From Thermococcus camini (GTDB lineage Archaea > Methanobacteriota_B > Thermococci > Thermococcales > Thermococcaceae), in NCBI RefSeq assembly GCF_904067545.1, contig NZ_LR881183.1:186001-250000 (forward strand): a DNA stretch of 64,000 nt. Reading direction: 5' to 3'. Shown piece by piece: positions 1-64,000 of the stretch (positions are counted from its first letter, which is position 1; each line of letters starts with the position of its first letter). Below the pieces are notes generated by a model. The model was given only the letters and a program-made list of their open reading frames with translations. It was not told where the DNA came from and did not search any database. Made by a program: the position numbers and the translations under genes.

Positions 1-1
1 C

Positions 2-1890
2 GACAACTACATGCTCTTCCTCTACAGCGCGGCTCTCCTTGGAACCGCCGTTCCCCTCTCCCTCAGGGAGCCCCGGTGGAGGAACGTCCGGCTGGCCCTC
101 TACCTCCTGCCCGGGATCTTCGCCGGCCTTTCCGCGGCCTTCTGGCAGGCATACTACCCCATATTTGCACTCGTTGCCGCTAACGCCCTGTTTCTCGCGA
201 TTGGCGGTTTCCTCCTCGGGAGGGAGAAATATCTACGGGATTCGCTTGCCCTCCTGCTCTCTCTGGCCATCGGTGCCCTCTTGGCCAACTCACTCGGCTC
301 ACACCTCGGCTACGGCATGGTGGGCTCAACCCACTGGCTCGGTATCAAGCTGGCCGAGGAGCTTGGGGTCCGCTTCGGGTTCATCGGGGACCTGTTCCTC
401 CTCTTGTACCTCAAATACGCCATTCCCCTTGCCTTGGCCTCTGTCATCGCCCTGGCGATCCTCTCCAGATTCGTCCGTGATAGAAAACAGAGGGCTCTGG
501 TAGTTCTCATCGGGACGACCGCGGCGCTCTGGCTGGCTGTTCGGTACTACGGTGTCATAAACGGGGCCCTCCTCCGCATCTTCCCCGAGAGCCCGATAGC
601 CGAGACCCAGAGGACTGCCTTCGATGACTTGTGGGAGGCCTATGGCATCTCGGGGCTTCTCGTGCCGCTCTTCATCATCCGCTTCCTCAGGCGCCCCAGA
701 CCCGCCGATTTCCTCCTTCTGGGAACCGCACTCGTCATGCTGTCGATGGCCGTCGTCTGGACCCGGTTCCTCTTCATATCCTCCCTCGCAGTAGCCACCA
801 TGGCCGGCATCGGGCTGGTGGCCCTTCACGATACGGCTGGTGCTCTGGCAGGGGGGATCCCTGATAACAAACGGGGATGGCTCTCCGCTGCCCTCTCCCT
901 GCTCCTCATCGGCGTCCCCTTAGTTCCGGCCTACCAGGGGCTGAACACAACGCTGAGTGTTCATCCTTTCATGACCTCCGGTTGGGAGTCAGCGCTGACT
1001 TACCTTGGTGAGATCTCCAGTCCCAACGACGTCGTCCTAACATGGTGGGACCAGGGCCACTGGGTGACCTACTACTCCATGAGATCTCCTGTTGCACAGG
1101 GTAGCCCCAGTGGGTGGGTGGCCAAGTATTATCTGGGACTGGTGAATGAGAATGGTCTGATGAAGCTCGGCGTTGATTACGTCATCGTCTCCTACGACAC
1201 CCTGATGAAGTTCGGGGCGGTTATGGAGACGGCAGGGGTCTCCCCGGGCGAGTACGGCCTAGTGGTGCTTCACAGGGTGCCCTCCCGTGGATCGATCCTC
1301 ATTTTCTCCGGCGGCCCCTACTCTGTGATGGCCGTTCCGGGGGAGGATAGGTGGGACGTCAAGGTGGACATCGGTGGACGCTTCGTGATTCCCTCGCGGG
1401 TCTTTGTTGAGGTCGGGGGAGACTGGACGAGGTGGCCCTCTCGGGCCGCCCCACCGCCGACGTCTATGTTTACATTAACCTGAACTACGGCTACGCAGTC
1501 CTTATGAACTGGAAAGCTTTCAATACAACCCTCGCAAGGCTGATGTTTACCGATGACTATCCCGGAAACTACACCCCCGTGTACTCGGACGGCGGCTACG
1601 TGAAGATATTCCGCTTTGAGCACCCGAACGTCGCCGTTGCCTCGGAGAACGGCTCCATCGTTCTCAGGTTCACCAACGCCACCGGGACAGGCCTCGGGCT
1701 CTACGGCTACCTCGACAACGGCACGCTCGTCTTCAAGAAGTGGTACGGCGTCGGTGGGATGGATTCCTTTGTTCTCCCCGCCGACATCAACGGAAGCGTC
1801 GTCGTGAGGTACGTCTACGTCCGGAAGAAGACCGTTCTTGACAGGGGGTTTTCAGGATTGATGATGTGCCGTCTGGATAAAGTTCTGTAA
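2..1890 (+). pseudogene. AglB/STT3-like oligosaccharyltransferase, 3' part, frameshifted
   Basis: The 5' end lies outside the window and the reading frame is open to the first base. The visible part has many hydrophobic segments followed by a soluble C-terminal region. A WWDQGHW motif at about 1043-1063 matches the WWDYG signature of the STT3/AglB catalytic subunit, which moves lipid-linked glycans to Asn in N-x-S/T at the outer membrane face, but Tyr is replaced by Gln. The first frame stops at 1483. The correct C-terminal sequence (NLNYGYAVLMNW, then GYVKIFRFEHP) continues from about 1430 in the next frame, so one base, probably a G in GAGGTGG, is missing. The 3' end overlaps the convergent gene by 39 bp, so its last residues may not be original. 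The position beside a glycan cluster fits protein glycosylation. Family call good; activity doubtful. Confidence 0.75.
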
Positions 1891-2595
1891 TCTCCCGAGC
1901 TCCTTTCTGCATTTCTCCAGTTCATCTTGAAGGCTCTTGATGAGGGCATCCTTTTGTTCCACCTCCCTTTCCAGGGAGTTTATCGTGTTGATCATCTCGA
2001 CCTCCCTCACGCGATGCTTCATGACTTCCTCGTGGAGTCTCTTGCGTTCGGTGAAGCGACGGTACCCCCGTCCCTCAAACTTCCTCTCGATTATGTCATC
2101 CGTGTTGGCAAGTAGGGATTTTGCTGCTTCCATCTTTCCTTCCTCAAAGTACTTAACCGCCAGCCACCTCCACGCCGCGATTCTCATGTCCTTTAACTCC
2201 TCGTTGAACTCCCGGAATTCGTCCATGACCTGCTTTGAAAATGGGGCTTCCTTCTTCATGAACTCCCTGAGGAGAAACCCGATGTATTTCCACCCCTGGT
2301 TGTTTATCTGATACAAGTATTTGTAACCGCAGTTGTACTCCTTCCCCTTCTTGTTGCGGCACTTTCTTTCGATCTTCCTCCTCCTGAGGAAGCCCATGAT
2401 GTAGAGCCTTCTCAGGTCGTTTGAGACCAGCTTGGGCTGGAGACGTTCGATCCATTTGGGGTTATTGGTGAGGTTGAACATGATCTCCGTGAGTTCTTCG
2501 GACATGGTTTTTGAATCGAACTCATCATTCCCGTACAGCCAGGCGGCCATCAGCAGCAGCCACTTGTAATCTACCATGGGTCTTTGCATGGTCAT
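1852..2595 (-). CDS. Winged-helix-like and coiled-coil protein of unknown function
   Basis: The protein has 247 residues. The N-terminal half looks like a small helical, winged-helix-type domain, with a basic RRRKIERKCRNKKGK stretch followed by NQGWKYIGFLLREFM. The last 60 or so residues form a long heptad-rich coiled coil (EVEMINTINSLEREVEQKD and onward). There is no signal peptide or membrane segment. A TATA-like sequence lies near 2622-2633, and a 24-nt inverted repeat covers the start region, so the transcript is nearly leaderless. ATG 2595 was chosen, with ATG 2589 as an alternative. A DNA-binding regulator that controls its own promoter is an inference. I do not recognise a named family. 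Confidence 0.6.
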   Translation of the reverse strand: MTMQRPMVDYKWLLLMAAWLYGNDEFDSKTMSEELTEIMFNLTNNPKWIERLQPKLVSNDLRRLYIMGFLRRRKIERKCRNKKGKEYNCGYKYLYQINNQGWKYIGFLLREFMKKEAPFSKQVMDEFREFNEELKDMRIAAWRWLAVKYFEEGKMEAAKSLLANTDDIIERKFEGRGYRRFTERKRLHEEVMKHRVREVEMINTINSLEREVEQKDALIKSLQDELEKCRKELGRLQNFIQTAHHQS

Positions 2596-2614
2596 CACTC
2601 AATTAAGTGATGAC
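2591..2614. promoter_or_regulatory. Inverted repeat over the start of the winged-helix gene
   Basis: The arms GTCATCACT and AGTGATGAC (9 bp, perfect) are separated by CAATTA. The repeat covers the expected transcription start and first codons of the leftward gene, about 20-25 nt downstream of an AT-rich TATA-like element. This is the usual place for an archaeal repressor operator. Self-binding by the gene product is inferred. Confidence 0.5.
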
Positions 2615-3147
2615 TATTCAAATTTTTAATATGTTTCGAGGAGACCGCTCGACCAGCGAGATCCAGCGTCAAGTTTTCACGCTGATTCATTCGGGTTGGA
2701 ATTTCGAAGCAAAAATTGGGGTCTTGTTCGCTAACGTTCTGATTTTGAGCTCTCTGAAGCTATATGAATTTTTTGTCAGGTTAATATCTCATTAGAAACT
2801 ACTATGAACCCACGCTCGATGATGTCATTAATGTGGAGATGATCATGAAGTCCCTTACCCTTTCGGACGACCGGCGTTCACAGGACTTGGAATTATCGTC
2901 GGTCCAGGTGGAAAAGTTTCAAAACCACCAGCTTTTAGGGAATTAGACAGTCTTGTTCAAGAAAGTACCATGAATTGAAAAAGGTGACCCCCTGAGCGGG
3001 CAAGCCAGGCTCTGTAGAAGATTGCAAGGGGGACGGGAATAGTCTTTGCCGGGACTGTAATTAATTTTTGTTGAGTCCTGAAAAAATCTCCGAACATCAA
3101 TGTTTAAATATGTGATGACTCCCAATGTAACATGGGGTGACCCCACA
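2615..3147. other. Long intergenic region with a possible gene remnant
   Basis: No intact gene is visible. Between 2832 and 2978 a stop-free frame on the plus strand encodes a protein-like stretch (HEVPYPFGRPAFTGLGIIVG, then GPGGKVSKPPAFRELDS) that has no start codon and begins right after a stop. It may be the 3' remnant of a lost gene. A TTTAAATA box at 3103-3110 and a GGGGTGA ribosome site at 3134-3140 belong to the downstream ATPase gene. Confidence 0.4.
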
Positions 3148-4132
3148 ATGTTGTTCAGTCGCATAAAGAAGTCGAGGAATGAGATGTTTGACCGTGAATA
3201 TGAGTTTGACAAAATCGTCTCGGCCATAAAAGATGGGGTGCCGCTTATAGTGGTCACGGGCATCCGTCGCGTGGGTAAAACAACGCTTGTAAAAGTCCTG
3301 CTTAATGAGATAGACACGCCCGGAGTGTATATAGATGCGAGAAAGCTCTGGAGCATCCATGCAAATATCTCCCCCAATGTTATAAAAAAGGAGATACTAA
3401 AATCCCTTAGTAGAGTTTAAGGACAAACACACAGACCTTATAGATGTTCTTGATGATATTGAGAACAGTGGGGAGAGGATGGTACTAGTTTTTGATGAAG
3501 CTCAGTACCTCCGCTACTCCAACTATGATTACACCGCCCTGTTCGCATCCTTGAATGACAGCTATGAAAATATCACCCTGATCCTCACGGGTTCGGAAAT
3601 AGGGGTTCTCGAAGAGTTCCTGGGCTTCAACGACAGGTACTCCCCGCTCTACAAAAGGGAGCACGAGATAGTGCACTTAGACCGCTTCAGCAGGGGTGAG
3701 AGTATGCAGTACCTGATGAGAGGATTCCATGAGACGGGCATGGATGTGCCGGATGAAGAGATAAGGGATGCCGTTGAAGTACTGGATGGGATTGTCGGAT
3801 GGCTCAGGGAGTACGGTTGGCTGCGCTACCGCGGGAGGAGTCACGGCGCTGCCATAGACGAGGTGTTCCAGCGGGCAAAAAGCGATATAATAGACGAGCT
3901 TTCAAGGTATTCACGAAGGTACCTCACCATAATGATGGCTGTTTCGGAGGGCTATAACGCGTGGTCATCCCTAAAAGCGTACCTTGAAAATGCTGAGGGA
4001 AAGAGGGTAAATGACGGGTCATTGAATACTGCCCTTCGAAACCTCATTAAGTACGGTTACCTCGAGAAACATGGGGATGAGTACCGCATCACCGACCCGG
4101 TAATTGAGAGGGCACTCAGGCATGCGCGCTGA
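3148..4132 (+). pseudogene. Archaeal AAA-type ATPase, frameshifted
   Basis: This belongs to the archaeal ATPase family (MJ/PH type, related to STAND and AAA proteins) that is expanded in Thermococcales. The N-terminal piece has a MFDREYEFDKI entry motif and a Walker A (GIRRVGKTT), and ends at a TAA at 3418-3420. The rest continues in the next frame from about 3412 (EFKDKHTDLIDVL), with Walker B LVFDEAQYL, a sensor-like LILTGSEIG, and a C-terminal winged-helix segment (SLNTALRNLIKYGYLEKHGD). The break is a +1 or -2 shift near 3410-3420. ATG 3148 was chosen because GGGGTGA lies 7 nt upstream. The biological role of these ATPases is unknown. The copy is probably inactive unless this is a sequence error. 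Confidence 0.75.
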
Positions 4133-4203
4133 AATCTGAAATGGCATGATATATGTTAAATGGCTTATAAAGGTGGTATCATACGCTGACAAAGGTGAAA
4201 CCC

Positions 4204-5732
4204 ATGAGTGAAGCAAGCCAGGCCCTACACAAAATCGCAAGGGGCACCGGGATCATCTTTGCAGGGACGGTTATCTCGATGTTCTTCGGGTTCTTGAGCA
4301 GGGCGATGATAGCGAGGGAGTTCTCGAAGGCCGAGTACGGTATCTTCAATTTAGCCCTAACCGTTTTGAGCATAGGGCTCGTTATAGCCACGCTCGGCTT
4401 TCAAAATGCTCTACCCCGGGAGGTCGCGTTCTACAGGGAGAAGGAGCCCGGGAAGGTTGATAGGTTGATTTCAACGGCCATCGCCATAACAGCGGTGAGT
4501 GCGGTGATAACGGCCCTCTTGATATTCTTCCTGGCCGGGGACATATCTTTGATCTTCCGCGAGGAGCGCCTGGTCAGCGCGCTCAGGGTCATAGTCTTAG
4601 CCCTCCCCTTCTCGGCCCTGACCGCGGTCATCATCTCGGCCTCAAGGGGCTTCGGCAGGGTGAGGGAGCAGGTGTATTTCCAGAACATTCTCTATCCCAT
4701 AACCTGGCTTGTTTTGGTTGCATCAATCGTCATTATTGGACTGCCGTTCAACTCCATGTTTTACGCGTATTCCCTGGCCCAGCTCCTGACGTTTTCTGCT
4801 CTTCTCTTCGAAACATACAGGATCGGTCTCCTCAGGGTTAGGGCCCGCGTTGATATTGAGCTCGGGAAGCATCTGGTGGCCTTTTCCATTCCCCTGATGC
4901 TTGTTGGGATACTGAACTTCATGATGACGTGGACAGACACGCTGATGCTGGGCTATTATCTGGGCTCGGAGGTAGTTGGAGTTTACAACGCCGCCTCCCC
5001 ACTGGCGAGGTTGATACCTGTATTCCTCGGTTCTGCAGGGATGCTCTACGCACCTATAGTCACCCCCCTGTACGCCCAGGGAAGATAAAGGAGATGGGCA
5101 GGGTTTACCAGATACTGACTAAGTGGATTTTTATGCTGACCCTTCCCCTCTTCAGCCTGATGTTTCTGTTTCCAGATGCAACGATAAGGTTCTTCTTTGG
5201 GGCCAAGTACGTTTCGGCAGCTCCGGCGCTTCAGATTTTAGCGTTGGGTTTCATGTTCCACACTTTCCTTGGGTTAAACGGGCTGTCCCTCCTCGTTATC
5301 GGGAAGCCGAAGCTCAACATGATAGGGGACACCTTTGCGGTTATTTCAAATGTTTTGCTAAACTTCCTGCTGATACCGCCCTACGGGATTGTAGGTGCGG
5401 CGGTGGCGACAGCTGTTTCTTACTTCGTGGCGAATGTTTTTAGATCGTTCTGGCTCTATAACGAAACCAGAATTCATCCCTTCAGCTGGAACTACGTTAA
5501 GCCCTTAGCTATTAGCTTCGTGTTGGTTGGAGTTATCAAGGGGCTCAACTTGAGGGTGGCGAGCATATGGTACGCGGTTCCTATTTTAGTGGTGTTCCTT
5601 GGCGTCTACGCCCTCCTCGTGCTTCTGAGCAGGAGCATTGATAAGGAGGACGTTGAGCTACTGCTGGCGGTGGAGAAAAGAATGGGAGTTGATTTAGAAA
5701 TAATAAAAAGGGTTTTGAGGAAGTTTGTTTAG
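4204..5732 (+). pseudogene. Polysaccharide flippase (MATE/RfbX-like), frameshifted
   Basis: This is a multi-pass membrane protein of the MOP/polysaccharide-transport superfamily (Wzx-like), expected to flip lipid-linked oligosaccharide across the membrane. Transmembrane segments occur throughout (GIIFAGTVISMFFGF near the start, LLNFLLIPPYGIVGAA near the end). The first frame stops at 5086-5088 after LYAQGR. The frame that continues (KIKEMGRVYQ) starts at 5082, so one A is missing from GGGAAGATAAAGG. Rejoined, the protein would have about 509 residues, normal for the family. ATG 4204 follows AGGTGAAACCC, and CTTATAAAGG at 4164-4173 is a likely TATA box. Its stop overlaps the stop of the convergent phosphodiesterase gene by 2 nt. 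It would pair naturally with the AglB-like gene and the glycan operon. Confidence 0.8.
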
Positions 5733-7156
5733 AGTTTTCTTTTTAGTTTTAGGTTTTTGATAGCTTTTTTGAGCTTTTTATCCTCTTGTTTTTTCTCGTA
5801 GTAGCTTGGATCAACATGTTTTGGTTTTCTCCTAGCAAACTCTGAGTCTTCTTCAAAGATTTCCATTAAAACTCTTCCGTCCATATCATTCGGGATTGGT
5901 AAACCAAAGATGTGAAGGATCGTTGGTGCGATATCATAGACTGTGGGTGGTGTATTAAATGTTATTTCTTCTCTAATTTCTCTTCCATAGGTGGTAAAGA
6001 TCCCATGGAGCTCATGGTCACTCTTATAAGTTGTTTCTGTCAATTTTCCTTTGAGCTCTGCTGAGAATTCAATTCCCCTAGTTGGTACTACAAACAGGTC
6101 TGGGAGTAAATGTACATATGGGCCGGTGTATATCTCTTCTGGGGACAGCACTTTAGAGACTTCTGGGAACGATTCAAGTGCCTTCTTTACTTGTTCTTTA
6201 GCTATTTTGTCAATTACATAAACGCCCCATGAGGCATGGGATGTCATAAATGCCTTTCTCTTTTGAGGGTCAGTAGCATATGACATCTGGTTTGTTCCCC
6301 GTGTAGCAAGTATTTTTGCAATCTTTGCGGGTATTATTCTTCTACCAAGTCTTACGAGGGATGCCTTGGTTCTGTTATATTTCAGGAAGCCCGAACGGGC
6401 TAGTGCTTCATTCACATAGAAAATCTTGTGCTTGATTTCGAATCCATGGTCACTTACAATAAATGTTATGTCCGCTATGTTCATAGCCTTATCAATGAAC
6501 TCTTTTATCTTTTTAAATACTGGATCTACAAGATGAATGTCTTTGCCCTCTAGAATCTGGGGAAAAATATGGGAGAACCAATCTGTTTCGCTAAATACTA
6601 TAAAGTATAGATTCCAGTCCCAATTTTCTAGTAGGTCATAGTACATATTAAGCCTAGTAGTCGTGTACTCTTCTACACGTTTTGCATAGTCTTGGGGATT
6701 GTTAGTGTGTTTTTCCCAGGAGTGTGGAGGATCAATTAGGTATTCACTGTATTTTTCGTTGAACTTTTTTGGATAGACCTCCTGATATGGAGCCGCCCAA
6801 TCTGATACGATTACGGTGTTTTCTTTGAATTTGATGCCTTCAAAAGGGTACGTCATTGGCAGATTAATGAGAACACTTTTTAGACCATGCATGCTGAGTA
6901 ACTCTGATATTCTGTGATATTTAACGTCAAGGGAGGTTGTGAGCTTTAATGTAAACTCTTCAGGATCAATTCTTTGGAAATCAATAATACCATGCTTTGC
7001 GGGGGTTACTCCTGTTAGGATAGATGTCCATGCTGGGGGGGTGTAGGGGGGAATTGTTGACGTAAAGTTATGAATATCCTTTGTATTGAGTCCTACCAAG
7101 TTTGCAGTAGTTTTATTTGCCCCATCTAGCCCAATAACAACTACTTTGGGTTTCAT
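5729..7156 (-). CDS. Alkaline-phosphatase-superfamily phosphodiesterase
   Basis: This 475-residue protein belongs to the type I phosphodiesterase/nucleotide pyrophosphatase group of the alkaline phosphatase superfamily. The metal and nucleophile motifs are visible: GLDGA near the N-terminus, PPAWTSILTG with the candidate Thr nucleophile, VSDHGFE and KSDHELHG. No signal peptide is seen, and a basic tail (LKKAIKNLKLKRKL) closes the protein. ATG 7156 was chosen for the GGGGTGAT ribosome site that lies in the end of the upstream gene. It is the last gene of the leftward glycan operon. A role in handling phosphorylated glycan or lipid carriers is inferred from context. Superfamily call strong, substrate unknown. 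Confidence 0.8.
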   Translation of the reverse strand: MKPKVVVIGLDGANKTTANLVGLNTKDIHNFTSTIPPYTPPAWTSILTGVTPAKHGIIDFQRIDPEEFTLKLTTSLDVKYHRISELLSMHGLKSVLINLPMTYPFEGIKFKENTVIVSDWAAPYQEVYPKKFNEKYSEYLIDPPHSWEKHTNNPQDYAKRVEEYTTTRLNMYYDLLENWDWNLYFIVFSETDWFSHIFPQILEGKDIHLVDPVFKKIKEFIDKAMNIADITFIVSDHGFEIKHKIFYVNEALARSGFLKYNRTKASLVRLGRRIIPAKIAKILATRGTNQMSYATDPQKRKAFMTSHASWGVYVIDKIAKEQVKKALESFPEVSKVLSPEEIYTGPYVHLLPDLFVVPTRGIEFSAELKGKLTETTYKSDHELHGIFTTYGREIREEITFNTPPTVYDIAPTILHIFGLPIPNDMDGRVLMEIFEEDSEFARRKPKHVDPSYYEKKQEDKKLKKAIKNLKLKRKL

Positions 7157-7160
7157 ATTA

Positions 7161-8975
7161 TCACCCCTCAGCATTTTGTTGTTCATTAACCAAAAACACC
7201 ACAACTTCTCTGTTTTTATATACAACGAAAACATTGTTCTGAGACAGCAATAACTCAATGTCTCCTATGGTGTATTGATGTGCAGCATTCCTGACGTTTT
7301 CCGGGAGTACCTTGAATGGGTACTCCATGTCAAATTTTGTGAGATAGATATACTGGGGTTCTTTTAAAAGTTGGGTGCAGTTTGAGGGGCATCCAAAGTG
7401 CGAGGGAAGGCGATTGGGGTTTACCTTTGCTCGAATTCTGTTTTCATAACTTGTGCCTTCAATGTAATCAACAAGTCTGTAAATGAAAAGTGGTGTATTG
7501 CTTATGATTTGTATGCTTGGAGCCTTGTGGTCCAAGAGAAATCCAGCCGAGTTCAGTTCCATTGTAGTTGTTTGGAGGTTAGCGCTAAACATTAGAGGGG
7601 ATTGATAGACACTAAATACTGAGAGCACGATCATCACAAATGCCGTTATAAGCACTAGGTTTTTGGTTTTCGTATTCTGTGTCCCGTGTAGGTAATACAA
7701 TCCAATGCCGTTTATCATTATTGATGACACGATCATAAATCTGAATAATCTTATTGGCTTCAATTCCACAAAGTACCCAAAAAACATTATCATTCCCCAG
7801 ACCATGCTAAATACCAGTAGTATAAGTACAAATGTTGACACAAATCTATTTGTATCTTCGCCGCTAGGTTTTTCACCCATTGTGTGTGTTTTTTTAATGA
7901 TTATAGTGGCTGATATAATGCTCATAAGAATGGATATACCCGGGGATCCATACCTCAATATTAATGACCTTAAAAGCTGGGGTAAAGTCAGACCTGCGCT
8001 GATTGCACTCTTTGCCAGTGAGCCATAAAGCTCCGCCCTGCTAGGGACATAATATTCCCCTGTCAAGATCTGGAATATTGATCTGATATAGTACTGTATA
8101 TTGTAGAATTTTAGATACCAAATTGAGAATAGGACGGCAGGGAGTGCGGATAGTGTTAGGTTGGCACGGTGTTTCTTTACATCCAATGTCCTTGCAAATA
8201 TGTAAATGATAATAAACCACACACTGAGGAAAATGAGGATAATTGGATGCAAAAACGTCAAAAAAATCATAATAATCCCGAGAGTTATCAGGTATTCTTT
8301 TCGAGGTGTTGTGAGATATCGAACATGAAAATACAAGACAAAAAACAGATACCACGCTGAAATGATGCTTGGATGCGTGTTTAGATGGAACACACCGAAC
8401 ATAAGGGGTGTCCCAAATATGATACCTGCGGGTTTGAGGTCTCTAATTGTCATATCTGGCAGACGTCCAGCCACAAGACTGACCCCTCCAAGGTACACAA
8501 ATAGTGTAAAACTTATAAACATTATATATCCTGTGTTAATTAGGGAGCTGTTGATTATTTCCTTCAGGATTACACCATACACGTGAATAGCGGGGTATAT
8601 ATCCCATGCGGGTACGGAAAACTTACTCAGCTCGATATCTTTTATGTACCCCAAATGGGTCAGGAAATCATCAGCCCTGCCCCATAGTTCGTATCTCCAG
8701 TAAGGTATGCCCAGGAAAATTGTATATGTTATGAACAGTGCCACCAGTCCCAAAAATGTAATAGTTTTTGGTACACTATCCGAATATATTAAGAGAAATG
8801 CTGTTATGGCCCCGAGTTCACCTACAAGCAACAACCAAAATACTGGGGGATATGCAGCATAAACTGAAAACTCGTATCCTATAGGTGCAGGTGTGTGTAT
8901 AATTATCCATTCAATTAAACATAAGAATGTGTAACTGATAATCAGCAGAACCGCTGAGTTTCTCCTTGCTGCCAA
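7161..8975 (-). CDS. Polytopic membrane protein, possible GT-C glycosyltransferase
   Basis: The protein has 604 residues, with about a dozen hydrophobic segments over the first 450 and then a soluble C-terminal domain. An acidic loop early on (ELWGRADDFLTHLGYI) and a His-containing loop (FGVFHLNTHPSII) resemble the outward-facing acidic loops of GT-C enzymes, which use dolichyl-phosphate sugars. No family signature was recognised with certainty, so GT-C is an inference. The start is a TTG at 8975 preceded by GGAGGGAT, 6 nt after the stop of the upstream glycosyltransferase, so translation is probably coupled. The gene is clearly A+T-rich compared with the window. Confidence 0.55.
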   Translation of the reverse strand: MAARRNSAVLLIISYTFLCLIEWIIIHTPAPIGYEFSVYAAYPPVFWLLLVGELGAITAFLLIYSDSVPKTITFLGLVALFITYTIFLGIPYWRYELWGRADDFLTHLGYIKDIELSKFSVPAWDIYPAIHVYGVILKEIINSSLINTGYIMFISFTLFVYLGGVSLVAGRLPDMTIRDLKPAGIIFGTPLMFGVFHLNTHPSIISAWYLFFVLYFHVRYLTTPRKEYLITLGIIMIFLTFLHPIILIFLSVWFIIIYIFARTLDVKKHRANLTLSALPAVLFSIWYLKFYNIQYYIRSIFQILTGEYYVPSRAELYGSLAKSAISAGLTLPQLLRSLILRYGSPGISILMSIISATIIIKKTHTMGEKPSGEDTNRFVSTFVLILLVFSMVWGMIMFFGYFVELKPIRLFRFMIVSSIMINGIGLYYLHGTQNTKTKNLVLITAFVMIVLSVFSVYQSPLMFSANLQTTTMELNSAGFLLDHKAPSIQIISNTPLFIYRLVDYIEGTSYENRIRAKVNPNRLPSHFGCPSNCTQLLKEPQYIYLTKFDMEYPFKVLPENVRNAAHQYTIGDIELLLSQNNVFVVYKNREVVVFLVNEQQNAEG

Positions 8976-8981
8976 GATATT

Positions 8982-10139
8982 TTATCCCTCCTCATACACT
9001 TTTAGATATAATCCAATCAGTTTTTTTGCTATAATCTCTGCCTTCCATCTCTTTATGGCTTTCTTTTTCCCATTCGTTCCCATTCTCTTTTGAAGTTTTC
9101 TATCTTCCAGGATTCTGATAATCTTTTCAGCGACTTCTTGGGGATTGTTGGGATTTACCAAAAACCCGTCTATACCATGGTCTATCATATACGGGACGCC
9201 TCCGGCTGGTGATGACACCACTGGTGTTCCGGTTGCAAGAGCCTCTGAAATCACCATCGGGGCTGTTTCTTGGCGCGATAATAAAACAGCTAATGTACTT
9301 TTTGAATACAGCTCCAGCAGCTCCTTGTATGGTATTTTTCCAAGGAACCTAACGTTATTTGATAGTTTGTATTTTTGGGTTTTAGCCTTGAGGGCTAAAA
9401 AATATCCTTTGTCAGTTATACCTCCAGTAAATACTAGGGTTACAGGTTCACGATATTCTTTCATCAGGTATTTCATGGTCTCTATCATCGCTAACTGATT
9501 TTTTCGCGGGCTTATAACTGCGGGATACCAAATTATATCTATGTCCTTAGTGGTGTCCGTTTCCTTCTTAACGCTAAAGAATACATCAGATATGGGATTT
9601 TCGATTATAACTACCTTATCTGTATTAAGCCTCGCCTCTTTGAGTTCATCTAACACATAGGGTGAAATTGCGACGAAGTTTGTTAGCCCCCGGAAGATAT
9701 GTTTAAAACTTAAAGTGTTTCCTGAGTAATACACCAGTTTTTTTAACGTCGTTCTATCCGCCAGTTTCTCTTTCCAATATATGCCGTGTAGAGTTAATGC
9801 TGTTGGTTTACTGGCTTTAATCCCTGCATATGCGTTATAAATATCGTGTGAGTGCACTATATCCGATTTCCGGATAACTTTTTTGTTATTTCTGTAGGCG
9901 TGAGAAAATCCAGTAAACGTTGCAGATGGTGGTAATGAATAGGGTATGACTTTAATATTTGGGTAATCTGCTAAATTTTCAATTTTGGAACTCTTGGCTG
10001 TCGATATAATTATTAATGTTATACCTTCTTTTTCAAGGAGAGAGTGAATTTTCTTGAATCCTTGAACGGTATTATATGCCACGGTTTCAACTCCTCCATG
10101 GGGATTTAGTGTGTATGGAACTGCTAGTATTACTTTCAT
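8982..10139 (-). CDS. Glycosyltransferase family 4
   Basis: This 385-residue, two-Rossmann-domain (GT-B) enzyme has the family 4 signatures. These are an N-terminal glycine-rich loop (NPHGGVETVAYN), HSHDIYNAY in the acceptor domain, and the C-terminal E-x7-E region ETAPMVISEALATG followed by TPVVSSPAGGVPYMI. Such enzymes transfer a sugar from a nucleotide-sugar to a lipid-linked glycan on the cytoplasmic side. No membrane segment is present. It is followed within 6 nt by the membrane protein gene and sits in the leftward operon. Donor and acceptor cannot be read from the sequence. The gene is A+T-rich. Confidence 0.88.
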   Translation of the reverse strand: MKVILAVPYTLNPHGGVETVAYNTVQGFKKIHSLLEKEGITLIIISTAKSSKIENLADYPNIKVIPYSLPPSATFTGFSHAYRNNKKVIRKSDIVHSHDIYNAYAGIKASKPTALTLHGIYWKEKLADRTTLKKLVYYSGNTLSFKHIFRGLTNFVAISPYVLDELKEARLNTDKVVIIENPISDVFFSVKKETDTTKDIDIIWYPAVISPRKNQLAMIETMKYLMKEYREPVTLVFTGGITDKGYFLALKAKTQKYKLSNNVRFLGKIPYKELLELYSKSTLAVLLSRQETAPMVISEALATGTPVVSSPAGGVPYMIDHGIDGFLVNPNNPQEVAEKIIRILEDRKLQKRMGTNGKKKAIKRWKAEIIAKKLIGLYLKVYEEG

Positions 10140-10178
10140 CCAATGCCTCCCATACTACTTAATCATGTGGTATCTTAT

Positions 10179-11132
10179 TTATGAGATGATTTTTAGATAC
10201 TCCTTTACTAGATTATGCCAGTTAAATTTTCTTTCAATTTTCTTTCTGGCTTGTATAGCAAGCTTAGATCTGAGTCTTGGATTAAGGATTAGTTTAATGA
10301 GTTCATCTACGTATTTATCCCTGTTCTCCACGACAATCCCATCAACTCCTGTTGCTATGATTTCTTTAGTAGCTCCAACATTATTGGTTATGACGGGCAC
10401 CATTGATGCCATGGCCTCCAGAAAAACTAATGGAAAGTTGTCATTATACGAGTAGTAACTAAAGATATCTGCTTTCTGAAGTAGGAATTTAGGTGTGTCC
10501 ACAAAACCCAAAAAAGTAATATTTAAGTTTTCTGGTATTGGGGAACTGAAGATTGAACTTTTAATTTGCTGAAGGTATTTGCCGGAACCAGCAATATACC
10601 AATTTATATTATTGGTACTTACGTTATGTGCAACTTCTCTCATGATTTTATATAACGTGAGCACTCCTTCTGCTTTTCCAAGAAAATGGAAATTAGTTAT
10701 TGTTAAAACCTTAATTATATCACTATTCCCCTGGGAATTACTATCCTTTATTTGAAATTCTTCCGGGAATATTCCATTAGGTATGACTATTGCATCATCA
10801 AGACCAAGGACTTCTTTTAGAAAATAACTTGGAACGGTGATTGTATCTGAGTTAGTTATAGTTAATGGGTATAGTATTTTCCAAGGATTTTCTTCAGTTT
10901 TGTAAATGCCATGTAGTGTAAATATGAAATTTACGTTCTTGGGTCTGTAGGGGAGAGGAATTGCAGAACTATGTATTATCGTGTCTTCCATTTTTGTAGC
11001 TGTGAGAACCTTTAGTGGATTTTTTATAATACTTGTGTTTATATCTTCTAACTCCAAAGCCTTGGCATATTGTTTAGCCCAATTATAAGCTCCACCAATT
11101 CTTATTGGTGAGAGTATTATGACTTGCACCAT
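10179..11132 (-). CDS. Glycosyltransferase family 4, short form
   Basis: At 317 residues this is shorter than most GT4 enzymes. It keeps the N-terminal glycine loop (SPIRIGGAYNWAKQYA), FTLHGIYKTE in the first domain, VIPNGIFPEEF at the domain junction, and the C-terminal donor motif NFPLVFLEAMASMVPVITNN. ATG 11132 follows GGTGAGTGATAA. A gap of 39 nt separates it from the next gene downstream and 21 nt from the epimerase upstream. It has the strongest A+T bias of the operon. It probably adds one sugar of the glycan, of unknown specificity. Confidence 0.82.
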   Translation of the reverse strand: MVQVIILSPIRIGGAYNWAKQYAKALELEDINTSIIKNPLKVLTATKMEDTIIHSSAIPLPYRPKNVNFIFTLHGIYKTEENPWKILYPLTITNSDTITVPSYFLKEVLGLDDAIVIPNGIFPEEFQIKDSNSQGNSDIIKVLTITNFHFLGKAEGVLTLYKIMREVAHNVSTNNINWYIAGSGKYLQQIKSSIFSSPIPENLNITFLGFVDTPKFLLQKADIFSYYSYNDNFPLVFLEAMASMVPVITNNVGATKEIIATGVDGIVVENRDKYVDELIKLILNPRLRSKLAIQARKKIERKFNWHNLVKEYLKIIS

Positions 11133-11153
11133 TTATCACTCACCACAGTAGAT

Positions 11154-12128
11154 TTATAAATCCTTTACCCATTCCAAATTCTCTAAAAACCAGTCACAAA
11201 ATCTTTTGAGACCATCTTCTATTGAAATCCTCGGTTCCCAATTAAGTAATCTTTTTGCTTTGGATATGTCTGCATACGTTATTTCAACATCTGCTTTTGG
11301 TTTTGGAACGTATATTTTTTTAGCTTCTCTTCCTAAGTATTCTTCTAAAAGACTAACGAAGTAGTTCAATTCTACTGGCCTGTTATTTCCTAAGTTTACG
11401 ATCTCAAACCCGAAATCTGCGTTAATCGCTTTTATTAGCCCATTTACTATATCAGAAACGTATGTGAAATCTCTTTTTAACTTCCCCCCACCATATATTT
11501 CAATTGGTTTTCCTTCCATTATCTTTTTTGCAAATTTGAAGTATGCCATATCCGGCCTACCAAATTCTCCGTATACTGTGAAAAACCTAACCCCGAGCAT
11601 TTTTATACCGTACAGATAGTGGTATGTCCAAGCCATTAATTCATTAGCCCTTTTAGTTACTGCGTATAACGATACGGGTTTTTCTACTCTGTCCTCTTCG
11701 GAGAAGGGTATTTTTTTATTTGCTCCATATACAGAAGATGAAGAGGCAAATATCACTTTATCAATATTCCTTCTTCTCGCAAGCTCAAAGATGTTTAATG
11801 TTCCAAGATCATTGGATTGAATATATGCCCATGGATTCTCCAGAGAGTATCTAACCCCAGCCTGTGCACCCAAGTGGATTATTAAGTCAATATCTTCGTC
11901 AACACTTCCTATCAACTTATCCCAATCTGAAAGATCCAATCGAAGGAAGCGATAGTTTTCATAGTTCATTAAAATTTCGTTTCTTTTTTCTTTTAGCACT
12001 GGGCTGTAATAATTGCTCATGTTATCTATCCCTATCACACTTACATCATAGTCTTCTAAGAGTCGTTTGGACAGATGAAACCCTATGAACCCTGCACTTC
12101 CAGTGACAAGTATCTGCCCATACTTCAC
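11154..12128 (-). CDS. NAD-dependent nucleotide-sugar epimerase (extended SDR)
   Basis: This 324-residue extended short-chain dehydrogenase of the GalE/UDP-glucuronate 4-epimerase type has GSAGFIGFHLSKRLL for NAD binding, the catalytic Tyr and Lys in SLYAVTKRANE, and SSSSVYG upstream of it. Its closest visible resemblance is to UDP-glucuronate 4-epimerase, which would convert the product of the neighbouring UDP-glucose dehydrogenase into UDP-galacturonate. UDP-glucose 4-epimerase is the alternative. The chosen start is GTG 12128, which overlaps the upstream stop as GTGA and has AGGTGG 5 nt upstream. An in-frame GTG at 12137 would add three residues. Confidence 0.82.
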   Translation of the reverse strand: MKYGQILVTGSAGFIGFHLSKRLLEDYDVSVIGIDNMSNYYSPVLKEKRNEILMNYENYRFLRLDLSDWDKLIGSVDEDIDLIIHLGAQAGVRYSLENPWAYIQSNDLGTLNIFELARRRNIDKVIFASSSSVYGANKKIPFSEEDRVEKPVSLYAVTKRANELMAWTYHYLYGIKMLGVRFFTVYGEFGRPDMAYFKFAKKIMEGKPIEIYGGGKLKRDFTYVSDIVNGLIKAINADFGFEIVNLGNNRPVELNYFVSLLEEYLGREAKKIYVPKPKADVEITYADISKAKRLLNWEPRISIEDGLKRFCDWFLENLEWVKDL

Positions 12129-12970
12129 TTTAACCACCTAACAAAATTTATGATCCAGTTTTTGAACTCGTTACCAATCTCTTCATCTTTCACCGCCAAC
12201 TCAACATTAGCCTTTAACCATTCAAATTTATTACCTATGTCGTATCTCTTACCAGTATACATCATTGCATATATTGGGTGATTCTTACTCATCTCTCTAA
12301 GAGCGTCTGTTAACTGGTACTCGCCCCCATAGCCGGGTTTCAGAGTTCTCAAGTAATCAAATATTTCCGGGGTTAGAATATACCTTCCAAGGGTAGCTAT
12401 GTCTGATGGAGCTTCTTTAGTCTTAGGTTTTTCAATCATATCCTCTATCATATAAATGCCTTTCTCAATCTCATATCCTTTGATAATCCCATGAAAGGGA
12501 ATTCTATCCTTTGGAACTCTTTCAACTGCTATTACTGAACTTCTATACTTCTCAAAGACATCCATTAACATCTTTGTGCACGGGGGAATTGTTATATTGT
12601 CTCCCAAAAGCAAAGCAAATGGTTCATCATCGACGAAAGCTTTAGCGTATTTAATAGCATCACCCAGACCTTTCTGTTCTCTCTGCCGAACAAAGAATAT
12701 GTTGATATCACCAAGAATTGTATCCAACTCTTCAGTGTATTTTTCCTTCTTAGGCAAGTCGCTTCTATCGAAGTGATCTTCTATAGCTCTCTTATGCTTT
12801 CCTGTTATAATCAGGATTTCTCTTATACCAGAATAATAAGCTTCTTCAACCACATACTGAATTACTGGCTTATGGACTACTGGCACCATTTCTTTCGGCT
12901 GGGCCTTGGTAATAGGCAACATTCTCGTTCCATAGCCAGCCGCTGGAATAACCGCCTTCCTAATCCTCAC
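12125..12970 (-). CDS. galU: UTP-glucose-1-phosphate uridylyltransferase
   Basis: This makes UDP-glucose from glucose-1-phosphate and UTP. The N-terminal nucleotide-binding signature AVIPAAGYGTRMLPITKAQPKEM is nearly canonical for GalU-type nucleotidyltransferases, followed by KPVIQYVVEEAYYSGI and the metal site LLGDNI. The length of 281 residues is typical. The start was set at GTG 12970, which overlaps the upstream ugd stop by 4 nt (GTGA) with a G-rich ribosome site; an in-frame GTG at 12976 is possible. Together with the adjacent ugd and epimerase genes it forms a UDP-glucose to UDP-glucuronate to UDP-galacturonate supply line. Confidence 0.92.
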   Translation of the reverse strand: MRIRKAVIPAAGYGTRMLPITKAQPKEMVPVVHKPVIQYVVEEAYYSGIREILIITGKHKRAIEDHFDRSDLPKKEKYTEELDTILGDINIFFVRQREQKGLGDAIKYAKAFVDDEPFALLLGDNITIPPCTKMLMDVFEKYRSSVIAVERVPKDRIPFHGIIKGYEIEKGIYMIEDMIEKPKTKEAPSDIATLGRYILTPEIFDYLRTLKPGYGGEYQLTDALREMSKNHPIYAMMYTGKRYDIGNKFEWLKANVELAVKDEEIGNEFKNWIINFVRWLK

Positions 12971-14250
12971 CAGCACACCCCCTCGTAAATTCTGGCGGTT
13001 TTTTCAGCAGCTTTCACTCGTCTCCCATCAACTACTATCTTCCCAGAGTAATCCAACTCTTCAAACTCCTTCCACTCTGTAACTATTAAGATCACGTCAG
13101 TAGCTTCAAGAACTTCACGGGGAGAGTTAGCGTAAGTTATTTTCTCACCAACGTCGGGGTAGAACCCCTTGAAGTTTTCCATGGCCTGGGGATCGTAGGT
13201 TATAACCCTGGCTCCATCCTCAAGAAGCTTTTTTATGACGGGGTAAGCCCGCGTCTCCCTCACGTCGTCAGTGTCTGGTTTGAATGCTAAACCAAGAACT
13301 CCCACGGTCTTTCCTTTAAGCTCTGGAACGTGCTTTTTCAGGAGTTCAATCAATTTTAACGGCTGCTTCTCATTCACTTCCACCACAGCCTTCAGGATTA
13401 AGGGCTCTTCACCAAGCTCTTCCGTCTTTCTTATCAATGCCCGCGTGTCTTTGGGGAAGCAGGAACCACCCCAGCCGATTCCAGTTTTGAAGAAGTGGGG
13501 ACTAATCCTGTGGTCTAATCCAACGCCTTCAAAGACTTTCCACGAGTCAATGCCGAGCTTTTTGCAGATGTTTCCAATCTCGTTGGCAAAGCTTATTTTA
13601 GTCGCTAAGAACGCGTTTGACGCGTACTTAATCATTTCAGCGGTTTTAATGTCCGTGAAGACTTTTGGTGCGTTTATTGGCTCGTAGAGCTTTTCTAAAA
13701 CTTCTTTCGTTCTCTCGTCCTGAACTCCAATAACTACCCTATCTGGATTGAGGAAGTCGTTTAAAGCCACGCCCTCCCTCAGGAATTCGGGGTTCATCGC
13801 GAGGCCAAAATCCCCGAATGCTTTCTTACCCGAGTGCTCTTCAATGAGGGGTTTGACGACTCCTTCCGTCGTGCCCGGCAGGACTGTACTCTTCACGACG
13901 ATAACGTGGTACGGGTCCTTCTCCTTGAGTGCTTCCCCGATTGCCTTCGCCGCTGACTCGACGTACTTCAAGTCTATCGAACCGTCCTCTCTTGATGGAG
14001 TCCCAACGGCTATGAATGTAACGTCGGAGTTGAGGATTGCCTCACGGTAGTCTTTTGTTGCGTAATACTTTCCCCTAAACTCTTTCATGAGTTCTTCGAG
14101 GCCTTCCTCGTAGATTGGGGGTTCCGCGTTGTTTATCATCGTGATTTTTCTTTCATCAACGTCCACGAATATGACTTCGTTTCCCAGCTTGATGAAACCC
14201 ATTCCCGTGACGAGGCCAACGTAACCCGAACCAATAATGGAAATTCTCAT
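12967..14250 (-). CDS. ugd: UDP-glucose 6-dehydrogenase
   Basis: This enzyme oxidises UDP-glucose to UDP-glucuronate with two NAD. The 427-residue protein has the N-terminal Rossmann signature ISIIGSGYVGLVTGMGF, the middle dimerisation region, and the catalytic Cys in GIGWGGSCFPKDTRAL. The C-terminal nucleotide-sugar domain starts at VGVLGLAFKPDTDDVRETRA. The start codon overlaps the stop of the preceding GT4 gene (ATGA), which indicates an operon. A UDP-N-acetyl-mannosamine dehydrogenase is the main alternative, but the galU partner favours UDP-glucose. Confidence 0.9.
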   Translation of the reverse strand: MRISIIGSGYVGLVTGMGFIKLGNEVIFVDVDERKITMINNAEPPIYEEGLEELMKEFRGKYYATKDYREAILNSDVTFIAVGTPSREDGSIDLKYVESAAKAIGEALKEKDPYHVIVVKSTVLPGTTEGVVKPLIEEHSGKKAFGDFGLAMNPEFLREGVALNDFLNPDRVVIGVQDERTKEVLEKLYEPINAPKVFTDIKTAEMIKYASNAFLATKISFANEIGNICKKLGIDSWKVFEGVGLDHRISPHFFKTGIGWGGSCFPKDTRALIRKTEELGEEPLILKAVVEVNEKQPLKLIELLKKHVPELKGKTVGVLGLAFKPDTDDVRETRAYPVIKKLLEDGARVITYDPQAMENFKGFYPDVGEKITYANSPREVLEATDVILIVTEWKEFEELDYSGKIVVDGRRVKAAEKTARIYEGVCW

Positions 14251-15365
14251 CGTAACTCCCTCCTAAGAGCTTCATAAAGCTTTATGTTTTTAGTGACGAA
14301 TATATCCCACGAATAATGTTTTTCAATTTTCCGTCTTCCTATTAGCCCCATTTTTCTCTGGACTTTTGGGTTTTCTAGGAGATACTCAATTTTTTGCAAA
14401 AAGTTGTCAATTGAATTTTTCTCTACCATCAAACCTGCTTTTTTGATAACCTCTTCCAAGTGTGGAATTTTTGATATTACTGAGGGAGTCTCACATGAAA
14501 ATGCCTCCAAAACAGTCCGAGGAAGTCCTTCGGTAGTGGAGGTCAATAAGAAGATAAATGCACTAGAATAGTATTTAGGAAGTTCTTCATTTGGAATAAA
14601 TGAGAGATATATTATATCCTCCTTGAATGGGGACTTCTCAACTAAATTCAAGGTAGTCCCGTTTAGAGGGCCGTCTCCCACTAGAATAAGCTTAAGATCT
14701 AAATTTGTGTATTTCTCTCTCAACTTATTGAATATTGCTATAGCGAGTTCGGGTCTTTTTCCGGGCACTAACCGTCCTACCCACATAATATTTTTTCTTT
14801 TAAATTCACCAGTGTTTTTGAACAACTTTGTGTCAATACCATTAAAAATCACCTTTATCTTGTCTGGAGGGATTCCCCATTCAGTCAGTTCCCGTTTTTC
14901 TTCTGAGGTATACACAATCACAGAATCTGCTACAGAAAATATGTACTTTCCAAAGACTCTGTTGTATATTGTATTGATCGATTTAGGCGCTGTCTGAGAA
15001 ACTAATCCATGGTTAGTGACTACTAGTGGGGTTTTATGAACTTGCTTCAATATGGCAGCCAGCAAAGTTGTTATAAACAGGTGAGAATGTGCATGAACCA
15101 CATCAAAATTATCCCACTCTTTGGTTAGCTTGAATGCATACAATATTGAGATTGGATTCCCCCAAATCCTTATTATCTCTCTAAATTTTTGCAAAGAATA
15201 ATATGTTCGATCTTCATTTCCTGGCTCTTTGGAGATTACGTAGACTTCTACATGATGACCCTTTCTTCCTTGTTCTAGGGACAAACTATGGATGTGCAAC
15301 CCGTACCCCCCTACTACGTATGGGTATATATCGGGGGCAACCCTAAGTATCCTCACTAATTTCAT
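14247..15365 (-). CDS. Glycosyltransferase family 4
   Basis: This 372-residue GT-B enzyme has the glycine-rich PYVVGGYGLHIHSLSLEQG loop near the N-terminus, VVHAHSHLF and TNHGLVSQ in the first domain, VIFNGIDTKLF and the IMWVGRLVPGKRPE donor-domain entry. The E-x7-E region is STTEGLPRTVLEAFSC. The start is ATG 15365, supported by GGAGGG immediately upstream. Because of the frameshift in the preceding GT2 gene, one frame now runs uninterrupted from the GT2 gene through this one, so a fused 676-residue product is formally possible. I regard that as an artefact of the frameshift. It was probably a separate gene 11 nt downstream of the GT2 stop. Confidence 0.88.
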   Translation of the reverse strand: MKLVRILRVAPDIYPYVVGGYGLHIHSLSLEQGRKGHHVEVYVISKEPGNEDRTYYSLQKFREIIRIWGNPISILYAFKLTKEWDNFDVVHAHSHLFITTLLAAILKQVHKTPLVVTNHGLVSQTAPKSINTIYNRVFGKYIFSVADSVIVYTSEEKRELTEWGIPPDKIKVIFNGIDTKLFKNTGEFKRKNIMWVGRLVPGKRPELAIAIFNKLREKYTNLDLKLILVGDGPLNGTTLNLVEKSPFKEDIIYLSFIPNEELPKYYSSAFIFLLTSTTEGLPRTVLEAFSCETPSVISKIPHLEEVIKKAGLMVEKNSIDNFLQKIEYLLENPKVQRKMGLIGRRKIEKHYSWDIFVTKNIKLYEALRRELR

Positions 15366-15376
15366 CCCTCCTTTTC

Positions 15377-16268
15377 TCACTCCCTCACCATCTTTGCCAG
15401 CACGTTCAGTGTCAGCCCGGCGACGAACAGCTGAATTCCGATTATCGTGAATATTCCAGCTCCGACGGCCTGGGTCATGTAAACCCTTCCTTCCTCGGAA
15501 TAGGGGTGAAGCGCCCAGACCAACAGCCCGCCGGCGATTATGAAAGCTACCAAAGCCAGCGTTGTAAACAGGAACAATGGTCTCCTGTACCCTATCAGGC
15601 CTATTAACCCCCCCCAGCAGTTCGAATCCATGGCTTATCGGGTTCTTCTTATGCTTGTTGGGCACGTCGTACCTGACGGTTATCGGCACCTCCCTGATCC
15701 TCACGCCCCTCTCAGCCAGATACACCAGCATGTCGCTCTCCACGTTATAGCCGTTGCTGTTTATCTTCATTATCTCCTTCAGGGCTTTTCTGTTCATCGC
15801 CCTAAAGCCAGACTGGGAATCGGTAATTTTTAGGGTCCCATTCAGACTCACGTTGGCTGTGGTGTTCAGAACCCATAGGCCGAATCTTCTGTACAGGGGT
15901 ATCTTCTTTTTTGTCCCGTCCAGGAACCTTGACCCTATCACAAGGTCGGCTTCATCTTTAAGGATGGGCTCCACGAGCTTGGGTATCTCCTCTGGATTAT
16001 GCTGTCCATCGGCGTCTATACACACTATAATCTCGTACTCCTTCTCGGCGGCGTACTTGAAGGCCGTCTTGAGGGCCTGGGCCTTACCCATGTTCCGGGG
16101 GTGCTTTATGACGTGGGCGCCGGAGGAAATGGCTATGTGAAAAGTTTCATCTTTGCTCCCGTCGTCTACAACGAGAACATCGCCGTATTTTTTAGAAAGG
16201 GTTACTACATAGCCTATAGTAAGCTCCTCGTTATACGCAGGGATGATTATCAGGGTGTTATTATGCAT
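15377..16268 (-). pseudogene. Dolichyl-phosphate sugar synthase-like GT2, frameshifted at a G8 tract
   Basis: The first 220 residues are a GT-A family 2 catalytic domain: IIIPAYNEELTIGYVV, VVDDGSKDET, the metal-binding DADGQHNPEEIPKL and SGFRAMNRKALKEI. The family (DPM1/GtrB-like) charges polyprenyl phosphate with glucose or mannose and usually ends with two membrane helices. Here those helices (LFLFTTLALVAFIIAGG and IFTIIGIQLFVAGLTLNVL) are in another frame. The shift is at a run of eight G on the coding strand (15611-15618). Seven G would restore LLGGLIGLIGYRR and a stop at 15377. ATG 16268 follows GGTGGGGG. This is the first gene of the leftward glycan operon, so the frame of the tract may matter for the locus. 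Confidence 0.82.
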
Positions 16269-16320
16269 AACCCCCACCGGCGATATCGTTGAAAGACGTC
16301 CAATTTTTTCAAGTACCGTT

Positions 16321-16332
16321 CATATTTAAATG
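16321..16332 (-). promoter_or_regulatory. TATA-type promoter of the leftward glycan operon
   Basis: On the minus strand the sequence reads CATTTAAATATG, a good archaeal TATA box. A start about 25 nt downstream (near 16298) would leave a leader of about 30 nt carrying GGTGGGGG before ATG 16268. No other strong TATA box is seen before the downstream genes, which mostly overlap or nearly abut. Confidence 0.6.
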
Positions 16333-16400
16333 TTATATTTTAGCCGAGAATGGTTTGTTGATACAATCTTTTTAAGCTTTTCTAACCGATGGGGGTACTC

Positions 16401-16616
16401 ATGTTCGAATATAAAACGTTATTTGTAAAAAAATCGTTCCTATTGGGTGCTAAATGTGAAGGTATTCTGTGTTCATTGGTACATTTTTCCGAAATTCAAT
16501 TCAAAAATTTAACATTGTTAACATGTTCGGATCTGCCGGATACTATTGGGATTATTATCCCGGAACACGATTCTCAGATGATACTTAAGACTTTGATGTC
16601 CGACATAAGAACATGA
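16401..16616 (+). CDS. Small hypothetical protein
   Basis: A 71-residue frame begins with MFEYKTLFVKKSFLLGAKCE and contains IGIIIPEHDSQMILKTLM. ATG 16401 has GGGGG a few nt upstream, and TTTTTAAGC lies at about 16370-16378, divergent from the glycan operon promoter. The composition looks protein-like, with mixed hydrophobic and charged residues, but no known domain is recognised. It may be a remnant or a spurious frame in an A+T-rich spacer. Confidence 0.35.
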   Translation: MFEYKTLFVKKSFLLGAKCEGILCSLVHFSEIQFKNLTLLTCSDLPDTIGIIIPEHDSQMILKTLMSDIRT

Positions 16617-16748
16617 AAAATAGTCCTTTATAATAATCCTTTATGTTTCTCTTTTGAAGATCCACTCCCCATAGGGAGGGAAGTTGGGTTGCCCGCCTAG
16701 TTCCACCGAAAACTTTTTAAACCCTCTCTCCTCCCTAATCTCGGACAC

Positions 16749-16826
16749 GCCCCGGTGGTGTAGCCCGGTCAATCATGCGGGACTCTCGATCCCGCGACCC
16801 GGGTTCAAATCCCGGCCGGGGCACCA
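16749..16826 (+). tRNA. tRNA-Glu (anticodon CTC)
   Basis: The acceptor stem GCCCCGG pairs with CCGGGGC. The anticodon arm CGGGA-CTCTCGA-TCCCG gives anticodon CTC. The T arm is CCGGG-TTCAAAT-CCCGG. The discriminator A and CCA are encoded (16823-16826). No intron is present. Confidence 0.96.
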
Positions 16827-16839
16827 GAATCCTTCTCCT

Positions 16840-16917
16840 GGGCCCGTGGCTCAGCCTGGTCAGAGCGCCCGCCTGATAAGCGGGAGGTCCGGGGTTCGAA
16901 GCCCCGCGGGCCCACCA
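16840..16917 (+). tRNA. tRNA-Ile (anticodon GAT)
   Basis: The acceptor stem GGGCCCG pairs with CGGGCCC. The anticodon arm CCCGC-CTGATAA-GCGGG gives anticodon GAT. The T arm contains GGTTCGAA, and CCA is encoded. It lies 13 nt after tRNA-Glu, so the two are probably one transcript. Confidence 0.96.
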
Positions 16918-16920
16918 TAA

Positions 16921-16971
16921 GAAACTTTTGCCAAGCAAAAGTTTCATCAAAGTTGGTAGCTCCTTCTTGAA
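16921..16971 (+). repeat. Palindromic interspersed element R1
   Basis: A perfect 10-bp stem (GAAACTTTTG / CAAAAGTTTC) is followed by the tail ATCAAAGTTGGT and then TCCTTCTTGAA. The same stem-plus-tail layout recurs at R3 and R5 and in variant form at R2 and R4. It begins 4 nt after the tRNA-Ile CCA and could also act as that transcript's terminator. Confidence 0.6.
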
Positions 16972-17202
16972 GTGCAAGTTCTTGCGAGGTTTTCTACTTG
17001 AAATCAATTGTTTTGAGTGAGAACTCCTTTAGGGACTCATTGTAATGGGGTTTAACCTTAAAAAGACGCCCGTAGGGCGTCAAAAGAAAGCAAACCCATT
17101 CCAAGGGACTCCTTGTAATTTGTTCTCGCTCAAAAAGGAAGGCCTTAATTTGGAAAACTGGCTTGTAATGACGCCTTTAGCGATGAGCTACAAACTTTTG
17201 GT

Positions 17203-17262
17203 GAAGCTTTTCCCAAAAGCTTCTGCGTGAAGTTTGATCAAGGTTTGTGATTCCTTATTGAA
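17203..17262 (+). repeat. Palindromic interspersed element R2
   Basis: The stem is GAAGCTTTT / AAAAGCTTC with loop CCC, followed after a short spacer by GTTTGATCAAGGTTTGTGAT and TCCTTATTGAA. The tail matches that of R1 and R4, while the stem is a variant. Confidence 0.55.
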
Positions 17263-17470
17263 TAACTACTTTTGGAGTGGGTTTTCTTTAAAAGCTGTTT
17301 GTGATATGTGGATTCGTCCCAAAGGGCACTTTTCAGGGGGTTCAAGTTTTTTGGCGCTCCAAAGGAGCGCGGTTTGAGTAGAACCCGCGTGGAAACGGCC
17401 TGTTTGATGAATCCAAAATTTCTAACGGTGGGGTTTTGAATTGAAATCCCACCTCAAGAGTATCTTGTTG

Positions 17471-17513
17471 AGGAATCACAAACTTTGATGAAACTTTTCT
17501 CCAGAAAAGTTTC
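17471..17513 (-). repeat. Palindromic interspersed element R3, inverted
   Basis: On the minus strand this reads GAAACTTTTCT/AGAAAAGTTTC (11-bp stem) followed by ATCAAAGTTTGTGATTCC. A second hairpin, CAAGCTTTT/AAAAGCTTG, lies at 17520-17540. The opposite orientation to R1 argues against a simple tandem duplication. Confidence 0.6.
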
Positions 17514-17592
17514 TTTGGTCAAGCTTTTTCCAAAAGCTTGTTCGCCTGCGCGACGTCGAGCTTTGCTCGACGCAAGGGACGACAGTCCCGCA

Positions 17593-17624
17593 GAGTTTGA
17601 TCAGGGTTGGTGATTCCTGTTTGA
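17593..17624 (+). repeat. Palindromic interspersed element R4 (tail only)
   Basis: GAGTTTGATCAGGGTTGGTG followed by ATTCCTGTTTGA matches the R2 tail closely. The preceding stem is a different hairpin (GGGAC-GACA-GTCCC at 17576-17589). Confidence 0.5.
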
Positions 17625-17699
17625 GTTGTCTTCTCGGGGTCATCGAGCGAGGGTATCGAGCCAAGAAGGTCCCATGTGACTTCATAATGCTCCTCGAAC

Positions 17700-18083
17700 T
17701 CAGCCCCCTGTTGAAAATAATTTTCCCAGGCTGGCTTTAACCTCATCGATTTTTTCAGGGGACAGCATCCCTATTCTGGTCCGGACTTCACGTTTTGAGA
17801 TGGAAAACACAACGTACGGTTTTATGAGACTTGGCCGGATAAAGGCCCCCTCATAAAGGCAAACGTCATCTCCCGTTATCTCAACATTGTACTCCTTGAA
17901 CCCGCTCCCGAGGTTGGACGTTATCTGACAGACCACGATGCTGTTGCTGGCCCTGTTGAACCTTGAGTTTGAAAGGATCAAAACAGGGCGGGGCTTCTTC
18001 CGTGCCGAGTCGGTAAAAGGGAAGGCCACCGTAATGATCTCCCACTGCTGGAGATCCTCGTTGGGCTCACATCTTGGGCTCAT
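17700..18083 (-). CDS. MazF/PemK-family toxin
   Basis: This 127-residue protein is an SH3-like MazF/PemK endoribonuclease by its conserved start QQWEIITVAFPFTDSARKKP, the following RPVLILSNSRFN, and the VCQITSNLG strand with an acidic loop downstream. Such toxins cut mRNA and are neutralised by a partner protein. ATG 18083 is preceded by GTGAGGT and overlaps the end of the upstream ribbon-helix-helix gene by 17 nt, the usual antitoxin-first order with translational coupling. Confidence 0.85.
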   Translation of the reverse strand: MSPRCEPNEDLQQWEIITVAFPFTDSARKKPRPVLILSNSRFNRASNSIVVCQITSNLGSGFKEYNVEITGDDVCLYEGAFIRPSLIKPYVVFSISKREVRTRIGMLSPEKIDEVKASLGKLFSTGG

Positions 18084-18351
18084 ACCTCACACCCTTAACA
18101 TCACTCCAGTATTCATCGGCATCACTTTCCCAATCCTCGGCGAGTATAGGTTCTACCATCCTTTGGATGGCTTTTAGGTATGCTTCATCCTTACTCTCCT
18201 TGGAGGGGAGCTTATTTCTCATTACGAAGTCCCGAAGGGCCTCTTTGATAACCTCACTCCTGTTGGAGTAGTACCCGGCCTGAACCATCCGGTCTATTTC
18301 GGCCGCCAGTGCCGGGGGGATCCTGGCGGTAATCTTCACGCTGGCACCCAT
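18067..18351 (-). CDS. Ribbon-helix-helix antitoxin
   Basis: This 94-residue protein starts with a CopG/ParD-type ribbon-helix-helix domain (VKITARIPPALAAEIDRMVQ, then GYYSNRSEVIKEALRDFV) and ends with an acidic tail that would bind the toxin (EDWESDADEYWSDVKGVR). ATG 18351 was chosen for GGTGAT 5 nt upstream; in-frame ATGs at 18363 and 18372 lack a good ribosome site. It is the first gene of the pair with the MazF-type toxin, and should bind its own promoter as most RHH antitoxins do. Confidence 0.85.
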   Translation of the reverse strand: MGASVKITARIPPALAAEIDRMVQAGYYSNRSEVIKEALRDFVMRNKLPSKESKDEAYLKAIQRMVEPILAEDWESDADEYWSDVKGVRYEPKM

Positions 18352-18849
18352 TTGTATCACCATTTGGTCCATCTGTCGGACATAATAAAAAGGTTTCCAC
18401 GGGGCGAAGCTCTTTAATCTGTCGTTGCTAGGGGTGAGTCTAGTCTGCTTAAGTCGACTAAACAGGGTTTTTATTCCGTTTGAACAGACGGGACTGTGGT
18501 GTGGTCGTTCATAACGGGAAGTTTGAAAATGTATGTACTATTTTGGACATCCCCCATAATGGGGGACCTCTCATTTCTCCGAGAACATGCACCACTGGAG
18601 ATGTCCTCCTAAAGAACAGGGGGAAATAAGTTAAACCTTCGGGGCGGAGTCCTCTGGCAACCTTTGCTGGACAAAGTTTCTTGAGGAGTGGAACCCGATT
18701 CTTGATGGAATCAAAAGAATTCTTGGCTTTGTGAATTACACGAATCTTTCTTGATCAAAGCACTTGCTGGATGTGTTTCTTGAGATGGATAGAAGGTTGG
18801 GGAGTCATCTTTAAATACTATTGTAGTCTATATGTAATTGGTGATTGTT
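18352..18849. other. Intergenic region with hairpins and one copy of a direct repeat
   Basis: No gene is supported in these 498 bp. CCCCCATAATGGGGG at 18550-18564 is a perfect short hairpin. The segment 18627-18682 (TAAGTTAAACCTTCGGGG, then GGAGTCC and CAACCTTTGCTGGACAAAGT) recurs in diverged form at 19614-19680, on the far side of the next toxin-antitoxin pair. A GGTGAT ribosome site precedes ATG 18850. Confidence 0.5.
18627..18682 (+). repeat. Direct repeat a, left of the RHH/PIN pair
   Basis: It shares AAGTTAAACCTYCGGGG, GGCGGAG, CAACCTTTG-type and GGNAAAG blocks with 19614-19680. The two copies differ by a short insertion and several substitutions. Confidence 0.45.
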
Positions 18850-19173
18850 ATGGCGGAGATGGTAGATTACCCCGTCTCCGTGAGGTTACCGGGGTACGTT
18901 CTCAAGAAAATAGACGAGCTGGTGAAAAAGAAGGAGTTCAGGAGCCGTTCAGACTTCATCAAGTTCGCCGTTACGCTGGCGCTTGGACAGATGATGATGG
19001 AAGAAGCCAAGGAACTCGCCAAGGGCTTAACGCTTCAGGATATCCGGGCGGAGACAGAGGAAGCCCGGAGAATGTTGGCCGCTGGGGACTTTGAGGACGA
19101 GTGGCCTGAAGTCAAGGACATTCTCAAGGAAGTTGATGAGGAGTACAAGAAACTCACAGGTGCCAGGGGATGA
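18850..19173 (+). CDS. Ribbon-helix-helix antitoxin of a PIN-toxin pair
   Basis: The first 50 of 107 residues form a ribbon-helix-helix DNA-binding domain (YPVSVRLPGYVLKKIDELVK, then RSRSDFIKFAVTLALG). The rest is an acidic helical tail expected to mask the toxin active site. ATG 18850 follows GGTGATTGTT; an in-frame ATG-less extension upstream is ignored. The gene overlaps the following PIN gene by 14 nt. This is the standard VapB-like arrangement, although the toxin belongs to the other PIN subgroup. Confidence 0.82.
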   Translation: MAEMVDYPVSVRLPGYVLKKIDELVKKKEFRSRSDFIKFAVTLALGQMMMEEAKELAKGLTLQDIRAETEEARRMLAAGDFEDEWPEVKDILKEVDEEYKKLTGARG

Positions 19174-19609
19174 AGTAGTCGTGGATACCAACGTTGTCCT
19201 AGCGGCCATGATTAGGCCAAGTGGGCTGGGGGCACTCCTCATTAAAGCCCTGGACGAGAATTTTCTCGTAAATTATACGAGTGAAGAAGCGCTCCATGAG
19301 CTCAGCTTAAAGATTGGCCTCTTAGCTGAGAATGGGAAGCTCTCTAGTGAATGGAAGCGGATTCTGGCCAGGTATTTGAGGGGCTCCTTAACAGTCTCGC
19401 CTTCGAGGGAGTTTAACCTCTCCAGGGACCCCAATGATAACAAATGGCTGGAAATTGCCTATGAGGGAAAAGTGGGGTATATCTTAACTTGGGACGATGA
19501 TTTGATAGCTCTGAGGGACGAGAACAAGGTTGTGTGCTTGGAGGACCATGCTCTTAAAATCCTCCAACCCGTTGAGTTCTATCATGAAGTTCTGAAAAGA
19601 CTTTGTTAA
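19160..19609 (+). CDS. PIN-domain toxin ribonuclease
   Basis: This 149-residue PIN-family nuclease (PIN_3-like toxin component) has the acidic active-site residues in VVVDTNVVLAAMI, EEALHELS, DPNDNKWLE and TWDDDLI. It should cleave RNA with a metal ion. The start was set at GTG 19160 (MPGDEVVVDTNV), because the frame upstream belongs to the antitoxin; the ribosome site is weak, which fits coupling to the antitoxin stop at 19171-19173. It lies within a repeat-rich island and is bracketed by a diverged direct repeat. Confidence 0.85.
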   Translation: MPGDEVVVDTNVVLAAMIRPSGLGALLIKALDENFLVNYTSEEALHELSLKIGLLAENGKLSSEWKRILARYLRGSLTVSPSREFNLSRDPNDNKWLEIAYEGKVGYILTWDDDLIALRDENKVVCLEDHALKILQPVEFYHEVLKRLC

Positions 19610-19613
19610 GGGG

Positions 19614-19680
19614 TAAGTTAAACCTCCGGGGGTGTGTGGGCGGAGCCCCCCATCAACCGTTGCACGGCAAAGGTTGACCA
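19614..19680 (+). repeat. Direct repeat b, right of the RHH/PIN pair
   Basis: This is the diverged second copy of the 18627-18682 repeat (TAAGTTAAACCTCCGGGG, GGCGGAGCCCCCC, GGCAAAGGTTGACC). It begins 5 nt after the PIN gene stop. Confidence 0.45.
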
Positions 19681-19883
19681 AAAGTCTTAACTGCGTAATC
19701 TGCTAAAGTGAGTTTGTGTGTCTTCTATTAAGTTTGAGAGTTTTGACTGGGTTTTATTTCAATAAGCCAATTTTGTTTTTGGTTTCTCTATTGTTTCAGC
19801 GCCCGGAGGGCGCTGTTGGAGTGAAACCATATGAGAGCGAATGTTGGGTGGATAAACTTGGGAGAATACCACCAGTGAGAACA

Positions 19884-19920
19884 CACGAACTTTGATGAAA
19901 CTTTGCGCAGGCAAAGTTTC
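19884..19920 (-). repeat. Palindromic interspersed element R5, inverted
   Basis: On the minus strand GAAACTTTGC/GCAAAGTTTC (10-bp perfect stem, 4-nt loop) is followed by ATCAAAGTTCGTG, the same order as R1 and R3. Confidence 0.55.
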
Positions 19921-20016
19921 TTGCGGGGTGGAACCCCTCACCTCACCATATCAAGTGAGTGGTTATAGAATGCCACAGGTTACACCCCTTTAACCCCTTC
20001 CGAAAATTTTATTAGG

Positions 20017-20039
20017 ATCCTGGCCAAAATAGTCAGGAT
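20017..20039. promoter_or_regulatory. Putative AbiE operator
   Basis: The inverted repeat ATCCTG-N11-CAGGAT ends one base before ATG 20040, downstream of an AT-rich AAAATTTTATT element. AbiEi antitoxins are known to repress their own promoter through inverted repeats, so this is the natural candidate site. Confidence 0.5.
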
Positions 20040-20831
20040 ATGGAGAAAAATTACTACCTTACAAAAACTGAACAGGACATCATGAGGGCAATACGCGGAG
20101 CTGATATAGTGAGTGTTGACGAACTGCAGGAACTCTTTCCTAATCTTACCGCTGAAATGCTCTGGAAAGCTCTTTCGAGCCTCTCAAAAAAAGGGTACCT
20201 CACAAGGCTGAAGAAAGGCCTCTACCTCGTCAACGAAGGGCCAGGAAGCCCATCAATAAAAAACCCCTACCGGATAGCCCTTGCCATATTCCCGGGATAT
20301 ATAGCCTTCTCTTCCGCCCTGAGGCTTTACGATCTGCTTGACTATGAGCCGTTCACGATATTCGTGGCCACACCGAGAAAATCCGGTGAGAGAACCATTG
20401 GGGAGTACACGATCAAGGCCGTTGCCCTGGGAGAAAAGGCCACAGGAATGACGCTTAAGGATGGAATCTACACATCCACCCTCGCGAAGACGTTCTTCGA
20501 CTGCTTTTACAAGCCGAGATACTGCGGGGGCTACTCTGAGATAACAAAGGCCTTCTACGAGGCCGAAAAACTTGACTGGGACGAATTCTTGGGCTACTTC
20601 GAACGCTTTGCCAGCGACTCCCTCTGCCAAAGGACTGGCTATGTTCTGGAGCTCCTCAAAAACGAGCTGGGGATAGACATCCCTGAGAGGGTTCTTGACT
20701 ATCTAAGGGGCAGGGTTAGAAGCTGGACGAAGCTTGTCCCGACTCTTCCCTCCCGCGGGAGGAGCATTAAGGGGTGGAAAGTGATAGACAACCTTGGAAA
20801 GGAGAAGATACTGGGGTGGGCGTATGGATGA
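20040..20831 (+). CDS. AbiEi-type antitoxin / winged-helix regulator
   Basis: The N-terminus of this 263-residue protein is a winged-helix domain (TKTEQDIMRAIRGADIVSVD, LSSLSKKGYLTRLKKGLYLV), followed by the AbiEi C-terminal region (YIAFSSALRLYDLLDYEPF, FVATPRKSG). In type IV AbiE systems this protein represses the operon and counteracts the nucleotidyltransferase toxin. The end overlaps the toxin gene by 8 nt. Phage-exclusion function is known for bacterial AbiE and only inferred here. Confidence 0.8.
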   Translation: MEKNYYLTKTEQDIMRAIRGADIVSVDELQELFPNLTAEMLWKALSSLSKKGYLTRLKKGLYLVNEGPGSPSIKNPYRIALAIFPGYIAFSSALRLYDLLDYEPFTIFVATPRKSGERTIGEYTIKAVALGEKATGMTLKDGIYTSTLAKTFFDCFYKPRYCGGYSEITKAFYEAEKLDWDEFLGYFERFASDSLCQRTGYVLELLKNELGIDIPERVLDYLRGRVRSWTKLVPTLPSRGRSIKGWKVIDNLGKEKILGWAYG

Positions 20832-21618
20832 GGAAATGCTCCGGTATCTGGCAGCGAAGACCGGGCTGGGTCTGAACTACATCGCCAAGGAGGAGCGCAT
20901 TTCTTTCCTGCTGAGTCAGCTGTGGGAAATCTTCGGCGAGAAGGCGATACTCAAGGGCGGCACTGCCCTCAACAGGGTTTACCTTGCAAAGATTGGAGCG
21001 GCAAGGTTTTCCGAGGATATAGACATTGACTATTTCAACGGCGACGTTGGCACAGCGGCTGAGGAGATAAAAGAGGGCATGAAGCTCGTCGAGGGATTTG
21101 ACGTTAAAGGGCCGAGAGTTTTGCACCGGACTTTTCGGTTTGACTGCTATTACAAGAACCCTCTCGGGAACCGGGACAGGGTTAAAGTTGAGTTCTACCT
21201 CAGCAGGCCGCCTTACGTTGAAGCCAGGGTTGAACTGGTTAAATCACCATTTGTGGGTGAGTACCCAACCATGTTCATGGTCTACTCCTTCGAAGATCTG
21301 CTCGCCAAGAAACTCGCCGCCCTCTACAACCGCACTGAAGGCAAGGACATCTACGACTCTTTCCATGCTCTTAACATGGAGTTTGATGAGAAAAGGCTGG
21401 AAAATGCTTTGAAGCTCACCTTTGAATTCTACCACATTAACAATGAGGACTTCCTAAGGAGCTTAATTAAAAAGCTCGATTACGCAAAGGAAAATGCCCG
21501 GTACATCGGCAACTCCACCAACCACTTCATTCCAAAGAGCCTGCGCCCCAACTGGGAAGAGATGATAGAAAGCCTGAAGCTCAGAATTGAAGAACTTGGC
21601 CAGGTGATCCCTCTGTAG
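20824..21618 (+). CDS. AbiEii/AbiGii nucleotidyltransferase toxin
   Basis: This 264-residue DNA polymerase-beta-like nucleotidyltransferase has the motif KGGTALNRVYL followed by RFSEDIDIDYF (two metal-binding Asp), and further on SFEDLLAKKLAALYNRTEGK, all typical of AbiEii. The family transfers nucleotides to RNA, in some members to tRNA acceptor ends, and arrests growth. ATG 20824 has GGGTGGG upstream and overlaps the AbiEi stop. With AbiEi it forms a complete, apparently intact system. Confidence 0.85.
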   Translation: MDEEMLRYLAAKTGLGLNYIAKEERISFLLSQLWEIFGEKAILKGGTALNRVYLAKIGAARFSEDIDIDYFNGDVGTAAEEIKEGMKLVEGFDVKGPRVLHRTFRFDCYYKNPLGNRDRVKVEFYLSRPPYVEARVELVKSPFVGEYPTMFMVYSFEDLLAKKLAALYNRTEGKDIYDSFHALNMEFDEKRLENALKLTFEFYHINNEDFLRSLIKKLDYAKENARYIGNSTNHFIPKSLRPNWEEMIESLKLRIEELGQVIPL

Positions 21619-21642
21619 TTCGCGCCTTTTCCCAGAGAAAGG

Positions 21643-21650
21643 TTTATAAG
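21643..21650 (+). promoter_or_regulatory. TATA box of the zinc-ribbon/aEF1-beta operon
   Basis: TTTATAAG preceded by purines (GAAAGG) lies 57-64 nt upstream of GTG 21707 and is a near-consensus archaeal promoter. Confidence 0.6.
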
Positions 21651-21706
21651 CCAACTCCCTCAATGCCCACCAGTGATTAAAACCACCTTTCTTGGAGGTG
21701 TTCGCA

Positions 21707-21886
21707 GTGGAAGCCAAGTTCGAGATACCCGTATGCACATCATGCGGAAAGGAGATAACCCCTAGGGAGCACGCCACTCACTTCGTCTGCCCGAACTGCG
21801 GCGAGGAGATAATCTGGCGCTGCGAAAGCTGCAGGGTGTTAAGCGTCCCCTACAAGTGCCCGAAGTGCGGCTGGGAGGGGCCGTGA
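21707..21886 (+). CDS. Small zinc-ribbon protein upstream of aEF1-beta
   Basis: The protein has 59 residues with four CxxC knuckles: CTSCGK, CPNCGE, CESCRV and CPKCGW, enough for two zinc ions. The family (HVO_2753-like double zinc ribbons) is commonly encoded just before elongation factor 1-beta in Euryarchaeota, as here with 26 nt between the genes. GTG 21707 has GGAGGTG 6 nt upstream. A role in translation or nucleic-acid binding is inferred from context. Confidence 0.85.
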
Positions 21887-21912
21887 ATTAGGCTGATTTG
21901 GAGGTGAAAGGA

Positions 21913-22188
21913 ATGAGCGACTTCAACCTCGTTGGTGTTATTAAGGTCATGCCGACCGATCCGGAGGTCAACCTCGACGAGCTTGAGGAGAAACTGAAAG
22001 CTGTTATCCCCGAGAGGTTCGGCCTCGCCAAGGTCGAGCGCGAGCCCATAGCTTTTGGCCTCGTCGCCCTCAAGTTCTACGTCCTCGGAAGGGACGAGGA
22101 GGGCTACTCCTACGACGCCGTCGCCGACCTCTTCCGCGAGGTCGAGAACGTCGAGAGCGCGGAAGTTGAGACCGTCTCGAGGATCTGA
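21913..22188 (+). CDS. Elongation factor 1-beta (aEF1B)
   Basis: This is the guanine-nucleotide exchange factor for aEF1A. The 91-residue protein matches the small archaeal form: VGVIKVMPTDPEVNLDELEE near the start, PIAFGLVALKFYVLGRDEEG in the middle and a VENVESAEVETVSRI end. ATG 21913 is preceded by GGAGGTGA. It is co-transcribed with the zinc-ribbon gene. Confidence 0.95.
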   Translation: MSDFNLVGVIKVMPTDPEVNLDELEEKLKAVIPERFGLAKVEREPIAFGLVALKFYVLGRDEEGYSYDAVADLFREVENVESAEVETVSRI

Positions 22189-22222
22189 ATCCTCGGTTCC
22201 ATTTCTATATCTTCCATCACCC

Positions 22223-23452
22223 TCAGGCTGCCCTTCTTATGGTTCCGGTGAGCGCAATCACCGCCAGCACCGTCCCGTATGCACCGATCCACGCCACGCC
22301 TATCCCAGCTATCCCCATCTGCCCGAGTAGGGCGTAGCTGAGCCCCAGGAAGAGCCCGGCCTTGAGGACGTTGAGGAGGGCGACCTCCCTCACCCGCTTC
22401 CGGATGTTGAGGATGGTCACCGAGAAGTTCACCGGGACCACCAGGAAGGAACCCAGCATCATGAGCTTCAGAAGCTTTAGACCCGCCATGTATTCCTCGC
22501 CGAACAGCCCGAGCAGAAGCCCACCAAAAAACCACACGAAGCCGGTCGCGGCGGTAAGGTACGCGTAGCTGACAAGCGTGGCCCTTTTGAGGGTTCTCCA
22601 TACGTTCTCAAGCCCGTGGCTCCCCTCGACGAAGAAAGAAGTGTTCACAGCATTGGGCACGAACATGAGCAGGTTCGCGACGGAGAATGCTATATAGAAG
22701 TACGCCGCCTCCTCGCTCCCGAGGACCGTCAGAACAACCGTGGGCATCAAATAGTTCGGCGCCATGTTGGCGAGGTCGGCCACGTAGTTGCTGACGGAGA
22801 ACGTGAGGGACTCCCTTAAAAACTCCGTATCCAGCCTTGGCCGCACCCAGCCGGCTGAGGCCAGCCCGTAAACCGTTCCCAGAAGCAGACCCAGGCCAAA
22901 GGATGACACTATCCCCAGGGTACCAAGGGGGACGAGGGCGAACAGGAAGGCGAACCTGGCCGAGAACAGTACGCTCTGGACAAAGCTGTGCTCCGCTTTC
23001 CTCCGGGCTATCGCGTAAATCGCGAGCACGTTGTAGGCTGTTGATGCTAAGGAGAACAGCGCAAAGAGGGCGAAGAACTCCGCCGAGAAAACGCCCTCAA
23101 ACGACCCCATCCTCCCCGCGAGCAGCGCGTAGGCGGTGGAAACTGCGAGGGAGGCGGCGAGGGTCGCGGCCAGCGCGCTGCCTATGACCCTCTCCCCGTA
23201 GCGGGGATAGAACCTTATCATCGAGAAGTTCAGGCCGAGCATCGATATTGTGAAGACCAGGCTTATCGCTGATATCACGGCGGAGGCAGTCCCAACGTCG
23301 GACGGGGAATAGAGCCTCGCGGCAACGTTCCAGAACAAGAATCCCGCGGCCGCGGTGACCATCATCGACAGGGATATGTAGAGGGAGTTCCTGTACAGGG
23401 GGTTCTTCACGTGCCCCAGAACCGCACTGAACAGCTGGCTGACCGACCCCAT
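22223..23452 (-). CDS. Polysaccharide flippase-like membrane protein
   Basis: This 409-residue multi-pass protein of the MOP/Wzx superfamily has about 12 hydrophobic segments and the family-like SMMVTAAAGFLFWNVAARLY and SDVGTASAVISAIS near the N-terminus. It probably exports a lipid-linked glycan. Unlike the flippase at 4204-5732 it is intact and GC-rich like the core genome. It is convergent with aEF1-beta and follows the TPR gene on the same strand after 57 nt, but no glycosyltransferase is adjacent. Confidence 0.78.
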   Translation of the reverse strand: MGSVSQLFSAVLGHVKNPLYRNSLYISLSMMVTAAAGFLFWNVAARLYSPSDVGTASAVISAISLVFTISMLGLNFSMIRFYPRYGERVIGSALAATLAASLAVSTAYALLAGRMGSFEGVFSAEFFALFALFSLASTAYNVLAIYAIARRKAEHSFVQSVLFSARFAFLFALVPLGTLGIVSSFGLGLLLGTVYGLASAGWVRPRLDTEFLRESLTFSVSNYVADLANMAPNYLMPTVVLTVLGSEEAAYFYIAFSVANLLMFVPNAVNTSFFVEGSHGLENVWRTLKRATLVSYAYLTAATGFVWFFGGLLLGLFGEEYMAGLKLLKLMMLGSFLVVPVNFSVTILNIRKRVREVALLNVLKAGLFLGLSYALLGQMGIAGIGVAWIGAYGTVLAVIALTGTIRRAA

Positions 23453-23509
23453 CTTCTCGCCTCGCTGGAATCACGGGGCGGATGATAAAAATGTATCGAG
23501 GCGGAAGCT

Positions 23510-24535
23510 TCAAAGCCCCAGACTCAAACTCAGCTTCGGCCTCTTCCACTCATCGAGGATTGCTTTCAGATCCTCGTTCTCCACCTGGGAGTAGAGCTCA
23601 TCGAAGCGCTCCTTCGCACCGTTCTCCCCGGCCTTCCAGCGGGCAAGCTCACCTATCGCCCTGAAGAAATAAGCCGTATCATCCTCGAAGAGCTCGGCAA
23701 AGGCCTCCATGTTCTCCGCGACAACGCCGTAAGAGCCCTCGTTGAAGAGCCCCTCGATGAAATCCGTCAGCGTATCGAAGACGAGGCCGAAAATCTCGTC
23801 GCTCACGTTGATGGCCTTGACGAGGGCGTCCCGTATAGCCCTGAAAGCTTTGTCGTACTCCCCCCTTCCGGCGAATATCTCCGCCTCGACCAGCCTGGCG
23901 TTTATCTCTATCTCGTCCTCCCTCGGGTTCCTGAGAACCTCGTTTATCAGTGCCTCCGCCGCGTCGTAGTCCCCGAGCTCATACCTGAAGTGCGCAAGGT
24001 CAAGAAGGCTTATCATGTGGTTCTTCTCGTCTCGTATCCCCTCGAAGATCCCCCTCGCGCGCTCCATAAGCTCTATTGCCTTCTCGGTCTCGCCGAGCTC
24101 GTCGTAGTTCACCGCCAGGTTCGCTAGAGTTAGCGCTATCTCCCTCTCGTTCTTCAGAACCTCTTCCTCGAGTTTGAGGAGCTCCTCGTAGGTCTCTATC
24201 GCCTTCTCTGGCATGCCGAAGTGCTCGTAGGCATCTGCTAAGTAGTATAGAGCCGTCGCGTACTCCTCCGGGTCATCCTTCTTCTTCTCGGCCACCCTCC
24301 TGTAGAGCTCGATTCCGGCCTCGGAGTCGTCGAGGTGTGCGTAGACGTGCGCAATCTCGTGGAGCAGGTCGTAGGGATCTTCACACTCTACCGCGATTTC
24401 CCCGAGCCTTCCAAGCTCTTCCCTCAGCTCTTCTTCCGCCTCGATGGAGTCGATGTAATCGTCAAAGAGCTCCAAAAGTTTCTCACAGTCCTTTGCGGCG
24501 AGGACATTCTCCCATTCGGCCTTGATATCGCTCAT
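23510..24535 (-). CDS. TPR-repeat protein
   Basis: The 341-residue acidic, all-helical protein is built of tetratricopeptide repeats of about 40 residues, recognisable at YATALYYLADAYEHFGMPEK, IALTLANLAVNYDELGETEK and LLDLAHFRYELGDYDAAEAL. TPR proteins are protein-interaction scaffolds; the partner is unknown. ATG 24535 was chosen for GGTGATG upstream. No signal peptide is present. Confidence 0.85.
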   Translation of the reverse strand: MSDIKAEWENVLAAKDCEKLLELFDDYIDSIEAEEELREELGRLGEIAVECEDPYDLLHEIAHVYAHLDDSEAGIELYRRVAEKKKDDPEEYATALYYLADAYEHFGMPEKAIETYEELLKLEEEVLKNEREIALTLANLAVNYDELGETEKAIELMERARGIFEGIRDEKNHMISLLDLAHFRYELGDYDAAEALINEVLRNPREDEIEINARLVEAEIFAGRGEYDKAFRAIRDALVKAINVSDEIFGLVFDTLTDFIEGLFNEGSYGVVAENMEAFAELFEDDTAYFFRAIGELARWKAGENGAKERFDELYSQVENEDLKAILDEWKRPKLSLSLGL

Positions 24536-24838
24536 TTTCACATCACCGGGTTTCGGTTCTCCGAACGGGTTAAAAAGCTATGGTCGTCAGAGACTGTGTT
24601 TTATAGTCAAATATTGATTTAGCATTTTGTATAGATGACAATTATTTGTCGATACTTGTTTCAGTGGCTTCCTGTGTTGTCAGTTTGTCTGTCTAACTAT
24701 CAATAGATGTCTGTCCAGCCTGTCATTTGGTACTGAATCATAGGGAGGTTTTGCAGAACTGACTATGAGTTCAAGGGGAAGCGTTATATCTGGCGTTTGT
24801 TTCCATCGTTATTTGGATAAATTATCCAGGTGGTACCG
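24536..24838. other. Intergenic region before nrdD
   Basis: About 300 bp, A+T-rich, with no gene, repeat or convincing RNA. It ends with GGTGGT at 24830-24835, the ribosome site of nrdD. Confidence 0.5.
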
Positions 24839-26683
24839 ATGGAAACCGTAAAAAAGGATGTGATCCACGAGTACGCCGGCTGGAGCAGTCCCAACGTTCT
24901 GGAGAATGCCAACCGCTATCCCGGTCCAACGGGCTTCTTCGCCTACGTGATGGAGGAATCACTAAAGGAAAGCTTCTCACTGGTTCCTGAGGAGGGAAGG
25001 AAGGCTCATTTCTCCGGGGACGTCTACATCCACAAGCTCCCCTACAGCCTCTACATCCCTTACTGCACGGGCCACAGCACGGCGAGGCTCCTCGAGAAGG
25101 GTCTCAAAACCCCGACGATAACATCGAAGCCCGCTAAGCACTTCGACACCTACGTTGATCATATAGCGAACTACCTCATAACCATGCAGCACTACTTCAG
25201 CGGCGCTCAAGCTTTAAGCTCGGTCGAGTGGTATGCCGGCCCGTTCATAAGGAAAGAGGCCCTCGAGGGGCGTAAAATCAGACAGCAGATTCAAAGGCTG
25301 GTTTACAACCTCAACTACCCGAGCAGGGTTGGAATGCAAACTCCTTTCACCAACTTTACAGTAACTCTCGATGCCCCCAAGAAGATGCTCGAAGGTGACC
25401 ACGCAGTTTATGCGGGAGAGAAGGTTGAACCCCTCGGTGAGTACGAAAGGGAAGCGAAGGAGTTCTTCATAGCCCTCACAGAGGTCCTCCGCGAGGGAGA
25501 TGCCCTTGGCCAGCCCTTCACCTTCCCGATTCCCACCCTTATGGTCACAGCCAAGATGCTCTGGGACGACCCGGAGGTTTTTGAGGCCGTCTTTACAACA
25601 GCCTCAAAGCGCGGGAGCTTCTACTGGCTCAACACCAACGTTGTCGATCCGGATGCCAGCTACGCCATGTGCTGCAGAATAGCGATAGACAAGACCGAGA
25701 TGGCCTTTGCCTTTGGTGTTTCCGAGAAGAGCGCCGAGGAAGAAGCCATAGAAAAGCTTGAACGCCAGCGCTTCGGTGGCCTCTGGGCGATGCCAGACGT
25801 TACCGGCTCGGTGAACGTAACCACCGTGAACCTTCCGAGGCTTGCACTCAAGGCCAAAGGCGACGACGATAGGTTCTGGGAGGAGTACGAGAGAGTCCTT
25901 GAAATCGTTAGAAGAACCACCGACTGGTTCAGGGAGCGCTACGTGAGGCTGATAACGACTTACAGGCACATGTACAGCATGATTCACCTCTATCTTAAGG
26001 AGTTCCTGGGCAGTCACTTCAACACGGTTGGAATCCTCGGCCTTCCGGAGGCTGCTGCCATTTACCTCAACGAGCTGAGGCTCTGGGAGGAGGGGAGCAG
26101 AAGGGAGTGGCTTAAAGCGGCGGAGGTAATGAAGGAGATGGTGGAGTTTGCAACCGAAAAAGCGAGGGAGTGGATGCGGGAAACCGGGACACCCTGGAAC
26201 GTCGAGGAGGTTCCGGGGGAGAGTGCGGCTGCAAAGCTCGCAATCAGGGATATCAACGAGTTCCCCGAGCTCAAAGAGTACCTCAGCGACGTTGACAACC
26301 CGATTTATTCGACCAGTATAGCGCCCTACTACGGGGCACTTGAGCTGGCCGACAGGATACGGGTAGAGGAAAGGGTTCAGAGGAGCTTCACCGGCGGGGT
26401 CATGATGCACATCTTCCTTGGAGAAGAGCCCGACCCGGAGGCACTTGCAAAGCTCACCAGGAGGCTCATGAGGACCGAGCTGGTTTATTGGAGCTACACT
26501 CCAGCGGTAACGGTCTGCAACTCCTGTGGTTACTCTGCAACCGGCCTGCACACCCACTGTCCGAGATGCGGAAGCGAGAACGTCGAGATATGGAGCAGGA
26601 TAATAGGCTACTACCGCCCGCTCAGGAACTGGAACCCCTTCCGGAAGAAGGAGTTCTGGACGAGGAGGCACTACTCATCTTGA
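24839..26683 (+). CDS. nrdD: Anaerobic ribonucleoside-triphosphate reductase (class III)
   Basis: This makes deoxynucleotides from NTPs with a glycyl radical and formate. The 614-residue protein has YAGWSSPNVLENANRYPGPT near the start, the Cys-containing YIPYCTGHSTARLLEKG, a conserved MCCRIAID region and a C-terminal zinc site (CNSCGY...CPRCGS). The glycyl-radical loop SRIIGYYRPLRNWN has its Gly at about residue 590. ATG 24839 follows GGTGGTACCG. The gene lies 21 nt before its activase nrdG. No ATP-cone is visible at the N-terminus. Confidence 0.95.
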   Translation: METVKKDVIHEYAGWSSPNVLENANRYPGPTGFFAYVMEESLKESFSLVPEEGRKAHFSGDVYIHKLPYSLYIPYCTGHSTARLLEKGLKTPTITSKPAKHFDTYVDHIANYLITMQHYFSGAQALSSVEWYAGPFIRKEALEGRKIRQQIQRLVYNLNYPSRVGMQTPFTNFTVTLDAPKKMLEGDHAVYAGEKVEPLGEYEREAKEFFIALTEVLREGDALGQPFTFPIPTLMVTAKMLWDDPEVFEAVFTTASKRGSFYWLNTNVVDPDASYAMCCRIAIDKTEMAFAFGVSEKSAEEEAIEKLERQRFGGLWAMPDVTGSVNVTTVNLPRLALKAKGDDDRFWEEYERVLEIVRRTTDWFRERYVRLITTYRHMYSMIHLYLKEFLGSHFNTVGILGLPEAAAIYLNELRLWEEGSRREWLKAAEVMKEMVEFATEKAREWMRETGTPWNVEEVPGESAAAKLAIRDINEFPELKEYLSDVDNPIYSTSIAPYYGALELADRIRVEERVQRSFTGGVMMHIFLGEEPDPEALAKLTRRLMRTELVYWSYTPAVTVCNSCGYSATGLHTHCPRCGSENVEIWSRIIGYYRPLRNWNPFRKKEFWTRRHYSS

Positions 26684-26704
26684 TTTCTTTTTGGAGGTGG
26701 TTGT

Positions 26705-27454
26705 ATGCTCACGAGCGGCTGGAAGAGCGTCAGCATGGTTGATGTCCGCGGTAAGGTTACCTTCACCCTCTGGCTCTGCGGCTGCAACTTGAAATGCCCC
26801 TTCTGCCACAACTGGCGTATCGCTGAAGGCCTTGACTGCTTCACCCTCGACAGAAACGCGCTCCTCGAGGAGCTTGAATCGAGTTCTTTTCTGGTGGACT
26901 ACTTCCACGTCACCGGTGGCGAACCACTGATGCAGTGGAGAGAACTTTCATCGCTCCTCGCGGAGGTGAAGCTCCTCGATGTCCCGGTTAGCCTGAACAC
27001 AAATCTCACCCTGGTGAAACCCCTTGAAACACTCCTTAATGCCGGGCTCGTTGACCACATCGCGACCGATCTTAAAACACCGCCCGGACTCTACGGCCTT
27101 CCAATGAAAGTTGGCGAACGGCTCTGGAACCTCTTTCTTCGGGGCCTTGAGGTCGTCTCTGACCATGAAATCCCACTCGAACTCAGAATTCCAGTGGCGA
27201 GGGGGTTCAATCAGTGGCCCCACATCGGGGAAGGGCTGAAAAGAATAACCACGGACTTTTACGTGGTTCTGAACCCTCTCGTCGGTAAACCCCTAACCAA
27301 CCCGAGGGACAAGGACTGGTGCTCCCGGCACTGCTGGCCAGAGAGGGAAGTCTATGAACTCAAAGAAAAACTGGAAGAGCTTGGCCTGAAGGTTTACGTC
27401 AGCAGTTTCCTCAAAACTCAACGAGACCAAGCGAACATCGTAGAGGCAACGTGA
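26705..27454 (+). CDS. nrdG: Anaerobic RNR-activating radical SAM protein
   Basis: This is a radical SAM enzyme that installs the glycyl radical on NrdD. The iron-sulfur motif is CGCNLKCPFCHNW (CxxxCxxC) at about residues 30-42, with the SAM-binding HVTGGEPLMQW downstream. The 249-residue length fits the NrdG2-type activases common in archaea. ATG 26705 is preceded by GGAGGTGG. It is in an operon with nrdD. Confidence 0.93.
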   Translation: MLTSGWKSVSMVDVRGKVTFTLWLCGCNLKCPFCHNWRIAEGLDCFTLDRNALLEELESSSFLVDYFHVTGGEPLMQWRELSSLLAEVKLLDVPVSLNTNLTLVKPLETLLNAGLVDHIATDLKTPPGLYGLPMKVGERLWNLFLRGLEVVSDHEIPLELRIPVARGFNQWPHIGEGLKRITTDFYVVLNPLVGKPLTNPRDKDWCSRHCWPEREVYELKEKLEELGLKVYVSSFLKTQRDQANIVEAT

Positions 27455-27462
27455 CCGAAAAA

Positions 27463-27472
27463 TTTATAAATA
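27463..27472 (+). promoter_or_regulatory. TATA box of the thermosome gene
   Basis: TTTATAAATA, preceded by CGAAAAA as a BRE-like element, is the best TATA match in the window. The leader to ATG 27559 is about 60 nt and ends in a long G-rich ribosome site. This fits very high expression. Confidence 0.7.
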
Positions 27473-27558
27473 ATCCAAAGGAACGATAAAGCGGAAGCAC
27501 CAATTGTAACTAAAACCTCTCATTCCTCAAAAACAAAAGCGGGAGGGGGTGAGGGGAG

Positions 27559-29196
27559 ATGGCCCAGCTCGCCGGACAGCCGGTTGTTATTCTGCCCGAG
27601 GGAACCCAGAGGTACGTTGGTAGGGACGCCCAGAGGCTCAACATTCTCGCCGCGAGGATAGTCGCCGAGACCATAAGGACCACCCTCGGTCCGAAGGGTA
27701 TGGACAAGATGCTCGTGGACAGCCTCGGTGACATCGTCATCACCAACGACGGTGCCACCATACTCGATGAGATGGACATTCAGCACCCCGCTGCCAAGAT
27801 GATGGTTGAGGTCGCTAAGACCCAGGACAAGGAGGCTGGTGACGGTACCACCACCGCCGTTGTCATCGCTGGTGAGCTCCTCAGGAAGGCCGAGGAGCTC
27901 CTCGACCAGAACATTCACCCGAGCATCGTCATCAAGGGTTACGCCCTCGCCGCCGAGAAGGCCCAGCAGATACTCGACGAGATAGCCAGGAGCGTTGATG
28001 TCGAGGACAAGGAGATACTCAAGAAGGCCGCGGTCACCTCCATCACCGGTAAGGCCGCCGAGGAGGAGAGGGAGTACCTGGCTGAGATCGCCGTCGAGGC
28101 CGTCAAGCAGGTCGCCGAGAAGGTCGGCGAGAGGTACAAGGTGGACCTCGACAACATCAAGTTCGAGAAGAAGGAGGGTGCCTCAGTTAGGGAGACCCAG
28201 CTCATCAAGGGCGTCGTCATCGACAAGGAGGTCGTTCACCCGGGAATGCCGAAGAGGGTCGAGAACGCTAAAATAGCGCTCATCAACGAGGCCCTTGAGG
28301 TCAAGGAGACTGAAACAGATGCCGAGATCAGGATCACCAGCCCGGAGCAGCTCCAGGCCTTCCTTGAGCAGGAGGAGAAGATGCTCCGCGAGATGGTCGA
28401 GAAGATCAAGGAGGTCGGCGCTAACGTCGTCTTCGTCCAGAAGGGCATCGACGACCTCGCCCAGCACTACCTGGCCAAGTACGGAATCCTTGCCGTCAGG
28501 CGTGTCAAGAAGAGCGACATGGAGAAGCTCGCCAAGGCCACCGGCGCCAAGATCGTCACCAACGTCCGCGACCTCACCAGCGAGGACCTCGGTGAGGCCG
28601 AGCTCGTCGAGCAGAGGAAAGTGGCTGGCGAGAACATGATCTTCGTTGAGGGCTGCAAGAACCCGAAGGCCGTCACCATACTCATCAGGGGCGGTACCGA
28701 GCACGTCGTTGACGAGGTCGAGAGGGCGCTCGAAGATGCTGTCAAGGTCGTCAAGGACATCGTCGAGGACGGCAAGATAGTGGCAGCTGGCGGTGCCCCG
28801 GAGATCGAGCTGGCAATAAGGCTCGACGAGTACGCCAAGGAGGTCGGCGGCAAGGAGCAGCTCGCCATCGAGGCCTTTGCAGAGGCGCTCAAGGTCATAC
28901 CGAGGACCCTCGCCGAGAACGCCGGTCTTGACCCGGTCGAGACCCTCGTCAAGGTCATCGCCGCCCACAAGGAGAAGGGCGCCAGCGTCGGTGTCGATGT
29001 CTTTGAGGGCGAGCCGGCCGACATGCTCGAGCGCGGCGTTATAGCGCCGGTCAGGGTCACCAAGCAGGCCATCAAGAGCGCCAGCGAGGCTGCCATAATG
29101 ATCCTCAGGATCGACGACGTCATCGCCGCCAGCAAGCTCGAGAAGGACAAGGGAGGCGAGGGCGGAGGCAACGACTTCGGTAGCGACCTCGACTGA
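27559..29196 (+). CDS. Thermosome subunit (group II chaperonin)
   Basis: The 545-residue ATP-dependent chaperonin subunit assembles into double-ring particles that refold proteins. Signatures include [39 protein letters not shown], the catalytic [15 protein letters not shown] and the apical domain region ([20 protein letters not shown]). The tail ends in a Gly-rich [14 protein letters not shown]. Codon use is strongly biased to GAG/AAG/GTC, as in highly expressed genes. Alpha and beta paralogues exist in Thermococcales, and which one this is was not decided. Confidence 0.97.
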
Positions 29197-29267
29197 AGTC
29201 TCTTCCCTTTCCTCGCTTCTTAACCTTTGGCCAAAAGTATTTTTAGTCCCCCGTGGATTCTTCTTGT

Positions 29268-30149
29268 ATGCCTGCGGTTGAGGTTGAGAACCTATCGAAG
29301 TCTTACGGTTCAAAGAGAGCCCTCAGCGACGTTTCCTTCACGGTGGAGGAGGGTGAGATAGTAGGCGTAATCGGACCGAATGGTGCCGGGAAAACGACGC
29401 TGATACGGATTCTGACGTGCCTTCTAAAGCCCGACTCCGGGAAAGTCCGGGTTTTTGGGAGGAACCCCTGCGAGGCCAGAGGACTTTTCGTGCTCCTCCC
29501 CCAGGACGTCAAGGCCCATTTCTACACCCTCACGCCGAGGGACTACGTCTACCACTACCTGCGAATGAGGGGGGCAAAGAGGGCGGAGGCGAGGGAACGG
29601 GCCGAAAAGGCCGTTCAGGAGTTCGGAATAGACTACGCCGACGAGCCGATGTCCATGCTCTCTGGTGGAATGGTTAGGAAAGCCCTGCTCGCGATGGTGC
29701 TCTCAGCCGATGCCAAGCTCTACTTCCTTGACGAGCCGACCGTTGGCCTTGATGTCGAGAACAGGCTGAAGCTGTGGGAGGTTCTCCGGGAAAAGGTGGG
29801 GGAATCAACGATTGTCCTCACCAGCCACTACCTCAACGAGATATCGAGCATCTGCGACCGCGTTCTCCTCCTGAAGGGCGGTCGAGTGAGGGCCTTCGGA
29901 AGGCCTGAAGAGATAGCCCGGGAGTACCTGAGCGGACTTCACTCTAAGGTGGTGGCCTTCGGCGAGGTGTCTCTGGACGGTTTCCTCGCCCGGAAGGCCG
30001 GCAGGAATACCTACATCTACCCGCGCTCGAAAGCCGAGGAGAGGGAAATAGTGGAGGCCATAAAAAGGACCGGCGTTCCATTCAAGGTTGAGGGGCTTAC
30101 GATAGAGGACGTCTTCATCGCGGGTGGTCTCGATGATGGGGATCGTTGA
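29268..30149 (+). CDS. ABC transporter ATP-binding protein
   Basis: This 293-residue ATPase of an ABC-2 type exporter has Walker A GPNGAGKTTL, the signature MLSGGMVRKALL, Walker B LYFLDEPTVGLD and the switch histidine in LTSHYLNEI. A C-terminal extension of about 80 residues follows. The start ATG 29268 lies about 25 nt after TATTTTTAG and has no ribosome site, so it is probably leaderless. It overlaps the permease gene by 17 nt. The substrate (drug, lipid, glycan or sodium) is not evident. Confidence 0.92.
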   Translation: MPAVEVENLSKSYGSKRALSDVSFTVEEGEIVGVIGPNGAGKTTLIRILTCLLKPDSGKVRVFGRNPCEARGLFVLLPQDVKAHFYTLTPRDYVYHYLRMRGAKRAEARERAEKAVQEFGIDYADEPMSMLSGGMVRKALLAMVLSADAKLYFLDEPTVGLDVENRLKLWEVLREKVGESTIVLTSHYLNEISSICDRVLLLKGGRVRAFGRPEEIAREYLSGLHSKVVAFGEVSLDGFLARKAGRNTYIYPRSKAEEREIVEAIKRTGVPFKVEGLTIEDVFIAGGLDDGDR

Positions 30150-30816
30150 GTACTACGCGAGGGCCCTAACACGGGGAAGGTTCTCCCTCATCAGCTTCGC
30201 AATCCAGCCCCTTTCGTTCATCTTCATCGTCTACGTCGTGAGCGGGGGAAGGTTCCTCAATACTGCCTTGGGGGGCGCGATAGTTAGTTTCATAGTCGGG
30301 GTCGGGATAGCGGATTTGGCGATAGAACTCGTTGGAATGAAGACGCGCTCCCGCTTCTACGACGTCTTAATGGGCCTTCCGGGCGGCAACTGGGAGAAAG
30401 CCCTTGGCATATCAATAGGAATAAGCGTCCCGGCGATGCCGTACGTCTTTCTCCTCACTGCCCTTCTCGCCTGGAGGCTCGGATTCAATGCCCTTCCGAA
30501 AATAATCCTCGCAACTGCCGCCCTCTGGCTCTGGAGCGCTGGAGTAGGTTTCCTTCTCGGCGTTAGAGGAAAGGAGCCGATAAGGGTTATGAGGATTTCT
30601 AACGTCCTCATGACGGGTCTTACCGTCTTTCCGCCGGTCTACTATCCGCCGAGTGTTCTTCCCGAGAAGCTCGCTAAGGTTCTTGTTTTCCTCCCAACGG
30701 TGAGCGCCTCACGGTTAATCTCGGGGAGCGGGGACGGCCTTTCGGCCACTGTGGCGGCCCTCTGGGGCCTCCTGGGCGTGGTCTTCCTCCTCAAGTTTGG
30801 GGGGCTTGAGGAGTGA
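30133..30816 (+). CDS. ABC-2 type transporter permease
   Basis: This 227-residue membrane protein has six predicted transmembrane segments (for example LISFAIQPLSFIFIVYVVSG and ILATAALWLWSAGVGFLLG). It is encoded in overlap with the ATPase gene, so the two form one exporter. ATG 30133 is preceded by GGTGG. Only one permease gene is present, so a homodimer is expected. Confidence 0.85.
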   Translation: MMGIVEYYARALTRGRFSLISFAIQPLSFIFIVYVVSGGRFLNTALGGAIVSFIVGVGIADLAIELVGMKTRSRFYDVLMGLPGGNWEKALGISIGISVPAMPYVFLLTALLAWRLGFNALPKIILATAALWLWSAGVGFLLGVRGKEPIRVMRISNVLMTGLTVFPPVYYPPSVLPEKLAKVLVFLPTVSASRLISGSGDGLSATVAALWGLLGVVFLLKFGGLEE

Positions 30817-30926
30817 GCCTTATAAAAGGGATGGGGAAATAAATTCCTTGAGAAATTAATAGTTGAGCAACAGTCTACCGGAGTTCAATGGTTCCTCGGG
30901 GCTTAGGGGCAAGTTGGGGATGCAAA

Positions 30927-31739
30927 ATGAAAAAGGGCACTGGTTATCTTCTCAACAGCCTTTTGATTTCTTTCCTCCCCTGGCCCGTCCTATGGCTGAT
31001 TTCGTTCTTTTATTTTGGTGGGGATAATGCAGAGATTTCAAAGTTTAGCTTTACGTGGCTGTTGTCCGCTCTGGCTTCTTTTATAATGGTCTTGGCCGTT
31101 CTGGTCTTTAACCTCGCGAGGCTTATTGAGAGATTCGGCTACTCAAAGGGAGACGTTGCAAGGCTTCACCTAATTCTGGGGGAGAACTTTGAAAATGTAA
31201 ACCTCCTGAAGACCGTTAGGGAGAGCATTCACTACCATTTTACCTTCTGGGGCATCTACGCTACCGCTTCGCTGGTTTACGGTTCGGTTAAATCGACACT
31301 TTTTGTCATCTCGATTGTCATTGGTGTTATTCTGCTTTCAGTTGTGATGTTGCCGGTTTTCGTGTTCCTCATTGAAATCCCTGTCCTCCTTTATTTTACC
31401 TCTAACGGCGAGCTGGACAAGGTTAGGGGCCTTTTCACGTGGGCGATTGAGGTTTCTATCGCTTCTCTGGCTCTACTCGGGTTTTTGAGGTTCATTGCTC
31501 TCCATGGGGCTATTCCTCCTGAATACCTGGGGGTAAGTGAGCTTCGTAATCTGCTCCAGCTCGCGGGAGATTCCACAGTCTTCATGGATTTATTCCTTCT
31601 CTCCTTCCTTGGCATTCTATCAGGAATCACCGGCTACCTCGGTGCAAAGCGGAGTAAACTGCCCGTTGTTGTGCTTTTTGCCATCGGAATCCTGAGCATT
31701 TTCACTGACGTTCACCTGCTCGGGCTTTTGCTTTACTAA
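30927..31739 (+). CDS. Membrane protein A of an A-B-A'-B' array
   Basis: The 270-residue protein has two N-terminal hydrophobic segments and a charged helix (LARLIERFGYSKGDVARLHL). An amphipathic central part with two more helices (VREFSIHYHF-like HYHFTFWGIYA) and a C-terminal membrane bundle follow. It is clearly related to the protein at 32301-33071: both have an RLIERFGYSKGD/RILEKHGYRKRD motif at the same place and a His-rich segment before a WGI membrane helix. No known domain is recognised. ATG 30927 has GGGGATG upstream. Confidence 0.65.
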   Translation: MKKGTGYLLNSLLISFLPWPVLWLISFFYFGGDNAEISKFSFTWLLSALASFIMVLAVLVFNLARLIERFGYSKGDVARLHLILGENFENVNLLKTVRESIHYHFTFWGIYATASLVYGSVKSTLFVISIVIGVILLSVVMLPVFVFLIEIPVLLYFTSNGELDKVRGLFTWAIEVSIASLALLGFLRFIALHGAIPPEYLGVSELRNLLQLAGDSTVFMDLFLLSFLGILSGITGYLGAKRSKLPVVVLFAIGILSIFTDVHLLGLLLY

Positions 31740-31755
31740 GAACGGGGGGAGCTGA

Positions 31756-32272
31756 ATGGCATCGGGAAAAAAGCTGGTGCTAGAAGCTGTAACGGCTCCT
31801 TTGATAATATGGGTCTTCATGTGGGCTTAGAAAAGGAGTTCTCTTTACCGTTGGCGTTTATCTGGTGCTCGCATCCATCGGGCTTTTGCTGATGGTTTCC
31901 ATGCTGATATCGGTTTTGGGAACGGCTTTGATAATCTACGAGCTTTTGACCGGAAAACGGCTTTCCCATTCCTTTGGAAAGGCTCTACTGCTCTCATTGC
32001 TCTCTGGGGCTTTTGTCATCGTTGTTCGCTTGATGTCCGTGCATCCCTGGGCCTTCGAAATCACGGTAATAAGGCCACTTTTGAAGGTTTGTGTGGATAA
32101 TTATCTGTGCAGGAACCTCCTGTTGCTGTCAGCCTTGAATGTCCTGTACGGCCTTGTCGGGATTCTAATCCTGTCGCGGAAGAGAAGGGCTGGCCTCTTA
32201 ACGCTCCTGCTGATTGCCCTTGCTCTGATTCCTGTGCTGATAAAGGTTTTTATCCAACTGCACTCATTGTAG
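31756..32272 (+). pseudogene. Membrane protein B of the array, frameshifted
   Basis: The frame starts at ATG 31756 behind GGGGGGAG with MASGKKLVLEAVTAPLIIWV and hits a TAG at 31828-31830. The frame one base further on carries GLRKGVLFTVGVYLVLASIG and ends with SALNVLYGLVGILILSRKRR and a stop at 32272. The shift sits in ATGTGGGCTTAG. The rejoined product would have about 172 residues with four or five membrane helices. It resembles A/A' at both ends but lacks their central 100 residues. The paralogue B' at 33094 is broken as well. Confidence 0.6.
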
Positions 32273-32300
32273 TTCGGGCAAAAATCCCCTGGTGGTCTCA

Positions 32301-33071
32301 ATGGGGAGGAGAAAAATTATTCTTAAGATCTTTGTTTTTCCTGTGGTGCTCTTCTCGATGCTGTTTGGCTTTGCCTGGGTGAAACTCGGCGTCATAACCC
32401 CTGAATGGGTTCTCAGTACGCTCATTCTTTTTGTCCTCATGGTGGCTTCAATGGTCTTCTTCCTCGCTCGAATCCTTGAGAAGCACGGGTACAGGAAGAG
32501 GGACATCAAGAGAATTGACGAGATTCTTGAGGAGCACTGGGATGAGCCGTGGGATTCAGGGTACCTAAAGTACGACGTACAGGAATGCATAGCCCATCAC
32601 CTCATTCTCTGGGGAATTTTTAGTACGTCTCTCCTGGGGTTTCACAACGTCTTCTTTGCCATAATGGCGTTCGTTGGCCTGGCTTTTCTTATGGTGGTAA
32701 TGTATCCTGTCTTCGCCACGATGACAGTGTGGATTGTAGCCCTCCCGTTGTACTTTCTCAAGAGTAGAAGGGCAGAGTACGTCTTTGAGGGCATTGGTAA
32801 AACCTCCCTCGCCTCAACTCTCGCGATTCCCGTTATATGGGCCGTTTCCTCTTACGTTTTAACCAGAAACTACCCGGAAGATGTTTTGAGAATGTTCAAT
32901 GCCGTGGTTGTGAACGCTGAGGGGTTTTTGGTTCTCTCAGTCTTGAACACCCTGTTTGGCTTTCTGGGGGTTTATCTCTCGCGCAGAGTTGGGAGGAGAA
33001 TCCTCACGATTGTTCTGCTTTCACTTGCAGTGGCCATGCTCTTCGTCGTCTGGAGCATCGTTTGGACTTGA
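32301..33071 (+). CDS. Membrane protein A' of the array
   Basis: The 256-residue paralogue of the protein at 30927-31739 has an N-terminal helix pair, a charged ARILEKHGYRKRDIKRIDEI segment, AHHLILWGIFSTSLLGF and a C-terminal helical bundle ending in SVLNTLFGFLGVYLSRRVGR. ATG 32301 follows GGTGGTCTCA. Its C-terminus resembles that of protein B (SALNVLYGLVGILILSRKRR), so A and B types share ancestry. Function unknown. Confidence 0.65.
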   Translation: MGRRKIILKIFVFPVVLFSMLFGFAWVKLGVITPEWVLSTLILFVLMVASMVFFLARILEKHGYRKRDIKRIDEILEEHWDEPWDSGYLKYDVQECIAHHLILWGIFSTSLLGFHNVFFAIMAFVGLAFLMVVMYPVFATMTVWIVALPLYFLKSRRAEYVFEGIGKTSLASTLAIPVIWAVSSYVLTRNYPEDVLRMFNAVVVNAEGFLVLSVLNTLFGFLGVYLSRRVGRRILTIVLLSLAVAMLFVVWSIVWT

Positions 33072-33093
33072 AATTCTGCCGGAGGTGTTTAAG

Positions 33094-33559
33094 ATGAAGC
33101 CCGGGAGGAAGCTGGTGCTGGAAGCCGTGCTGGTCCCGTTGATTATTGTGATGGCCTTCTGGGGACTGTTCTATTTTCGTCCGCGTGTTCCATCTCAGAA
33201 GATGACTATCACCATTTCAGGACTGATAACGGCGGTCGTTTCCTTCTTCATTTCACTTGCCATAGCCGTTTTCGTATTCAAGAGGCGTTTTGAGAGGGAA
33301 CATAATTCCAAATTCGGGTTTAGGGAGCTTCCTGACGTTATCGATAAGACTGACCCAAGGATTATCCAGGACTCTCTACAGGGAAGACCCGACCGGGTAT
33401 AAGTATGTCCTGTTGCTCTCTGGTTTGAACGTTCTCTATGCTCTCGTTGGAATGCTGGTTTATCCCCGGAAGAGAAGGTTCGGCCTTTTGCTCCTATTGC
33501 CCATCATCACCTTTATCGCCTACACCCTGCTGAAGACGTTTATATGGATGCACTCCTAA
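33094..33559 (+). pseudogene. Membrane protein B' of the array, frameshifted
   Basis: ATG 33094 follows GGAGGTGTTTAAG. The N-terminus MKPGRKLVLEAVLVPLIIVM is almost that of B. The first frame ends at 33402. The B-like C-terminus (KYVLLLSGLNVLYALVGMLV, YPRKRRFG) lies in the next frame, joined somewhere between about 33340 and 33375. The rejoined product would be about 155 residues. Both B-type copies in this array are therefore disrupted, while both A-type copies are intact. Confidence 0.6.
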
Positions 33560-33577
33560 TTGGGGAAAGGGGCCTCC

Positions 33578-34165
33578 TTATAACTTCCCAACCTCTCCCT
33601 CCAGCCTTTTCAGCTTCCCCTTGAAGCGCCTCACCTGGGAATTGGCGAGGGCAACGATTCTCTCGATATAGCTCTCGCTCACCCATAACTCGCCGTCCTC
33701 GCCGAGCGGGACGTCCATCCTCTCCGTCGAGCGAATCTCAACGAGGAGCTTCTTGTGGCTGACGCTCTTTATGTTTGAATACTTGAAGCCCAGTCCGATG
33801 GCCAGGTTTAGCAGCCTAACCGCGTCCTCCATCGTCCTCGCCCCGACGTGCAGGATAGGGCTCCTCACGAGGAACCAGAGCTGGCCGGAGCGGTGCCTCC
33901 CAATCGCCTCCATTACTTCCTCAACGGTAACCTCGCGGTGCCACTTGCCGAGCCAGACGGAATTAACTTTGTCCCCAAAGTGGGGCATCTCCATGACCGA
34001 AATCCTGCCGGAGCAGGAGCTCGTTGTGAAGTAGTTCTCCAGCGAGTTGATTTTCTCAAGAAGTGAAATGATGTCCCCGTCCACCTTGTTCTCGGCCAAG
34101 GCCTTTTTCAGGCCCTCCATCGCTTTGGCTTTCTGTTCGTCGAAGTTTTTAGTGTAGAGGAACAC
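33578..34165 (-). CDS. taw3: Wybutosine-pathway tRNA methyltransferase (Taw3/TYW3 family)
   Basis: The 195-residue TYW3-family protein methylates a wyosine intermediate at position 37 of tRNA-Phe using SAM. The signature NYFTTSSCSGRISVMEMP and the downstream LWFLVRSPILHVGARTMEDA are characteristic. The start is GTG 34165, immediately after the helicase stop (34169), so the two genes are probably coupled. Thermococcales often carry more than one Taw3-like gene, and whether this is the catalytically main copy is unknown. Confidence 0.88.
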   Translation of the reverse strand: MFLYTKNFDEQKAKAMEGLKKALAENKVDGDIISLLEKINSLENYFTTSSCSGRISVMEMPHFGDKVNSVWLGKWHREVTVEEVMEAIGRHRSGQLWFLVRSPILHVGARTMEDAVRLLNLAIGLGFKYSNIKSVSHKKLLVEIRSTERMDVPLGEDGELWVSESYIERIVALANSQVRRFKGKLKRLEGEVGKL

Positions 34166-34168
34166 ACC

Positions 34169-36142
34169 TCACACCCCCAGCTCGTTGATATCAACCACCG
34201 TTTCTCTCTCCCTCACAAACTCCACCAGCCGCCTGTAGGTCGGGTGGACGCTCAGCGTTGAGGAGTCGCCTATGAGGATCAGCTTTCTCTTGGCCCTCGT
34301 CAGCGAGACGTTCAAGCGCCTCAAATCCTTCAGGAAGCCCAGCTCGCCTCTCTCGTTGGAGCGGACGAAGGAGAGAACGATTACCTCCTTCTCCCTGCCC
34401 TGGTAGCCATCAACGGTCTTCACCTCGATCTCCTCGGGCAAAAGCGAGCTTATTAAATCCCTCTGGTCGTCATAGGGCGTAATCACTCCAACCAAATCCT
34501 GCCTAACACCGAGTCCCAAAAGCCTCTCGACGGCCTCCTTCACGAACCTCGCCTCTAAGGGGTTCTCTCTGCTCTCGCTTCCTCGCCTCTGCCTCTCGAA
34601 GCGGTTCTCAAGCTTGGCAGTGTCTATGAAAACCAGCACGTTCTCGGGCTTTAGAACCTCCCCCCATGGGCCGTTCTTAGGGCTTTTAACCCCTAAATCG
34701 GCCAGCGTTATGTTCTTCACGCCCTTATCTGCGACGACCTTCCCGCCGTAGAACTCCCTGCTCGGAAACTCCATGAGCCTTTCGTTCATCCTGTACTGGA
34801 CGGTGAGCATCTCGCTCTTCCCTGGACAGCGCTCGATCAGGCCCTCGAAGAGCGTCTTACTCAGCTCCTTGGCCTTCTCGCTGAGTATCGTTGGTGGCAG
34901 CTGCTTGTGGTCTCCAGCCAAGACGAAGCGCCTCGCGCGGTTTATCGGAATGAGCACGCTCGGTATCGTCGCCTGCGTCGCCTCGTCTATTATTGCGACG
35001 TCGTAGGAACCGTAGTCAACGACATCAAGGCCGGCAGAGGCGTTCGTTGTGAGAACAACGTCCGCTTCCCTTATTATCTCCCTTGCGATTCTCTCCTCGA
35101 GTTTTCTGGCATCGTCGAAGGTCTTCTGAACCTGCTGGTTAATCTTCAGCCACTCCGCCATCTCCCTGATGAGCCTCGCCGGAACGCCCCTTACGCCTAT
35201 CCCCTTTGAGGCCAGCCTGAGAATCTCCCTGTCGCTCAGCCCCCGCCTGTACTTTGGAGATGGCTTAGTGAAGGTGTCCCTTTTCTCCTTGAGGTTCTGG
35301 CCGATTACGCGAAGCTCCCTCAGCTCGCCGTATAGCTCGTGCCGGGTGATGAGGTAAGCCAGGGTCGTCTCGTGGAGGCTCCTTGAGACCCTGCTCGGGT
35401 GGCCGATGCGCACAACCTTTAAACCCGAATTGGCCAAGCGCTCGACGAGGTTGTCAACGGCAACGTTGCTTTCAGCCGTTGCTAGGGCCTTGTTGCCTCT
35501 CTCCACTTCCTGCCTTATCAGCTCGGCCAGGGTTCTCGTCTTGCCCGTCCCGAACGGCCCGTGGATGAGGAAGAAGTCCGGACTTCCGAGGGCGAGGCTT
35601 ACGGCTTTTTTCTGGCTCGCGTTCAGGCTCCTGTCAAATGGGGTGAAGCCGACCGGTTCGCTCCCTTCCGGCTCCCTAAGGCCCAGGTAGAGCTCCAGCG
35701 CATTCCTTCCGCTCTCCCTCAGATTGTTCAGGTTCTCAAGCCAGCGCTTGAAGGTTATGTCGTTGGCGTAGAGGTCCAGCCTAACGCCCTTCAGGGCCCA
35801 CTCGGGAACGGTTTCAAGGGCGACCGTTATAAACCGCTTCCCCTTTTCTACGACCGTTCCAACCAGATCGCTCTTCAGCGGGTCTCTCCTGCTGACAACC
35901 ACCAAATCGCCGATGCTTATCTCCGTCTTTATCTCTCTATCGCGCCCGTATTTCACCAGGAAGTAGCCGAGCTCCTCGCCGATGATTTTACCGTTCAGGC
36001 CGAGAACTGCCCTCCCGACCTTCTCCCTCTCCCTTCCGGAGAGCCTTTTCATCTCCAGGCGCATGGCCTCTATCTCGGCCTTCCTTTCCATCTCAACGAG
36101 TATCTTGAGGTGAGAGATAAACCTCTCCAGTTTTTCGTCCAT
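34169..36142 (-). CDS. IGHMBP2/DNA2-like superfamily 1 helicase
   Basis: The 657-residue SF1B helicase (Upf1/SMUBP-2/DNA2 group) unwinds nucleic acid with ATP. An N-terminal beta-barrel-like region (GDLVVVSRRDPLKSDLVGTV) precedes motif I HGPFGTGKTRTLAEL, motif II AIIDEATQATIP, motif III GDHKQLPP, motif V VKTVDGYQGREKEVI and motif VI LNVSLTRAKRKL. ATG 36142 follows GGAGGAAAA. It is co-transcribed with taw3. Whether DNA or RNA is the substrate cannot be decided. Confidence 0.9.
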   Translation of the reverse strand: MDEKLERFISHLKILVEMERKAEIEAMRLEMKRLSGREREKVGRAVLGLNGKIIGEELGYFLVKYGRDREIKTEISIGDLVVVSRRDPLKSDLVGTVVEKGKRFITVALETVPEWALKGVRLDLYANDITFKRWLENLNNLRESGRNALELYLGLREPEGSEPVGFTPFDRSLNASQKKAVSLALGSPDFFLIHGPFGTGKTRTLAELIRQEVERGNKALATAESNVAVDNLVERLANSGLKVVRIGHPSRVSRSLHETTLAYLITRHELYGELRELRVIGQNLKEKRDTFTKPSPKYRRGLSDREILRLASKGIGVRGVPARLIREMAEWLKINQQVQKTFDDARKLEERIAREIIREADVVLTTNASAGLDVVDYGSYDVAIIDEATQATIPSVLIPINRARRFVLAGDHKQLPPTILSEKAKELSKTLFEGLIERCPGKSEMLTVQYRMNERLMEFPSREFYGGKVVADKGVKNITLADLGVKSPKNGPWGEVLKPENVLVFIDTAKLENRFERQRRGSESRENPLEARFVKEAVERLLGLGVRQDLVGVITPYDDQRDLISSLLPEEIEVKTVDGYQGREKEVIVLSFVRSNERGELGFLKDLRRLNVSLTRAKRKLILIGDSSTLSVHPTYRRLVEFVRERETVVDINELGV

Positions 36143-36232
36143 TTTTCCTCCCGATGAGCGAAGAGAAGAGCTGTTTAAAAGAGTTAGGCTTCACGATTTG
36201 CCCACCCACAAAAAGTATAAAAGCATAATGCA

Positions 36233-36258
36233 TTACAGTTTTATGCATAAAACTGTAA
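36233..36258. promoter_or_regulatory. Perfect 26-bp palindrome, putative operator
   Basis: TTACAGTTTTATG followed by CATAAAACTGTAA is perfectly self-complementary. It lies directly downstream of TATAAAAG (36217-36224), covering the expected transcription start, and 11 nt before ATG 36270. A dimeric repressor site is the simplest reading. Confidence 0.6.
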
Positions 36259-36269
36259 CGTGATGCACT

Positions 36270-37751
36270 ATGTTCGTGGATAGGGAAAGAGAGTTGAGAA
36301 TTCTGCACTCTGCCTACAAGGCTCTCAAAGAAGGGCACAAAGTAAACATCGCAGTGATAGGCCCGAGACGGGTGGGCAAGACAGAGCTCCTTCTCAAATT
36401 CAAGGAGGAAGCCGATGGGGTGATACCTTACATCAACCTTCAGAGGATTGGAAGCGTGGACTCCTTCATCTTTGCATACACCCGTGAACTGCTCTATGAG
36501 CTATCGCGGGTCAAAAAACACAACGTTGAAAGAATTCACCTTTTGAACTGGGATGACCTGCTTATACTCGCCGCCAAACTTGGCGTTGATGAAGAAGTCA
36601 AAGCAATTAAAAATGGCACTCTGGAAACTTTGTTTGAAGCCCAAGAGAGGATTCTGGAGAAGCTTGGTGAGAAAGCCATCTTCATTCTCGATGAGTTCCA
36701 GGAGGTTAAGAACCTCTCCAGGTTCCTTGAGGTGATGAGGGCCATCACGGAGAAAGAGAAACGGGTTGCTTATTTCATCTCCGGCTCGGCAGTTGGCATG
36801 ATGGAAGAGATACTGTCCCCTGAGAAACCGTTCTTTGGTCAGTTCAGGAGGATCTATCTGCCGGGACTGCCCAAGGAGGATACCTTCGAGCTCGCCAGAA
36901 GCATACTCAATAAAGCCGACGTGACTTACTCAAATTCAGCTCTTGAGGCAGTTTACCGGCTGACTGGGGGGCATCCGTTCTACGTCCATGCAGTCTGCAG
37001 GAGGATTGTGGAAGAAGGATTCGAGCGGGTTGGGAAGAAAGAGGTGGAGTACACTTTCCTCACGGAGCTCCTCACAGAGACTGGTGAGATTTACATGCAC
37101 CTCGATTACGTCTTCAACGAGTCCCTTTCAAGAGCCTACAAGGGCGCGGTGCACAGGGAGATACTCCTCATCCTTGCCAAAGGGGAAGGGCTGAGGCTCT
37201 CCGAGCTCGCCAAACAGCTTGGAAAGCCGAGTGGGGAGGTTTCAAACTATCTGAAGTTCTTGCTAAGGACTGACCTAATAGTCAAGGAAAACGGCAGATA
37301 CTACTTTGCGGACAAGCTCATGCGCTTCTGGCTCGCAAAAACTTATCTCGGCATCACCGAACTGGAACTCCGCCGGGAAAGACTGCGTGAGGAACTCATT
37401 AAAGAGCTTGAAGAAAAGTTCCTGAAGGCAAAAACGGAGCTTGGCCTTACGGGAGAGGCCTGGGTAAGGGAAAGGCTTGGAATGGCTCTGGGTCTTGAGT
37501 TCAAGCCCTACCGCAGGGGTGACGTGGAGTTTGACGGGGTTGCCTTTGGAGACATGCCGCACGTGCTCGAAGTCAAATGGAAAAGCCGTCCTGCTTCGTA
37601 TAAGGATGTCAAAGACTTTGCCGAAAAGGTGAGGGGCGAATTCGGCAATGCCAGGATGTTCTTCTTCTCAAAGGCAGGATTCACCGAGAAGGCGCTCCAG
37701 CTCTGTCAGGAACTCGGAGTAAAGCCCCTTACCAAAGATGAGCTGAGATGA
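36270..37751 (+). CDS. Archaeal ATPase with C-terminal DUF234/nuclease-like domain
   Basis: The 493-residue protein has Walker A IGPRRVGKTELL, Walker B AIFILDEFQEV and sensor-like YFISGSAVGMM. A winged helix (LRLSELAKQLGKPSGEVSNY) follows at about residues 305-340. The C-terminal domain has a restriction-endonuclease-like pattern (DVEFDGVAFGDM, then HVLEVKWKS), that is D...E-x-K spaced as in PD-(D/E)xK nucleases. The family (AAA ATPase plus DUF234) is widespread in Thermococcales, unknown in function and prone to movement. Weak GTGATG precedes ATG 36270. It is related to, but longer than, the broken ATPase at 3148. Confidence 0.82.
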   Translation: MFVDRERELRILHSAYKALKEGHKVNIAVIGPRRVGKTELLLKFKEEADGVIPYINLQRIGSVDSFIFAYTRELLYELSRVKKHNVERIHLLNWDDLLILAAKLGVDEEVKAIKNGTLETLFEAQERILEKLGEKAIFILDEFQEVKNLSRFLEVMRAITEKEKRVAYFISGSAVGMMEEILSPEKPFFGQFRRIYLPGLPKEDTFELARSILNKADVTYSNSALEAVYRLTGGHPFYVHAVCRRIVEEGFERVGKKEVEYTFLTELLTETGEIYMHLDYVFNESLSRAYKGAVHREILLILAKGEGLRLSELAKQLGKPSGEVSNYLKFLLRTDLIVKENGRYYFADKLMRFWLAKTYLGITELELRRERLREELIKELEEKFLKAKTELGLTGEAWVRERLGMALGLEFKPYRRGDVEFDGVAFGDMPHVLEVKWKSRPASYKDVKDFAEKVRGEFGNARMFFFSKAGFTEKALQLCQELGVKPLTKDELR

Positions 37752-37864
37752 GCGCAGAATAAGAAAGGGCCTTTGGAGGGTGGTCAGCCCATGCGAGTTT
37801 CCTCACCGTTCGGACGAAACTTCCCTCATCATCCCTGGGAGAGTAGGAAAGAGGGGTTAAAAAG

Positions 37865-38128
37865 CTAAGCCCTCCCAGAAGAAACCACCGAGACTATGTC
37901 TCTGTGGAAGGACCTCAACGCCTTCCAGTGGCGTTTTTCAATTTCCCCACTCCACGAGACCCGCTTGTAGAACCTTTCCAGGTCGTCGAGCAGGTACTCC
38001 AGGTATTCCCTGCGCCTGTTGTCGACACCGATGCCGTTGCTCAGGAGCTTGCCCCTCAGAAACGGCATGACCTCCGACGGCCGGCCGAGGGCCGCCCAGA
38101 ACAGACCTTCCTTCAGGATTTCGCCCAA
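37865..38128 (-). CDS. Hypothetical protein with a TTG start
   Basis: The 87-residue, helix-rich frame reads GEILKEGLFWAALGRPSEVM near the start and REYLEYLLDDLERFYKRVSW in the middle. TTG 38128 has GAGGAG upstream. The frame is open for a further 70 nt without ATG or GTG, so the N-terminus is uncertain or lost. A TATAAAAG box on the minus strand near 38196-38203 supports expression. No family recognised. Confidence 0.5.
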   Translation of the reverse strand: MGEILKEGLFWAALGRPSEVMPFLRGKLLSNGIGVDNRRREYLEYLLDDLERFYKRVSWSGEIEKRHWKALRSFHRDIVSVVSSGRA

Positions 38129-39930
<1,802 letters not shown>

Positions 39931-39996
39931 TCCTCTTCGCCTTTGTCGGGCAAAACTTTTTTATTTTTTAATGTGGTATCCCATACGGTGGTGTCA

Positions 39997-41238
39997 ATGC
40001 GAAGGTTTGTGGTTTTTGCAATGTTGCTCATTCTGTTGCAGGCCGTATCTGCTGGAGCTCTGGGATACAATTTAATAGGGCCCTCTCAGGAGGTGGCGGT
40101 TGCCTCGGGCGGTGAGAACTACTTGGTGGCCTGGGGGGACGATTCCTTCGTGAACGTTACCCTCGTTCGGGTGCTTGACAATTCCCCAATCAAAAACGTC
40201 AGCGTTGATTCAGTTGGGGGTGTTTACGTTCTGAATTCCAACAGAGTTCTCGATGTTTCTTCGCTTGTGGACGTGAACTTCGTGAGATACATCGTCGTCT
40301 GGAAGGCTAAGAACGACAGCTACATTTACTACCGCGTCCTCGATTCTGCCGGCGACTACGTGACCAGAACCAAGCGCCTCGATTCTGTCAAGCCTGACTA
40401 TCTGAGTGTCACCAGTGATGGTGAATATTTCGTCGTGGTGTATGAGGAGTACAACAGCAACCAGCTTTACTACGCGGTTCTCGATGCCTCTGGCAGCATC
40501 GTTGATAATGGACTTCTCTACACCGGGAAGGGCGCGATTCACTACAGCACAATAGCGTACGACCAGAAGAGCGGATACTTCGGGGTTGCGTTCAGGGAGA
40601 GCTGGAACAGTGGATCCAGCTACAACTTAACCTTTATCGACTTTAAACTCCTTTCAGATGGCGCCCTTAACTCGTCAAGCGTTCACCGCGCGAACTTCCT
40701 CGTGCGTGTATCTGCCGTGGCCGTTGCCCCTGGAATGGGCGGATTCTTCGTGGCGTACAGGAAGTACTACTCCCCCTATTCGTGGGTGATAATCGAGATA
40801 CCCGATCCTCAATCGCCCGGAACTTACAAGCAGGTGGCCGAGCTTCCCAGGGCCCAGGACTCCATCAGGGGCGATCTGGATCTCGTGCCCAACGAGACTT
40901 CCCCCTACCTGATCTTCGCCTATGAGAACCAGACTTCTGACTTGGTGTACGTGATCAGGCTGGTTAAGATAGGCCTGAACGGGGATATACTGGGAGACCT
41001 CTCCATAACGCCTTCCTCCGGGAACTTCAGGTATCCCTCCCTCGCGGTGTCCTCTGTAACTCCGGTTGAAGCCTACGCACTCGGGTGGCTTGAAACTGAT
41101 AACGGCCGCGCCCTGAGCGCGGAGTACAAGTCAGACCTCACGGCGGTCAGCGAGGTCAATCAGGTGCCGTTCTTCGGTACCCCCGCCGTGGCCGCCGCCC
41201 TCGTGGTGATTGCCTGGTTTGTGGCCAGGAGGTGGTGA
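39997..41238 (+). CDS. Surface protein with VPFFGTP C-terminal anchor
   Basis: The 413-residue protein begins with a signal peptide (MRRFVVFAMLLILLQAVSAG). Most of the rest is repeated beta-rich segments, such as VRYIVVWKAKNDSYIYYRVL and YFVVVYEEYNSNQLYYAVLD, resembling a beta-propeller. It ends with VPFFGTPAVAAALVVIAWFV and ARRW, a short motif, a membrane helix and basic residues, as in sorting or anchoring signals. ATG 39997 follows GGTGGTGTCA. No enzymatic motif is visible, so it is probably a cell-surface binding protein. Confidence 0.72.
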   Translation: MRRFVVFAMLLILLQAVSAGALGYNLIGPSQEVAVASGGENYLVAWGDDSFVNVTLVRVLDNSPIKNVSVDSVGGVYVLNSNRVLDVSSLVDVNFVRYIVVWKAKNDSYIYYRVLDSAGDYVTRTKRLDSVKPDYLSVTSDGEYFVVVYEEYNSNQLYYAVLDASGSIVDNGLLYTGKGAIHYSTIAYDQKSGYFGVAFRESWNSGSSYNLTFIDFKLLSDGALNSSSVHRANFLVRVSAVAVAPGMGGFFVAYRKYYSPYSWVIIEIPDPQSPGTYKQVAELPRAQDSIRGDLDLVPNETSPYLIFAYENQTSDLVYVIRLVKIGLNGDILGDLSITPSSGNFRYPSLAVSSVTPVEAYALGWLETDNGRALSAEYKSDLTAVSEVNQVPFFGTPAVAAALVVIAWFVARRW

Positions 41239-41342
41239 ATTTTCTACCTCCCTCCTTTTTGTTATGTTTGTCGCTCATAACCTAACCCCTTGCACTTCAA
41301 TACTTAAAAGTTAGGGCAACCAAATTAAAGTAGGTGGAGGAA

Positions 41343-42732
41343 GTGAAATCATCAGGGTCCATAATGCTCGGGCTGGTCGTTGGCCTTGCTCTGATGCTTG
41401 CACCCCTGCGGTCTCGGAAGCCGGAACTCAGTTCCTTCTCATGCCCCTATACGTTTATCCGGGCTGTTCATGGGACTCCATCATCAGCCTTAAGGCCCAG
41501 TACCCCGTGAACATCGTGGTTATAGCCAACCCTGCCAGCGGTCCGGGTTCCCAAAGGGATCCCGTTTACGCCGATTACATACAGAAGATGCGCGATGCGG
41601 GGATATCGGTTCTCGGCTACGTGTGGACCAACTACGGGAAGCGCGACTCCTCAATAATCGAGGACGAGATAGACAACTGGGCCTCCTGGTACAACATCAG
41701 CGGGATATTCTTCGATGGCGTGAACGTCTCGGCCGGTACTGAGGGGTACTACTCCGGCCTCGTGAACTACGTGAAGGGCAAGTCCCAGTCGTACCTCGTA
41801 GTTGGAAACCCCGGCGGCTACGATCCATCTACCCTCGCGGATTACACCTCGATCTTCGACGTCCTCGTGATATACGACAGCCCCAGCTACCCCTCCTCTT
41901 GGCCAAGCGGCGCCGATCCCTCGAAGCTGGGTGCTCTCGTGTACGGGGTGCCTTCCTTCGATGAGACCACCTTCAAGGATCTGGCATCTAAGGCGTACTA
42001 CGTGTACGTGACGGACGATGGAGGCGACAACCCGTGGGACAGCCTCTCCCGCTACGTGGCGGACGAGGCGGCCGCTCTGGCGGGGGTTCCCAAGGTGAAC
42101 TACGTCCTTAAGGTCAGCTCCCATAGCACCACGGGGTATTCCGTGATCGAGCGCTACCCCAGCTACAACGTTTCTGGAGGTGTATACAACGTCAGCTGGG
42201 ACGTTCTCTTGAGGAACTGGGACTCCTCCGGCGCTGGAGTGCAGCTGATGTACCTCATTCTTGACCAGGGTGGGAGCACCGTTGAGGTTCACTTCGAGTG
42301 GGCTTACTACGGAAACGGGACCGCTCTCTACGCCTGCTACGGATGGGCAAGCTGTGCTGACACTGATTTCAACGTCACCTCCTCCTGACACAGGCTGGCC
42401 ATAGCGGTTGATTCGGCGTCGGTTAAGTTCTACGTCGATGGGTTGAAGTCAGAAGCGTTGCCATCAGCGGGACGGCGGAGGTTCTCCGCGTGGGTGCCGG
42501 GTCGTGGGACAAAACATCGCAGTACGACCTCTACATAGACAACGTGACGGAGACAGCGGGGGTAGGAAGCGTCGTGGAGACTTTTGACTGTAGGAACGAA
42601 TGCTACTTCAGCACCCGCGTCGGGGACGTTGGCATCGTGCCGGCCAGTACAGTGGCTGTACCGTTCTTTGGCACTCCGACCATGGTGGCGATTCTGGCTG
42701 TGGTAGCGGCACTGCTGATGAGTCGTAGGTAG
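41343..42732 (+). pseudogene. Spherulin-4-like surface protein with lectin-like domain, three lesions
   Basis: GTG 41343 behind GGTGGAGGAA starts a signal peptide (MKSSGSIMLGLVVGLALMLA). A base is then missing from a C run at 41403-41406 before AVSEAGTQFLLMPLYVYPGC. The body is a TIM-barrel-like spherulation-specific family 4 domain (GYVWTNYGKRDSSIIEDEID, GIFFDGVNV), related to GH135-type glycan enzymes. A concanavalin-like lectin domain follows but is cut by TGA at 42386-42388 where homologous sequences have Trp (TGA-HRLAIAVDSASVKFYVDG). One G is missing from a G run at 42440-42442. The tail VPFFGTPTMVAILAVVAALL-MSRR matches the upstream surface protein. Confidence 0.65.
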
Positions 42733-42776
42733 AAAAGCGTTTAAGCCCTACCTCTCCCTTTTCTCAGGTGGTGGGA

Positions 42777-44174
42777 TTGAGGGTTGGAATCATCGGAAGC
42801 GGAGCCGCAGGCTTGACGGCAGCCATAGCCCTTGCGAGACGGGGCTTTGATGTCACTGTCATCGGAAAGGGGTTCAAAAACACTAACTCATACCTCGCCC
42901 AGGCGGGGATAGCCTTTCCAATCCTCGACGGTGATTCCCCTAAAGCCCACGTTCTAGACACTATCAGGGCAGGCAAGTACCTCAACGATGAAGAGGTTGT
43001 GTGGAGCGTAATCTCAAAGGCAAGCGGGGCCTACGACTTTTTGACTTCAATAGGCATCGAGTTCGAGACCAATGAGACCGAGGGCGGTCACTCCTTTCCC
43101 AGGGTCTTCACGATAAGGAACGAGACCGGAAAGCACATGATGAAGGTTCTCCACATGGCTGCTAAAGAGGCGGGAGTGCACTTCGTTGAGGGCTTCGCTG
43201 AAGAGCTCGCCGTGAGGGAGAGGAAGGCCTACGGCGTCTTTCTCGAAGGGGAGCTCATGAAGTTCGACGTGACTGTAATAGCGACGGGGGGCTTTGCGTC
43301 GCTCTTCCGGTACACCGCGGGCTCTCCTCTCAACCTCGGCACCCTCATAGGCGATGCCGTGATGAAAGGCGCCCCCACTCGCGATTTGGAGTTCGTCCAG
43401 TTCCACCCAACCGGCTACATCGGGAAAAGCGGCGTTTTCCTCGTCAGCGAGGCCGTCCGCGGGGCAGGGGCTAAGCTGGTGACTGAAGACGGGGAGCGCT
43501 TCGTTAACGAGCTCTCTACAAGGGACATCGTCGCGAGGGCGATATACAGGCAGATGCTCGCTGGGAAGAGGGTCTACCTCGACGCCACCTCGATAGAGGA
43601 CTTCAAGAAAAGCTTCCCCCAGATATACGCTTTTCTGGTCAAGGACGGCATCGACCCGTCGAAGGACTTGATTCCCGTCTCGCCAATAGCGCACTACACG
43701 ATAGGAGGGATAGCTGTTGACCTCTGGTACAAAACCGTTATCAAAAACCTCTACGCGGTAGGTGAAGCCATGAGCAACGGCTTCCACGGGGCGAACAGAC
43801 TGGCCAGCAACTCGCTCCTTGAGTGCATCGTGAGCGGTCTTGAGGTTGCGAGAACCATAGCTAGGGACAGGCCGAGGCGGGGAGAAGTCAAGGAGCCGGC
43901 ATATCACGGCTACGAGCTTGGAGACGTTGAGTCTCTAAGGCAACTTCTCTGGGAGAAAGCTGGAATCGTCAGGAGCGCGAAGACCCTTAAGGAAGGCCTC
44001 AGGGAGCTTGAGAGAATCGAGGCAGACCCGAGACTAAAGCTACTCGCGAGAGGGGTTCTCGAATGTGCCCTCGCGAGGGAAGAGAGCAGGGGGGCCCACT
44101 ACCGTGAGGACTTTCCAGCTACGAGAAAATCCTTCGAGAGGCCGAGCTTCTTCGACGGAAAGTGCAGGCTCTAA
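42777..44174 (+). CDS. nadB: L-aspartate oxidase
   Basis: This FAD enzyme oxidises aspartate to iminoaspartate, the first step of NAD synthesis. The 465-residue protein starts with the dinucleotide-binding VGIIGSGAAGLTAAIALARR, has NTNSYLAQAGIAFP, DLEFVQFHPTG and PIAHYTIGGIAVD, and ends with GEAMSNGFHGANRLASNSLL before a helical tail. TTG 42777 (MRVGIIGSG) was chosen because GGTGGTGGGA lies just upstream; GTGs at 42768 and 42771 are part of that site. It heads a run of NAD genes with nadA and nadC. Confidence 0.92.
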   Translation: MRVGIIGSGAAGLTAAIALARRGFDVTVIGKGFKNTNSYLAQAGIAFPILDGDSPKAHVLDTIRAGKYLNDEEVVWSVISKASGAYDFLTSIGIEFETNETEGGHSFPRVFTIRNETGKHMMKVLHMAAKEAGVHFVEGFAEELAVRERKAYGVFLEGELMKFDVTVIATGGFASLFRYTAGSPLNLGTLIGDAVMKGAPTRDLEFVQFHPTGYIGKSGVFLVSEAVRGAGAKLVTEDGERFVNELSTRDIVARAIYRQMLAGKRVYLDATSIEDFKKSFPQIYAFLVKDGIDPSKDLIPVSPIAHYTIGGIAVDLWYKTVIKNLYAVGEAMSNGFHGANRLASNSLLECIVSGLEVARTIARDRPRRGEVKEPAYHGYELGDVESLRQLLWEKAGIVRSAKTLKEGLRELERIEADPRLKLLARGVLECALAREESRGAHYREDFPATRKSFERPSFFDGKCRL

Positions 44175-44221
44175 CCAAAGGTTTAAATTCTTATCGAATC
44201 CTTGTTATGCCCGGTGAAACG

Positions 44222-45409
44222 ATGGAACTGCTCTATCTCATCGCCTCCTTCGCGGTAGTAATAGCTCTCATCTGGCTTAAAATCAACATCGGTGTCTCAA
44301 TATTTGTCGGCTCCATAGTGCTGGCCTTCCTGTTTGGAATGAGTCCTGAGGATGCCGCTGTGACCCTTTACCACTCCGCCACCTCGTGGGAGACGATAAG
44401 GCTGGTGCTCATAATAGCCTTTATCATGGGCATGACCTCAGTCTTCTCCCAGATAGGCTACCTGAAGGACATGGAAACTGCCGCGAGCAACCTCTTTCCC
44501 AAGGCCAAGTACTCTCTGGCCATGCTTCCCGCCCTCATCGGACTTATGCCGATGCCAGCTGGCGCACTGGTCTCGGCCCCCATGATAGAGCCGGTCGCCG
44601 GGAAGTTCGAGATGAAAGCTGAAGACAAAACCCTCGTCAACTACTGGTTCAGGCACATATGGGAGCACTCGTGGCCGATGTATCAGGCCATAGTCATCGC
44701 CTCGGCCCTCGTTGGAACCTCGATACGGGAGATGAGCACCAAGATGTTTCCTCTGACGGTTCTTATGGCGCTCATCGGGTACGTCCTCCTCATCCGCCCG
44801 CTTCCCGATGCCGGTTCCGGAAAAGGAAACGTCAAAACCGGCCTCATACTTCTCCTGAAGAGCACGTACCCCATACTGGTTATCATACTCGTTTCAATCG
44901 TTCTGGGCATCGACATGGTCTACGGTGCTTTTCTTGGCTTCCTCTCGGCTCTCATTCCTAACCTGAAGAGGGTGAGCCTGAAAGGGGTCATTGCTCATGC
45001 TCTCCAGCTCAGGATAGTCTTTCTCCTCGTTGCGGTGATGTATTTCAAATACGTGCTCCAGGCCACTGGAGCCGTTGAGACGCTCCCAAAAGCAATGATA
45101 TCGATGAACCTGCCGGTGGTTCTCGTCCTCATGGTGACGCCCTTCATCGTCGGCCTTATGACGGGCATAAGCTTCGCCTACGTGGGTATGACCTTTCCGC
45201 TGTTGCTCCCCTTCTTTACGGGCTTTGACATGGTTGCTCTTGCTTACCTGAGCGGTTACATGGGAATGCTCTTCAGTCCCGTGCACCTCTGCTTTGTGTT
45301 CTCCGCCGAATACTACGGGGCCGAGCTCCGGAGGACCTACCTGCGGCTCCTCCCCCCAGCACTCCTCCTATTCGCCGGGGGCGTTGCCTATATTGCCCTC
45401 TTTCTCTGA
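44222..45409 (+). CDS. DUF401-family transporter-like membrane protein
   Basis: The 395-residue integral membrane protein has about ten helices, organised as two similar halves as in ion-transporter-superfamily carriers. FIMGMTSVFSQIGYLKDME, GLMPMPAGALVSAPMIEP and a C-terminal GYMGMLFSPVHLCFVFSAEY resemble re-entrant loops. The family (DUF401) has no established substrate. ATG 44222 follows GGTGAAACG, and AGGTTTAAATTC lies at 44180. The position between nadB and nadA suggests import or export of a metabolite of NAD synthesis, which is inference only. Confidence 0.8.
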   Translation: MELLYLIASFAVVIALIWLKINIGVSIFVGSIVLAFLFGMSPEDAAVTLYHSATSWETIRLVLIIAFIMGMTSVFSQIGYLKDMETAASNLFPKAKYSLAMLPALIGLMPMPAGALVSAPMIEPVAGKFEMKAEDKTLVNYWFRHIWEHSWPMYQAIVIASALVGTSIREMSTKMFPLTVLMALIGYVLLIRPLPDAGSGKGNVKTGLILLLKSTYPILVIILVSIVLGIDMVYGAFLGFLSALIPNLKRVSLKGVIAHALQLRIVFLLVAVMYFKYVLQATGAVETLPKAMISMNLPVVLVLMVTPFIVGLMTGISFAYVGMTFPLLLPFFTGFDMVALAYLSGYMGMLFSPVHLCFVFSAEYYGAELRRTYLRLLPPALLLFAGGVAYIALFL

Positions 45410-45451
45410 AAGCTTTTATACCCTGGAACATAGGGTACCATAGGTGAGACC

Positions 45452-46360
45452 ATGAAGATGGAGGAGCTCGTGCGGGAGATTGAACGCCTGAAGGAGGAGC
45501 GCAACGCTATAATCATGGCCCACAACTACCAGCTGCCTGAAATCCAGGATATAGCTGACTTTCTCGGCGACAGCCTTGAGCTAGCAAGGAATGCCGTAAA
45601 GGTTGATGCAGACGTCATAGTCTTCGCAGGAGTGGACTTCATGGCAGAAACTGCCAAAATCCTGAATCCTGAGAAGACGGTTCTCTTACCGGCTAAGAGG
45701 GCCACCTGTGCGATGGCCAACATGCTGAAGGTCGAGCACATCCTCAGGGCCAAGGAGAAGTATCCTGATGCTCCGGTGGTTCTTTACGTGAACACCACCG
45801 CCGAGACCAAGGCCTACGCCGATGTCACAGTCACCTCGGCCAATGCCGCCAAGATAGTGGCCAAGCTCGACTCCGACGTCATCATCTTCGGGCCTGATAA
45901 GAACCTGGCAAACTACGTCGCTAAACAGACCGGCAAGAAGGTCATCCCCGTGCCGGAGTACGGCCACTGCTACGTTCACAGGAAGTTCACCATCGAAGAC
46001 GTGGAACGCGCGAGGAAGCTCTATCCAAACGCCAGGCTGATGGTTCACCCCGAGTGCGAACCGGAGGTACAGGAAAGGGCCGACATAATAGTCTCCACCG
46101 GCGGGATGATAAGGCGCGCAAATGAGTGGAACGAGTGGGTCGTCTTCACGGAGAGGGAAATGGTCTACCGCCTTCAGAAGCTCTATCCTGATATCAGGTT
46201 CCACCCGGCTAAGGAAGATGCGGTCTGCATCGGCATGAAGGCCATAACGCTCAACCACATATATGAGTCGCTCAGGGACATGAAGTACGAGGTTGAAGTG
46301 CCGGAGGAGATAGCCCGAAAGGCAAGGAGGGCCATAGAGAAAATGCTTGAGATGAGCTGA
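45452..46360 (+). CDS. nadA: Quinolinate synthase
   Basis: This iron-sulfur enzyme condenses iminoaspartate with dihydroxyacetone phosphate to quinolinate. The 302-residue protein has [20 protein letters not shown] near the start. Three conserved Cys, in [21 protein letters not shown] and [10 protein letters not shown], bind the 4Fe-4S cluster. ATG 45452 follows GGTGAGACC, with CTTTTATACC upstream as TATA box. It is next to nadC. Confidence 0.95.
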
Positions 46361-46418
46361 GGTGTTAAGTTGAGAGGGAAAGATTCCGAGATTTTTGTTA
46401 AGTATGGAGGGAAACTTT

Positions 46419-47252
46419 ATGATTTCTCTTTCCTATCTGCTCAGGTTCCTTGAGGAGGATTCGCCCTTCGGCGACGTCACGAGTGAAGCTATAATTCCTG
46501 AAGGAACGAAGGCCAAAGCAGTAATCATTGCGAAGCAAAATGGCGTTATAGCGGGAGTCGAGGAAGCGAAGGCTCTCTTTGAGCACTTCGGGGTTGAAGT
46601 TGAGGTCAGGAAGAGGGACGGCGAAGAAGTGAAGAAGGGTGACATCATACTCGAGCTGACCGGTGATGCGCGCGCGATACTCCTCGTCGAGAGGACGGCT
46701 TTGAATGTCATGGGCAGGATGAGTGGCATCGCCACCGAGGTCAGAAGGCTGGTCGATAGGGTTAGGGCCGTCAACCTGAAGGTTTGCATTGCAGGAACCA
46801 GAAAGACTCTCCTCAAGCCGCTGGATAAGAGGGCGATACTCATAGGCGGCGGGGAAATGCATCGCTTCTCGCTGAGCGACGCGGTACTCATAAAGGACAA
46901 CCATCTCGCTCTGGTTCCTCTGGAAGAGGCCATAAGGCGTGCCAAAGGGTTCAGCGTTTACAAGGTCGTCGAAGTGGAAGTCGAGAGCCTTGAGGATGCC
47001 ATTAAAGCGGCAAAAGCCGGGGCGGACGTGGTGATGCTCGACAACATGAGTCCGACCGAGATAGCCGAGACGATAGAGGCTCTAAAGCGCGAAGGGCTCA
47101 GGGAGAGGGTTAAAATCGAGGTCTCCGGTGGGATAACGCCCGAGAACATCGAGGAGTACGCGGAACTCGACATCGACGTCATAAGCCTCGGCTATCTCAC
47201 GCACTCGGTCAGGAACTTCGACGTCAGCCTTGAGATAATTGGAAAGGCCTGA
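46419..47252 (+). CDS. nadC: Quinolinate phosphoribosyltransferase (decarboxylating)
   Basis: This converts quinolinate and PRPP to nicotinate mononucleotide. The 277-residue protein has FLEEDSPFGDVTSEAI at the N-terminus, RTALNVMGRMSGIAT, AGTRKTLLKPLDKRAILIGG and the barrel motifs VEVEVESLEDA, MLDNMSP and EVSGGITPENI. ATG 46419 was chosen for GGAGGG 7 nt upstream. It lies 58 nt after nadA. Confidence 0.95.
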   Translation: MISLSYLLRFLEEDSPFGDVTSEAIIPEGTKAKAVIIAKQNGVIAGVEEAKALFEHFGVEVEVRKRDGEEVKKGDIILELTGDARAILLVERTALNVMGRMSGIATEVRRLVDRVRAVNLKVCIAGTRKTLLKPLDKRAILIGGGEMHRFSLSDAVLIKDNHLALVPLEEAIRRAKGFSVYKVVEVEVESLEDAIKAAKAGADVVMLDNMSPTEIAETIEALKREGLRERVKIEVSGGITPENIEEYAELDIDVISLGYLTHSVRNFDVSLEIIGKA

Positions 47253-47330
47253 ACGAGGGCTTTTCTGCTCTGCCTTATTTTTCCTGAAGTTTCTTGGGGG
47301 CCGGTGCGGCTTTTCCGCGGCAAGGTTTAT

Positions 47331-47350
47331 ATTCAAGTTTTTTCTTGAAT
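47331..47350. promoter_or_regulatory. Inverted repeat in the pdxS promoter
   Basis: ATTCAAG-TTTTTT-CTTGAAT overlaps the downstream edge of a TTTATATT TATA box (47326-47333), 36 nt before ATG 47386. It could be a regulator site for the PLP operon. Confidence 0.4.
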
Positions 47351-47385
47351 TATATTGCAAGCCATAACTTGAAATGGTGGTGTCC

Positions 47386-48393
47386 ATGGGAAAGCTCCAC
47401 GTTATAGAGGCCAAGGGTACGGACAGGCTCAAGAAAGGTTTCGCCAAGATGGTGAAGGGCGGCGTAATTATGGATGTCACAAACGCGGAGCAGGCCAGAA
47501 TAGCCGAGGAAGCCGGTGCAGTTTCGGTTATGGCGCTCCACATGGTTCCCGCAGACATAAGAAGGGCCGGTGGCGTTGCCAGAATGGCCCCGATAGAGAA
47601 GATCCAAGAGATAATGGACGCGGTGACGATTCCAGTCATGGCGAAGGTCAGGATCGGCCACGTGGCAGAGGCCAAAATACTCGAGGCCCTCGGCGTTGAT
47701 ATGATAGACGAGAGCGAGGTTCTAACGCCTTCGGATCCCTATTTCCACATAGACAAGAGAGAATTTGCCGTTCCCTTCGTCTGTGGCGCCAGGAACCTCG
47801 GTGAAGCGGTAAGGAGGATATGGGAGGGCTCGGCAATGATTAGGACCAAGGGCGAGGCCGGAACCGGCAACATCGTCGAGGCAGTGAGACACGTCCGCCT
47901 AGTGGCAGAGGGCATAAGGCAGATTCAGGCCATGACGGACGAGCAGGTTTATGCCGTGGCTGAAAAGTTCGCCGAGCCCTACCTCAGGCTGTCCCTCAAC
48001 GTCAAGGAGATAGCTGGCCTCCCGACCAAGGTTCTGGAAAACGAACCTGTCTACGGCCACCACACCTACCACGAGATCGTCGATGGCCTCTACAAGGTTC
48101 TCCTGGAGATAAAGAAGCTTGGAAGGTTGCCTGTTGTGAACTTCGCCGCCGGAGGAGTTGCAACCCCTCCTGACGCGGCCTTGATGATGCAGATGGGCAT
48201 GGACGGCGTCTTCGTGGGCAGCGGCATCTTCAAGAGCTCCAATCCGGAAAAGATGGCCAGGGCTATAGTTGAGGCCGTTAACCACTGGGACGAACCCGAT
48301 GTCTTGGCGGAGATAAGCAGGGAAATCGGCGAGCCAATGCGCGGCAGGGACATTGAAGAGCTGGAGGTTCGCCTTGAGGAGAGGGGCGTCTGA
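47386..48393 (+). CDS. pdxS: Pyridoxal 5'-phosphate synthase, synthase subunit
   Basis: This builds PLP from ribose 5-phosphate, glyceraldehyde 3-phosphate and ammonia delivered by PdxT. The 335-residue barrel protein has [33 protein letters not shown], the Schiff-base Lys in [28 protein letters not shown] and [22 protein letters not shown] 47386 follows GGTGGTGTCC. It is followed by pdxT after 35 nt. Confidence 0.97.
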
Positions 48394-48428
48394 TCTCTCT
48401 TCTTTGCCTTTTCAATGAGGTGGTGGAA

Positions 48429-49022
48429 ATGGTTAAGGTAGGCGTTATAGGCCTTCAGGGCGACGTCAGCGAGCACATCGAGGCAAGCAAGAGGGCTTTG
48501 GAGAACCTCGGGGTTTCCGGCGAGGTCATCTGGCTCAGGAAGCAGGGGCAGCTGGAGGGAATCTCCGCAATCATAATCCCCGGCGGTGAGAGCACGACCA
48601 TCTCAAGGCTCATGGTGAAGAACGGTCTCCTTGAGCCCGTGAGGAAGCTCGGCGAGGAAGGTTTGCCGATAATGGGAACCTGCGCAGGTTTGATAATGCT
48701 CTCGAAGGAGGTAATCGGTGCCACTCCGGAGCAGAGGTTCCTCAAGCTTCTCGACGTTCGCGTTAATAGAAACGCCTACGGCAGGCAGGTGGACAGCTTC
48801 GAGGCTCCAATAAAGCTGGCCTTCAGCGACGAGCCGTTCCCAGGGGTTTTCATTCGCGCGCCCCGCATAGTCAAACTCCTGAACGATAAAGTCCGGCCGA
48901 TAGCTTGGCTCGGCGATAGGGTTGTTGGCGTCGAGGGGGACAACATCATCGGCCTTGAGTTTCACCCGGAGCTGACCTCTGATACCAGAGTTCATGAATA
49001 CTTCCTGAAGAAGGCCCTCTAA
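48429..49022 (+). CDS. pdxT: Pyridoxal 5'-phosphate synthase, glutaminase subunit
   Basis: This class I glutamine amidotransferase feeds ammonia to PdxS. The 197-residue protein has KVGVIGLQGDVSEH, the oxyanion-loop IIIPGGESTTI, the nucleophile Cys in MGTCAGLIMLS and the His-Glu pair in LEFHPELT. ATG 48429 is preceded by GAGGTGGTGG. Confidence 0.96.
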   Translation: MVKVGVIGLQGDVSEHIEASKRALENLGVSGEVIWLRKQGQLEGISAIIIPGGESTTISRLMVKNGLLEPVRKLGEEGLPIMGTCAGLIMLSKEVIGATPEQRFLKLLDVRVNRNAYGRQVDSFEAPIKLAFSDEPFPGVFIRAPRIVKLLNDKVRPIAWLGDRVVGVEGDNIIGLEFHPELTSDTRVHEYFLKKAL

Positions 49023-49095
49023 CTTGAACATTTTTTCATCAATTTCTTCCGGAAATCTTTTTATTCTTGCCGTGTATATGTTTATCGGTGGTAGC

Positions 49096-51093
49096 GTGAG
49101 CGAGCCCAAGACGGTCGTGTGTCCCTACTGCGGCTTTGGCTGCAGGCTTCTCGTTGATCCCACGACGATGAGAGTCAAACCGTACCAAGGTGAACCCAAC
49201 AGGGGCAAGCTCTGCCCCAAGGGTCTCCACGCGACGGAGTTCGTTCTTTCCGGGGACAGGCTCAAGCGTCCCCTTAAGCGCGAGGGCTCTAAGATAAGAC
49301 CGATAAGCTGGGGGCAGGCCATCGAGGAGATAGAGGGTAAGCTCCTCGAAATCCGCGAGCTGTACGGTCCAGACGCTGTGGCGTTCATAGCCTCATCCAA
49401 GGTCAGCAACGAGGAGAACTACCTTTTGCAAAAGATCGCGAGGCTTTTCGGCACGAACAACATAGACAACTGCGCAAGGCTATGCCACGAGGCGAGCGTT
49501 CACGCTCTCAAGATGACCCTTGGAGCTGGGGCGCAGACCAACCCGTATGAAGACCTGGAGGGGTTTAATGCCATACTCATCTGGGGCTACAACCCTGCTG
49601 AAACCCATCCAGTTGTCATGGACTACATCCTGAAGGCCAGGAGGAAAGGTGCTAAAATAATCGTCGTCGACGTCAGGGAAACCAGAACGATGGCCTTCGC
49701 GGACTATAAGCTGATCATCCGTCCGGGGACCGACATAGCCCTCGCAAACGCGGTTATGAACGTCATAATCCTGGACGAGCTCTACGACGAGGAGTTCATA
49801 AAGACCAGAACCGCCGGCTTCTCCAAGGTAAGGATGGCTGTGAGAAAGTACACTCCGGAGTACGCGGAGAAGGTAACCGGAATTCCCGCCGAAACGATCA
49901 GAGAAGTTGCGAGAACCTTTGCCTTAGCCGGAAGCGGCGCGATAATGTGGGGGATGGGGCTTACCCAGCACGTTTCTGGCGTTGAGAACGTTTTAGCGAT
50001 TATAGACCTTGCCCTGCTCCTCGGTTATATCGGCGAGAAGGGTGGTCTCTATCCAATGCGAGGCCAGAACAACGTTCAGGGAGCGGCATACATGGGAGCG
50101 CTGAGTGAATTTTTACCTGGCTACGTCCCGCTGACCGACGAGCGCTTTAGAAAGCGTGTGGCAAAGATATGGGGCGTGGAAGACCTCCCGACGGAGCGCG
50201 GGCTCTACCTCACGGAGCTCTGGGAGGCCATTGAGAAGGGCGATGTAAAGGCGCTCTACATAGTCGGGGAAAACCCTGCCGTCAGTGAAGCGGACTTCCT
50301 CGGGGTAAGAAACGCCCTCAGAAAGCTCGATCTCCTCGTCGTTCAGGACATCTTTATGACGCGCACAGCGAGATACGCCCACTACATTCTTCCTGCGAGT
50401 GCCTTCTGCGAGAAGGAAGGCTCGTACATGAACAGCGAGAGGAGAATTCAGTGGAGCCACAAGGTCTGCGAGCCGGGGGGTGATTCGAAGCCCGACTGGG
50501 AAATACTGACCATGCTCGGCAGGGCTCTCGGTCTGCCCGGTTTTGACTATTCAAGCGTTGAAGAGATCACCGCCGAGTACTTCCGCCTCTTCCCTTCGCT
50601 GGAGGAGAGGAGCATTGAGGAGCTCAAAAACGGCGACGGCATATTCCTTCCGAGGAAGAGGCTCCACACCTGGGAGTTCTCAACTCCAGACGGAAAGGCC
50701 AGGTTCATCGCTGTGGAACAGGTTCAACCGTGGGAGAGGCCGGACTACGAGTACCCCTTCATACTTACGACAATCAGGCTGATAAGCCACTACAACACAG
50801 GTGAAATGACCCTCAGGAGTCCCTCGCTCGTCAGACTGATGGGAGAGCCCAGGGTGCTGATAAACAGAAGCGACGCGGAGAGGCTTGGAATCCACGACGG
50901 CGACTGGGTTGAGATCGAGACTAGGCGCGGGAAGATTAGAATGAGGGCCAAGCTCGGCGGTATTCCCTCCGGAGTGGTTGCGGTTCCCTTCCACTTCAAG
51001 GCGAACAAAATAACGAGCCCTGCCCTGAACAAAGCCGGAACGCCGGAGCTCAAGTTCTCTGCGTGCAGGGTGAGGAAGCTCGAAAGAGGCTAA
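49096..51093 (+). CDS. Formate-dehydrogenase-like molybdopterin oxidoreductase, catalytic subunit
   Basis: The 665-residue protein of the DMSO-reductase family has an N-terminal 4Fe-4S site (Cys 9, 12, 16 and 40), the Mo/W-ligand Cys at about residue 130 in DNCARLCHEASVHAL (Cys form, not selenocysteine), and GQNNVQGAAYMG. The C-terminal cofactor domain has HYNTGEMTLRSPSL. The pattern is that of FdhF/FdhA formate dehydrogenases, which oxidise formate. No iron-sulfur, hydrogenase or transporter partner gene is adjacent. GTG 49096 follows GGTGGTAGC. It probably binds tungsten in this lineage (inference). Electron acceptor unknown. Confidence 0.85.
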   Translation: MSEPKTVVCPYCGFGCRLLVDPTTMRVKPYQGEPNRGKLCPKGLHATEFVLSGDRLKRPLKREGSKIRPISWGQAIEEIEGKLLEIRELYGPDAVAFIASSKVSNEENYLLQKIARLFGTNNIDNCARLCHEASVHALKMTLGAGAQTNPYEDLEGFNAILIWGYNPAETHPVVMDYILKARRKGAKIIVVDVRETRTMAFADYKLIIRPGTDIALANAVMNVIILDELYDEEFIKTRTAGFSKVRMAVRKYTPEYAEKVTGIPAETIREVARTFALAGSGAIMWGMGLTQHVSGVENVLAIIDLALLLGYIGEKGGLYPMRGQNNVQGAAYMGALSEFLPGYVPLTDERFRKRVAKIWGVEDLPTERGLYLTELWEAIEKGDVKALYIVGENPAVSEADFLGVRNALRKLDLLVVQDIFMTRTARYAHYILPASAFCEKEGSYMNSERRIQWSHKVCEPGGDSKPDWEILTMLGRALGLPGFDYSSVEEITAEYFRLFPSLEERSIEELKNGDGIFLPRKRLHTWEFSTPDGKARFIAVEQVQPWERPDYEYPFILTTIRLISHYNTGEMTLRSPSLVRLMGEPRVLINRSDAERLGIHDGDWVEIETRRGKIRMRAKLGGIPSGVVAVPFHFKANKITSPALNKAGTPELKFSACRVRKLERG

Positions 51094-51124
51094 CGTTTAA
51101 GAGTTTCTTCTCCAATCTTTAACT

Positions 51125-51313
51125 ATGTCCAAAGTGATAGTTGCCGTGTATAGAGGGGATGTTATAATTCCCCTCGAAAAGCTCAACATCCCCCAGGGCG
51201 CGAAGCTCCTGATAAGGATAGAGAAGATTGAAGAGAAAGACGCCCTCAAGGAGATTGGATATCTAAAGCTCCTCAGGGAGGGAGAGGATGCCGAGGAGCT
51301 CTTTGAAATTTAA
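51125..51313 (+). CDS. DUF104-family antitoxin
   Basis: The 62-residue protein begins MSKVIVAVYRGDVIIPLEKL and continues with QGAKLLIRIEKIEEK, a small beta-rich domain typical of DUF104/AF2212-like antitoxins, then an acidic helix. It overlaps the MazF-type toxin gene by 26 nt, which supports the pairing. It may also bind the promoter. Confidence 0.72.
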   Translation: MSKVIVAVYRGDVIIPLEKLNIPQGAKLLIRIEKIEEKDALKEIGYLKLLREGEDAEELFEI

Positions 51314-51647
51314 CCAGGGCGATATAGTTCTTCTGAAGCTTCCTTTCACCGACTATCTTGGAAGCAAACTCCGGCCGGTTTTAGTGGTGAGTTCCGACGA
51401 GCTGAACTCCATAAGTAATGACCTTGTGGTGCTGAAGATCACGAGCAAATCCCATTTCAAGGAGTTCCAGGTTGAGCTAACTCAGGACGACCTTCTGAGT
51501 GGAAGGTTAAAGAAGAAAAGCTTTATCGACTGCTCCTCAGTTTTCACCGTGGAGAAGTCTCTTGTAATCAAAAGAATAGCCAAGTTAACGCCCCAAAAGC
51601 CCCAGGAAGTTAAAAATATCCTCAAAAGGACTTTTGGCATTGATTAA
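51288..51647 (+). CDS. MazF/PemK-family toxin
   Basis: The 119-residue protein has [32 protein letters not shown] and [18 protein letters not shown], the SH3-like MazF fold also seen at 17700-18083. It should be an mRNA endoribonuclease controlled by the upstream antitoxin. ATG 51288 follows AGGGAGG. Its stop overlaps the convergent purF stop by 4 nt (51644-51647). Confidence 0.82.
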
Positions 51648-52978
51648 AGCCTGAACGCCCACTCCGGATACTCCCCGGTAAGGCATGCAAGGCAGAGGTC
51701 TCTCCTCCCGACGGCTTTTTTCAGCCCCTCTATGCTGAGGTAAGCCAGGCTGTCGGCCCCTATTGATTCCCTCACCTTCTCGACGCTCCCAAAGGCCGCT
51801 ATGAGCTCGTGCCTGGTAGGAATGTCCACCCCCATATAGCACGGGTACCTTATCGGAGGGGAGGCGATCCTCACGTGCACCTCTTTAGCCCCAGCGTTTC
51901 TCAGAAGAGTGACTATTCTTCTCATCGTCGTTCCCCTGACGATTGAGTCATCAACCAGCACGACGCTCTTTCCCTCGATGACTTCTCTCACCGGCGAGAG
52001 CTTGAGCTTAACCTTCAGCTCGCGGTAGAACTGGCCGGGGGTTATGAACGTCCTCCCGATGTAGCGGTTCTTTATGAGGCCCTCAGAGTAGGGAATCCCG
52101 CTGACCCTGGAGAAGCCCAAAGCGGAAGCCCTTCCTGAGTCCGGCACTGCTATGACGACGTCTCCGTTGGCAGGGCTTTCCCTTGCCAGTTCCTCCCCCA
52201 TCTTTACCCGGGATGTATAGACGTTTACACCGTCTATCGTGCTGTCCGGGCGGGCGAAGTATATGTACTCGAAAACGCAGTGATGGTGGCTCTCCCTGGC
52301 CAGAACCTTGCTCTCGACCCCGTCTTCCGAGAGGAGAAAGACCTCCCCGGGCTGAACGTCTCTTATATCCTGGACGAATAGTCTCAACGCGGAATCCTCC
52401 GAGGCGAAATAATGACCGTCTCCACTTCCGTAGCTCAGCGGCCTGAAGCCGACCGGGTCCCTCGCAACAAGTATCTTCCCGTCGAACAGGAAGGCGACCG
52501 AGTAGGCCCCCTTAACTTCCTCAAAGAGGGTTTTCATGGCCTCGAACTCGTCGCCGGTCTCGTGGAGGTGCCAGAGGAATGAAATCCCCAGAAGCTCAGA
52601 GTCCACCGAGTGCCTGAACTTAACCCCCAGCCGTTCGTAGTGCCGCCTGAGGGGGAGGAAATTCGTGAGGGTTCCGTTGTGGGCTATCGCGATGCTCTTT
52701 CCGCAGCAGCCTGTCTCCAGCGGCTGGGTCTCCGTGAGGGAGCCTGATGTGGAGTAGCGGACATGGGCTATTACCATCTTGGATTTTAGCTTCGCCATCT
52801 CGCCGTTCCTGAAGACCTCCGAAACGAGCCCCCTGCGGGCTATTGTTCTTATCTTATGCTTCCAGGCGCTTATCCCCGCGCTTTCTTGACCGCGGTGCTG
52901 CAGGGCTATGAGTGCGTAGTAGGCTTTTTTCGGAGCATTCTCGGTAACCGCTGCAAAGACGCCGCACTTCTCGCGCAT
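51644..52978 (-). CDS. purF: Amidophosphoribosyltransferase
   Basis: This is the first committed purine step: PRPP plus glutamine give phosphoribosylamine. The 444-residue protein starts [11 protein letters not shown], so a four-residue propeptide precedes the nucleophile Cys, as known in the family. [13 protein letters not shown] and the PRPP loop [18 protein letters not shown] are clear. A C-terminal [14 protein letters not shown] holds Cys residues that may bind an Fe-S cluster. ATG 52978 follows GGTGGTGGCG. It is divergent from purC. Confidence 0.95.
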
Positions 52979-53133
52979 CGCCACCACCGATTGACTTTTG
53001 GATGTCAATAACCTCATGTTAAGCTGGCCAAATTTAGGGATTCGTGCTTAAAAGCTTTGCCCATCTTTTAACATTTTTCAGGCAAAAAAATCCTTAAAAG
53101 TGCGCAAGTTTTTACATAAAATTGGTGATTAAC
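52979..53133. promoter_or_regulatory. Shared divergent promoter region purF/purC
   Basis: The purC TATA box is CCTTAAAAG at 53092-53100, followed by TTTTTACATAAAATT at 53109-53123. The purF TATA box on the minus strand lies in GCTTAAAAGCTTTGCC (53046-53061), a 16-mer found identically before purM. TTGAC-N8-GTCAA at 52991-53008 is an inverted repeat in the purF leader. Confidence 0.55.
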
Positions 53134-53829
53134 GTGGAAGTTTACGAAGGCAAGGCCAAGAAGGTAATCCCCCTCGACGATGGAAAGGCCATTATGGAGT
53201 TCAAGGACGATGCTACCGCCTTTGACGGCAGGAAAAAGGCTCGGTTCAGGGGCAAGGGGTGGCTCAATGCCCAGATCAGCGCGGTTCTCTTCAGGGTTCT
53301 CGAGGAGAAAGGCGTTAAGACCCACTTCATCGGGGTTGCCGGGGATAACCGCCTCATCGTTGAGCGGCTCAAGATGTACCCGCTCGAGGTGGTCGTCAGG
53401 AACGTTGTCGCCGGCAGTTTGAAGAAGCGCCTCCCCCTTGAGGGGGGAACCGAATTGCCGGAGCCGATAGTCGAGCTCTACTACAAGGACGACAGCCTTG
53501 GGGATCCTATGATAAACTACTACCACGCAAAGGTTCTCGGGATAAGCGAGGGTGAGATAAGGGAGATGGAGCGCATAGCTCTTAGAGTAAACGAGATTCT
53601 CAGGGAGTACTTTGCTCAGCGCGGGATAATCCTCGTGGATTTCAAGCTGGAGTTCGGAAAGAACGGGAGGGGTGAGATTCTACTCGGCGACGAGATAAGC
53701 CCCGACACCTGCCGCTTCTGGGACGCGAGAACTGGAAAGAGCCTTGACAAGGACGTCTTCCGCTTCGATAAGGGCGACCTGATAAACGCTTATGAGGAGC
53801 TCTACGAGCGCTTGGCCGGCACTTCCTGA
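53134..53829 (+). CDS. purC: SAICAR synthetase
   Basis: This ligates aspartate to CAIR in purine synthesis. The 231-residue protein starts MEVYEGKAKKVIPLDDGKAI and has FKDDATAFDGRKK, VVVRNVVAGSLKKRL and VDFKLEFGKNGRGEILLGDE followed by ISPDTCRFWD. GTG 53134 was chosen, with GGTGAT 4 nt upstream, the same spacing as in purE. The 3' end overlaps the convergent lhr gene by 28 bp. Confidence 0.96.
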   Translation: MEVYEGKAKKVIPLDDGKAIMEFKDDATAFDGRKKARFRGKGWLNAQISAVLFRVLEEKGVKTHFIGVAGDNRLIVERLKMYPLEVVVRNVVAGSLKKRLPLEGGTELPEPIVELYYKDDSLGDPMINYYHAKVLGISEGEIREMERIALRVNEILREYFAQRGIILVDFKLEFGKNGRGEILLGDEISPDTCRFWDARTGKSLDKDVFRFDKGDLINAYEELYERLAGTS

Positions 53830-56417
53830 GCCTCCCCTATCATTGCCATTATTTTTCTATGCAGAGTCTTGATAAGCTCCCTTCTGTCCTCCATCAGGAC
53901 AACGTCGCTCGAGCCTATTACCTCAAGGTTGAAGGCGAAGGGACTTGGCACGCTGTGGGTCTCGAAGACAACCTTTACTCTGCCCTCCCCGACCCAGCTC
54001 AGGAAGGTTTCAGCGCTCTCAACGTCCATCTTGTCCTCCATAATCTCGCGGTAGACCTCCTTCAGGAGCGGGAAGTCTGGGTGGTTCTCCTTGAGGACCC
54101 TGAGGAGGGAAACTGCCATCACCTGCTGCCTGCCGAGCCTCTTGCTCCTCCCGATGTAGCGCCTGAGGATTAACAATCCACGGTTGGCCACGTGGCGGAA
54201 GCGCCTCTTCAGAAGCTCGGTGTTGTCCAGGGCCAGCTTTAACGTCTCCCTTAGGTCCTCGACCTCGAAAAGCTCCCTAATTTCTTCCTCGCTCAGCTCG
54301 ACCTCCGGGGGGAGGAGTAAGGCGAAGCCGTTGTCGTTTATCGCTATCCCGACGTTGCAGTTCTTCCTCTTGCTCACGAGGTAGGCGAAGGCCCTGCTCA
54401 GGGCATCGTTAGCTCTCCTCCCGATGAGGGTGTGGAAAAAGTAGCGGTTCCGCTTTCCGGGCACGAACTCGACCAAGAGTGTCTCATCGTCAGGGATCAC
54501 CGAATACCTCGCCTGCTCGCGGAAGTAAGCTATGATAGCTCTCGTGGCCTTCTCGTCTATCCCGTACTTCCGCACGAGCCTCCTAACCGCGTCCCTCCGG
54601 TGAAGAAGTTCCTTGACTTCCCTTCTAAACCTCTGAATGTCGAGGGCCAGGTCGAAGCTGAGCGGGAGCATCTCCGAGAACCACGCAGGAATGGTCGGCT
54701 TTGCACCCTCGCGGGGAATAACGTAGAGCCTGTTCCCCCTGCTCTTGACGAACTCATAGGTTCTTCCGGCCAAGACGAAGATGTCGCCGGGCATTAAGCG
54801 CTCTGCAAACTCCTCCTCAACCGTTCCTATCAGCTTCTTGTCCATCGTGTAAACCCTGATCTTTGCTTCATCTGGAATCGTGCCGACGTTCATGTAGTAG
54901 ATCGCCCTCGTCATTTTGCCCCTCTTTCCAAAGCGCCCGTCCTCAAGCCATATCTTCGCGTAGACCTTCCTCTCCTCCAGGCCAGCGTATTCTCCTGCCA
55001 GATACCTCAAAACACTCATGAAGTCCTCAAAAGGCAGGTTCCTGAAAGGATAAGCGCGCCTTACGAGGTTGTAGGCTTCCCCCACTTCCCACACCTTGTT
55101 GAGGGCCATTCCGAGCAGGTGCTGGACGAGGACGTCGAGCGGGTTCTCGGGGATTCTAACCCTGTCGAGTCTCCTGTTCCTGGCGTTGTGCGCTAAAACT
55201 GTAACCTCCACCAAATCATCGCGATCGAGCGCCAAAATAACCCCTTTGCTGACCTCGTGGAGCCTGTGGCCGGCCCTTCCAATTCTCTGTAATGCTCTAT
55301 TAACGCTCTTGGGTGAGCCGATTAAGACCACGAGGTCAATAGTTCCGATATCCAAACCTAACTCCAAGCTTGTTGAGCTGATTACCGCCCGAAGCTCGCC
55401 CCTCTTGAGCTTCTCCTCAACGTCCAGGCGAACCTCCCTCGACAGCGAGGAGTGGTGGGCCTCTATCAGGCCCTCAAACTCCGGAAAGCGCTTTTTGAGG
55501 TTGAAAGCAACTCTCTCGGCACCGCTCCTCGTGTTGGTGAAGATGAGCGTCGTCCTGTGCTCCCTAATCAGCTCTGCCAGACGGTTGTAGAGGGCCTCGC
55601 TCAGCGCTCCAGCTGGAGTGTAAATCAAATCCTCAACGACGCTCTCAACTTTTATTTCCGTCTGCTTGGCGAAGCTGACATCAACTATAAGTCCGGGCCT
55701 CGGCTCCCCGTTTTCAAAGCCGAAGACGAACTTCGCTATCTCCTCAAGCGGATGTATGGTGGCGCTCAGGCCTATCCTCACAAATTTTTCTTCGGCCATC
55801 TCTTGAAGGCGCTCAACGCTCAAAGCCAAATGACTGCCACGCTTGTTCTCCGCCAAAGCGTGAACCTCGTCTATGATGAGGTATTTGACCGTCTTTAGCC
55901 TCTCGCGGAACTTTGGGGCGTTGAGCGCTATGGCGAGGCTTTCAGGGGTTGTTATCAGAATATGCGGCGGCTTCCTCACCATCTTGCTCTTCTCGTAGCT
56001 TGAAGTGTCGCTCGTCCTTATGCCGACCCTTATCTCAGGGATTTCGTAACCCAACTCCTTTGCAACTTCTTTTATCTCCGCCAAAGGCCCCTCAAGGTTC
56101 CTCTTGATGTCGTTGTTCAAAGCCCTCAACGGGGAAACGTAGAGGACGTAGATTTTATCCTCGAGCTTTCCCTCCTTGGCTAGAAGTATCAGCTCGTTTA
56201 TCGCCGAGAGAAAGGCCGAGAGAGTCTTTCCAGAACCGGTCGGTGAGGAGATTAGAACGTTCTCGCCCTTGTGAATCTCCATGACAGCGTAGCGCTGTGG
56301 TGGTGTAAAGGTTCCAAACTTCCGCCTGAACCACACCCTAACCGGCTCGCTCAGGATTGAGAATATCTCCTCATCAGTGTACTCGCGCTTCGCCCAGCGA
56401 ATTTTTCCCTCTGTCAT
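53802..56417 (-). CDS. lhr: Lhr-family superfamily 2 helicase
   Basis: The 871-residue protein has helicase motifs I (SSPTGSGKTLSAF, about residue 60), II (IIDEVHAL), III (LSATIHP) and VI (QRIGRAGHR), then the winged-helix and Lhr-core C-terminal domains. Lhr helicases translocate on single-stranded DNA and unwind replication-fork-like and RNA:DNA substrates. ATG 56417 (MTEGKIRWAKREYTDEE) was chosen about 25 nt from the expected transcription start; the frame is open upstream, so a longer form is possible. A phosphoesterase gene of the type often found near lhr lies 0.4 kb away. Confidence 0.92.
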   Translation of the reverse strand: MTEGKIRWAKREYTDEEIFSILSEPVRVWFRRKFGTFTPPQRYAVMEIHKGENVLISSPTGSGKTLSAFLSAINELILLAKEGKLEDKIYVLYVSPLRALNNDIKRNLEGPLAEIKEVAKELGYEIPEIRVGIRTSDTSSYEKSKMVRKPPHILITTPESLAIALNAPKFRERLKTVKYLIIDEVHALAENKRGSHLALSVERLQEMAEEKFVRIGLSATIHPLEEIAKFVFGFENGEPRPGLIVDVSFAKQTEIKVESVVEDLIYTPAGALSEALYNRLAELIREHRTTLIFTNTRSGAERVAFNLKKRFPEFEGLIEAHHSSLSREVRLDVEEKLKRGELRAVISSTSLELGLDIGTIDLVVLIGSPKSVNRALQRIGRAGHRLHEVSKGVILALDRDDLVEVTVLAHNARNRRLDRVRIPENPLDVLVQHLLGMALNKVWEVGEAYNLVRRAYPFRNLPFEDFMSVLRYLAGEYAGLEERKVYAKIWLEDGRFGKRGKMTRAIYYMNVGTIPDEAKIRVYTMDKKLIGTVEEEFAERLMPGDIFVLAGRTYEFVKSRGNRLYVIPREGAKPTIPAWFSEMLPLSFDLALDIQRFRREVKELLHRRDAVRRLVRKYGIDEKATRAIIAYFREQARYSVIPDDETLLVEFVPGKRNRYFFHTLIGRRANDALSRAFAYLVSKRKNCNVGIAINDNGFALLLPPEVELSEEEIRELFEVEDLRETLKLALDNTELLKRRFRHVANRGLLILRRYIGRSKRLGRQQVMAVSLLRVLKENHPDFPLLKEVYREIMEDKMDVESAETFLSWVGEGRVKVVFETHSVPSPFAFNLEVIGSSDVVLMEDRRELIKTLHRKIMAMIGEAQEVPAKRS

Positions 56418-56467
56418 CAGCCCAGGATTTTCAATTTGGTTTTTAAACCATTCGGTTAGTCCAACAA

Positions 56468-56478
56468 ACTTTTTAAGT
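56468..56478. promoter_or_regulatory. Near-palindromic TATA box serving lhr and the divergent gene
   Basis: ACTTTTTAAGT reads as TTTTTAAG on the plus strand and CTTAAAAAG on the minus strand. Distances of about 30 nt to ATG 56508 and 50 nt to ATG 56417 fit a shared promoter core. Confidence 0.4.
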
Positions 56479-56507
56479 CCAAAGAGAGAACTACCGCCGG
56501 TGGGACT

Positions 56508-56816
56508 ATGAGCCGCAGGGGGAGTGAGACCCTCAGGAAGGTCATTGAGGAGTTCAACAGGTTGCACGGCAGCGAGGCCGAAGCGAGGGTATTAGAACTT
56601 AAAGGGGACGAGGTTGTAATAGAGTTCGAGGGCTCGTTCTGTGCCACCTGCGGGCTTTACGACTACTTCGACGACATCAAGTGGGAGGCGCTCGATTTTG
56701 GCCTTGAGCTTGAGCCGGTTGAGGTTCTTGAGACGGAGGAAGACGACTTCGAGCACGGTCGCTACGTTGTGAGGTATAGGATCGGTAAGAAACCGGGACT
56801 TAAGTTTTTGGATTAA
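56508..56816 (+). CDS. Small acidic hypothetical protein with CxxC
   Basis: The 102-residue protein begins SRRGSETLRKVIEEFNRLHG and has KGDEVVIEFEGSFCATCGLY with a single CxxC pair, then an acidic region (VLETEEDDFEHGRYVVRYR). The CxxC is too little for a zinc ribbon alone, so dimeric or redox use is possible. ATG 56508 follows GGTGGGACT. It is divergent from lhr, and its stop is followed almost directly by that of the convergent phosphoesterase. No named family recognised. Confidence 0.7.
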   Translation: MSRRGSETLRKVIEEFNRLHGSEAEARVLELKGDEVVIEFEGSFCATCGLYDYFDDIKWEALDFGLELEPVEVLETEEDDFEHGRYVVRYRIGKKPGLKFLD

Positions 56817-56817
56817 T

Positions 56818-57507
56818 TCAGAGTGTGCTTAGCTTTCTTAATGTCTCCGTCAATTTATCCAGCTCCCCGAAATCCAGGAGCTCCCCCTCGACGGGCACCA
56901 GCACGCGCAGCTTTGAGCTGTCGAACTTCCGAAGGAACGGCGAAACTATCTCCCTCGTCACGTCGTTGCCGTAGGCCCAGGGACTGAAGGCAGGCAGGAC
57001 GATAAGCCTCTCGCCCCACAGAAAAGCCGGTACCTTCACGCTCGCCCCCACTTCGTCCCTCAGCCTTATCGCAGGGTGTTCGTGGCCGATTATGAACCTT
57101 TCTCCTTCCTCCAGCCTGTGGCCGTGGACCAGGGTCCATCCCCTTACTTCCAACCTGTCCACGATTTCAACTCCCCTCTCCCTCAGCCACAGTATCCCCG
57201 GGTCGTGGTTTCCCCTGATCACTATTATCTCATCGACTTCGCTCTCAAGGGCGTCGAAGAATCTTCCCAGTTCCTCCCGCTCCATCCTGAACTGGACGAA
57301 CGAGTGCTTCAGGTCGCCGTCGATTATGAGCCTCTTCGGCCTTTCCCTTCTCACAACTGCCAGAACTTCCTGGATAAGCCCCCCGAGGAGGTTGGGAAAG
57401 TAGTTGCCCTCCCTGGCCATGGACCTCTCGAAGCCTATGTGGAGGTCCGCTATTATCAGGTCTTTTCCCAGCAGGATCGCTTTCTCGGGAACGGGCCTCG
57501 GCTTCAT
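56818..57507 (-). CDS. Calcineurin-like metallophosphoesterase (COG1407 type)
   Basis: The 229-residue dimetal phosphoesterase has LIIADLHIGFERSM (D-x-H), LIIDGDLKHSF (GD), VIRGNHDPGI (GNHD), TLVHGHRL and IIGHEHPAIRL. The family of ICC-like phosphoesterases is often encoded beside Lhr-type helicases, which suggests a shared role in nucleic-acid repair, as proposed for bacterial operons. ATG 57507 follows AGGTACC. The gene lies 22 nt after a 55-residue frame on the same strand. Confidence 0.88.
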   Translation of the reverse strand: MKPRPVPEKAILLGKDLIIADLHIGFERSMAREGNYFPNLLGGLIQEVLAVVRRERPKRLIIDGDLKHSFVQFRMEREELGRFFDALESEVDEIIVIRGNHDPGILWLRERGVEIVDRLEVRGWTLVHGHRLEEGERFIIGHEHPAIRLRDEVGASVKVPAFLWGERLIVLPAFSPWAYGNDVTREIVSPFLRKFDSSKLRVLVPVEGELLDFGELDKLTETLRKLSTL

Positions 57508-57529
57508 GGTACCTGGAACGGGCCGGGGC

Positions 57530-57697
57530 TTAAAACGCTTGCCGTTCGGACTCGTAAGTTATCCAGACGGTGTAGCAGCCCTTCGCGTCTTCCTCGATAA
57601 CGATCTTTCTCAATCGGGGCCCGTATTCCTTCACGGCCTCCTCAACGACGGCCGGAAGGTTCTCGAGGAATGCCTTCTTTTTTACGGTGAGCTCCAT
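57530..57697 (-). CDS. 55-residue small protein upstream of the phosphoesterase
   Basis: This short gene begins MELTVKKKAFLENLPAVVEE and continues AVKEYGPRLRKIVIEEDAKG, CYTVWITYESERQAF. GGTGGTTCC precedes ATG 57697, and a GCTTTAAGCC TATA-like box lies about 30-40 nt upstream. Predicted structure is a helix followed by beta strands. The strong ribosome site, the TATA box and the clean spacing to the phosphoesterase gene argue that it is real. No family recognised. Confidence 0.65.
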   Translation of the reverse strand: MELTVKKKAFLENLPAVVEEAVKEYGPRLRKIVIEEDAKGCYTVWITYESERQAF

Positions 57698-57739
57698 GGA
57701 ACCACCGAGAAATGTTGGGGTGGGAGGGCTTAAAGCCTT

Positions 57740-57910
57740 ACCGTTCTGGTTAGCCGTGAGTTGCGTTTGTAATTCTCGTTACGGCTAACCTTCCCTCCTC
57801 CAGTCTTCATTGGAGAGCTTTCGGGGGGAACGGAAACTCCCCACATCTTCGGGCTGAACAGTCCCCATTCGGGCTTAGTAACTCCCACATATCGGGGACT
57901 GTCAAGCTAC
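57740..57910 (-). ncRNA. Candidate structured non-coding RNA or leader
   Basis: Strong stems are visible: GGTTAGCCGT/ACGGCTAACC (57748-57757 with 57781-57790) and ACAGTCCCC/GGGGACTGT (57858-57866 with 57894-57902), plus short C-rich/G-rich hairpins between them. A minus-strand TTTTTAAGTAT at 57931-57941 would start transcription near 57912, just ahead of the structure. It is either a free RNA or the leader of the small gene at 57530-57697. No C/D or H/ACA assignment is secure. Confidence 0.4.
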
Positions 57911-57954
57911 GCTAAAATAAAGACCTGAGAATACTTAAAAATTATGGTTACAAC

Positions 57955-58956
57955 CTAATAAACAATCCCGTAGTTCTTCACAACTATTCCCTCTTTTTCC
58001 GTGACTGTCCCGAGCTCGAAAGTCTCAAAATACCTGCCAAGGATTTCCAGGGCTTCCTCTCTCTCCTCTGCCGACACTACAGCTATCATGCCAACGCCCA
58101 TGTTGAAAACGCGGAACATCTCCTCCAGCGGAACGCCGTTCTCATAGATCAGCCTGAATATCCCTTCGATGGGTGGCATCTCAAGGGAAAAGCCGTGGTT
58201 CGTGAGGCGCTTCAGGTTGGTCAGGCCACCTCCCGTTATGTGCGCTAATCCGTGAACCTCGACACTCTCTATTAAGTCGAGTACAGCTTTAACGTAAATC
58301 CTTGTTGGCTCCAAAAGCCACTCCCAGAGTTTCCTGCCCTCGTACTCGTAGTCGAGGCCGTACTTAGGGATTAGAAGCTTCCTTGCAAGGGTCAGGCCGT
58401 TGGAGTGGATTCCCGAACTCGCTATACCAATAACTGCATCTCCGGGTCTTATCTTCTCCCCCGTTATGACTTTCCCCTTCTCGACTATTCCGATGGCCGT
58501 TCCGGCTAAATCAAAGCCGTTGATGAGGTCTGGCATAACTGCCGTCTCCCCGCCGACTATCGCTATTCCGGCCTGCCTCGCCCCTTCGTAAAGACCCTTG
58601 GCTATCTCTTCAAAAACTCTCTCATCAGGCTCCCTGACTGCGAGGTAGTCCACAAGAGCTACGGGCTCGGCCCCAACGCAGAGCAAATCATTGACGTTCA
58701 TTGCCATCATGTCTATCCCTATCGTGTCGAACTTGCCGACGGCTTCCGCTACCAGAACTTTTGTGCCAACACCATCGGTCGTCATGGCGAGGTAAAAGTC
58801 ATGAAAATCCATCAGCGCCGCGTAGTGGCCTATTCCACTCGGCTCGCCGAGCTTTCCTTTTCTGAACCTGAACGTCTCCTTCGCGAGACCTATGATTCCC
58901 CTGAGGGCCCTCACAGTTTTCTCGTCATCAACTCCCGCCTGGGCGTAGGTCAGCAT
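57955..58956 (-). CDS. purM: Phosphoribosylformylglycinamidine cyclo-ligase (AIR synthetase)
   Basis: This ATP-dependent step makes aminoimidazole ribotide. The 333-residue protein has LTYAQAGVD, a glycine-rich [60 protein letters not shown] and [16 protein letters not shown] 58956 follows GGTGGTGTTC. It is divergent from purT and shares its upstream region. Confidence 0.96.
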
Positions 58957-59073
58957 GAACACCACCGAAGAGAGTTCCACAGGGAGCTTAAAAGCTTTGC
59001 CATGTTTATGCTTAAAAAGGCTTAAATATCATGAATTTTTAACATTTTAACGTCAAAATTTGAGGTGATGATA
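58957..59073. promoter_or_regulatory. Shared divergent promoter region purM/purT
   Basis: GCTTAAAAGCTTTGCC (58986-59001) is the purM TATA region, identical to that of purF. On the other side CTTAAATATC (59021-59030) is the purT TATA box, with TTTTTAACATTTTAA at 59036-59050, the same relative place as the purC element. Confidence 0.55.
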
Positions 59074-60363
59074 ATGATCCAGCCCCGGGACGAGCTCGGA
59101 ACCGCTATGACGGACTCCGCTCAAAAGATACTCCTCCTCGGGAGCGGCGAGCTGGGAAAGGAGATAGCCATCGAGGCCCAGAGGCTCGGCGTTGAAGTTG
59201 TGGCTGTCGATAGATACGCCAACGCTCCGGCCATGCAGGTTGCACATCGCTCCTATGTTGGAGACATGCGTAAGACTGACTTCCTCTGGAGCGTCGTCGA
59301 GCGCGAAAGGCCGGATGCAATAATACCGGAGATCGAGGCGATTAACTTAGATGCCCTCTTCGAGCTTGAAAAAGACGGTTACTTCGTCGTTCCGAACGCC
59401 AAGGCTACGTGGATAGCCATGCACCGCGAGAGGACTAGGGAGACGCTCGCGAAGGAAGCAAAGGTTCCAACGTCGAGATATGCCTACGCCACCACTTTCG
59501 ACGAACTCTACGAGGCCTGCGAGAGGATAGGCTACCCCTGCCACACCAAGGCCATAATGAGCTCCTCTGGAAAGGGTTCCTACTTCGTCAAGGGGCCGAA
59601 GGATATTCCGAAGGCCTGGGAAGAGGCCAAGAAGAAAGCCCGCGGTAGTGCGGACAAGATAATCGTTGAGGAGCACATAGACTTCGACGTTGAGATTACA
59701 GAGTTAGCTGTTAGACACTACGACGAGAACGGGGAGATAGTCACGACCTTCCCGAAGCCGGTCGGCCACTACCAGATCGACGGCGACTATCATTCCAGCT
59801 GGCAGCCGACCGAAATTTCAGAAAAGGCCGAACGCGAGGTCTACAGGATAGCCAGGCGCATCACCGACGTACTTGGAGGCCTCGGCCTCTTCGGCGTCGA
59901 GATGTTCGTGAAGGGGGACAAAGTTTACGCCAACGAGGTCTCCCCGAGGCCCCACGACACGGGTATGGTGACCCTCGCCTCCCACCCGACCGGCTTCTCA
60001 GAGTTCGGACTGCATCTCAGGGCGGTCCTCGGTCTTCCGATTCCCGGCGAGTGGGTAGACGGCTATCGTCTCTTCCCTCTCATGACTCCAGCCGCAACCC
60101 ACGTCATCAAGGCCAACGTTTCCGGCTACTCCCCGCGCTTCCGCGGTCTGGTAAAGGCCCAGAGCGTTCCGAACGCGACGGTGAGGCTCTTCGGCAAGCC
60201 AGAGGCTTATCCCGGAAGGAGGCTTGGAGTGGCTTTGGCCTGGGATAGGAACGTTGCCGAGGCGAAGAAACGTGCCGAGATGGTTGCCCACGCTGTGGAG
60301 CTTAGAACCCGGAGTTCGGGCTGGCATCAACAGGATTACGAAAGGAGAAAGCACCTGCTATAA
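59074..60363 (+). CDS. purT: Formate-dependent GAR transformylase
   Basis: This ATP-grasp enzyme formylates GAR directly from formate, so no folate is needed, which fits Thermococcales. The 429-residue protein has ILLLGSGELGKEIAIEAQRL, VVAVDRYANAPAMQVAHRS, KAIMSSSGKGSYFVKG and the metal/ATP site EMFVKGDKVYANEVSPRPHD followed by TGMVTLASH. ATG 59074 was chosen for GAGGTG 6 nt upstream; earlier in-frame starts exist at 59065 and 59068. Confidence 0.96.
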   Translation: MIQPRDELGTAMTDSAQKILLLGSGELGKEIAIEAQRLGVEVVAVDRYANAPAMQVAHRSYVGDMRKTDFLWSVVERERPDAIIPEIEAINLDALFELEKDGYFVVPNAKATWIAMHRERTRETLAKEAKVPTSRYAYATTFDELYEACERIGYPCHTKAIMSSSGKGSYFVKGPKDIPKAWEEAKKKARGSADKIIVEEHIDFDVEITELAVRHYDENGEIVTTFPKPVGHYQIDGDYHSSWQPTEISEKAEREVYRIARRITDVLGGLGLFGVEMFVKGDKVYANEVSPRPHDTGMVTLASHPTGFSEFGLHLRAVLGLPIPGEWVDGYRLFPLMTPAATHVIKANVSGYSPRFRGLVKAQSVPNATVRLFGKPEAYPGRRLGVALAWDRNVAEAKKRAEMVAHAVELRTRSSGWHQQDYERRKHLL

Positions 60364-60500
60364 TTAACACTTTGTTACAGTTCGATGGAAAAAGGAAAGA
60401 TTTAAAAGGGCCGAAATGTTCCACATTGTGGGCTAAAATAATATTGAGCTTCGGCTCAAATAAGGTTGCGGGTAGAATAAGCCCGTGTTTCGATGCGGGC
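60364..60500. other. Hairpin-rich spacer between convergent purT and purE
   Basis: It contains CCACATTGTGG (60421-60431), GAGC-TTCG-GCTC (60446-60457) and ATAAGCCCG/CGGGCTTAT (60477-60485 with 60496-60504, reaching into the purE stop). These may end both transcripts. A TTTAAAAG box at 60401-60408 also leaves room for a small RNA. Confidence 0.4.
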
Positions 60501-60932
60501 TTATGCCCGCATCCTTTCCCTGTACTCTTCAAGCTTCCTCCTGAGGCTTTCGTCCTTTAAAGCGAGGATTTCTATCGCGAGCAAAGCCGCGTTCCTGCCG
60601 TTGTCTATGCCGACCGTTGCCACTGGGACGCCCGGCGGGAGCTGGGCTATGCTGAGTAGCGCGTCAAGGCCGTTCAGTTTGACCGAGACCGGGACGCCTA
60701 TCACGGGCTTGACCGTGTGGGCGGCAATGACCCCTGGCAGAGCGGCGCTCAGGCCGGCTATTGCTATGAAGACGTCGTAGTCCTTCTTCGCCAGCTCCTC
60801 AACCTTCTTCGGGTTCCTGTGGGCCGAAGCGACGTCGACGTCGTACTCAACGCCGAACTCGTCAAGGATTGAGGTTACTTTCTCAGCGATATGGGAGTCG
60901 CTTTTGCTTCCCATAACCACCAGAACCTTCAC
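60501..60932 (-). CDS. purE: N5-carboxyaminoimidazole ribonucleotide mutase / AIR carboxylase
   Basis: This converts AIR plus CO2, or N5-CAIR, to CAIR. The 143-residue protein has [56 protein letters not shown] and [20 protein letters not shown]. No purK is seen in the window. GTG 60932 ([10 protein letters not shown]) was chosen with GGTGAT 4 nt upstream; ATG 60938 is an alternative. It is divergent from purD. Confidence 0.95.
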
Positions 60933-61037
60933 GGCCATCACCGGGTTCAATTTGGATTCTACCCTTATAAATTTGCCGCTTTAATGTAAAAATAAACCTT
61001 AAAAAGCGAATTTTTTGACAGATAAATGGTGAAGTTC
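60933..61037. promoter_or_regulatory. Shared divergent promoter region purE/purD
   Basis: The purD TATA box is CCTTAAAAAG (60997-61006), followed by TTTTTTGACAGATAAA at 61011-61026. The purE TATA on the minus strand is in TTTATAAGGG (60962-60971). TTTAATGTAAAAAT between the two boxes is the reverse complement of a TTTTTACATTAAA-type element like that at purC. Confidence 0.5.
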
Positions 61038-62354
61038 ATGAGGGTTCTGCTCGTTGGTGGTGGTGGAAGGGAGCACGCGATTGGAAATGCCCTGGTGAGG
61101 GGTGACGCGGAACTTTACGTCGTTTCGAAGCACAGAAATCCTGGACTGGCAAGGCTCGCGAAGGGCTACGGTTTAGCCAAGGAAACGGACGTCGAGAAGG
61201 TCTTAGACTACGCTGAAAAGTTTGGCGTTGAGCTGGCCTTCATCGGTCCGGAGGCACCACTTGCGAGGGGCATCGTTGATCTGCTCGAAGAGAACGGGAT
61301 TCCGGCGGTCGGCCCGAGCAGGGAGGCGGCGAGGCTCGAAACCGACAAGGCCTTCGCGAGGGCCTTCATGGAGCGCAACGAGATTCCGGGAAGGAAGCTC
61401 TTCAGGGTTTTTAGCGATGTTTCCGAGATGCGCTCGTGGATAGACGACTTTGGAAGGCCGGTCGTTGTGAAGCCTATCGGTCTCACCGGGGGAAAGGGTG
61501 TTAAGGTGGTCGGCTATCAGCTGAGGGACAACGAGGAGGCCAAGGCCTACGCCGGGGAGCTGATCAAAAAGGACGGTAAGGTTCTGATTGAAGAAAGAAC
61601 CGACGGTGTCGAGTTCACCTTCCAAGTCTTTACCGATGGGAAGAGTGTCATTCCAATGCCCCTTGCGCAGGATTACCCCCACGCCTACGAGAGCGACGAA
61701 GGCCCGATAACCGGCGGAATGGGCAGCTACTCCTGCGCGAATAGCTTACTTCCCTTTGTTTCGAGAGAAGACTACGAGAAAGCCCTTGAGACGCTGAAAG
61801 CGACCGTTGAAGCCATGAGAAAGAACGGAACGCCCTACAGGGGAATCCTCTACGGCCAGTTCATGCTGAGCAAAGACGGGCCGATTCTCATAGAATACAA
61901 CGCCCGCTTCGGCGACCCTGAGGCAATGAACGTCCTCCCGCTTCTCAGGACGAGCCTGCTTGAGGTAGCCGAGGGAATCGTGGACGGCAACCTACGAGGA
62001 GCGGAGTTCGAAAACAAAGCCACTGTCGTCAAGTACCTCGCACCGAGGGGCTATCCAATGAACCCTGTTAAAGGCGTTAAGGTCGAGGTGGACGAGGAAG
62101 CTATCGCCGAAACCGGGGCGAAGCTCTACTACGCGTCCATTGACGAGAACTTCACGCTCCTCGGCTCCCGCGCCATAGCGGTCGTTGGAATAGCCGAAAC
62201 TCTGGAGGAAGCGGAGAGGATAGCGCAGAGCGCCATCGGCCACGTGAAGGGCGAGCTCTTCTACCGTAGGGACGTTGGGACGCGGAGAAGCGTGGAGAAG
62301 AGAATACGCATCATGAAGGAGTTTGGAAAGGAGTTCGAGCCCAACGCTTGCTGA
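61038..62354 (+). CDS. purD: Phosphoribosylamine-glycine ligase (GAR synthetase)
   Basis: This ATP-grasp enzyme joins phosphoribosylamine and glycine. The 438-residue protein has VLLVGGGGREHAIGNALVR, FIGPEAPLARGIVDLLEENG, PVVVKPIGLTGGKGVKVVGY, GGMGSYSCANSLLPFV and IEYNARFGDPEAMNVLPLL. ATG 61038 follows GGTGAAGTTC. purP, purS and purQ follow with gaps of about 10 nt or less, an operon. Confidence 0.96.
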   Translation: MRVLLVGGGGREHAIGNALVRGDAELYVVSKHRNPGLARLAKGYGLAKETDVEKVLDYAEKFGVELAFIGPEAPLARGIVDLLEENGIPAVGPSREAARLETDKAFARAFMERNEIPGRKLFRVFSDVSEMRSWIDDFGRPVVVKPIGLTGGKGVKVVGYQLRDNEEAKAYAGELIKKDGKVLIEERTDGVEFTFQVFTDGKSVIPMPLAQDYPHAYESDEGPITGGMGSYSCANSLLPFVSREDYEKALETLKATVEAMRKNGTPYRGILYGQFMLSKDGPILIEYNARFGDPEAMNVLPLLRTSLLEVAEGIVDGNLRGAEFENKATVVKYLAPRGYPMNPVKGVKVEVDEEAIAETGAKLYYASIDENFTLLGSRAIAVVGIAETLEEAERIAQSAIGHVKGELFYRRDVGTRRSVEKRIRIMKEFGKEFEPNAC

Positions 62355-62364
62355 GGTGGTTGAG

Positions 62365-63507
62365 ATGATAAGCCGTGAGGAGATTTTGAGCGTTCTCGAA
62401 AGCTATGATCCAGAGAAAATCACCGTTGGGGTAATCGGGAGCCACTCCGCGCTGGATATAGCAGATGGAGCAAAGGAGGAAGGCCTTCCCGTCCTGGTGG
62501 TTGCCCAGCGAGGCAGGCACAGGACCTATGCGGAGTACTTCAGGCTTAGGAAGACGAAGGACAACCTCACCAAGGGCTTCATTGACGAGGTTCTTATCCT
62601 AGAGAAGTTCGCCCAAATCATCGACGTTCAGGGGGAGCTGGTAAAGAGGAACGTCATCTTCGTGCCAAACCGCTCCTTCGTGGTCTACACGGGCATTGAC
62701 AGGGTTGAGAACGACTTCAGAGTTCCTCTCTTCGGGAGCAGGGACCTCCTCAGGAGCGAGGAGAGGAGCGAGGAGAGGAGCTACTACTGGCTCCTTGAGA
62801 GGGCCGGGCTCCCTTACCCTGAACCCGTTAAACCAGAAGAGATTGACGAGGTCGGTCTCGTCATCGTCAAGCTTCCCCATGCCAAGAAGAGGCTTGAGCG
62901 CGGCTTCTTCACGGCTGCTTCCTACAGGGAGTTCCGTGAGAAGGCTGAAAAGCTCATCAAGCTCGGCGTAATCACCGGGGAAGACCTCGCCAAGGCCAGA
63001 ATCGAGCGCTACATCATCGGCCCGGTTTTCAACTTCGACTTCTTCTACTCCCCGATTGATGAAGAAATAGAACTCCTCGGTATAGACTGGCGCTTCGAGA
63101 CGAGTTTGGACGGCCACGTAAGGCTTCCCGCTTCCCAGCAGCTGACACTGCCGGAGCACCAGTTCGAGCCGGAATACACCGTAACCGGCCATGCCTCTTC
63201 AACCCTCAGGGAGTCCCTTCTCGAGAAGGTCTTCGATATGGCCGAGAGATACGTTAAGGCCACGCAGGAATACTATCCACCCGGAATCATCGGGCCCTTC
63301 ACGCTCCAGACGGCAGTGGATAAGGACCTAAACTTCTACATCTACGACGTGGCGCCGAGAACGGGCGGCGGAACCAACATCCACATGGCGGTGGGTCACC
63401 CCTACGGCAACGCCCTCTGGAGGAAGCCGATGAGCACAGGAAGGAGAATCGCCCTTGAGATTAAGCGCGCGGTTGAACTTGACGAGCTTGAGAAGGTAAT
63501 CACATGA
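62365..63507 (+). CDS. purP: FAICAR synthetase (formate-dependent)
   Basis: PurP is the archaeal ATP-grasp enzyme that formylates AICAR with formate in place of the bacterial PurH activity. The 380-residue protein has TVGVIGSHSALDIADGAKEE, VVAQRGRHRTYAEYF, FNFDFFYSPIDEEIELLGID and VAPRTGGGTNIHMAVGHPYG. An imperfect tandem repeat of about 12 nt gives RSEERSEERSYYW near residue 133. ATG 62365 follows GAGGTGGTTGAG. Confidence 0.95.
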   Translation: MISREEILSVLESYDPEKITVGVIGSHSALDIADGAKEEGLPVLVVAQRGRHRTYAEYFRLRKTKDNLTKGFIDEVLILEKFAQIIDVQGELVKRNVIFVPNRSFVVYTGIDRVENDFRVPLFGSRDLLRSEERSEERSYYWLLERAGLPYPEPVKPEEIDEVGLVIVKLPHAKKRLERGFFTAASYREFREKAEKLIKLGVITGEDLAKARIERYIIGPVFNFDFFYSPIDEEIELLGIDWRFETSLDGHVRLPASQQLTLPEHQFEPEYTVTGHASSTLRESLLEKVFDMAERYVKATQEYYPPGIIGPFTLQTAVDKDLNFYIYDVAPRTGGGTNIHMAVGHPYGNALWRKPMSTGRRIALEIKRAVELDELEKVIT

Positions 63508-63517
63508 GGTGGTGCCG

Positions 63518-63760
63518 ATGAAGTGGAGGGTTACCGTCATCGTTCGCCTCAGGGAGGGCCTCAACGACCCGGAAGGGAGGGTCATAGGAAACGCCCTCAG
63601 GAACCTCGGCTACGCGGTTGAAAACCTGCGAGTTCCCAAGTACTTTGAGTTTGAGCTGGAGAGCGAAGAGCCAGAGCAAGAGGTCGAGGAGATGTGCAGA
63701 AAGCTCCTCGCTAACCCGCTCATTCACAGCTGGGAGTACAGCATCGAGCCGGTGAGCTGA
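63518..63760 (+). CDS. purS: FGAM synthase subunit PurS
   Basis: This is the small subunit of the split formylglycinamidine ribonucleotide synthase. The 80-residue protein has [40 protein letters not shown] and a C-terminal [23 protein letters not shown] 63518 follows GAGGTGGTGCCG. It lies 10 nt after purP and 1 nt before purQ. Confidence 0.95.
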
Positions 63761-63761
63761 G

Positions 63762-64000
63762 ATGGTTCGCTTTGCTGTGGTGGTGTTTCCGGGAACCAAC
63801 TGCGACTTCGAGACCGAGAGGGCCATAAGAAAGGCCGGTGCCGAGGCCGAGCGCGTCTGGTATAAAACAAGCCTCAAGGATTTCGACGGCGTGGTTTTGC
63901 CTGGCGGCTTCAGCTACGCTGACTACCTAAGGGCTGGAGCGATAGCGGCGAGACAGGAGATAATGGAAGAGGTTAAGGAGTTCGCCCGCGAGGGGAGACC
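63762..64000 (+). CDS. purQ: FGAM synthase glutaminase subunit PurQ, 5' part
   Basis: The frame starts at ATG 63762 ([20 protein letters not shown]) and runs off the window. [19 protein letters not shown] followed by RQEIMEEV is the class I amidotransferase PurQ pattern; the nucleophile Cys region lies beyond the window end. It follows purS after 1 nt, and purL is expected next. Confidence 0.94.

Follow-up and report, generated by a model that had tools for sequence, protein, structure and literature searches.

A VPFF-type C-terminal tail is very probably the sorting signal of an unnamed Thermococcus archaeosortase

In Haloferax volcanii, many unrelated exported proteins carry the tripartite PGF-CTERM signal that pairs with the archaeosortase ArtA, a polytopic Cys/Arg/His membrane enzyme for which both cleavage and lipid attachment have been demonstrated (PMC7157517, PMC4343526). 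For surface proteins of Thermococcales, the VARTIG motif DNNxxxGG was described as a putative and until then undescribed C-terminal sorting motif, for which no partner enzyme was found (PMC8416519). The window analyzed here, a stretch of 64,000 nucleotides from Thermococcus camini (contig NZ_LR881183.1, positions 186,001 to 250,000; genome G000 of our set), contains two neighboring genes that end in a C-terminal tail of the VPFF type. We consider it very probable that this tail is the C-terminal sorting signal of an unnamed Thermococcus archaeosortase, which would anchor the tailed proteins at the cell surface.

Gene 1 (39997..41238, + strand) encodes a secreted protein of 413 amino acids with an N-terminal signal peptide (MRRFVVFAMLLILLQAVSA, recognized by eye) and a VPFF-type tail, and its body matched no known family. 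The structure predicted from its single sequence consisted mostly of strands at a pLDDT of 45 and was uninformative. Homologues of gene 1 were detected in seven genomes, every one of which encodes the long archaeosortase described below; those from other Thermococcus have tails with VPFFGN or VPFFGG and bodies with 30-34% identity. Gene 2 (41343..42732, + strand) is broken and encodes a signal peptide, a Spherulin4 domain (PF12138, E 1.8e-38), a LamG-like domain and a VPFF-type tail. When compared with its intact orthologue from G016 (466 amino acids, Spherulin4 and a weak Laminin_G_3 match), gene 2 lacks one base near 41408 and another near 42443, and a TGA interrupts the frame at 42386-42388. 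The reading frame is open in the orthologues of G016 and G048 and broken in the window copy, whose VPFF tail is nonetheless intact. Since the substitutions between gene 2 and its G016 orthologue still fall mostly at third codon positions (39/27/88 by codon position), the breakage is either recent or a sequencing error, and the listed ORF of 80 amino acids represents what is left of the gene or a frame affected by sequencing errors.

The two tails, both with 24 residues from the valine to the last residue, were VPFFGTP-AVAAALVVIAWFVA-RRW in gene 1 (41164..41235, + strand) and VPFFGTP-TMVAILAVVAALLM-SRR in gene 2 (42658..42729, + strand). In each, the heptapeptide leads into a run of hydrophobic residues (Kyte-Doolittle mean of about 2.7), and the protein terminates in RRW or SRR. 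Within the window, VPFFGTP was located by degenerate search at 41164-41184 and 42658-42678 of the + strand (two sites, 0.00 expected), and the 2.02-Mb genome of T. camini contained no sites beyond these two. The looser pattern [VILMF]PFFG occurred at nine sites in that genome, where motif-helix-RR ends were found at the two window tails only, the T. camini tails being counted by both pattern and profile searches. The gene 1 tail matched the tail profile with an E value of 3.1e-12, the same tail being also one of the profile seeds. In a BLASTP comparison of protein 1 with the intact protein 2 orthologue, the last 24 residues alone aligned significantly, and the bodies of the two proteins are, by this sequence comparison, unrelated, as the sequence-only reading of the window had claimed. 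That reading had also described both neighbors as ending in VPFFGTP, a helix and an RR-containing end; this ending is indeed encoded at both sites, but one of the genes is broken and the proposed heptapeptide was too long.

The conserved motif, as judged from the tails collected, is VPFF[G/S] and excludes "TP", because the G016 orthologue of gene 2 has VPFFGSS and because G or S comes after VPFF in homologues and in the other carriers. The orthologue of gene 2 in G048 has VPFFGSA, and the motif of gene 1 is identical in its G016 orthologue. The exact heptapeptide was rejected as the motif, being present only in T. camini, in G016 and at one further site in G081, probably by chance, where no tail-bearing frame was seen. 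Among 36 tails from sortase-bearing genomes, 16 have VPFFS and 14 VPFFG, the remainder being one motif residue off, and the distance from the valine to the end is exactly 24 residues in 25/36 and 28 in 7/36, a uniformity that is partly due to selection because the tails were gathered with motif filters and the profile. The tail is carried by unrelated bodies, namely GH57/CBM53/Glucodextran_C (amylopullulanase-like), subtilase S8, papain-like C1, LTD (lamin-tail), Spherulin4 with LamG, and gene 1, and T. camini alone has three carriers with unrelated bodies (genes 1 and 2 and a 305-residue protein encoded beside the archaeosortase). The tail is thus not limited to the two window genes, a restriction that would have counted against a sorting signal, and occurs on many unrelated carriers in Thermococcus. 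The homologues of the GH57 protein, like those of gene 1, were all found in sortase-bearing genomes.

The VPFF tails have the tripartite layout of C-terminal sorting signals (CTERM), with a motif, a hydrophobic helix and basic residues at the very C-terminus, and no model of NCBIfam (June 2026) or Pfam names them. When 19 tails were compared with CTERM models, the best match was to GC_trans_RRR, of the MYXO-CTERM type (E 4e-5), with six matching tails, all of them without the MYXO-CTERM cysteine; best E values were 0.1 for PEF, 0.4 for PGF and 0.03 for GlyGly, and VPXXXP was not among the matches listed. None of the 19 tails scanned combined a match to the family tail model with the family motif for PGF-, VPXXXP-, PEF-, GlyGly- or MYXO-CTERM, in line with the earlier view that the motif differs from the PGF, VPxxxP and PEF types. 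In a literature search covering work other than the original survey by Haft et al. (2012), no use of VPFF as a sorting motif was found.

Genes 1 and 2 occupy an insertion site bordered on the left by guaB (IMP dehydrogenase; 38470..39930, + strand), identified from sequence with one match per genome, and on the right by a nadB-like gene (42768..44174, + strand), named L-aspartate oxidase-like from sequence resemblance. Most sortase-less relatives in which the two border genes adjoin have 38-79 bp between them, among them G036 and G071 (61 bp), whose guaB identity to T. camini is 97%. The gap holds genes with VPFF-type tails in five sortase-bearing genomes (G000, G016, G033, G044 and, with APFFG, G031); in G026 the enzyme is present and the gap is empty (41 bp), and some genomes carry other genes there. 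The sortase-less G043, G062 and G054 (loci L213, L219 and L204) have an unrelated gene for 551-557 amino acids at this site or at the downstream side of guaB, suggesting that the site accepts various cargo.

Searching Thermococcales with a generic archaeosortase model returned two main types, ArtF (about 170-187 amino acids) and a longer type of ~270 amino acids (about 260-285 from the likely start). The T. camini copy of the long type (G000:C1 174131-174937, minus strand) lies about 53 kb from genes 1 and 2 and 11 kb left of the window, beside the gene for the 305-residue protein, whose tail has VPFFS, and matched the general model over the cut-off (E 8.1e-15). Three long archaeosortases scored 48.8-55.5 bits against TIGR04178 (cut-off 23), and the G016 enzyme scored 67.7 bits against PF09721 (cut-off 25.7). 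Cys174 (in GxGCSG), Arg218 (in NAxRI) and His238 and His240 (in LFHSHxGD) are invariant in 13 long archaeosortases. With three members scanned, no cut-off of a named NCBIfam archaeosortase subfamily was reached, the best being ArtC with 46-50 of 100 bits and the other subfamilies scoring lower or being absent from the matches listed, and these profile scores place the long archaeosortase within the superfamily and outside every named subfamily. An AF2 model from three sequences consisted mostly of long helices but was too weak (pLDDT 58) to be informative; Foldseek with this model returned no PDB match at E <= 0.001, and the PDB contained no sequence relative. A search of 115 genomes of the phylum found the enzyme in none outside Thermococcus, and a wider contig search returned Thermococcus MAGs and one 28% cyanobacterial match. 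Conserved genes near the archaeosortase at one locus (L052:6960-15516) encode Big_3_5/DUF4129, DUF4350, MoxR-type AAA_3 and DUF58 proteins, with a DUF1616 protein beyond the target; the conserved genes beside the enzyme are possible functional partners.

The long archaeosortase was intact in 13 of the 94 Thermococcales genomes, damaged in G014 and not found in the others. The tail profile was built from 19 seed tails picked with a motif filter, many from sortase-bearing genomes; it favors such genomes because it was seeded largely from them, and the test is not blind, although matches elsewhere were still free to appear. Over the 94 genomes, E values below 1e-7 were obtained in G000, G016, G018, G019, G026, G031, G033, G042, G044, G048, G058, G067 and G072, plus G061, several of the matching tails being profile seeds themselves. 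Strong VPFF tails were thus present in 13/13 genomes with an intact sortase and in 1/81 of the others (Fisher 5e-15, phylogeny ignored). To allow for the relatedness of the genomes, the sortase was mapped on a guaB tree covering 61 genomes (one gene, quick method), where its label changes 10 times, with at least 8 of the changes on supported branches. Of 8 independent pairs, an average of 7.8 showed the tail following the enzyme, and none showed the opposite (sign test p 0.008, or p 0.016 with weak tails counted).

Eleven of the 13 intact-sortase loci have one to three VPFF-tailed genes within the examined stretch, which measured at most 19 kb; these genes usually adjoin the sortase gene and converge on it. 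The remaining two loci (L061 and L062) are on short contigs with no VPFF gene. Strong tails were also found outside the sortase locus in seven genomes (53 kb away in T. camini, on different contigs in G048 and G058), and the sortase-unlinked tails taken separately were associated with the sortase (Fisher 1.3e-6, phylogeny ignored). In 6/13 genomes strong tails are on near-sortase genes only, so that there co-occurrence is expected from joint transfer alone. In G014, the archaeosortase has lost its 3' end, and its convergent VPFFS target the helix, through a deletion that fused the two genes at their 3' ends (L083 / L064); no other strong VPFF tail is left in the genome. The sequence-only reading had proposed an undescribed archaeosortase-type signal and a correlation of such tails with a membrane protease across Thermococcales; the correlation with the long archaeosortase, the at least eight independent changes, the unlinked tails and the adjacency all argue for that proposal at the level of genome comparison.

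Related tails were also detected in four sortase-less genomes with a completeness of 73-94%, namely G061 (VPLFS), G055 (VPFFGG and VPLFS), G050 (VPFFRS and VPLFS) and G063 (VPTFS), which limits any claim that the tail depends strictly on the enzyme. On the guaB tree, G055 and G050 form a sister pair in which neither genome has a detected enzyme, which indicates that tails can exist without it and makes enzyme loss with decaying tails as likely as missing data. Tails departing from VPFF[GS] made up 5/6 of those in sortase-less genomes versus 6/36 in sortase-bearing ones, albeit in small numbers, and papain-like proteins have VPxFS tails both with and without the sortase.

ArtF served as a specificity control and does not track the VPFF tails, being present without them in G014, G032, G080 and G081 and absent from eight genomes that have them; it was rejected as the VPFF partner on this distribution. 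Its neighbor genes end in VPEFPFL, and in other Thermococcus and related genomes (L037, L028, L018, L019, L020, L039 and L041) the adjoining genes end in VPEF-PFL-[EK], a tail that may be the signal of ArtF. Some ArtF neighbors (L146-L149) have matches to the C-terminal half of gene 2, which is LamG-like. Another small archaeosortase-like protein is encoded beside genes with APIP-helix-basic tails in G087 and G090 (L030 and L032).

A hydrophobic helix and basic terminal residues would suffice to hold a protein in the membrane, and the VPFF tail could be an ordinary single-pass transmembrane anchor, left uncut, with VPFF as a helix-capping or interface motif. The persistence of related tails in the four sortase-less genomes agrees with such an anchor, but these tails mostly depart from VPFF[GS], in the small numbers given above, and a plain anchor needs neither a conserved motif at fixed spacing on unrelated bodies nor co-gain, co-loss and adjacency with one membrane enzyme, which leaves this explanation improbable. 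We regard as less probable still that a mobile package of surface genes carries VPFF genes and archaeosortase together with the enzyme not acting on the tail. The sporadic distribution, the convergent adjacency, the use of the guaB-nadB site and the restriction of gene 1 and GH57 homologues to sortase-bearing genomes are compatible with a package of this kind; against it, the carriers have the tail and not the body in common, and the strong tails outside the sortase locus in seven genomes also track the sortase.

Processing of the tail by a different protease, either rhombosortase/rhomboid-like or ArtF, appears very unlikely from the survey of archaeosortases, since the resemblance of the layout to GlyGly-CTERM and MYXO-CTERM and the weak matches to those models are explicable by the helix and RRR alone, whereas the distribution of ArtF does not follow the tail and that of the long archaeosortase does, across at least eight changes. 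Least likely of all, to the point of being nearly negligible, is that genes 1 and 2 came to share one anchor by recent duplication or conversion, which the same heptapeptide in adjacent genes might suggest and which the earlier reading had named as a result that would speak against a signal. The tail-coding DNA of the two genes is only 55% identical over 75 nt, each of the four bases that differ among the 20 of the motif is the third of its codon, the helices differ, and the G016 orthologues of the two genes carry VPFFGTP and VPFFGSS; a recent duplication was rejected on this DNA divergence. The tail architecture, the unrelated carriers, the adjacency, the co-gain and co-loss with the enzyme and the active-site residues, all read from the genomes, point instead to a sorting signal of the long archaeosortase.

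As such a signal, here termed VPFF-CTERM, the tail would consist of V-P-F-F-[G/S], about 14-18 hydrophobic residues and an R-R end. Proteins 1 and 2 would be exported via a Sec-type signal peptide, after which the C-terminal helix would keep them in the membrane. The archaeosortase would then recognize VPFF[G/S], cut at or near the motif with its invariant cysteine and pass the new C-terminus to a membrane lipid, so that the protein would become lipid-anchored on the cell surface. Cleavage and lipid transfer by the long archaeosortase are proposed by analogy with H. volcanii ArtA.

Whether the unnamed subfamily and its signal form an exchangeable surface-display module of Thermococcus seems to us evenly balanced; in such a module, enzyme and cargo (GH57 amylopullulanase-like proteins, proteases, lectin-like and spherulin-4 proteins) would be gained and lost together, cargo would also reside at guaB-nadB, and tails would decay after enzyme loss. 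The repeated gain and loss with cargo would provide natural experiments on how a sorting enzyme and the proteins it acts on evolve together. The candidate signal can now be assigned to an archaeosortase outside all curated subfamilies, giving a putative enzyme-substrate pair that could be tested in hyperthermophiles, some of which are genetically tractable. The assignment bears on how extracellular enzymes of Thermococcus, such as amylopullulanase-like proteins and proteases, may be fixed at the surface at high temperature, and database curators could name a tail that currently has no NCBIfam or Pfam model.

Compared with the systems already described, the VPFF[G/S] tail and the long archaeosortase are best read as a new pair of enzyme and signal that belongs to the archaeosortase/CTERM kind already known. 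The likeness to ArtA/PGF-CTERM lies in the motif-helix-basic end on unrelated exported proteins and in the Cys/Arg/His enzyme. The differences are VPFF[GS] in place of PGF and an enzyme found in some Thermococcus only; ArtA was not among the families matched by the long archaeosortase, and cleavage with lipid attachment is a feature of ArtA that is extended here by analogy. Archaeosortase C (TIGR03762) with PEF-CTERM (TIGR03024) is the nearest named family by profile score, although the long archaeosortase reaches half of its curated cut-off and the PEF-CTERM model matches 1/19 tails. ArtF (TIGR04293) belongs to the same superfamily, occurs in the same genus and also adjoins a gene with a candidate tail, but differs in its smaller size, in the VPEFPFL... 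tail of its neighbor and in its phylogenetic distribution. The VARTIG DNNxxxGG motif differs in sequence and layout, being placed after the hydrophobic region, and for VPFF, unlike for VARTIG, a probable partner enzyme has been found.
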